A stretch of DNA of 34,921 nucleotides from Clostridia bacterium (GTDB lineage Bacteria; Bacillota; Sulfobacillia; SLMV01), in the NCBI GenBank assembly GCA_003563985.1, contig PWSR01000050.1, forward strand, positions 1-34,921, read 5' to 3'. Shown one piece after another: positions 1-34,921 of this stretch. The notes beneath the pieces were generated by a model. The model worked only from the letters and a program-made list of their open reading frames with translations, made no database searches and was not told the origin of the DNA. Each line of letters starts with the position of its first letter. Position 1 is the first letter of the stretch. Position numbers and translations under genes: made by a program.

Positions 1-341
1 CCCCGGGCCGGCGTATCCAGTTGATGGGAACTGACGCCGAGATCCAGCAGGATCGCGTCCACCTCCCCGACCCCGAGGGCATCGAGGTGGCGGTTCAGGT
101 CGCGCCAGTCTCCCCGGATCAATTCCAGGCCGCATTGCAGACCGGTCAATGTTTTCTCCGCGAATTCCAGGGCCTCGCCGTCTCGATCGATGCCGACCAG
201 CGAGCCGTGTTCTCCCAATCGCTCGGCTAGGGCACGGGCGTGCCCCCCGCCGCCCACGGTCCCATCGACGCAGATGGCATCCTCGGGTGGATCGAGCAAT
301 TCGACGACTTCCTGCAACATGATCGGTCGGTGAAACCTCAT
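1..341 (-). CDS. rsmH: 16S rRNA (cytosine(1402)-N(4))-methyltransferase RsmH, N-terminal part (runs off the window)
   Basis: Minus-strand translation [63 protein letters not shown]...[14 protein letters not shown]; typical RsmH N-terminus. ATG overlaps the mraZ stop (ATGA, 338-341). Confidence 0.93.
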
Positions 342-775
342 AATATGGACCCCAGATCCGTCAGTTCCTCGGCCAGTTCTTCGTAACTCTCTTCGGTGGC
401 ATCCTGGAAGCGCTCCCACTCTCGGCGATCCCATATTTCGATCCGGCTTCCGACACCGATGATTACCGCTTCTTTGTCGAGGTCAGCGTAAGTCCGCAAA
501 TTGGCGGGGATAATGGTTCTGCCCTGGGAATCGAAGACGGCATGGGCGGCACCGGAGAAGAAAAGTCGAACGAAGGCGCGTGCATCGGAGCGCGTGAAGG
601 GCAGCTGCCGGAGTTTCTCGGTCAGGACTTCCCATTCGTCCGTGGGATATATGAAGAGGCAGTTGTCCAAACCCTTGGTCATGACAAACTCCGCTCCGAG
701 GCCTTCTCGAAAGCGGGCGGGTACCGTTACTCTTCCCTTTTCGTCCAAATTATGTTGGTATTCGCCCATGAACAT
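338..775 (-). CDS. mraZ: Transcriptional regulator / division protein MraZ
   Basis: [26 protein letters not shown]...; classic MraZ. Start placed at 775 because GGAGG lies 9 nt upstream and the longer ORF start (832) falls in the MraZ-box repeats. Confidence 0.95.
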
Positions 776-787
776 GGGTGCCATCCT

Positions 788-832
788 CCGCCTATCCTCC
801 GCTATCCCCCACTTTTCTCCACCTGTCTCCAC
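788..832 (-). promoter_or_regulatory. MraZ-binding box array (10-bp-periodic GTGG/GCGG repeats)
   Basis: Minus strand GTGGAGACAG-GTGGAGAAAA-GTGGGGGATA-GCGGAGGATA-GGCGGAGGATGG; GTGG cores at plus 829-832, 819-822, 809-812, then GCGG at 799-802 and 788-791. Confidence 0.8.
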
Positions 833-839
833 TCACTGT

Positions 840-868
840 ATTCTCCGCCCCACGGGAAACTCCTTCAA
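840..868 (-). promoter_or_regulatory. Putative sigma70 promoter of mraZ-rsmH
   Basis: TTGAAG (868-863) - 17 bp - GAGAAT (845-840) on the minus strand, directly upstream of the MraZ boxes and downstream of a terminator hairpin. Confidence 0.5.
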
Positions 869-871
869 CGA

Positions 872-902
872 AAAGAGGGGATTCTCGAAGAATCCCCTCT
901 TT
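872..902 (-). terminator. Intrinsic-terminator-like hairpin between the zinc-ribbon gene and mraZ
   Basis: AAAGAGGGGATTC - tcgaa - GAATCCCCTCTTT: 13-bp perfect stem, 5-nt loop, short U-rich tail. Confidence 0.75.
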
Positions 903-958
903 CGGGTAAAATCGCTATTATTTTGGTCATCTATCCGGTCCCGGCGTCGCTCGGTGGG

Positions 959-1147
959 CTAGAAGTTGGAAGTTACTCCCATCACGGGACGGCCGACTAC
1001 CGCGGTTCCACAGCCGGGACACGTTACCTCGCCCGATGGAAATGCCGTCTCCGTATTGGCCGGCGAACTAACGACCATGGTACCCTGGCGTCCACAGCGA
1101 AAACACAGGTACTCTACCGTTACTTCCTCGGTGCTGATCATTCTCAT
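959..1147 (-). CDS. Small zinc-ribbon protein (~62 aa), function unknown
   Basis: MRMISTEEVTVEYLCFRCGRQGTMVVSSPANTETAFPSGEVTCPGCGTAVVGRPVMGVTSNF; two CxxC knuckles. GAGGG motif just upstream of ATG 1147; the 172-aa ORF start looks over-extended. Confidence 0.6.
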   Translation of the reverse strand: MRMISTEEVTVEYLCFRCGRQGTMVVSSPANTETAFPSGEVTCPGCGTAVVGRPVMGVTSNF

Positions 1148-1544
1148 CCGATCCCTCTTTTCCGATTCCGGGGCACCCATCCCGGAGGCCTCGACTTCAT
1201 CGGACGCGCCGGCTCGAACTCCCGGGACCCACTGGTCCCGGCCCGAATCCGAGCGAACTCGACTTCTGGCGGAAAAGGAGGCATCCACCACCGAAGGGCG
1301 CAATGTGGAGCGCACGAAAATCGGTGGCGTCTCCTTTGGTGAACCTGGAATTTGGGTGGGTGTGGGGATGGAGGGGCAATCGAGACGCAGACCGTGTTCG
1401 ACATTGCGAACCGTTAAGATGTCGTACGCTCGATCCACTGGAATCGTCCCCTCGACGGGCTTCGGCGGCCCAACCACGGCTTGCGGTCGTAATCGAAAAG
1501 GCTACTTTCCCCCGGTTCTTCGACGTCTACACGGCAATCCCCTT

Positions 1545-1558
1545 CCCCCGAGAGGGGG
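1545..1558 (-). terminator. Short GC hairpin just after the miaA stop
   Basis: CCCCC-gaga-GGGGG immediately downstream of the miaA TGA (1564-1562). Confidence 0.4.
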
Positions 1559-1561
1559 ATT

Positions 1562-2491
1562 TCAACATCGTTCCAGCCAATCGATCACGAGTTCCCGCGC
1601 GGAACGGGTCGGGGATTCGCCGCAAATCCAGTGGATGCCCGGCTCCCTCCGGAACCAGCTCAACTGCCGCTTGGCGAAATGACGTGTATTTCGCTTCACC
1701 AGTCGAAGGCATTCTTCGAAATCGATGGATCCCCCGAGATAGGAGAGGACTTCCCGGTAACCTAGGGCCTGCGAGGCCGTAGCGCTCAACCGGGGATAGA
1801 ACTGCAGCAACTCCCGTACTTCCTCCACCAGGCCGTCGGTGAACATCCGATCCACGCGGGCATCGATGCGGCGGTAAATATCCTCTCGCGGCAACCACAG
1901 GCCGATGAGCAGGCAGGGATATACCGGTTTGCTCGGGGTTTGATTCCGCCATTGCGTCATCGTGGTTCCCGTGATCCGATGCACCTCCAGGGCGCGGATG
2001 ATCCTCCGCAAATCGTTCGGATGTAACCTCTCGGCGGACTCGGGATCGATGACGGCGAGCCTGCGGTGCAGGGTGCCCCGCCCGCATCTTCGCTCCTCAT
2101 TCTCCAGGGCTTTTCGGAGCGCGGGTCGCGATCCCACCGAGGCCAATGGATAGTCGTAAAGAAGGGTCCTGATGTAGAGGGCGGTTCCTCCTACCAGGAT
2201 CGGTAGGTGACCCCGATCTCCAATCTGGGCGATGGCGCGACGCGCCAGGGACTTGAATTCCCCGACGCTGAACTCGCGATCGGGGTCCACGATGTCCAGC
2301 AGATGATGTCGTACCCGGGAGCGGGCATCGAGCCCGGGTTTATCCGTCCCGATATCCATGCCGCGATACACCGCCATGGAATCCGCCGAGATGATCTCAC
2401 CGTGGAAGGATTCGGCCAGTTCCACGCCTAGGCGCGTCTTCCCCACCCCGGTGGGGCCGACTACGGCTACGAGGCATTCCCTGTTCCCCAT
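1562..2491 (-). CDS. miaA: tRNA dimethylallyltransferase MiaA
   Basis: MGNRECLVAVVGPTGVGKTRLGVELAESFHGEIISADSMAVYRGMDIGTDKP...; TGATG overlap with the mutL stop. Confidence 0.96.
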   Translation of the reverse strand: MGNRECLVAVVGPTGVGKTRLGVELAESFHGEIISADSMAVYRGMDIGTDKPGLDARSRVRHHLLDIVDPDREFSVGEFKSLARRAIAQIGDRGHLPILVGGTALYIRTLLYDYPLASVGSRPALRKALENEERRCGRGTLHRRLAVIDPESAERLHPNDLRRIIRALEVHRITGTTMTQWRNQTPSKPVYPCLLIGLWLPREDIYRRIDARVDRMFTDGLVEEVRELLQFYPRLSATASQALGYREVLSYLGGSIDFEECLRLVKRNTRHFAKRQLSWFRREPGIHWICGESPTRSARELVIDWLERC

Positions 2492-4200
2492 CACGCCCTC
2501 CGGAAAAGGCGATCGATATCCGTCCGATCGATCCGGATCACCGTGGGGCGACCGTGGGGGCAGACCCCGGGTGCCCGTAACGCCGCCATCCGTGCGATCA
2601 ACCCCCGGATCTCCGCGGGCCCCAACGCCTCGCCGGCCTTGACCGAGGCCCGGCACGCCGCCAGGGCAGCCGCAGCCCGCGTGGAACTGGGCGTACTGGA
2701 TGCGCCCTCCCCGAGCCTCTCGAGGATCTCGAGCAGAAGCCCCGCGGGAGCCGGTTCGCCGGCCAGGATGGGGACGGATCGTACCGCCACCGCCCCGGGA
2801 CCGAAGGGTTCCACTTCGAAACCCATCTCCGAGATGACGTCGCCCCACAGGCGCCACAACTCCATGGTCCGCCCATCCAATTCGACGATGGCGGGGGCGG
2901 CCAGGCGTTGGGCGGGCGGATCGGGTCGCTCCGAGGCCTCCAGGGCCACATCGTAATACAGTCTCTCGCAGGCAGCGTGTTGATCCACGAGGTACAATCC
3001 CCCGGGACCCCGGGCGACGATAAAGGTGTTCAACACCTGTCCCAGGGGCTCCAGGTTCTCAAAGACGCGATCCACCCGAATCTTCTCGTCGTCCCGGGCG
3101 AACCCGTACGCTACCTGTTCTTCCGCCAGGACGGCCCCGGGATGGAATTCCCGGGCGTCGTCCTCCCTCCCTTGGCCACCGGGAATATCCCAGCGGGAAA
3201 CCTTCATGGAGAGCAGGGCCCCCTGCACGCCGCGATAGAGACGGCCCGTCAATTCGCGTTCATCGTGGAAGCGAACGCGGCGCTTGGTGGGGTGCACGTT
3301 TACGTCGACGCGATCGGGACGAACGTTTAGGATCACGATGGCTACCGGATGTCGACCCGTGGGGGCAAAGCCTTCGTAAGCCCGGTCGAGGACCGCGGAG
3401 AAGGCGGGATGGGTGATGGCTCTCCCGTTGAGCAGGAAGAACTGGCGATCCCGGCGGGCGCGGCTCAAGTCCGGGGGTCCCACGAGACCACTCATGATTG
3501 CATTGGTTTCCCCGGGGTACAACGGGAGGAGTTTGCCGGCGAATTCCGCGTCGAATACCTCCGCGACCGCCTGTGCGAGGTCGCCGGATCCCGAGGAGAA
3601 GATGCTCTCTTTGCCCCCGGATATCAGGCGAAATGAGACGGCGGGGTTACCGAGGGCGAGTTCGCGTACGCGGGTCGCAACGTGCGTCGCTTCCGTGCCC
3701 GGGGAGCCGATATTGCGAAGCCGCACGGGCGTGTTAAAAAAGAGATCGGATACTTCGACGGTGGTGCCCTGGGGGCCCGTCCACGGGGTGGCGCCTTCCA
3801 GGACATCTCCTTCGGCCACCAGCCGGGCACCCTCCATGGCGTCGGCGGTCCGGGAGCGGATTTCCAGGCGCGAAACCGAGGCGATGCTGGCCAGCGCCTC
3901 CCCGCGAAATCCGAAGGTGGGAATGGCCCACAGATCGTCCTCCCCCTCGAGTTTACTGGTAGCGTGGGATTGCACCGCCAGGAGCATGTCCCGGGGATCG
4001 ATGCCCGATCCATCGTCGACGACGGAGATCTTCTGGAGGCCGCCCCCTTCGATTTTCACGCGAATCCGCCGGGCGCCGGCATCCAGGGCGTTCTCGACCA
4101 ATTCTTTGACAACGGATGCCGGCCGCTCTACGATCTCCCCCGCGGCGATCCGATTCACCAGGGTTCGCGGCAACACGCGGATCCGCCTCTGCTGCGTCAC
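2491..4200 (-). CDS. mutL: DNA mismatch repair protein MutL (GTG start, GTGA overlap with mutS stop)
   Basis: VTQQRRIRVLPRTLVNRIAAGEIVERPASVVKELVENALDAGARRIRVKIEGGG...; GFRGEALASIASV; C-terminal DQHAACERLYYD, ACRASVKAG and CPHGRP motifs. Confidence 0.96.
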   Translation of the reverse strand: MTQQRRIRVLPRTLVNRIAAGEIVERPASVVKELVENALDAGARRIRVKIEGGGLQKISVVDDGSGIDPRDMLLAVQSHATSKLEGEDDLWAIPTFGFRGEALASIASVSRLEIRSRTADAMEGARLVAEGDVLEGATPWTGPQGTTVEVSDLFFNTPVRLRNIGSPGTEATHVATRVRELALGNPAVSFRLISGGKESIFSSGSGDLAQAVAEVFDAEFAGKLLPLYPGETNAIMSGLVGPPDLSRARRDRQFFLLNGRAITHPAFSAVLDRAYEGFAPTGRHPVAIVILNVRPDRVDVNVHPTKRRVRFHDERELTGRLYRGVQGALLSMKVSRWDIPGGQGREDDAREFHPGAVLAEEQVAYGFARDDEKIRVDRVFENLEPLGQVLNTFIVARGPGGLYLVDQHAACERLYYDVALEASERPDPPAQRLAAPAIVELDGRTMELWRLWGDVISEMGFEVEPFGPGAVAVRSVPILAGEPAPAGLLLEILERLGEGASSTPSSTRAAAALAACRASVKAGEALGPAEIRGLIARMAALRAPGVCPHGRPTVIRIDRTDIDRLFRRA

Positions 4201-6749
4201 GGGCCATCCCCTCCCTTTCCGCCGAATAATGAGGACTGCTTGAAGCCTCGCTCGCCCCGCATGGCATCCAGGTGCGGCGAGTCCGCCATCTCGGCGACGA
4301 CCTCGGGTAGGGCGCTGATACGCTCCAGGCCATCCAGGATTTCCCGGGACCGTCCTATCGTCGAGGGAGGCAGGCCTGCGAGGCGGGCCACGTGGATACC
4401 GTAACTCTCGTCGGAAGGACCGGGCACTACCTTCCGCAGGAACACCACGTCCTCGCCATCTTCGCGCACCGCCACCGAGCAGTTGATGACGCCGGGGCAG
4501 AAATGGGCCAACCTCGTCAACTCGTGGTAGTGGGTGGCGAAAAGGGTACGACAGCCCAACCCCGGCGCGTACCGAAGGTACTCGCACGTCGACCAGGCGA
4601 TGCTGATCCCATCGAAGGTGCTGGTGCCGCGTCCGACTTCATCCAGGATCACGAGGCTTCGCCCCGATGCGTTGTTCAAAATGTCGGCCACTTCGGTCAT
4701 CTCCACCATGAACGTACTGCGTCCCCGGGTCAGGTCGTCGGCGGCGCCTATGCGCGTGAAAATCTGATCCACCCACCCGATCCGGGCCTCTCGAGCGGGC
4801 ACGAAACTCCCCATCTGGGCCATGATCGTTATGAGGGCGACTTGCCGCAGGTAAGTAGATTTACCCGACATATTCGGCCCCGTGATCACCATGAATGCCC
4901 GGTTGAGCGGATCCAGTTGGCAATCGTTGGGGACGAAATCCTCTTCGGTGCGCTCCAGGACGGGGTGCCGGCCGTCGACAATGGAGAGATCCCCGGTCTC
5001 ATCGATGACGGGACGACAATAATCGTAGCGGACCGCGGTATCCGCCCAGCTGAGCAGTACGTCCACTTGCGCCAGGGTAGCCGCGGTGGCCTGGAGCCGG
5101 CGACGCTCGGCCGCCACCTCGGAGCGCAAGCGCAGGAAGACGGCGTACTCCAGCTCGCCCATTCGCTCCTGGGCGCCCAAGATATCCGCCTCTTTCTCCT
5201 TTAACTCCGGCGTGATGTAGCGCTCCGAATTGACCAGCGTCTGTTTCCGAATGAACTCTTCTGGAACGAGATCGCGATTGGGATGGGTCACTTCGATGTA
5301 ATATCCAAATACCTTGTTATAGCCCACCTTGAGGGACTTGATCCCCGTTCGCTCTCGCTCCCGGGCCTCCAATCCCGCCACCCATTCCCGTCCCCGGGCG
5401 GCGCGCTCCCGTAGGGTATCGACTTCCGGATCGTAGCCCGTGCGGATGAGACCGCCCTCGGTCAGGCTCACCGGTGGATCGTCGGCCATGGCAAGTTCCA
5501 GGGTTTCACGGATATCCTCCAGGGGATCCATCCGATCCGCGATTTCCTCCCAGACCCCTCGATCCGCCAGGCCCCGCAGCGCCTCCGCTACGGCCGGGAG
5601 GCGATCCAATCCATCGCGCAGCGCCACCATATCCCGGGCGTTGGCTCTCCCCGCGCTGATTCGGCCCACCAATCTTTCCAGGTCGGCGACGCCCTTCAGG
5701 GCCTCGCCCAGGGCCTCACGTCCCATCCCATTATCCACGAGACATTGGACGGCATCGAGACGCTCTTCGATGGCCCCGATATCCTTCAGGGGTCGTTCCA
5801 TCCACCGGCGAAGGAGGCGCCCGCCCATGGAGGTACGGGTGCGATCCAATGCCTCGAGGAGCGTGCTCCCCCTGCGATCGGAGAAAAGGGGCTCCGTCAA
5901 TTCCAGGGTACGGCGCGCCACCGGGTCTAGGATGAGAAAGTCCCCGAGGTCGTACGTCCGCAGCCCCGTCACGGCAGCGGGTGCCGCGCCTCCGATCTCT
6001 CCGAGGTAGGACAGTAGGGCACCGGCGGCCCGCACCGCTTGACCCCGGTGCTCGCATCCGTAGCCGGCCAGGTCACGCGTCCCGAAATGCTCGGTCAGCG
6101 TCCTCCTGGCGGCGACCTCACCAAATGCTCGCGTTTCGACGCGGGGAAAGCTGAGGACACCGACCCGGGCCAGCCGGTTCCGCCAGGAATCCTCTCGCAG
6201 GCCCGGATCCACCAGGCATTCCCTGGGGGCGAGGCGGGCGAACTCGCCCAGGAGCAGGTCCTCGGACCCGGGGCCCTCCACCTGTACGCAGGCGAAGTAG
6301 CCGGTGGATATATCGGCGACGGCCATGCCCAGGACGTCACCGTCTCCGGCGATGGCCGCGGCGAAATTGTCGCGGCGACTTCCCATCACCCCCGAGTCCA
6401 GGCGAGCCCCCGGGGTGATCACGCGCGCTACGCGGCGCTCTACCAAGCCCTTGGCCTTCGGATCGCCAATCTGCTCGCAGATGGCAACCCGCTCTCCCGC
6501 CTCGATCAGGGTCTTTATGTAGCCCTCCGCCGAGTGGTGGGGTACGCCGGCCATGGGTACGCGAACGCCGTTCCCGCCATCCCGGGAAGTCAGCGTGATC
6601 TCCAGGATCCCGGCGGCGCGCTCTGCATCTTCGAAAAACATCTCGTAGAAATCCCCCATCCGGAAGAAGAGAATATCCTCGGGATGGGCGTCCTTGATCT
6701 CCAGGAATTGCTTCATCATGGGGGTCGATACCTGATCCTTGATGTCCAA
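4197..6749 (-). CDS. mutS: DNA mismatch repair protein MutS
   Basis: LDIKDQVSTPMMKQFLEIKDAHPEDILFFRMGDFYEMFFEDA... TGPNMSGKSTYLRQVALI ... LVILDEVGRGTSTFDG. TTG start with GGGAGG 6 nt upstream. Confidence 0.96.
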   Translation of the reverse strand: MDIKDQVSTPMMKQFLEIKDAHPEDILFFRMGDFYEMFFEDAERAAGILEITLTSRDGGNGVRVPMAGVPHHSAEGYIKTLIEAGERVAICEQIGDPKAKGLVERRVARVITPGARLDSGVMGSRRDNFAAAIAGDGDVLGMAVADISTGYFACVQVEGPGSEDLLLGEFARLAPRECLVDPGLREDSWRNRLARVGVLSFPRVETRAFGEVAARRTLTEHFGTRDLAGYGCEHRGQAVRAAGALLSYLGEIGGAAPAAVTGLRTYDLGDFLILDPVARRTLELTEPLFSDRRGSTLLEALDRTRTSMGGRLLRRWMERPLKDIGAIEERLDAVQCLVDNGMGREALGEALKGVADLERLVGRISAGRANARDMVALRDGLDRLPAVAEALRGLADRGVWEEIADRMDPLEDIRETLELAMADDPPVSLTEGGLIRTGYDPEVDTLRERAARGREWVAGLEARERERTGIKSLKVGYNKVFGYYIEVTHPNRDLVPEEFIRKQTLVNSERYITPELKEKEADILGAQERMGELEYAVFLRLRSEVAAERRRLQATAATLAQVDVLLSWADTAVRYDYCRPVIDETGDLSIVDGRHPVLERTEEDFVPNDCQLDPLNRAFMVITGPNMSGKSTYLRQVALITIMAQMGSFVPAREARIGWVDQIFTRIGAADDLTRGRSTFMVEMTEVADILNNASGRSLVILDEVGRGTSTFDGISIAWSTCEYLRYAPGLGCRTLFATHYHELTRLAHFCPGVINCSVAVREDGEDVVFLRKVVPGPSDESYGIHVARLAGLPPSTIGRSREILDGLERISALPEVVAEMADSPHLDAMRGERGFKQSSLFGGKGGDGP

Positions 6750-6852
6750 CGGTAACCTCCCAGGTCCGCGGGCCGGGACCAACTTCCACCGCGGAATTCT
6801 TCATGTTATTGTACAGGAAAGCCGATTCAATCGCCAATTTCGGGAGGCCATC

Positions 6853-7701
6853 GTGTCCGTCGGATTGCTGCTTTTCCTTAACCGCTTCTTTCCCCTACCC
6901 CGCCATCCCTTCAACCTGGAGTCGGCGGGCCGGGAGAGCTACGCCGAATGGCAGTTCCGGATGGGACAGCGCACCATCGAGTTCTTCCTCGACTATACCT
7001 CCCCCGAGGATATGTTCGCGGATCGACGCGTCCTGGACGTCGGCTCCGGCGGCGGTGGCAAGACCTGCTACTACGCCACGTTGGGTGCCAGGGGCGTCTG
7101 GGGTGTCGATGCCGTCGAGGCATACCGGGACCGCGCCGAGGCCTTCAGCGCGGAGAAGGGATTGGCGGACCGAACGACGTTCATCGCGGCGGATGCCCGC
7201 AAACTGCCCTTCGAGGATGATTTCTTCGACACGATCATCATGAACGATACCTTCGAACACCTGGAGGCCCCGGAAGCGGTCCTGGAGGAGTGTGGTCGCG
7301 TCCTGGCCGCCTCGGGGCGGATCTTCATCAACTTTCCACCGTACTACCACCCCCACGGCGCCCACCTCACCGACGCCATCGGTATCCCGTGGGTCCACGT
7401 GTTCTTCTCCGAAAAGACGTTGGTTCGGGCGTACCGGCGGCTGGTCGCGGACCTGCCCGATGGGGCGGAACGCCTGGCGCTGCGACTGGGAGGGGATCCC
7501 GAATCCGAGGGACTCGCCTACCTCAACGGGATGACCGCCGGCCGATTCCGGCGCATCCTGGCAGCGTCCGACATGGAAACGCTTCACTACCGGGAACATC
7601 CCCTGCGGTCCTTCATGGCGCCCCTCACCCGGATCCCCGGGCTCCGAGAGGGGTTCCTCCGGATGGTGGTTGCGGTACTATCCCCCGCGGAGAGTGGCTA
7701 G
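6853..7701 (+). CDS. Class I SAM-dependent methyltransferase
   Basis: VLDVGSGGGGKTCYYATLGARGVWGVDAVEAY...ADARKLPFEDDFFDTIIMNDTFEHLEAPEAVLEECGRVL. GTG 6853 preceded by GGGAGG. Confidence 0.85.
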   Translation: MSVGLLLFLNRFFPLPRHPFNLESAGRESYAEWQFRMGQRTIEFFLDYTSPEDMFADRRVLDVGSGGGGKTCYYATLGARGVWGVDAVEAYRDRAEAFSAEKGLADRTTFIAADARKLPFEDDFFDTIIMNDTFEHLEAPEAVLEECGRVLAASGRIFINFPPYYHPHGAHLTDAIGIPWVHVFFSEKTLVRAYRRLVADLPDGAERLALRLGGDPESEGLAYLNGMTAGRFRRILAASDMETLHYREHPLRSFMAPLTRIPGLREGFLRMVVAVLSPAESG

Positions 7702-9044
7702 GGCAGGAGACGCCCGCGCAACTGGAAGGTCTGGGCTTCGAAAATCTCGACCGTCCGAAAGGACCCCTCCAGACCCGGGGGACCCTCGACCAACACCAGG
7801 TGATTCGTCGCCGTTCTCCCCCGGTAGACCCCGGGATGGGATGCCGAGGGGCGTTCCAGCAAGACCTCGGGTGTATCCCCCACCCGGCTTCGATTCCGGT
7901 CCAGGGCGATTCCGTATTGTAATTCGTTGAGGCGCGCCAACCTCTCCTTCTGCACCGACCGCGGCACCTGGTCCGGGTAGTCGGCGGCGGCGGTCCCGGG
8001 GCGCGGCGAGTAAGCGAAGGAATACGCTCCATCAAAGCCCACCCGCCGGAACAAATCCAGCGTATCCTGGAAATCCGCCTCGGTCTCCCCGGGGAAACCT
8101 ACAATGACGTCCGTGGTGATGGAGGCCCCGGGGATTCGTTCCCGGATGTAGGTGGCCAACTCCAAGAAATGATCGCGATCGTACCCGCGGTTCATACGGC
8201 GGAGGATCCGATCGCTACCGCTTTGCACGGGGAGGTGGAAGTGATTGCAAACCGGTTCCAAGTCCGCCACGGTATCCACCATCCCGTGGTCGAAATCCCG
8301 GGGATGCGAGGTGGTATAGCGTATCCACTTCAGGCCCGCGACCGCCGATAGGAACTCCAGGAGATCGGGGAACCTGACATCTTCCTCCAGGTCCCGCCCG
8401 TAGGCGTTCACGTTCTGGCCGAGCAAGGTAATCTCGAGCACCCCCTCGTCGACCAGGCCCCGGACCTCCTCGAGGATATCCACGGGGCGACGGCTGCGCT
8501 CGATACCGCGCACATAGGGCACAACACAGTACGAACAGAAATTCTCGCAGCCGTAAATGATGGGGACCCAGGCCCGTACCCCCGGGTCGCGGCGGCGAGG
8601 CAGGCCCTCGGGTCGTACGGTATCTCGATCCCCCACGTCGATCAGCGGGGACTGTCCCGAGCGCACCCGTTCTAGAAGCTCCGGCAATCGGTGGAGATCT
8701 CCCGTACCGAAGACCAGGTCGACGTGCGGCGCCCGCGCGAGAATGCGCTCGGCGGCGCCTTCCTCGACGGGCATGCACCCCCCGATGGCGAGGATGACCC
8801 CCGGGTCGCGATACTTGTGTATCTTTAGCCTACCGAGTTCACCCAGGACGCGATCCTCGGCGGTTTGCCGCACCGCACAGGTGTTGAGCAGGATGATATC
8901 CGCCTCCTCGGGCCCCGGAGCGCGCGCGTACCCCGACGCCTCCAGGATACCGGTCAAGACCTCGGAGTCGTGTTCGTTCATCTGGCAGCCGTATGTCTGT
9001 ATATGGAAGCGACCCCGGGGGCCGAATTCAGAGTGCATCGCCAT
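7698..9044 (-). CDS. miaB: tRNA-2-methylthio-N6-dimethylallyladenosine synthase MiaB
   Basis: FHIQTYGCQMNEHDSEVLTGIL...YGCENFCSYCVVPYVRGIERSR...HLPVQSGSDRILRRMNRGY; radical SAM CxxxCxxC and TRAM tail. Confidence 0.95.
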   Translation of the reverse strand: MAMHSEFGPRGRFHIQTYGCQMNEHDSEVLTGILEASGYARAPGPEEADIILLNTCAVRQTAEDRVLGELGRLKIHKYRDPGVILAIGGCMPVEEGAAERILARAPHVDLVFGTGDLHRLPELLERVRSGQSPLIDVGDRDTVRPEGLPRRRDPGVRAWVPIIYGCENFCSYCVVPYVRGIERSRRPVDILEEVRGLVDEGVLEITLLGQNVNAYGRDLEEDVRFPDLLEFLSAVAGLKWIRYTTSHPRDFDHGMVDTVADLEPVCNHFHLPVQSGSDRILRRMNRGYDRDHFLELATYIRERIPGASITTDVIVGFPGETEADFQDTLDLFRRVGFDGAYSFAYSPRPGTAAADYPDQVPRSVQKERLARLNELQYGIALDRNRSRVGDTPEVLLERPSASHPGVYRGRTATNHLVLVEGPPGLEGSFRTVEIFEAQTFQLRGRLLP

Positions 9045-9174
9045 GATCCCATTCCCTTCATCGAGACTTCTTGCCCCATTGTAGCAGTCCCCACGCGGGC
9101 CTTCACCCCTTGTGACCCGAACGACCTTTGTGACAAGCTCAACCCGTTGGTGATCGTGGAGGTGATGAAACAAA

Positions 9175-9798
9175 TTGTCAGAAGAAACCATCGTCGTCGT
9201 AGCCCGGGAGCACCTACCGGAAGAGGCCCGTTTCAGCGGAGTACGCCGGGGTGCGAATCCCTTCCTCGACGCCCTGCGGCAACACTGGTTTCGCGCCCCC
9301 CGCGGGCGTGCCGAATCCCGTTCCGACTGGAAGCAGCCCATTCCCTACATACTAATCCGCCGCGGCGAGCAGATCTTCACCACCGTGCGCAGCTCCGACG
9401 GCGAGGAGCGCCGCCTCCGCAACAAGGTCTCCATCGGCATCGGGGGGCATCTACGTCCCGGGGATCACACCACCTTCGAGGACCTGCTATTGGAAAATGC
9501 ATATCGCGAACTCAACGAGGAATTGTTTCTCCGGCCCCGCCCCTCGCCGGAAGATCTCCGGGGACAGTTGTCCTTCCTCGGCGTACTCAACGACGAAGGG
9601 AACGACGTGGGGCGTTGCCACCTGGGCTTTCTGTATCTGCTGGATATCGCCGAATCGGTTTCCGTCGAGGTGCGGGAGCGGGATAAGTTGACCGGCGATT
9701 TTCGCAGCCCCGCCGCTATTCCCCGGGATGCGAACACGGAAACCTGGTCGCTGCTCGCCCTGGAACTCCTGGAAGAGGGCGAAGCCCTTGTTGAGTGA
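9175..9798 (+). CDS. NUDIX-like hydrolase domain protein
   Basis: SIGIGGHLRPGDHTTFEDLLLENAYRELNEEL contains a degenerate Nudix box (REL-x-EEL). TTG start with GGAGGTGAT 8 nt upstream. Confidence 0.65.
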   Translation: MSEETIVVVAREHLPEEARFSGVRRGANPFLDALRQHWFRAPRGRAESRSDWKQPIPYILIRRGEQIFTTVRSSDGEERRLRNKVSIGIGGHLRPGDHTTFEDLLLENAYRELNEELFLRPRPSPEDLRGQLSFLGVLNDEGNDVGRCHLGFLYLLDIAESVSVEVRERDKLTGDFRSPAAIPRDANTETWSLLALELLEEGEALVE

Positions 9799-9835
9799 AG
9801 CCGGACTGGTTCGCCTATGGCGGGAGGTATACGCC

Positions 9836-10327
9836 ATGACCGACCCCGTGACGCCCCTGGATTACGACTGCGGGGAACTGTGCGAATCACTCTGTTGCCA
9901 GGATTGGGAAGAGGGCGTCGGTATGTACCTTCTGCCGGGCGAAGAACTCCTGCTGGCGGGGGAGCCCTGGCTGACTCGTCGCTGGCACGACACCCAGCGG
10001 TACTCCCTCCCGACTTCCTGGGATCGAGGCGCCTGGTTCGTGACGTGTGAAGGATGGTGTCCCCGGTCCATGCGCCCCTTCGGCTGTCGAACGTTCCCGT
10101 TGACGGCGGATATGTCAGAGGACGGCGACTGGCGGCTGATCCTCGACCCCAACGGGCTGCCCATCTGCCCCCTGATCAAGGTCGATCGCCCCGAACTCCT
10201 GCAACCCGCCTTCCGGGCGACGATGAAGCGGGCATGGAGGAAGCTGCTAACCGTGGAGGCCATCCGCAACGAGGTCCTGGCGTCCTCGCGGCGCCGTCGG
10301 ATGCGCATACCCCCGCGCCACGCGTAA
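9836..10327 (+). CDS. Cysteine-rich conserved protein, probable Zn or Fe-S binding
   Basis: MTDPVTPLDYDCGELCESLCCQDWEEGVGMYLLPGEELLL...VTCEGWCPRSMRPFGCRTFPL...GLPICPLIK; Cx3Cx3CC plus further Cys pairs. GGGAGGT upstream of ATG. Confidence 0.65.
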   Translation: MTDPVTPLDYDCGELCESLCCQDWEEGVGMYLLPGEELLLAGEPWLTRRWHDTQRYSLPTSWDRGAWFVTCEGWCPRSMRPFGCRTFPLTADMSEDGDWRLILDPNGLPICPLIKVDRPELLQPAFRATMKRAWRKLLTVEAIRNEVLASSRRRRMRIPPRHA

Positions 10328-10364
10328 GGGGCGAGACCCGAGATGGATCCCGCCCCTTACGCGT
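10320..10364. terminator. Bidirectional hairpin between convergent genes
   Basis: ACGCGTAAGGGGCG - 17 nt - CGCCCCTTACGCGT: 14-bp perfect arms; the left arm includes the TAA stop of the upstream gene. Confidence 0.7.
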
Positions 10365-10386
10365 AGCCCGTTCCTTCAGCTCCCCG

Positions 10387-12492
10387 CTACTCGTCCTTCA
10401 ACGTGATCTTGACGTCCAGGGCCGCGACCCCGTCCGCATAGGCGAAGAAGGGGTTGATGTCCAGCTCCTGGATTTCGGGGAAGTCGCGGGCCAGTTGGGC
10501 GATGCGGCCGACGGTGTCCTTGACTGCATCGATATCCTTGGGCTCGTCGCCCCGGTATCCCTTCAACAATTCAAAGGCCCGGGTACTCTCGATCATCTCG
10601 TCGAGGTCCACGTCCGTGAGTCCGTGGGCCACCCGGAAGGAGACGTCCTTCATCAGGTCCACGAAAACCCCGCCCATGCCGAACATCAGCAGCGGGCCGA
10701 AGACGGGATCGGTGGAAAGGCCGACGATGAGTTCCTCGCCCTTGGGGAACATCTTTTGCACCTCGACACCGTATACCTTGGCGTCCGGTTCGTGGGTAGA
10801 GGCATTCTCGCTGATTTCTTCGAAGGCCCGCTCCACGGAGGCCCGGTCCTCGATACCGAGAACGACCCCACCGATATCCGTCTTGTGGATGATCTCCGGC
10901 GAAGCGACCTTGAGCACCACCGGATAGCCCATGGCATCGGCCATATTTCCCGCTTCCTCGGCGGTGGTGGCCAACTCCGAGGGAGTCGTTCCGATTCCGT
11001 ATGCCTTCGCCACGGCCATGGCCTCGGGGCCGAGCAGTATGCGACGGCCGGAATCCTTCACCGAGTCGAAGATCCGTCGGACTTCCGCTCCATCGCCCTG
11101 GTACGTGACCTCCGTGGCATCCTCGAGGATATCCCGTCGGCTGCCGTACTCCACGAGTCCCTGCAGGCAACCCACGGCGCCTTCCGGAAAGGCGAAGGCC
11201 GGGATTCCATTGGCGAATAGATCCCGGGATGCCTTCTTGACGCTGGCACCCCCGGTGAAGGAAGCGATGATGGGCTTGCCGGGATACTTCTCGTGGAACT
11301 CGAGGATGTCCTTGGCGGTCTCTTCGGGATCGGTGAAGGCGGTGGGGCAAAGCAGGATGAGCGCCATGTCCACGTTCGGATCCGCCAGGGAGTGCTCCAG
11401 GGCGTGCCGGTAGCGCTGCGGTCCGGCGTCGCCGATGACGTCCACGGGGTTCTTCACGCTGGCCATGGCCGGCAGACCCTCGCGCAGGGTATCCATGGTT
11501 TCGGGATCCAACTGGGCCAGTTCCAGCCCGGAGAGTTCCACGGCATCCGTCGCGACGACGCCGGTTCCCCCCGCGTTGGTGACGATGGCGACCCGCTTAC
11601 CCTCGGGCACCGCCTGGTAGGCGAAGGCCATTGCCTTGGAGAACTGCTCCTCCATGGTGCGGGCCCGCAATACACCGGATTGCCGGAAGGCCGCTTCGTA
11701 CCCGGCATCGCTGCCGGCCAAGGCTCCGGTGTGGGAAGACGCTGCCTTGGCACCGGACTCGCTGACGCCGGCCTTCAGGACGACCACGGGCTTCTTGAGG
11801 CTCGCCGCCCGGGCGGCCTCCAGGAAAGCCGGGCCATCCTCTATGCTCTCGAGATAGAGCAGTATGACGTCGGTCTCGGGATCGTCGGCGGCGTCGGAGA
11901 TGAAGTGCGCTTCGTTCAGATGGGCTTTGTTGCCCATGCTGATGAACTTGCTGAACCCGAGGCCCTCCTCGAGGCTCCAGTCCAGGATGGCCAGGCACAG
12001 TGCCCCGGACTGCGAGAAAAAGGCGATGTTCCCGGTGATCGGATAGACCCCGGAAAAGGACGCATTGATGGGGGTATGGGTATCGATGACACCCAGGCAA
12101 TTGGGCCCCATCATGTTCATATCGTGCTTCTCGCAGATCTCCACCAGCTGGTTCTCCAACTTCGCGCCCTCTTCGTTGGCCTCTTTGAAACCGGCGGTGA
12201 TGACCACGACGCTACCGACACCCTTGTCACCACACTCCTCCATGGCGGCGGGAACCAGCGGCGCGGGTATGCACATGACCGCCTGTTCCACGGGGCCGGG
12301 AATCTCGCTCACGCTCGAGTAGCACTTTAGGCCCTCGATTTCCTCGGCCTTGGGATTCACCGGGTAGATCTCCCCGGGGAAGCCACAACTAATGAGATTC
12401 TTGACCACGGCATTCCCGACTTTACCGGGTGCGTCCGAGGCCCCAACTACGGCGATGGCGTTTGGTCTGTACAAGGTCTTCAGGTCCGGCAT
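10387..12492 (-). CDS. Acetate/acyl-CoA ligase (ADP-forming), fused alpha-beta subunits
   Basis: MPDLKTLYRPNAIAVVGASDAPGKVGNAVVKNL...MMGPNCLGVID...SQSGALC...KAASSHTGALAGSDAGYEAAFRQSGV...GYPVVLKVASPEIIHKTDIGGVVLGI... Confidence 0.92.
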   Translation of the reverse strand: MPDLKTLYRPNAIAVVGASDAPGKVGNAVVKNLISCGFPGEIYPVNPKAEEIEGLKCYSSVSEIPGPVEQAVMCIPAPLVPAAMEECGDKGVGSVVVITAGFKEANEEGAKLENQLVEICEKHDMNMMGPNCLGVIDTHTPINASFSGVYPITGNIAFFSQSGALCLAILDWSLEEGLGFSKFISMGNKAHLNEAHFISDAADDPETDVILLYLESIEDGPAFLEAARAASLKKPVVVLKAGVSESGAKAASSHTGALAGSDAGYEAAFRQSGVLRARTMEEQFSKAMAFAYQAVPEGKRVAIVTNAGGTGVVATDAVELSGLELAQLDPETMDTLREGLPAMASVKNPVDVIGDAGPQRYRHALEHSLADPNVDMALILLCPTAFTDPEETAKDILEFHEKYPGKPIIASFTGGASVKKASRDLFANGIPAFAFPEGAVGCLQGLVEYGSRRDILEDATEVTYQGDGAEVRRIFDSVKDSGRRILLGPEAMAVAKAYGIGTTPSELATTAEEAGNMADAMGYPVVLKVASPEIIHKTDIGGVVLGIEDRASVERAFEEISENASTHEPDAKVYGVEVQKMFPKGEELIVGLSTDPVFGPLLMFGMGGVFVDLMKDVSFRVAHGLTDVDLDEMIESTRAFELLKGYRGDEPKDIDAVKDTVGRIAQLARDFPEIQELDINPFFAYADGVAALDVKITLKDE

Positions 12493-12529
12493 GCATCCTC
12501 ACCTTTCCGCGGAAGGAATCAGTACGGGT

Positions 12530-13045
12530 TCAGCGTCCGAAGAGGCGAGCGAAAAATCCACCTCGACGCCGTCCTTCCCTCGCAGCCAGCTCGTAGCGCA
12601 GCTGCTGTATCTCTTTTTGTGTCCGAATCAACGTCAGCATCAGCTTGTCTCGATCCTCCATGCGACGATCCTCGATGCGCTCCAGGCGCCCCAGGATCTC
12701 GCGGAGCAGGGGATCTTCGTCCTCGACGGTCTCTCCGGCGACGGCAACATCCTCGGCAACCTCGACGGGCGAATTGGCCCCGACGGTTGCACCCAACTCT
12801 CCGCGGATCTCCTCGGCGGTCAATCCAATCTGTGCAAACTTGTGTATTTTCTCCAGGAGGAGAGCGCCGTCCCTCGTGAGGACTTTGTCTCCCCCATCTT
12901 TCCGAACCGCGAGCAGGTCCCCGAACTCCGCGAGATAGGAACGGAATACCTTGGGGCTCAGGCCCAGGCGCTCCCCCAAATCGGGCAGAGTGACGACCTT
13001 CTCTTCACCCCCGGGCAGGATATTCCCGGCATCGTCGGATGGCAT
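12530..13045 (-). CDS. MerR-like HTH protein with C-terminal coiled coil
   Basis: KVVTLPDLGERLGLSPKVFRSYLAEFGDLLAVRKDGGDKVLTRDGALLLEKIHKFAQIGLTAEEIR...RTQKEIQQLRYELA. GGGAGGTGG upstream of ATG 13045. Confidence 0.65.
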   Translation of the reverse strand: MPSDDAGNILPGGEEKVVTLPDLGERLGLSPKVFRSYLAEFGDLLAVRKDGGDKVLTRDGALLLEKIHKFAQIGLTAEEIRGELGATVGANSPVEVAEDVAVAGETVEDEDPLLREILGRLERIEDRRMEDRDKLMLTLIRTQKEIQQLRYELAAREGRRRGGFFARLFGR

Positions 13046-13089
13046 CGATTGACCACCTCCCATGCGACCAGCAAAACCCACACTGCATT

Positions 13090-14013
13090 CTACCATTCGC
13101 CCCCGGGGTTGTCATGGATGGATGGCGCTTCCATCGAAGCGTCCCGAAGATCCCGGGCCCAGCCGGCCGGAACATATATCGATCCCAACGGAGGTTCTCC
13201 CGTCCTCCCGTGGAAATCGGACCCTCCCGAGGGCAGCAGATCGAGGCGGCGCGCGCATTCCATCAGCCCACGGATCTGGGCGAAGGAGTGCTCGGGATGG
13301 ATTACCTCGAGCCCCTTCAAGCCCAGTGTCACCAGGTATTCGATCAGCGGGCGGGGGTCGGCGTACAGGCCGGGATGTGCCAGGACCGGAACCCCGCCCG
13401 AGGCCCGGATCGCCACCAGGGCTTCTTCGACATCTACGCGGCGGCGCGGTACGTACCCCGGGCGACCGGGGGCGATGAACTGCGCAAAGGCCGCGGGGAT
13501 GGTGGAAGCGTAACCCGAATGTACCAGGGCTTCCGCCAGGTGCGGCCTCCCGGGACTGGCATCGGGGGCCATCCCCGCGGATACCTGTTCCCAGGTTACG
13601 TGGACGCCGGTTTCCTCGAGCCTGTCGATCATGGCCAACATGCGAAGGTGTCGATCCCGCCGCGCCGCCGCCAGCAGGTCGGCCAGCGGTCCCGTGAGCG
13701 GATCGGCACCGTAGGCCAGGAGGGGTACTTCCCCCGCATCCAACTTATCGGCCGCCCCCGGCGCGGCCAGGGAGGCCGACTCCCCGGACAGGTAGACGCC
13801 CAATTCGATTCCCGGCAGGGTGCGCAGACCGTACTCCCGGGCGCGGGTGGCCCATGCGCCGGGATCCGGGGCGGTATCGTGATCACATATCGCGATCCAC
13901 TCCAACCCGCATTGGGCGGCCCCTCGCAAGAGCTGTTCGGGCGAGTGCGTGCCATCCGAGGCCGTGGAATGCAGGTGAAGGTCCGCGCGCCCGGGCCTCA
14001 CCCCTTCGGCCAT
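13090..14013 (-). CDS. PHP-domain phosphoesterase
   Basis: RADLHLHSTASDGTHSPEQLL...IAICDHDT...TLPGIELGV...VPVLAHPGLY...GGSDFHG; canonical PHP motifs. Confidence 0.88.
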   Translation of the reverse strand: MAEGVRPGRADLHLHSTASDGTHSPEQLLRGAAQCGLEWIAICDHDTAPDPGAWATRAREYGLRTLPGIELGVYLSGESASLAAPGAADKLDAGEVPLLAYGADPLTGPLADLLAAARRDRHLRMLAMIDRLEETGVHVTWEQVSAGMAPDASPGRPHLAEALVHSGYASTIPAAFAQFIAPGRPGYVPRRRVDVEEALVAIRASGGVPVLAHPGLYADPRPLIEYLVTLGLKGLEVIHPEHSFAQIRGLMECARRLDLLPSGGSDFHGRTGEPPLGSIYVPAGWARDLRDASMEAPSIHDNPGGEW

Positions 14014-15029
14014 ACCTCCCGAAACACGCGCAAGAAGTTGCCGCCCAGGATGTCGCGGATATCCGGTTCGGAGTATCCCCGATCCAATAATCCCGCGGTA
14101 ATGGCGGGGAGCTTGGTGGCGTCTTCGAGGCCGTCGGGAGTGTCACCGATCCCGTCGAAATCCGAGCCCAGGCCCACGTGCTGGGGTCCGACGAGTTCCA
14201 CGATATAGTCGACGTGATCCAGCACCATGTCCAGGGTGGCCCGCGGCGCCCCCTCACCGGCCTTCGATCCGGACAACGGATGGGCCATGGCACCGAGTTC
14301 CGGGTGCACGAAGTTCGGAGCAAAATTCATCCCCATCACCCCGCCGGCCCGGGCCAGGGCTGCGATCTGGTCGTCGTTGAGATTCCTCGGATGATCGCAG
14401 ACGGCCCGTGCATTGGAATGGCTGGCGATGAAGGGTTTTTCGGAAATCTCCGCGACGTCCCAAAAACCCGGGTCGGATACGTGGGCTACATCGACGACGA
14501 TGCCGAGGCGATTCATCTCCCGTATCGCCGCAACGCCGAACTCCGTGAGCCCACCGCCGGTCCGCGCCTCGGCGATCCCGTCGGCGATGCGATTGCGCTG
14601 ATTCCACGTCAGCCCGATGACCCGGACGCCCAATTCGAAGAGCATCCGCAGTACCCCGAGGTCGCCCTGCAGCGCTTCCCCGCCCTCTATGGACATCACA
14701 CACGCCAGTTTGCCCGCCTCGCGAAGTCGTTCGATGTCCTCCACGCTCTTCGCATGTCCCACTAGACCGGGGTTGGCTCGCACTTCCCGGTAGAAGGCGT
14801 CGGCCATTTGCATAAACCGGAGCAGGCCTCGATCGGGCTTGAAATCGGGCTCTATGTAATGGGCGAACAGTTGTACGTCGACTCCGCCCTCCAGCAGACG
14901 AGGGAAATCGGCATGTCCCTCCGCGGAGCGCTCCCCGAGGGACCGCTTTCCCTTGACCGCCGCGATGAGGGTATCGACGTGGCCGTCCACCACCAATGCT
15001 TCCCGATGCAATTTCGCCGCGTCCGTCAC
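13998..15029 (-). CDS. Membrane dipeptidase (peptidase M19 family)
   Basis: LVVDGHVDTLIAAVKG...SIEGGEALQGDLGVLRMLFELGVRVIGLTWNQRNRIADG...FIASHSNARAVCDHPRNLNDDQIAALARAGGVMGMNF...VGLGSDFDG. GTG start. Confidence 0.92.
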   Translation of the reverse strand: MTDAAKLHREALVVDGHVDTLIAAVKGKRSLGERSAEGHADFPRLLEGGVDVQLFAHYIEPDFKPDRGLLRFMQMADAFYREVRANPGLVGHAKSVEDIERLREAGKLACVMSIEGGEALQGDLGVLRMLFELGVRVIGLTWNQRNRIADGIAEARTGGGLTEFGVAAIREMNRLGIVVDVAHVSDPGFWDVAEISEKPFIASHSNARAVCDHPRNLNDDQIAALARAGGVMGMNFAPNFVHPELGAMAHPLSGSKAGEGAPRATLDMVLDHVDYIVELVGPQHVGLGSDFDGIGDTPDGLEDATKLPAITAGLLDRGYSEPDIRDILGGNFLRVFREVWPKG

Positions 15030-15065
15030 GATAACGCCACTTCCTTTCGCGATTGAGATCCGAGA

Positions 15066-15620
15066 CTACTGTGCCAACTCGATCCCCAGGGAGAAGGCCC
15101 GCCGGTTCTTGCGACCGAGATCCCCGCCGGCCTCCGCCAGTGTCGCGAGGACGCGATCGGGGTCTACCACCGGGCGCAGGGCCAGGAACGTCCCCAGGGC
15201 GAGGATGTTGAAACTATCTTCGAGGCCCGCCTTGCGGGCCTCCACGGTAAAGGGGAATCCCCGCTCTCCGGGCGCGTCCCCTTCGGTCGCGTCGTACGTG
15301 TCGTATACCAGCAGACGTTGCGAATCCGCCTCCGGCGGGTACATGGCGCGGGCAGCACCGGTGAGGGCCAGTATCCCCCAGGGATTCAAGACCATGGGAT
15401 AGGCGATGGGCGACTCCGCCACCACCACTTCGGACTTGGAGAACCCACCCCGGCTGGCGACTCCGTAGCTTTGCGTCTGGACCACGTGCAGTCCCGACTC
15501 GGCGGCGACTCGCCCGACGAGGCGGCCCAGGAAGACCAGGCCCTGTCCACCCGACCCGGCGAGGACGATTTCACGTCGATCCCCCCGGGTGGCACCATCC
15601 GCTACTCCTCGGGAGGGCAT
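15066..15620 (-). CDS. 2-oxoacid:ferredoxin oxidoreductase gamma subunit
   Basis: REIVLAGSGGQGLVFLGRLVGRVAAESGLHVVQTQSYGVASRGGFSKSEVVVAESPIAYP; starts on the beta stop (TAATG). Confidence 0.9.
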   Translation of the reverse strand: MPSRGVADGATRGDRREIVLAGSGGQGLVFLGRLVGRVAAESGLHVVQTQSYGVASRGGFSKSEVVVAESPIAYPMVLNPWGILALTGAARAMYPPEADSQRLLVYDTYDATEGDAPGERGFPFTVEARKAGLEDSFNILALGTFLALRPVVDPDRVLATLAEAGGDLGRKNRRAFSLGIELAQ

Positions 15621-16441
15621 TACTCTACACCCCCCGCCGCCGCGCGTTGAACGTGGGCATACCGACTATGAAAGTCGGCCCGCGACGTCTCGTGGAGCAC
15701 ACCGATGGGAAGGTGTTCCCGCCGTTCTTCCTCCGTCATGGCATCGTATCGACTCTTGGGCACACCGTGATCCCTCCAGTGCTTCATCATGTCCACGGGG
15801 GTCGGTAGTCGATTTCGACGGCCGTAGTGGACCGGGCAGGACGACATCACCTCGACCAGCGAGAACCCGGGGTTCTCCAGAGCCCGGTCCAGGATCCGGT
15901 CCAGGACGCCGACGTGATACACGGTACTTCGGGCCACCAGGGATGCGCCGGCTGCCTCGGCCACCGCGCACAGATCGAAACCCTCCTCGGGATTGCCGTA
16001 CAGGGAGGTACTGCTGAACTGTCCCGCGGGCGTCGTGGCGGAATACTGTCCTCCCGTCATGCCGTAGTTCAAGTTGTTGGAAACGACCGCCGTCACCCCG
16101 ATGTTGCGCCGGGCAGCGTGGAGGAAATGGTTCCCCCCGATGGTTGCGCAATCTCCGTCTCCCATCAGCGAGAGGACGGTCAACTCCGGGTTGCTCGCCT
16201 TGACCCCCGAAGCGAAGGCTAGGGCTCGACCGTGGGTGCCGTGGATGGAGTTGGTCGCCAGGTAGTCGTCGGCCTTCCCAAAGCAGCCGATACCGGTCGT
16301 GGTGACCACGCGGTTGGGCGGCGTTCCCCGCCGCGCCAGGGCGCGGGCCAGGGAGGCAATGATGATCCCGTTACCGCAGCCGGGGCACCAAAACAGTGGG
16401 AACTTATCCTGCAGCAGGTAGTCTCGATATCCAAGGGTCAT
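15620..16441 (-). CDS. 2-oxoacid:ferredoxin oxidoreductase beta subunit (TPP-binding)
   Basis: FPLFWCPGCGNGIIIASLARAL...GIGCFGKADDYLATNSIHGTHGRALAFASGVKASNPELTVLSLMGDGDCATIGGNHFLHAARRN. ATGA overlap with alpha stop. Confidence 0.93.
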   Translation of the reverse strand: MTLGYRDYLLQDKFPLFWCPGCGNGIIIASLARALARRGTPPNRVVTTTGIGCFGKADDYLATNSIHGTHGRALAFASGVKASNPELTVLSLMGDGDCATIGGNHFLHAARRNIGVTAVVSNNLNYGMTGGQYSATTPAGQFSSTSLYGNPEEGFDLCAVAEAAGASLVARSTVYHVGVLDRILDRALENPGFSLVEVMSSCPVHYGRRNRLPTPVDMMKHWRDHGVPKSRYDAMTEEERREHLPIGVLHETSRADFHSRYAHVQRAAAGGVE

Positions 16442-17571
16442 GAAATCACCTCGACCATGAATTCGGCCAGTTCGTCGGGATGGATCGCTTGCCCGTCGCT
16501 GCGGTTGTAGGCATAACAGGGATAATGTGGACCCAGGATCCGCTCCACTTCCCGCACCATCTGCCCCAGGTTCATCTCCGGGACGATGACCGGGGTTTCC
16601 CCGACGAGTTCGCGCACTGCGTCCGCCGGGAAGGGCCACAGGCTGCGCAATTTCAGAAGGGCGACGCGCAGCCCCCCCGGAGAATCGATCACCAGCTGCT
16701 CCGCGGTGCGGGCCGTGGCGCCGTAGGCAACCAGGATGACGTCGGGATCTTCGGGTCCGATCACCTCGTAGTCGGCGATCCGGTGAACGGCATTCTCCAC
16801 CTTATCGTGCAATCGGCGGATGGTCTTTCGGGCCTGCCCGGGGTCGGCGGAAGGATACCCGGTATCGTCGTGGGCGGAAGAATTGGCCCGCACCAGGTAT
16901 TCCGATCCGAAGGGAGGGAGCGGAATCGGCAGGCCGTCATCGCCGTCGGAATGCATCCGGAAATCCCGCGGATCGACCCCGGGATCGCGCCGGGTTATCG
17001 GGTTGGAATCCTCGGGTGGCACCAGGAGTATATCCTCGCGCATGTGCCCGACGATGGCATCGCTTAGGACCAGGACGGGATGACGATACTCCTCGGCGAG
17101 GTCGAAGGCGCGACGTGTGAGATCAAAGCACTCTTTCACCGAGGATGGCGCCAGCACAATGGCCGAATGGTCTCCGTGCGATCCCCAGCGAGCCATCATT
17201 ACGTCTGCCTGGGCCGGCTTGGTCGCCAGGCCCGTGCTCGGGCCGGATCGCTGCACATCGACTATGACGCACGGCACTTCGGCCATGATGGCCACCCCGA
17301 GGTTTTCCAGCATTAGGGACAATCCGGGGCCGCTGGTGGCGGTGAAACTCTTCGCACCGGCCAGGCTCGCCCCGACGATTGCCGCCATGCTGGCCAGCTC
17401 ATCTTCCATCTGCATGTACACGCCGCCGATGGCCGGAAGCCTTCGAGCAGCCATCTCGGCGATCTCCGACGATGGCGTTATGGGATAGCCTGCGAAGAAA
17501 CTGGCCCCGGCGGCCAGTGCCCCTTCCACCACCGCTTCATTTCCCTGAACGAACGTCCTCTTGTCGGACAA
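16438..17571 (-). CDS. 2-oxoacid:ferredoxin oxidoreductase alpha subunit
   Basis: KRTFVQGNEAVVEGALAAGASFFAGYPITPSSEIAEMAARRLP...MEDELASMAAIVGASLAGAKSFTATSGPGLSLMLENLG. TTG start with GGGGGG SD. Confidence 0.93.
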   Translation of the reverse strand: MSDKRTFVQGNEAVVEGALAAGASFFAGYPITPSSEIAEMAARRLPAIGGVYMQMEDELASMAAIVGASLAGAKSFTATSGPGLSLMLENLGVAIMAEVPCVIVDVQRSGPSTGLATKPAQADVMMARWGSHGDHSAIVLAPSSVKECFDLTRRAFDLAEEYRHPVLVLSDAIVGHMREDILLVPPEDSNPITRRDPGVDPRDFRMHSDGDDGLPIPLPPFGSEYLVRANSSAHDDTGYPSADPGQARKTIRRLHDKVENAVHRIADYEVIGPEDPDVILVAYGATARTAEQLVIDSPGGLRVALLKLRSLWPFPADAVRELVGETPVIVPEMNLGQMVREVERILGPHYPCYAYNRSDGQAIHPDELAEFMVEVIS

Positions 17572-17583
17572 TCTATGACCCCC

Positions 17584-18399
17584 CTATGGATCGTATCGAC
17601 GGTTGATTACTTCGATCTCCCGGAGAGAGCAGGCGTCGTCATCATCGCCCATGGTCAGTAGGGCCGCGTTCAGCATCCTCGGCCCGGAAGCAACCTTGAA
17701 TCGCGATGGGATCTGAGAGTAGAAGCGTTCCACGACGATATCGGCTTTAACCCCGATCACCCCATCCGCCGGACCGGTCATACCCAGGTCCGTCACGTAG
17801 GCCGTGCCTCGCGGTAACAACCGGGCATCATTGGTCTGCACGTGGGTATGCGTGCCGACCACGGCGGCCACCCTCCCGTCGAAGGCATGCCCGAAGGCGA
17901 TCTTCTCCGAGGTCGCCTCGCCGTGCAGATCCACCAGTATCGGCGTACCCGGAGCGCCTTCGAAATCCTGCAGAACCCGTTCCATGGCTCGGAAGGGACA
18001 GTCGAAATTGGTATTTATGAAGACCCGCCCGTGGAGGTTCACCACCATCACTTCTCGCCCGGAGCTGGTGTTGAACAAACCGTATCCGCGCCCGGGCGTT
18101 CCCGGTGGGTAATTCAACGGTCGGAGGATCCTGGGCTCGGTCGGGACATATTCCAGGGAACCCCGAACGTCCCAAACGTGATTTCCCGTGGTGATGACAT
18201 CCACCCCGGCGGCGAATAGTTCCCGCGCCGATTTTTCGCCGATCCCCACGCCCCCGGAGGCGTTCTCTCCGTTGGCAACCACCAGGGTAGTTGCGAACTC
18301 CCGGCGTATCCCCGGCAGCCGTTCTTTCAGCAAACGCCGACCCGATCGCCCCACCACGTCGCCGATGAATAGAATCCTCTCAGTGGCAGTCCCTGCCAT
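17584..18399 (-). CDS. ymdB: YmdB-family (TIGR00282-like) metallophosphoesterase
   Basis: ILFIGDVVGRSGRRLLKERLPGIRREF...VANGENASGGVGI...VDVITTGNHVWD...VDLHGEATSEKIAFGHAFDGRVAAVVGTHTHVQTND; encoded next to rny as is common. Confidence 0.92.
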   Translation of the reverse strand: MAGTATERILFIGDVVGRSGRRLLKERLPGIRREFATTLVVANGENASGGVGIGEKSARELFAAGVDVITTGNHVWDVRGSLEYVPTEPRILRPLNYPPGTPGRGYGLFNTSSGREVMVVNLHGRVFINTNFDCPFRAMERVLQDFEGAPGTPILVDLHGEATSEKIAFGHAFDGRVAAVVGTHTHVQTNDARLLPRGTAYVTDLGMTGPADGVIGVKADIVVERFYSQIPSRFKVASGPRMLNAALLTMGDDDDACSLREIEVINRRYDP

Positions 18400-18453
18400 C
18401 CCGATACCCCCGTCCCCACCGATCTTTCGCCAAAGGAATGTAGTTTCCTCCGA

Positions 18454-18494
18454 AAATGCGCCGGGGCCCGCGGTACAAGCCCGCGCGCCCCGGC
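18454..18494 (-). terminator. Intrinsic terminator after rny
   Basis: GCCGGGGC/GCCCCGGC 8-bp outer stem (18460-18467 with 18487-18494), 1x1 mismatch, 5-bp inner stem, 7-nt loop; followed on the minus strand by GCATTTTCGG. Confidence 0.7.
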
Positions 18495-18518
18495 AACTTC
18501 GGCGAGTTCAACTGTCCA

Positions 18519-20060
18519 CTACTGAGCGTATTCTATTGCCCTGGTTTGGCGAATGACCGTGACTTTTACCTGTCCCGGGTACTCCACCTGTTCCTCGATA
18601 CTCTTGACGATCTCCCGCGCCAGGGCGTAGGCCTCTAGATCGTCGATCTCATCGGGTTTGACCATGATCCGGATCTCCCGGCCCGCCTGGATGGCGTAAC
18701 TCTCCTCGACCCCCTGGAAGGAGTCGGCGATGCCCTCCAGCTTGGAAAGGCGTTGGATGTAGGCCTCCAGGGTCTCGCGCCGCGCGCCGGGGCGCGCCGC
18801 GGAAAGGGCGTCGGCCGCGGTGATTAGGACAGCCTCGACGCTTTCGGCTTCGTAGTCTCCGTGATGGGAACTCATCCCGGCGACGATCTCGTCCTTTTCG
18901 CCGTAGCGACGGAGGAGATCGCGGCCGATATCGACGTGCGTTCCCTGTATCTCGTGGTCAACCGCTTTTCCGATGTCGTGTAGCAAGCCCGCACGCCGGG
19001 CGACGTTTGTGCTCACACCCAGTTCCGAGGCCATGACACCGGCCAGATGACTCACTTCCATCGAGTGCTGCAAGACGTTCTGGCCGTAACTGGAACGGAA
19101 CTTCAGCCGCCCCAACAATTCCGTAAGGCGGGGATGCAAACCGTGCACCCCGGCGTCGTAAGCCGCCTGCTGGCCGGTCTCGCGAATCTGTTCTTCGATC
19201 TCGCGGCCCACCTTCTCGTACATCTCCTCGATTCTGGCGGGATGTATCCGTCCGTCTGCGACCAATTTCAACAACGTGAGTCGAGCCTTCTCGCGGCGAA
19301 TGGGGTCGAAGCCGGAGATAACCACGGCTTCCGGCGTATCGTCGATGATGAGGTCGACGCCCGCGAGGCTTTCAAAGGCGCGAATATTACGCCCCTCGCG
19401 ACCGATAATTCGACCTTTCATGTCGTCACTGGGCAGCTCCACCACGGATACGGTGCTATCGCTGACCTGATCGGCGGCACTTCGTTGGATCGCGAGGGAG
19501 ATGATCTCCCGGGCCTTCTTCTGGGCGGTTTCCCGGGCCTCGGTCTCGATGTCGCGAGCCAATATCGCTGCCTCGCGCCGAGCCGTCTTCTCGATCTTGG
19601 CCATGACTTCCGCCCTGGCCTCCTCCCGGGTGAGCCCCGCGATGCGCTCCATCTCTCGCACGTGCTCATCCAAGACCCTCTGTGCCTCTGCCTCGATCTC
19701 TTCCACTTTTTCTTGGCGGGCCTTCAGAGCGTTCTCTCGCTCATCAAGCCCCTCGAGACGACGTTGAAGGGATTCCTCTCGGTTGGCTAACCTTCGCTCT
19801 ATCTCCTGGAACTCGGTCCGGCGTTCGCGCACTTCGTCCTCGAACTCGGACCGCATGGCGTGAATTTCCTCTTTCGCCTGCAGCGCAGATTCCTTCTGCT
19901 TGCGCTCGGCCTCCTTGCTCGCATCGTTGAGGATGCGAACCGCTTCGCGCTCGGCGGAGCCGATCCGCGCTTCCGCGACGGACTTGCGCAAGAGAAAACC
20001 GACGATTAAACATATGATTCCTACGGCCGCTGCAACGGCGATCGCTTGCCCTAGGGTCAA
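18519..20060 (-). CDS. rny: Ribonuclease Y
   Basis: N-terminal TM, long coiled coil, KH ([48 protein letters not shown]), HD ([21 protein letters not shown]). TTG start is forced by an in-frame TGA two codons upstream; GGAGG SD. Confidence 0.97.
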
Positions 20061-20063
20061 AGG

Positions 20064-20210
20064 TCACACACCTCCATCCTTGGGATGATGGCGTACCTGT
20101 TCTTGAATCAGACAAAAAAAGCCGAGTCCATGGGACTCGGCCTGTGAACCTACCACAGCGCGTACGGCTCGCACGTTCCCCCGTGGGGGCGAATCGGTTG
20201 TAATCCCCAT
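20064..20210 (-). CDS. Candidate 48-codon leader ORF traversing the terminator upstream of rny (speculative)
   Basis: AAGGAG-TAA-ATG; MGITTDSPPRGNVRAVRAVVGSQAESHGLGFFCLIQEQVRHHPKDGGV*; stop is 3 nt before the rny TTG and lies between rny SD and start. Short ORFs arise easily at this GC content. Confidence 0.25.
   Translation of the reverse strand: MGITTDSPPRGNVRAVRAVVGSQAESHGLGFFCLIQEQVRHHPKDGGV
20114..20141 (-). terminator. Canonical intrinsic terminator upstream of rny
   Basis: Minus strand GCCGAGTCC-cat-GGACTCGGC-TTTTTTT: 9-bp perfect stem, 3-nt loop, T7 tract. Confidence 0.9.
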
Positions 20211-20315
20211 TTACTCCTTAACGACCGCGGACCGGCTGTCCCGCCGATGTTGCTGGGCATTTTACCGAACATATCTAAAACCGTGCACCGGTAGAATTCA
20301 GAACAGGTGATTCCC
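20114..20315 (-). ncRNA. Candidate ~200-nt structured RNA: independent sRNA or attenuating 5' leader of rny
   Basis: Strong promoter upstream; internal hairpins CTGTG-gtaggtt-CACAG, GTGCG-agccgta-CGCGC, GGAC-agccg-GTCC, ATGTT...AACAT; ends at a canonical terminator. No known RNA family recognised. Confidence 0.45.
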
Positions 20316-20321
20316 ACGCAA

Positions 20322-20351
20322 ATTTTATCGGTCATCGGTACCCGGTGTCAA
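20322..20351 (-). promoter_or_regulatory. Putative sigma70 promoter of the rny leader
   Basis: Minus strand TTGACA (20351-20346) - 18 bp - TAAAAT (20327-20322), in the recX-rny intergenic region. Confidence 0.6.
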
Positions 20352-20384
20352 GAAACGCAGCCGCGATGGCGCGGGCATCGCGGG

Positions 20385-20870
20385 TTATCGTGAATCTTCG
20401 GCATCTCGCATGACCCGGCGAATGACCCCGTCGGGAAACCCCCGGCCCTTCAAGAAACGATAATGCCGGGCCGCCACCTTGGGATCGGCGCGCAACACAT
20501 CGGGGTCCACCCCCCGTCCCCGCAGGGCATTTCGCGCCATGGCATCCTCGAGATCCGACGTCAATTCTTCGTCGACGATCCTGCGGGCCAACTCATCTTC
20601 GACACCCCGGTGCCGGAGGTCCCGGATCACCTTGGCCCGACCCGCGGGCTTTCGGGTCAACACGTGTTCTACGTACCGGCGGACATAGGACTCATCGTCG
20701 ACCAGGCGCAGTTCGATGAGTCGCGCCGCCGCGTCATCGACCGTCTCCCGTGCGTAACCCCGGGAGACGAGGCGATCGCGCAGCGCATTCAGGGGATAGT
20801 CCCGTCGCGTCAGAAGCCGAAAACAGTAGGCCAGCGCCTCCTTGACCGGATCCTGTCGGATATCGGACAC
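20385..20870 (-). CDS. recX: Regulatory protein RecX
   Basis: ALAYCFRLLTRRDYPLNALRDRLVSRGYARETVDDAAARLIELRLVDDESYVRRYVEHVLTRKPAGRAKVIRDLRHRGVEDEL...; immediately downstream of recA. Confidence 0.93.
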   Translation of the reverse strand: MSDIRQDPVKEALAYCFRLLTRRDYPLNALRDRLVSRGYARETVDDAAARLIELRLVDDESYVRRYVEHVLTRKPAGRAKVIRDLRHRGVEDELARRIVDEELTSDLEDAMARNALRGRGVDPDVLRADPKVAARHYRFLKGRGFPDGVIRRVMRDAEDSR

Positions 20871-20873
20871 GGG

Positions 20874-21893
20874 TTAGCTCTCCTCCTCGTGCTCGGGTCG
20901 CAGCCGACGCTCCAATCCGACCTTCTCCAAAATAGCCTTCTCCAGCGTTTCCTTTTCCTCCGGGTTTTCCGATAGCCAGGCCTTCGCCTTTTCCCGTCCC
21001 TGGCCCATCCGTTCCTCGCCCAGGGAGTACCAGGCTCCGGCCCGGGTAACGATCTCGTGTTCCACGCCCAGGTCCAGCAAATCACCTTCCCGGGAGATAC
21101 CGGTACCATACATCAGGTCGAATTCCGCCTGCCGGAAGGGCGGCGCCACCTTGTTCTTCAGTACCCGGGCCCGCACCTTGATACCCAAACTGGTACTTCC
21201 ATCCCGCAGGGATTCGATCCGGCGCACATCGATGCGCACCGAAGAGTAGAACTTCAGGGCGCGACCACCCGGGGTTACCTCCGGACTGCCGAACATCACG
21301 CCGACCTTCTCGCGGATCTGGTTGATGAAGATAACGATCCCGCGGGACTTGGAAATTGCCCCGCTCAGCTTCCGCATGGCCTGGGACATCAACCGAGCCT
21401 GGAGGCCAACGTGGCTATCCCCCATCTCCCCTTCGATCTCGGCCCGCGGCACCAGCGCGGCGACGGAATCGATGATCACGACATCCACGGCGCTGCTGCG
21501 CACCAGGGCCTCTGCGATGTCCAGCGCCTGCTCTCCCGTGTCCGGTTGGGATATGAGAAGGTTGTCCACGTCGACGCCAATCCGGCGCGCGTAGCTGGCA
21601 TCCAGTGCGTGTTCTGCATCGATGAATGCGGCAAAGCCACCGTGCCGCTGCGCCTCGGCAGCCACGTGCAGAGCAACCGTCGTCTTACCCGAAGCTTCCG
21701 GACCGTATATCTCCACGACGCGGCCCCGGGGAAGTCCCCCGACTCCCAGTGCAATGTCCAGGGATAGGCACCCGGTGGGAATCACTTCGACGTCTCGGTA
21801 CGCCTTCGATTCCCCGAGTTTCATGATGGCGCCCTTGCCGAACTGTCGTTCGATTTGCGAAATCGCCATATCCAGAGCTTTTTCCCGCTCCAA
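20874..21893 (-). CDS. recA: Recombinase RecA
   Basis: [23 protein letters not shown]...[35 protein letters not shown]...; TTG 21893 with AGGAGG SD at 8-nt spacing. The GTG at 21902 overlaps the SD. Confidence 0.97.
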
Positions 21894-21916
21894 TGGGAAC
21901 ACCTCCTAGGTGGCAT

Positions 21917-21925
21917 AATATACCA
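21917..21925 (-). promoter_or_regulatory. Possible secondary recA promoter (extended -10)
   Basis: Minus strand TTGGTATATTATG fits TGnTATATT (extended -10); no good -35 found. Confidence 0.3.
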
Positions 21926-21940
21926 ATTCTTTCCCGCCGA

Positions 21941-22507
21941 CTACCCGAACCCCAGGGATAGCTTCTCCATAACGGTGTAGGTCGGAGCACCTCGGCTCAA
22001 CTGGCTCCGAATCAGCAGTACCTCCTCCACGGGATCGATCCCCCACAACCTATCCGCGTGGGACGACACGATTTCCGATACGTCCGCCGGTTCTCCGCGG
22101 AACCGTCCCACGGTGACGTGGGGGTGAAAGGATCGATCGTCCTTTCGGAGGCCGTATTTCTGCGTCAATACCTCCACCAGGCCTTCGGCGAGATTTGTCA
22201 GACGATCCGCACCGTCCGATACCCCGCCCCACAAAACCCTCGCCCGTTGGGGCGTCGGGAAGGCTCCGGCTCCCTCTACCCGCATCTGGAAGGGAGATTC
22301 CGCCGCGGTTACTTCGCGGAGATCCCGGGCCATCGGTTTCACGAGGTCGGGATCCGTGTCCCCCAGAAACACCAGGGTTAGATGACGCCGCCCGTGGGCC
22401 ACGGGCCGAAAGGTTCTCCCCCACCCTCGACTCGCCGCTGCGGTGAGTTCATCGAGTCTTGCATCGGTATCCCGCCGGAGATCCGCGGCGATAAATAGAC
22501 GATACAT
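21941..22507 (-). CDS. thpR: RNA 2',3'-cyclic phosphodiesterase ThpR
   Basis: MYRLFIAADL...HLTLVFLGDTD...FHPHVTVGRFR: two HxT motifs of the 2H family. Confidence 0.92.
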   Translation of the reverse strand: MYRLFIAADLRRDTDARLDELTAAASRGWGRTFRPVAHGRRHLTLVFLGDTDPDLVKPMARDLREVTAAESPFQMRVEGAGAFPTPQRARVLWGGVSDGADRLTNLAEGLVEVLTQKYGLRKDDRSFHPHVTVGRFRGEPADVSEIVSSHADRLWGIDPVEEVLLIRSQLSRGAPTYTVMEKLSLGFG

Positions 22508-22524
22508 TGTGTACCTCCACCCCG

Positions 22525-22553
22525 AGTATCATCGAACATGTGTTCGCCGTCAA
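22525..22553 (-). promoter_or_regulatory. Sigma70 promoter of thpR-recA-recX with LexA/SOS box (22533-22546) in the spacer
   Basis: Minus strand TTGACG - 17 bp - GATACT; spacer contains CGAACACATGTTCG (perfect CGAAC-N4-GTTCG palindrome). Confidence 0.85.
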
Positions 22554-23797
22554 GACGATCTCGACAAACGACGCCTCAAGCCCACCAGGGCATATATCGC
22601 GCTCCTCCGGCGAACCCCGGCCCGGTCACCGGTAAAGAAATGCCCCTCGGTCTCGGTTCCCCATGGGCCACTAAAGCCGAAACATACCGTGCCCACGGGT
22701 TTCTCCTCGGTCCCCCCTCCGGGTCCCGCGACACCGGTGACGGAGATCCCGATGTCGGCACCGAGGACGTCCCGTGCCCCCTCGGCCATGGCCCCGGCCA
22801 CGGGTTCGCTTACCGCACCCCATTCGATCATCAGGGATTGGGGTACGCCGAGGAGATCCTCCTTGGCCGCGTTGGAATAGGAGACGATGGCCCCGAGGAA
22901 GTAGTCTGAGGCGCCCGCAGCATCGGTCAACATACCCGACAGGGATCCACCGGTACAGGATTCCGCCAGGGCAATGGTCAGGCCTCGTTCGCGCAAGTCT
23001 CTTCCGACGGAGGCCGATAGTGAATCTCCGTCGTATCCGTAGATGTATTCCCCGATCCGGCGGCCGATCTCCCCCTGGAGAGCTACGAAGGTCTCGTTCG
23101 CCTCCTCGGCATCCGCAGCCCGAGTCGTCAGGCGCACCCGCACGGTGCCGGTCCCGGAATAGAGGGCGATGGTCGGCTGGGTCTGGGCATCGATGAGGTC
23201 CGCCAGCTTGTCCGCAACGGTGGACTCTCCGATGCCGGCGGTGAGTATTTCCCGCGAAAAGAGGCGAGTTTCCGGAATGAGATCTCGGGATCGCAGGAGG
23301 GGTAACAGGGCTTCTTCGAACATCGCTCGCAGTTCTCCCGGCGGCCCGGGTAGGCAGGCCACCGAACCCACATCGTCGGCCAGGTAGAACCCCGGGGCGG
23401 TGCCGCGATGGTTCTCGAGGGCGATGGCGCCCTCGGGCATCTGGGCCTGGCTCTCGTTGTTCGCCGTCATCTCTACGGTTCTGTTGCAAAAGTACGTTCG
23501 AATGCGGTCGAGCAAATCCGGATCCGTAACCAGGGGTCGCCCCCAGGCCGCCGCCGTCGCCTCCCGGGAGATGTCATCCGCCGTGGGACCCAGTCCACCG
23601 GTAACGAGGAGCAAATCGGATCGCTCCCGGCCAACGGAAAGGGTCTCGCATAGCCGCGCGAAATTGTCGCCGACGGTGATGTGGTGATAGACGTCGATAC
23701 CCAGCTCGGCACACCGGCTCGATAGGTAATGGGCATTGGTATTGAGAACTTCGCCCAAGAGGAGTTCTGTTCCCACCGCTATGATTTCTGCTCTCAT
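22550..23797 (-). CDS. cinA: CinA-family competence/damage-inducible protein
   Basis: MRAEIIAVGTELLLGEVLNTNAHYLSSRCAELGIDVYHHITVGDN...TGGLGPTADDIS...LAESCTGGSLSGMLTDAAGASDYFLGAIVSYSNAAKEDLLGV. Confidence 0.96.
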   Translation of the reverse strand: MRAEIIAVGTELLLGEVLNTNAHYLSSRCAELGIDVYHHITVGDNFARLCETLSVGRERSDLLLVTGGLGPTADDISREATAAAWGRPLVTDPDLLDRIRTYFCNRTVEMTANNESQAQMPEGAIALENHRGTAPGFYLADDVGSVACLPGPPGELRAMFEEALLPLLRSRDLIPETRLFSREILTAGIGESTVADKLADLIDAQTQPTIALYSGTGTVRVRLTTRAADAEEANETFVALQGEIGRRIGEYIYGYDGDSLSASVGRDLRERGLTIALAESCTGGSLSGMLTDAAGASDYFLGAIVSYSNAAKEDLLGVPQSLMIEWGAVSEPVAGAMAEGARDVLGADIGISVTGVAGPGGGTEEKPVGTVCFGFSGPWGTETEGHFFTGDRAGVRRRSAIYALVGLRRRLSRSS

Positions 23798-24019
23798 GGA
23801 ATTCCCGGCCTCCATCGGGCGATCCGAAATGCAGCTTGCGATCACCCTCCGTCCCGCGGCCGGGAAATGATCTCTCCTGTCCGCCCAGTTGTGGTGACAT
23901 GCACCGGGCTCGTCCGGGACGGGGTCTCGATCCGGAGGGAAACTGACCATCCCCCGTCGACACCCATCCCTAGCATACCAGAGCTACGCCCGGGGACGTA
24001 CACCCAGACCCAGAGGAAA

Positions 24020-24064
24020 CGGGCCCCGGGATATCCCGGGACCCGCGCATCCCCCTCGGGGGAT
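24020..24064 (-). terminator. Two tandem hairpins downstream of the cyt b5-like gene
   Basis: CGGGCCCCGGGATATCCCGGGACCCG (24020-24045, one mismatch) and ATCCCCCTCGGGGGAT (24049-24064). Confidence 0.5.
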
Positions 24065-24099
24065 CTTACACGCACTTGAGATGAAACCGTCTACGTCTT

Positions 24100-24333
24100 C
24101 TATTCTTCGAGGGTCCCGACTACCGGGAAACGCTCCACCAGGTCCATCCCGTGGGGTGCCGCCTTCATTGCTTCCGTGAGATCCCTACCCACCGGATGGG
24201 TCACCTGGTGTCGCCCGTCCCGCCAATGGGAGCTGGCGCTCACATCGTAAACCTTTCCGTCCACGGCGACGCACGCGGGCCGACCCTCTTTTCCATCGCA
24301 TCGGGCGAGTTCCTCGGGTGTGACCACTTTCAC
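24100..24333 (-). CDS. Cytochrome b5-like heme-binding domain protein
   Basis: VKVVTPEELARCDGKEGRPACVAVDGKVYDVSASSHWRDGRHQVTHPVGRDLTEAMKAAPHGMDLVERFPVVGTL; small prokaryotic cyt b5-like pattern. GTG start with GGAGG upstream. Confidence 0.8.
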   Translation of the reverse strand: MKVVTPEELARCDGKEGRPACVAVDGKVYDVSASSHWRDGRHQVTHPVGRDLTEAMKAAPHGMDLVERFPVVGTLEE

Positions 24334-24353
24334 GGAATCCACCTCCCCGATAG

Positions 24354-24384
24354 GGGGAGGGAAGCCATCGCCGCCTCCCTCCCC
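24354..24384 (-). terminator. Hairpin between the DPS-like and cyt b5-like genes
   Basis: GGGGAGGGA - 13 nt - TCCCTCCCC, 9-bp perfect arms; the G-rich arm abuts the SD of the next gene. Confidence 0.45.
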
Positions 24385-24396
24385 GTATCCACATCG

Positions 24397-24948
24397 CTAG
24401 CGGAGGAACTTGCCGGCGAAGGGAGAGGTGTCGCCAGTGCGCAGATAGTGTCCAGAGGGACCCTCGCCCAGGAACTCGGAGAACCACGCCTCGTGTTCGA
24501 TCTCTTCGTGGAGAATCGCCAGGGACAGGTCATAGGTCCGATGATCCTTGCCGGCGGTTAGATTGCATATGTGGGTGTATCCGCGAACGGCACACCGCTC
24601 GGCTTCTACCAGCACCTGCAGCATTGCCTTCACATCGGTGGGATCCGAGGGTAGATTGGCGGGTGGGCAAGCGGAAATGTCATGGAATTCCTTCATGTCG
24701 TCGGGGAGCTTGCCTCCCAATTCGTAGATCCTCGGGACCAGTGCCTCGAAGTGGTTGCGGTCCTCGATCCGGGCCGCCTCGGCGATGGGTTTGATTCCCT
24801 CGCCCTCGAGGCCGATCAAGTTTACGCGGAGGATGGTGTAGTAATAGAAGGTCGTCAGTTCCGCTGCGGCATTCTTGACCAGCAGTTCGACCAGCTCGTC
24901 CACGTTGATACCCGTCTTCTCAACCATTTCCCTCGCTACTTTGGCCAT
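24397..24948 (-). CDS. DPS-like ferritin-family protein (DPSL/thioferritin type)
   Basis: VDELVELLVKNAAAELTTFYYYTILRVNLIGLEGEGIKPIAEAARIEDRNHFEALVPRIYELGGKLPDDMKEFHDISACPP...VEAERCAVRGYTHICNLTAGKDHRTYDLSLAILHEEIEHEAWFSEFLG; E/ExxH ferroxidase pattern and paired Cys. Confidence 0.8.
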   Translation of the reverse strand: MAKVAREMVEKTGINVDELVELLVKNAAAELTTFYYYTILRVNLIGLEGEGIKPIAEAARIEDRNHFEALVPRIYELGGKLPDDMKEFHDISACPPANLPSDPTDVKAMLQVLVEAERCAVRGYTHICNLTAGKDHRTYDLSLAILHEEIEHEAWFSEFLGEGPSGHYLRTGDTSPFAGKFLR

Positions 24949-25014
24949 GGTAGTTCCCCCCTGATTCGGTTTGGGTCCGGTGGGAGGAGCGTGCATCGAG
25001 AATCCCTCGACTTC

Positions 25015-26367
25015 TCAGACGAGTTTTCGGCGAATCCGTCCCCATAGATCGATGGAGTCGGCCGCCTCGATTTCCACCTCGAGCCGGACACCCGGTTCGA
25101 GTCCTTTGACTCCCTCGTCGACCCCCGGGATGATCACGGCGCCGTCGATTTCGGGCGCCTGCCCCGGGTGACGACCCATCCAGACCTCATCCCTATACTT
25201 ATCCAGCACCACGGAAAGCATTCGTCCGACGAAGCGCTGCTTCGCTTCGAAGGAGGCCCGTTCGATGACCTCGCCCAATTGATTCGCTCGATCCCGCGCC
25301 ACCCCCCCGGGGACCACACCGGGCAGGGAATGGGCCGGCGTTCCCTCCTCGGGGGAGAATGGGAATACGGCCGCATCGTCCAACTGCAACGCTGCGACCC
25401 GATCCAGGAGCAATTCGAAGTCTGCCTCGGTCTCCCCGGGGAACCCCACCAGGAAGGTCGAGCGCAACGAGAATTGGGGGTGATTTCGGCGCAACCGGGT
25501 GAGGAAGTCGCGAACCCTCTCGGGATCCTCGGGGCGGCCCATGGCCGCGAGGATGCGCGGGCTGGCGTGTTGCAGCGGGACGTCGAGATAGGGCGCTATA
25601 TTGTCGTGCCGGAGAATGGTTTCCACCAGGGACTCGTCAATCCCGGCGGGGTGCGCGTACAGTATACGGATCCACGTATCCACAAACGCCTCGGCCAGGG
25701 ATCCGAGCAGCTCATTGAGTCCCATACCGGTGGCCGGATCGCGATAGCGGGTGACATCCTGGGCGACGAGATTGAGTTCCCGGGCACCATCGTCGACCAG
25801 GGCAGCGGCCTCCCGGAGTATCTCCGCCGCCGGCCGCGATCGATAGGGACCGCGAATCAGCGGAATGGCGCAATAGTTGCAACGGCGATCGCAACCCTCC
25901 GCGATCTTGAGGTATCGATAATGCCGGGGCGTCCAACGAAATCGCTTCCCCGGTCCCCCGGCGGCTTCCACATCGTTCGACACCCGCAGCGGGTGTCCCC
26001 CGGCCAGGGCCCCGGCTACCACCCCGGAGATCTGGTGGATATCGTTGACCCCGATGATCCCCGCCAGTTCCGGGATTCCCTCGCGCAATTGCTCCGGATA
26101 TCTCTGGGCCAGGCACCCCGCCGCGATCACCGCGGGAATGCGGCCATCTTCTCCCGGTTCGACGGCGGCGAGAATCGCATCCACTGCCTCCTCGCGCGCA
26201 TCGGAAATGAAGCCACACGTATTCACGATGACCACGTCGGCGCATTCCGTCCCCGAGGCAATCTCGTATCCCGCTTCCCGCAGATGGCCGGCCATCACCT
26301 CGGCGTCCACCAGGTTCTTGGCGCAACCCAGGTGCACGAACGCAATGCGGTCCTTCCCATCCTGCAT
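25015..26367 (-). CDS. rimO: Ribosomal protein S12 methylthiotransferase RimO
   Basis: FVHLGCAKNLVDAEVMAGHLREAGYEI...VIVNTCGFISDAREEAVDAIL...KIAEGCDRRCNYCAIPLIRGPYRSR...DVPLQHASPRILAAMGRP. Confidence 0.96.
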   Translation of the reverse strand: MQDGKDRIAFVHLGCAKNLVDAEVMAGHLREAGYEIASGTECADVVIVNTCGFISDAREEAVDAILAAVEPGEDGRIPAVIAAGCLAQRYPEQLREGIPELAGIIGVNDIHQISGVVAGALAGGHPLRVSNDVEAAGGPGKRFRWTPRHYRYLKIAEGCDRRCNYCAIPLIRGPYRSRPAAEILREAAALVDDGARELNLVAQDVTRYRDPATGMGLNELLGSLAEAFVDTWIRILYAHPAGIDESLVETILRHDNIAPYLDVPLQHASPRILAAMGRPEDPERVRDFLTRLRRNHPQFSLRSTFLVGFPGETEADFELLLDRVAALQLDDAAVFPFSPEEGTPAHSLPGVVPGGVARDRANQLGEVIERASFEAKQRFVGRMLSVVLDKYRDEVWMGRHPGQAPEIDGAVIIPGVDEGVKGLEPGVRLEVEIEAADSIDLWGRIRRKLV

Positions 26368-26480
26368 GACCGAACTCCCTTCGAAGCCCGGGGCGGCGGA
26401 AGCCTCCCGGGACACAGTTCGCCGTACTCTCCCCCGGGAGTGTACCCGATACCGGACCGGGCGAAAAGTAGAGTTGCCAC

Positions 26481-27197
26481 TCAATTGCCCATGCGTCGCA
26501 GGGCAGACCGGTACGCCAGGACGTTCAGAAGGACGACGTAGGCAAGGCCGATCCCGTAATACTGCCAGTAACCCAGGAACATGGCATCGGAGCCACGGAC
26601 CACGGTACTGACCACCTTCGCCGGCCAAAACCCCGGGGCGAACCCGAATAACAGTTCCTTGGCGTCGGCGAAGAACATACCGGCGATGGGAAAGATCAGG
26701 ATGATCCCCGTCCCCTTCATCACGGCGAATCCCTCGATCTTGTTCGTGGCCACGGCGTTGATGAGAAGACCGGACATGGGCGCCGCCAGGGAGGCCAGCA
26801 GCGAAAGCCCCAGGATGTCCCCCGCTCCCAGGATTCCCAGGTTGGAAAACCACAGAACGTACAGACAGCTCACCACGGACATGGTGAACAACAAGATCAA
26901 GCGGAACGAGAGGAATCGATGGACCCCCAGGGGTGTGACGCCGATGGAAATGAGCACGCCGTCGTCGCGGTCATCGAGGATGGAAAACCCGATGACCGCC
27001 CCGAACACGTGGGGCGTCATCAACAGGAGGAAGACCAGGGGGAAATCCCCCTGGGTCCGCAAGTCCAGGGCTCCGATCTCTGCCGCCCAGGGGATGACGT
27101 ATCGTCCGATGATCCCGAATACAATGGGATAGCCAATCATGAAACGCAGCATGGGATCCCGCATCATTTTCCTGGCTTCGCCCAAGAGGAAGGTCAT
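26481..27197 (-). CDS. ABC transporter permease (ABC-2 / fluoroquinolone-exporter-like)
   Basis: MTFLLGEARKMMRDPMLRFMIGYPIVFGIIGRYVIPWAA...; ~6 hydrophobic segments; adjacent to second permease and ATPase. Confidence 0.75.
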   Translation of the reverse strand: MTFLLGEARKMMRDPMLRFMIGYPIVFGIIGRYVIPWAAEIGALDLRTQGDFPLVFLLLMTPHVFGAVIGFSILDDRDDGVLISIGVTPLGVHRFLSFRLILLFTMSVVSCLYVLWFSNLGILGAGDILGLSLLASLAAPMSGLLINAVATNKIEGFAVMKGTGIILIFPIAGMFFADAKELLFGFAPGFWPAKVVSTVVRGSDAMFLGYWQYYGIGLAYVVLLNVLAYRSALRRMGN

Positions 27198-27205
27198 GTA
27201 CACGG

Positions 27206-27931
27206 TTACACCCCACTTTCCCGGGCGGCGAATGCATCGAATCCCGCCAGCACAGATCGGGCGAGCACGGCCGTACCCACGGCGAGGTAGACGGCCGAGT
27301 AGCCGATCTCCCAGGGGGCCCCTTCGCCCGCCGATGCACCGATCAATATGATGGCCGCCTTGGTCGGCAGCAGGTACATCAGGGATTCGAGGATCTGGTT
27401 TTGAATCAAACCCACGGATTCCAGCGCCACCGGTAACATCACCACGATCGTGTATTTCACGATCCCCGTCAGGAGATCCGTGAAATCGCGCGAGCGATAG
27501 GCTACCAAGAATCCCATGAGGCAATGAAAGGCGCCGATCAACAGGATCGCCGGCAGCAGGGGTAGCAAGGCCACATCGATCTCCCGGAAGAATCGCGCGT
27601 AGGCGTAGAGAATCACCAGGGTTTGCACGTTGGACAGGAGATTCCCCGAGGACTTCGCCAGGACGTATTCTGCCTTCGTAATGGGAGAGACCAAGAGGCT
27701 CCGTATGGCTCCTTCATCCTTTTCGAAAAACATGGTGACCCCGACCAGTAGCATCGCCATCACGGTGGTGTCGATGAGCAGGACCAGGACGAATATCCCC
27801 GTGAGATTGGGAATCTCGGAGAAGTGCAGGACGGCGATCCAAAAGGCGGCCACGAACAGGCTGGCCGAGATGATATTGTAACGCGCCAGTCGAACGAGTT
27901 CCCCTTTGAACAGGGTTCCAAAGGCCTTCAT
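27206..27931 (-). CDS. ABC transporter permease
   Basis: MKAFGTLFKGELVRLARYNIISASLFVAAFWIAVLHFSEIPNLTGIFVLVLLIDTTVMAMLLVGVTMFFEKDEGAIRSLLVSPITKAEYVLAKS; ATGA overlap with the ATPase stop. Confidence 0.8.
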   Translation of the reverse strand: MKAFGTLFKGELVRLARYNIISASLFVAAFWIAVLHFSEIPNLTGIFVLVLLIDTTVMAMLLVGVTMFFEKDEGAIRSLLVSPITKAEYVLAKSSGNLLSNVQTLVILYAYARFFREIDVALLPLLPAILLIGAFHCLMGFLVAYRSRDFTDLLTGIVKYTIVVMLPVALESVGLIQNQILESLMYLLPTKAAIILIGASAGEGAPWEIGYSAVYLAVGTAVLARSVLAGFDAFAARESGV

Positions 27932-28779
27932 GTGATCTTCATCCCGGTCACCTCTATGAAGATGTCGTCCAGGGTGGTCTCCTGGCTGTGCATGGTTAGG
28001 ATCCGGTGGCTTCGCACGACATCCAAGAAACCTTCGTCTTCCCCCAATCCGTCCAGGTCGAAGGAAGTATGCCGCACGCCACCATCGGATTCGTACTCCA
28101 CATCTACCCGGCGCTGCCCGTAACGCAGTTTGAGGTTCTTGGGGGTCTCGATATCGGCGATTTTCCCGTGGGCCATGAACGCCACTTGATCGCACAACTC
28201 GTCGACATCGTTCATGAGGTGGGTGGTAAGCAGGACGGTACCACCCTCGGAGCGAAACTCGCGAATCATCCCCTTGATCACCCGGGCATTCATGGGATCC
28301 AAGCCCATGGTGGGTTCATCCAGGAAGAGAATCGAGGGTTCGTTCAGCAACGCCCGGGCGAAGTTGAGCCGGATCTTCATGCCCTTGGAAAACTCCGCCA
28401 CGCGCTTGTGGCGGTCCTCGAAGAGGCCGAGGCGCCGAAGGAGGGCGTCGGTGTCCGTGGTCCTCTCGTACAGCCGCGCGAAGAAATCCAGGTTTTCCTG
28501 GGCGGTGAGCTTAGAAAAATGGACCGGCATCTCGAATCCCACGCCGACGTGCTGGTAGAAATCGCGACCGTAGCCCGCGAGATCGCGACCTCGATACAGG
28601 ATCCTTCCCCCGTATCTTCCCAGTATCTTCACCATGACCTTCTGGGTGGTGCTCTTCCCCACACCGCTGGGTCCGAGCAACCCGAAGATCTCGCCGTCGC
28701 GGACCTCGAAATTCAACCCCCTGAGCGTATCCTCGTCGTTCTTCGGATAGCGAAACGTGAGATCTTCCACGATGAACAT
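27928..28779 (-). CDS. ABC transporter ATP-binding protein
   Basis: Walker A GPSGVGKST, signature EFSKGMKIRLNFARAL, Walker B SILFLDEPTMGLDP, switch TTHLM. Confidence 0.93.
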   Translation of the reverse strand: MFIVEDLTFRYPKNDEDTLRGLNFEVRDGEIFGLLGPSGVGKSTTQKVMVKILGRYGGRILYRGRDLAGYGRDFYQHVGVGFEMPVHFSKLTAQENLDFFARLYERTTDTDALLRRLGLFEDRHKRVAEFSKGMKIRLNFARALLNEPSILFLDEPTMGLDPMNARVIKGMIREFRSEGGTVLLTTHLMNDVDELCDQVAFMAHGKIADIETPKNLKLRYGQRRVDVEYESDGGVRHTSFDLDGLGEDEGFLDVVRSHRILTMHSQETTLDDIFIEVTGMKIT

Positions 28780-28952
28780 GCTACACCTCGCCCTTCTGCG
28801 ATATCGGAAGGCGCCGACCCTCCTCGCGCGACCATCCCCCGTGAGGCTTCGGGCATCCGACCTCGAAGCCAATACTCCATTGCGTAGGATACGGCACAGC
28901 GGCCGCGGATCCTGCTCGATTTGCCGGGATGGCTCGACTGTCGCGCCCGCCG

Positions 28953-30653
28953 CTACGGTTCGTCCGATCGTGGAGACAGTTGCGAGGAATCCAATACGAC
29001 CAGGGATCCCAGCGGATGCGGTTCCGCCGCCAGCATCTCCAGGAAGCGCACGACCCGGGGGCGCGCCTCGGAGCCCATGAAGTTCGCCAGGCTCAAGTTC
29101 GACTGGGGCGCTCCCGCGGGAAGTAGTGTAGTCGATAGGATTCGCAGGGCCCGCCATTCCCGCGAAGCGCGCCGGATCAGGCGACGCTCGGATCGTTCGC
29201 GTACCTTCTGCAGCCGGCGGAGGGTCGCATCCCGATCCCGGGACACCATCGTCGCCGACCCGGGAATCCGCGACTCCAGGTGCGCCTCCACGGGCCGGTA
29301 TGCATCCCGGATTTCCGACTCGGCTCGGGTGAAGATCCCGTCCAGGGTTTGATCGACGGAAGCGAGCACCCCTCGCCTGCGGCGGGCCAGGAACGCTTCG
29401 AGGTGATCGATCTCCCCGGGTCGTCGCGGGTTCAAGCCCAGCAGCCCCATGGCCTCCTGTAGATTCCCATCTAGGATCGTAATGTTCGGGGTTGGCAAGA
29501 GTGCCGGGGCATCGAGATTGTGGAGTCCGAAGCCGCTTCGGAGTTGAACCATGACCCCCGACTCCACCGGTTCACAGAGATGGGCGAGGATCGGAAGGGT
29601 CAGCCCCAGGATGGTGGGGAAAGAAATGGCGCCGGGGCTGAAGTCTTCCGGGGAGGTTTCCAGCCATCGGAGAAGTTCCCGGGCTTCCAGGCCCCCGTCC
29701 CGTCCGTCGACGGCGAACTCCGATCCGCGCCGGCGCACCGCCCTGCGTTGCCCTTCCCTCTCAACGAAGAGGCCGGCGGCGTCCTCGGGGTGGGAGAACG
29801 GAACGGGATAGCCCGCCGCACTCATCCGCTCCCCCAGCACCCGCGCCTCCGCGGCGGTGCGCGGCGCACGAAGGATATAGCGACGCAAACCCTTGGAAAT
29901 TAGACGGCGCAGGGGTGGATGATGGGAGTCGGCGATTACCAACCCCAGGGTGGAGAGCAGATGGGCATAGACCAGGCAGAACCAATCCGCCAAGTCCAGG
30001 GCGGTCTCGACGGCATCCCCGGCCATTTGGAAGAAGGGAGCTTGCTGATCGCGCCCCGCCAAGGTCTCCGCGCGGGCCCGGAACTCGTGAACGCGCCCAT
30101 CGATGTCGACCGCGGCCGCGGTGGGAGTTCCTTCCACGGGAGGATCGAGGGCAATCCGCACCGGGTCTCCCCGGCGATCCAAGAGCCACAGTCCGCCCAT
30201 CCGCGCCCAGTTGTGGTCGGTGAGAACCCAGAGCAGGGGTATAACCCGGGTCCGGGTAAGGCGGGCGAACCGGCGGGCATATACGACGGCCAACAGTGCC
30301 TTGTAGAGGGATTGCACGGGACCCCCGAGGACGGTGGGACGTACGACGGCGACAACCACGGTGGTCTCCGCTTCGGCCAAGGACGCCGCCGCTTCGCAGG
30401 CTTTGGGATGATCTCCTCGATCCCGGCAAGCATCACTGAGAACCCGGGCGAGGGCGGCCCTGTCACCTCGCCACCGCTCATCGATTCGCCGCTTCCCCCG
30501 CACGATGGCGTCCGTACTGCGCGGATCCGAACCGAATAATCCGTGAACGCGAAGGGGGGCCACGGAGAAGTCCCGATGCAGCGCATCTCCTATTTCCAGG
30601 GCTCCCGGTCGTTTCAGCCGGAGTAGTTCCACGCATCCCCACCCCTCGCTCAT
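28953..30653 (-). CDS. Divergent BshC-like protein (bacillithiol cysteine-adding enzyme family)
   Basis: Segment order matches BshC: TTVVVAVVRPTVLGGPVQSLYKALLAVVYARRFARLTRTRVIPLLWVLTDHNWARM...; SPEDFSPGAISFPTILGLTLPILAHLCEPVESGVM; PALLPTPNITILD; C-terminal EPHPLGSLVVLD. No database search done; start uncertain. Confidence 0.6.
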   Translation of the reverse strand: MSEGWGCVELLRLKRPGALEIGDALHRDFSVAPLRVHGLFGSDPRSTDAIVRGKRRIDERWRGDRAALARVLSDACRDRGDHPKACEAAASLAEAETTVVVAVVRPTVLGGPVQSLYKALLAVVYARRFARLTRTRVIPLLWVLTDHNWARMGGLWLLDRRGDPVRIALDPPVEGTPTAAAVDIDGRVHEFRARAETLAGRDQQAPFFQMAGDAVETALDLADWFCLVYAHLLSTLGLVIADSHHPPLRRLISKGLRRYILRAPRTAAEARVLGERMSAAGYPVPFSHPEDAAGLFVEREGQRRAVRRRGSEFAVDGRDGGLEARELLRWLETSPEDFSPGAISFPTILGLTLPILAHLCEPVESGVMVQLRSGFGLHNLDAPALLPTPNITILDGNLQEAMGLLGLNPRRPGEIDHLEAFLARRRRGVLASVDQTLDGIFTRAESEIRDAYRPVEAHLESRIPGSATMVSRDRDATLRRLQKVRERSERRLIRRASREWRALRILSTTLLPAGAPQSNLSLANFMGSEARPRVVRFLEMLAAEPHPLGSLVVLDSSQLSPRSDEP

Positions 30654-30725
30654 TCGTCGTCGGCGTGCCACAGTGCGCGCCCCGCAATACTTCTCGCCGT
30701 CCTTACTCTTTCCTGCCTCGGGACC

Positions 30726-30754
30726 TTGTCCGGGAACATATGTTCGCTTACAAT
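30726..30754 (+). promoter_or_regulatory. Sigma70 promoter of mrfAB with LexA/SOS box (30733-30746) in the spacer
   Basis: TTGTCC (30726-30731) - 17 bp - TACAAT (30749-30754); spacer contains GGAACATATGTTCG, whose reverse complement CGAACATATGTTCC fits CGAACRNRYGTTYC. Confidence 0.8.
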
Positions 30755-30770
30755 TGAAGGGGGTGATGGC

Positions 30771-33032
30771 GTGAACTTGGATCAATTGATCGACACGTTG
30801 CGCACGGACAAGGAATTCGGGGAGCGGGTTACGGGATGGGTCGAGGTAGCCCCCCGTGCCCCCGCGTACGGAGATCTCCCCGCCGTCGACGAACGACTGG
30901 CCTCCGCGATGAAACGGCGCGGAATCCTTCAACCCTATTCCCACCAGGCCCAGGCCATGGAGGGCCTACTCCGCGGCGAGAACGTCGTGGTTGCCACCCC
31001 CACGGCCTCAGGCAAGAGCCTTTGTTACATCATCCCCGTGCTCGAAGAGATACTACGCAAGCCCGAAGCCCGGGCCCTATTCCTATATCCGACGAAGGCC
31101 CTGGCGCAGGATCAGCGGACGGAAATCGGCGAGTGGATCGAAGCCATCGGAGGCGGTATCGCCAGTTTTACCTATGACGGAGACACCCCGGCCTCCTCGC
31201 GTCGCAGCATCCGCCGCGCCGGGCAAATCGTCATCACCAACCCGGACATGTTGCACACCGGGATCCTACCCCACCACACCAAGTGGGTACACCTCTTCGA
31301 AAACCTCGAGTACGTGATCATCGACGAGTTGCATACGTATCGAGGTGTGTTCGGAAGCCACGTGGCCAACGTGCTGCGCCGACTGCAGCGGATCGCACGC
31401 TTTTATGGGTCCTCACCCCGCTTTGCCGCATCCTCGGCCACCATCGCCAATCCCCGGGAACTCGCCGAAAGCCTGGTCGGGGAGCCCTTTCGCCTGGTGG
31501 ATGAATCCGGAGCCCCCCGGTCCAGGAAACACACCGTATTGTACAATCCCCCGGTGGTGAACCGAGAGCTGGGGATTCGCAGGAGCTCGGTCCTGGAGGC
31601 CCGCGACATCCTGCGACAACTCCTCGGAAACGGCATCCAGACCATTGCCTTCGTGCGGAGTAGGATCCAGTCCGAAGTACTCCTGTCATACCTGCGCGAG
31701 TCGCTTCCCCGCGTCAACATCCGCGGCTACCGGGGTGGATACCTCCCCGCGCAGCGACGCGAGATCGAACGCGGCCTGCGCACCGGGGAAATCCGTGGCG
31801 TGGTGGCGACCAATGCCCTGGAGCTGGGGGTCGATATCGGGTCCCTGGATGCGGCGGTACTGGTGGGATACCCCGGCACCATCGCCAGTGCCCTGCAGCA
31901 AATGGGGCGGGCCGGCCGTGGCGACGCCCCTTCCCTGGCGGTCATGGTGGCTTCCTCGAGCCCCCTGGATCAGCATCTGGTGACGCATCCCGACTATTTC
32001 TTCGATCGATCCCCGGAGCGCGGCCTGGTGCAGCCGGACAATCTGCACATCCGCGTCAGCCACCTCAAGTGCGCTGCCTTCGAGCTCCCCTTCACCGCGG
32101 AAGAAACGGAGGGAGATTCGGACCTGCGGGAAATCCTCGAGTATCTTTCCGAAACGAGAATCCTGCATCCCTCGGACGATCGGTGGCACTGGATGACCGA
32201 AGGGTTCCCCGCCCAGGACATCAGCCTACGATCGGCCTCGACGGGCAACGTGGTCATCGTTGACCGCACGGAACCCGAGCCCCGGGTCATCGGCGAGGTG
32301 GACGAGTTCAGCGCGCCGATGCTGTTACACGAGGAGGCCATATACATCCACGAGGCCGTACAGTACCAGGTGGAAGAGCTGGACCTCGAGGAGCGAAAAG
32401 CCTTCGTGCGCCGGATCGACGTGAACTATTACACCGATGCCACCTTCGCCGCCGACACGGCGGTTCTGGACGTCCTGCGCCGCGATGACCGCGAACTCGC
32501 CTCCCGATTCTTCGGTGAGATTCGGCTCACCGCGCAGCCAACGACCTTCAAGAAGATCCGTTTCGGCACCCACGAAAACCTGGGATGGGGCCGAATCCAC
32601 CTGCCGCCCCGGGAAATGCACACGACGGCCTACTGGATGACCCTGGAGCCGACCCTCACCGCTCGCTTCTCCCCCGGGGAAGTGGAATCCGGCCTCATGG
32701 GCTTGCGCAATCTCATGCTGGAGGTGGCACCGCTGTTCCTATCCTGCGACCGCAGGGATCTTTACGCCGTGGCGCAGATCCGATCCCCTTTCACGGGACA
32801 TCCCACCCTGTACCTGTGCGATGCGTACCCCGGGGGCGTCGGCCTCGGGGAGGCACTATTCGGCCTCGAGGCGGAGCTGCAAAGAACCTGCCTGCAGGTG
32901 GTGAGGGAATGCGTCTGTACCGACGGGTGCCCCTCTTGCATCGGTGCCCCGGCGGAGGTGGGAGCCAGTGCCCGCCGGATCGCCACCCGCATCCTGGCCC
33001 GATTGACCGGTGATCTGCGTTGTCTGGATTGA
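30771..33032 (+). CDS. mrfA: DEAD/DEAH-box helicase with C-terminal DUF1998/MZB four-Cys module (MrfA/YprA-like)
   Basis: QPYSHQAQAMEGLLRGENVVVATPTASGKSLCYIIPVLEEIL...IIDELHTYRGVFGSHVANVLRRL...QMGRAGRGDAPSLAVMVASSSPLDQ...CVCTDGCPSCIGAP. GTG start with AAGGGGG SD. Confidence 0.9.
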   Translation: MNLDQLIDTLRTDKEFGERVTGWVEVAPRAPAYGDLPAVDERLASAMKRRGILQPYSHQAQAMEGLLRGENVVVATPTASGKSLCYIIPVLEEILRKPEARALFLYPTKALAQDQRTEIGEWIEAIGGGIASFTYDGDTPASSRRSIRRAGQIVITNPDMLHTGILPHHTKWVHLFENLEYVIIDELHTYRGVFGSHVANVLRRLQRIARFYGSSPRFAASSATIANPRELAESLVGEPFRLVDESGAPRSRKHTVLYNPPVVNRELGIRRSSVLEARDILRQLLGNGIQTIAFVRSRIQSEVLLSYLRESLPRVNIRGYRGGYLPAQRREIERGLRTGEIRGVVATNALELGVDIGSLDAAVLVGYPGTIASALQQMGRAGRGDAPSLAVMVASSSPLDQHLVTHPDYFFDRSPERGLVQPDNLHIRVSHLKCAAFELPFTAEETEGDSDLREILEYLSETRILHPSDDRWHWMTEGFPAQDISLRSASTGNVVIVDRTEPEPRVIGEVDEFSAPMLLHEEAIYIHEAVQYQVEELDLEERKAFVRRIDVNYYTDATFAADTAVLDVLRRDDRELASRFFGEIRLTAQPTTFKKIRFGTHENLGWGRIHLPPREMHTTAYWMTLEPTLTARFSPGEVESGLMGLRNLMLEVAPLFLSCDRRDLYAVAQIRSPFTGHPTLYLCDAYPGGVGLGEALFGLEAELQRTCLQVVRECVCTDGCPSCIGAPAEVGASARRIATRILARLTGDLRCLD

Positions 33033-34219
33033 GGGACCGGCTCAGGAGGATGGATCCGGGCCCGACACCGCCGAAGGCCGTATCCCGGAGGGAGGACCGG
33101 GAGATCCCCCGGGGATTCCGCGCCCTGGAAGATTCGGGGGGCACCACCTATATCCGATCGAGCGAACATCCCCGGGCCAACCTGGACCCGGAAGCCCTGG
33201 AGGGTCTGGCCCTCCTCACCCATCCCGAATGCCCTCCGCAATCTCCCTCGGACCTGGTGGCTCTCGATCTCGAGACCACGGGGCTGTCCCGGGGCGCGGG
33301 GACCCTGGCATTTCTGACGGGGCTCGCCGTCATCGAGGAGCATCGGGTGCGAACCCTCCAATACCTGCTCCCGGACCCCTCGATGGAGGCACCGTATCTC
33401 GAAGCCATCTCCCGGGAACTGCGTGAACGCGGGCACCTGGTTACCTTTAACGGAAAGGGTTTCGACCTGCCGATACTGTCGGGACGTTTCACGTTGAATC
33501 GGATGACTCCCCCGACCTTCATCGGTCACCACGACCTCCTGGGACCGGCCCGCAGGCTCTGGTCCAGTTCCCTTCCCAGTTGCCGGTTGACCGCGTTGGA
33601 AGGCAGCGTTCTGGGCCGGGATCGCGATGGGGACGTTCCCGGATCCGAGATCCCCGCCCGCTATTTCGACTACCTGGCGGACGGTCGCTCCGATCTCCTG
33701 GATGAAGTGGTTCACCACAACGAACTGGACCTTCTCGCCACCATCGATTTGCTGTTTCGGATGGTGCGCCCCCTGTCCCGTCCATCGGCGAGCCCGGAGC
33801 ATCTCGCCATGGCGCGAATGGCGCAGGCGGCCGGCCGCCAGGAGATAGTGGAGGGGCAGCTTAAAGCCGCTACAGCGCGCGCCCGGGACGATGCAGAGTA
33901 CCTCGAGTCCCTCGAGGAGCTGGCCCTATATCACCGGCGGCGAAGGGATTATGCCCGGGCGGTACCACTTTGGATGGTGATGGTTTCGCTGATGGAATCC
34001 GGCGCGGGACGCATATCGCGGGACGTTGCACCATATGTGGAGCTGGCCAAGTTTGCCGAACATCGGTTGCGCGACCCCAGGCGCGCCTTGCGATACACGG
34101 AGCGCGCACTGCATTTCGATCCCGGGGGAAGCCGCTCCCGTTCCACGGATACGGTAGCACTGCATCACCGCCGGAATCGCCTGCTTCGACGGCTAGGCGA
34201 AGGCGACGATGTCGACTAG
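33020..34219 (+). CDS. mrfB: Ribonuclease H-like exonuclease with C-terminal TPR-like region (MrfB/YprB-like)
   Basis: DLVALDLETTGLSRGAGTLAFLTGLAVI...ELRERGHLVTFNGKGFDLPILSGRFTLNR...HNELDLLATIDLLFRM; DEDD-type exonuclease motifs; overlaps mrfA by 13 bp. Start uncertain. Confidence 0.85.
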   Translation: MSGLRDRLRRMDPGPTPPKAVSRREDREIPRGFRALEDSGGTTYIRSSEHPRANLDPEALEGLALLTHPECPPQSPSDLVALDLETTGLSRGAGTLAFLTGLAVIEEHRVRTLQYLLPDPSMEAPYLEAISRELRERGHLVTFNGKGFDLPILSGRFTLNRMTPPTFIGHHDLLGPARRLWSSSLPSCRLTALEGSVLGRDRDGDVPGSEIPARYFDYLADGRSDLLDEVVHHNELDLLATIDLLFRMVRPLSRPSASPEHLAMARMAQAAGRQEIVEGQLKAATARARDDAEYLESLEELALYHRRRRDYARAVPLWMVMVSLMESGAGRISRDVAPYVELAKFAEHRLRDPRRALRYTERALHFDPGGSRSRSTDTVALHHRRNRLLRRLGEGDDVD

Positions 34220-34262
34220 GAGTCAAGAAACCCCTGTCTGAATTCTCGCGGGATCGCCCGCA

Positions 34263-34921
34263 TCACTGCGCGCGCGTGAAATGAAGATTGCGGGGTGTAC
34301 CGGCGCGGATGGTACCGGCATCCATGTCGTTTACCTCGACGGCGAGTTCCGCCGGATTGCCGGCCCGGATGTAGAGTTCTTCCTCCGCCGACCAGGTCTG
34401 ACTACTCCCGGCACCCATGGTGGTCTCGGAGATCGTGGTACCGTCGGCCTCCACGCGCACCCAACAGGCATGGGCGGTGCGCAGCGTGACCCGAAGCGTC
34501 TCCACGCCTACCACTCGGTACTCGAAGGTGGAACCCGATTCGGTTCCGATTACCTCGCGGTCGGGTTCCGGTTCGGGCTCCGCGGGGGATGGATCCTCTT
34601 CCGCGGGTTCCTCGGCGGGCGATTCTTCCGCCTCGTTCCCTTCGGCGGGTTCTTCGGCGGGAACGGCATTCTCCGGTTCGTCGCGGCCGCCCCAGAGCCC
34701 GGCGGGAAGGGCGACGTAATAATAGATGGCGCCGACGGCGATTACGGCCACCAGGAGCCCCACCAGAGCCGATTCCACGATCCATAGAGCCCCCAGCGTG
34801 CCGGCCAGTACTCCAACAGCGGTCAGCACTGTGCCCCCCAGGATGTACGGGAGGCGGCGGTGTCCCAGAATGGGGCGGCTGTCCGACACGTAGCCCAGCC
34901 ACAGTCGCAAGGGCGATACGA
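34263..34921 (-). CDS. Membrane protein with acidic linker and C-terminal DUF4115/RodZ-like domain (N-terminus beyond the window)
   Basis: Two hydrophobic segments, a Glu/Pro/Ala-rich linker (ENAVPAEEPAEGNEAEESPAEEPAEEDPSPAEPEPEP), then LRTAHACWVRVEADGTTISETTMGAGSSQTWSAEEELYIRAGNPAELAVEVND. Frame is open to the window edge. Confidence 0.6.
   Translation of the reverse strand, partial: VSPLRLWLGYVSDSRPILGHRRLPYILGGTVLTAVGVLAGTLGALWIVESALVGLLVAVIAVGAIYYYVALPAGLWGGRDEPENAVPAEEPAEGNEAEESPAEEPAEEDPSPAEPEPEPDREVIGTESGSTFEYRVVGVETLRVTLRTAHACWVRVEADGTTISETTMGAGSSQTWSAEEELYIRAGNPAELAVEVNDMDAGTIRAGTPRNLHFTRAQ

Follow-up and report, generated by a model that had tools for sequence, protein, structure and literature searches.

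A predicted LexA-controlled promoter ahead of thpR-recA-recX in a Clostridia bacterium

Related damage-responsive loci

Control of recA by LexA is textbook knowledge. In the LexA/DinR regulons of Gram positives the recA box lies directly before recA, and in Clostridium difficile the regulon includes lexA, recA, ruvCA and uvrBA (PMC4234289). The locus described here shares with these regulons the operator type (GAACN4GTTC in Bacillus) and overlapping core genes, but here thpR comes first. In Deinococcus, cinA, ligT (thpR) and recA follow one another just as here and form an operon of the DdrO/IrrE regulon, the radiation-desiccation response, in which radiation induces both LigT and RecA. An operator precedes ligT-recA in D. 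proteolyticus, and of the two start sites in D. deserti, both upstream of cinA, one is induced and the other is not (PMC5552922, PMC8533742, PMC1978522). The repressor there is DdrO, with the RDRM motif and relieved by IrrE cleavage, whereas here the site is a LexA box, and the Deinococcus operator is usually found before cinA rather than before thpR. Since that operon is already known to be damage-induced, the idea that ThpR would be co-induced with recA, put forward in a first-pass annotation of this DNA, is not new. Mycobacterial recA likewise has one LexA-bound and one further promoter, although both are described as damage-responsive (PMC8151990), whereas the second promoter predicted here, in the thpR-recA gap, would be basal. 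In Salmonella, the rsr-yrlBA-rtcBA operon also links RNA 2′,3′-cyclic phosphate chemistry to RecA/LexA-dependent damage signalling, but its control is indirect, via RtcR and a prophage, and ThpR is absent from it (PMC9879122). A search of open-access papers gave no case in which LexA is the regulator and thpR comes first, a combination that appears to be new. The operator is of an ordinary LexA type, and its gene context is unusual but has a precedent.

The locus is found on a contig of 34,921 nucleotides, analyzed over its whole length (the window, contig C190), from a fragmented metagenome assembly of an uncultured Clostridia-like bacterium, 1.88 Mb in size and 91% complete. Among named records the nearest are assemblies titled “Clostridia bacterium”, with isolates called, e.g., CSSed165cm or B1Sed10, and names of this kind belong to soda-lake sediments. 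Along the minus strand, rimO is followed by a ferritin-like and a cytochrome-b5-like gene (24100–24996) and then by cinA, thpR, recA, recX, rny and ymdB.

The operator and promoter at the cinA-thpR junction

The putative promoter, P-SOS (22525–22553, minus strand), is of the sigma70 type, with a TTGACG −35 element at 22553–22548, a spacer of 17 nt and a GATACT −10 element at 22530–22525. The −35 is carried by the last codons of cinA (22550–23797, minus strand; NF001813 at 492 bits vs. a cut-off of 379, with all three CinA Pfam domains) and contains its TGA stop (22552–22550), while the operator CGAACACATGTTCG (22546–22533, minus strand) sits wholly inside the spacer. The positions given in the first-pass annotation for the promoter, the spacer palindrome and the overlap of −35 and stop codon were all exact on recheck. 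The palindrome had also been called perfect, which is true of the outer six bases on each side (CGAACA/TGTTCG) but not of the two central ones, which are asymmetric. The thpR ATG is at 22507 with a GGAGG in the leader, and if transcription started ca. 7 nt past the −10 the leader would measure about 11 nt, the length that had been predicted for the 5′ UTR. Between 18.0 and 24.2 kb we found two sigma70-like promoters, TTGACG-N17-GATACT being one of them, against 1.5 expected by chance, so that the promoter match proves nothing on its own and the case for P-SOS rests on its conservation in relatives.

This conservation was assessed in the seven genomes of the family that contain the locus (G000 and G002–G007); G001, of the same genus, is outside the count, its assembly containing neither recA nor thpR. 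In all seven the palindrome is retained at the cinA-thpR junction, a check that had been proposed for the box, 39–55 nt upstream of thpR and with at most one mismatch. It always lies between a −35 of the TTGAC or TTGAT type and a −10-like hexamer (e.g., GATACT, AATACT or TATAGT), so both promoter elements are kept in 7/7. The ThpR proteins of these genomes are just 33–58% identical to that of the window, which argues that the promoter and operator have been maintained by selection.

Pattern searches over the 1.88-Mb genome, with the reversed pattern as control, gave a consistent picture. The consensus CGAACRNNYGTTYS was found at six sites and the reversed pattern at none. Five of the six are located upstream of DNA-damage genes, namely lexA (contig C196), thpR-recA-recX, uvrB (C77), dinB (C37) and mrfA-mrfB (C190, at 30733), and the sixth is within an unrelated gene. 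The genome encodes a single LexA of 209 aa in which a VTAG (Ala-Gly) cleavage site can be recognized, as can the regions of the catalytic serine and lysine, i.e., a cleavable-looking repressor whose own gene carries the operator that is also found inside the thpR promoter. The lexA genes of the family have CGAACNNNNGTTT upstream, as do most others of the class. These regulon-wide sites, the intact-looking LexA and the conservation in the family support the proposal of an SOS promoter, and CGAACACATGTTCG is almost certainly a LexA operator of the Gram-positive type. The motif is short, and one might suspect a palindrome that arose by chance or a binding site for some unrelated regulator. However, CGAACRNNYGTTCG occurs once in the window against 0.007 expected from dinucleotide shuffles, and exact CGAACN4GTTCG twice against 0.04 (300 shuffles). 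Such a reading would also have to account for a site conserved family-wide in register with the −35 and −10 elements and for the recurrence of the motif at lexA, uvrB and dinB, and we consider it hardly credible.

The site at mrfA-mrfB lies in the window itself. This second LexA-type box, CGAACATATGTTCC (30733–30746, minus strand), matches CGAACRNNYGTTYS and is ca. 25 nt ahead of the GTG at which mrfA likely starts, upstream of a pair (30726–34219, plus strand) coding for a helicase with the MrfA Zn-binding domain and an RNase-H-like exonuclease. The arrangement suggests that this mrfA-mrfB mitomycin-repair pair is under LexA control. A BshC-like gene (28953 to about 30653) is located on the minus strand. 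A nurA-like gene facing the box was considered and ruled out, Pfam and NCBIfam identifying the genes as BshC-like (minus strand) and MrfA (plus strand).

Outside the family comparable arrangements were found only in G028, with CGAACAGATGTTCC 94 nt ahead of thpR, and G016, with CGAACTCCTGTTTG 76 nt ahead. In the other 22 of the 24 loci analyzed from class members outside the family, neither thpR nor recA is preceded by a consensus LexA box; for 19 of these 22 the search covered extended regions, most of them reaching several kb upstream. A search farther upstream, in 20 genomes of the class from outside the family, located a box in G028 alone, again before thpR. Given the 22 loci without a box, a LexA promoter before thpR is mainly a family trait, and the arrangement is, by these comparisons, lineage-limited. 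In the class loci L178–L196, all outside the family, recA seems to be without a nearby consensus LexA box, and lexA usually has one. This suggests that recA in much of the class is outside the SOS regulon or has a diverged box.

The thpR-recA-recX unit and a probable second promoter

The first gene behind P-SOS, thpR or ligT (21941–22507, minus strand), codes for a protein of 188 aa that by sequence is an RNA 2′,3′-cyclic phosphodiesterase. It matches TIGR02258 at equivalog level (114.7 bits vs. a cut-off of 65.7) as well as PF02834, and has the two HxTx motifs of the 2H phosphoesterases (HLTL and HVTV), with H42/T44 and H130/T132 invariant in the alignment; structures of relatives have been solved (1iuh, 5h7e, 4qak and 5ldi). 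Then comes recA (20874–21902, minus strand; TIGR02012, 544 bits vs. 325), listed from a GTG at 21902, although a TTG at about 21893, 8 nt past an AGGAGG (21907–21902), is the likelier start. Only 3 nt past its stop begins recX (20385–20870, minus strand), which scores above the cut-off for PF21982/PF02631 and below the curated cut-offs of the RecX models. From thpR to recX we found no convincing terminator and no competing consensus promoter, a weak terminator-like hairpin within thpR (22254–22241) being at chance level. This supports thpR as the first gene of a tightly packed unit, thpR-recA-recX, whose members would be co-transcribed.

The interval between recX and rny (20351–20115, minus strand) has a promoter of its own, TTGACA-N18-TAAAAT (20351–20322), and, from 20142, a strong terminator made up of GGCCGAGTCCCATGGACTCGGC and the T's behind it. 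All seven family genomes have a terminator like it at this place, and G002 is 84% identical over 296 nt. There was no match in Rfam, and an identification as 6S RNA was rejected, the 6S match of this genome being on another contig. The interval is a candidate for an uncharacterised small RNA of about 200 nt.

The gap between thpR and recA, about 25–50 nt in the family, contains an extended −10 element, TGGTATATT in the window (21925–21917, minus strand), directly before recA and without a LexA box. At the equivalent position the pattern TGNTAWWWT is present in all seven family genomes, as TGGTATATT in G000 and G002, TGGTATAAT in G006 and G007, TGTTAAATT in G005 and TGGTAATAT in G003 and G004, compared with ca. 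1% of 90-nt background windows. Most other members of the class have a sigma70-like promoter before recA (score of at least 9 out of 12, background 4%), usually ending in TATACT, and no LexA box was found alongside these recA-proximal elements. Thus, recA probably also has a basal, LexA-free promoter in the gap, and transcripts other than the SOS one probably carry recA as well. The first-pass annotation had described an SOS-controlled operon headed by thpR; thpR does lead a packed unit and the box is conserved, but that description has to make room for a promoter that recA very likely has of its own. In the simplest interpretation an old basal promoter serves recA itself, and the family has, in addition, a LexA-controlled one located one gene upstream.

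The conservation of TGNTAWWWT in the seven gaps, together with a promoter-like element ahead of recA throughout the class, could also mean that recA is transcribed mostly from its own extended −10, the LexA promoter serving mainly thpR with minor read-through. We regard this as unlikely, with a gap of so few nucleotides, no terminator separating the genes and LexA control being usual for recA; moreover, the sole other box near recA is one within its coding sequence. That box, CGAACGACAGTTCG (21852–21839), is the second exact CGAACN4GTTCG of the window and is located early in recA, where it might act as a further LexA operator blocking transcription into the gene. However, it encodes the conserved IERQF, relatives have only partial matches that come from the same codons, and its inner 3′ position is an A instead of a pyrimidine, so that it fails the sharper motif CGAACRNNYGTTYS. 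A functional operator at this place is therefore quite improbable; CGAACGACAGTTCG is probably a codon coincidence, with a weak intragenic LexA site as the alternative.

Our preferred model, then, is a LexA-covered P-SOS giving a thpR-recA-recX mRNA plus a LexA-free second promoter, to which we assign a probability of roughly 85%. A LexA dimer bound in the spacer would cover the sigma70-type promoter at the end of cinA. RecA assembled on single-stranded DNA would trigger the self-cleavage of LexA and give RNA polymerase access to P-SOS, and the derepressed promoter would then yield a short-leader mRNA carrying thpR, recA and recX. The extended −10 in the thpR-recA gap would probably supply the basal RecA needed for damage sensing. 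LexA binding, start sites, co-transcription and damage induction at thpR-recA are all predicted here from sequence.

Linkage of thpR to recA and the role of ThpR

Of the class genomes, 35 have a ThpR match, and in 32 of them (counted by hand from coordinates) thpR and recA are neighbours, the exceptions being G014, G037 and G039. Of 80 named loci retrieved through their similarity to ThpR, about 30 are followed on the same strand by recA at a distance of no more than 500 nt, and these include records labelled Deltaproteobacteria, Myxococcales, Ignavibacteriae, Bacteroidota, Planctomycetota, Neomarinimicrobiota, Synergistaceae and Acidimicrobiia. Adjacency across the class and several phyla hints at a functional link between the two genes.

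The thpR-recA order is far commoner in the class than the box, found in few genomes, as would be expected if selection had acted for LexA control of recA and thpR were a passenger. The passenger view is about what the arrangement is for and is compatible with the LexA-promoter model; we would give it an even chance. On the other hand, the two genes stay linked in several phyla, and in Deinococcus an unrelated repressor governs the damage induction of the pair (PMC5552922), facts that suggest something beyond a chance neighbourhood. ThpR might instead be a genuine SOS effector, opening 2′,3′-cyclic-phosphate RNA ends (or related nucleotides) formed during damage, a tentative proposal that we think somewhat unlikely. 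If true, the need for such an effector would explain both the linkage across phyla and the placing of thpR under two unrelated damage repressors, LexA here and DdrO in Deinococcus.

As of 2017, what LigT does physiologically in E. coli was described as unknown (PMC5283653). The locus is of interest in that this RNA-end enzyme heads the predicted SOS transcript here and, in Deinococcus, is damage-induced together with recA under a different repressor. The convergence of two unrelated regulators on the thpR/recA pair, together with its linkage across phyla, makes a role of ThpR in damage recovery a testable idea.
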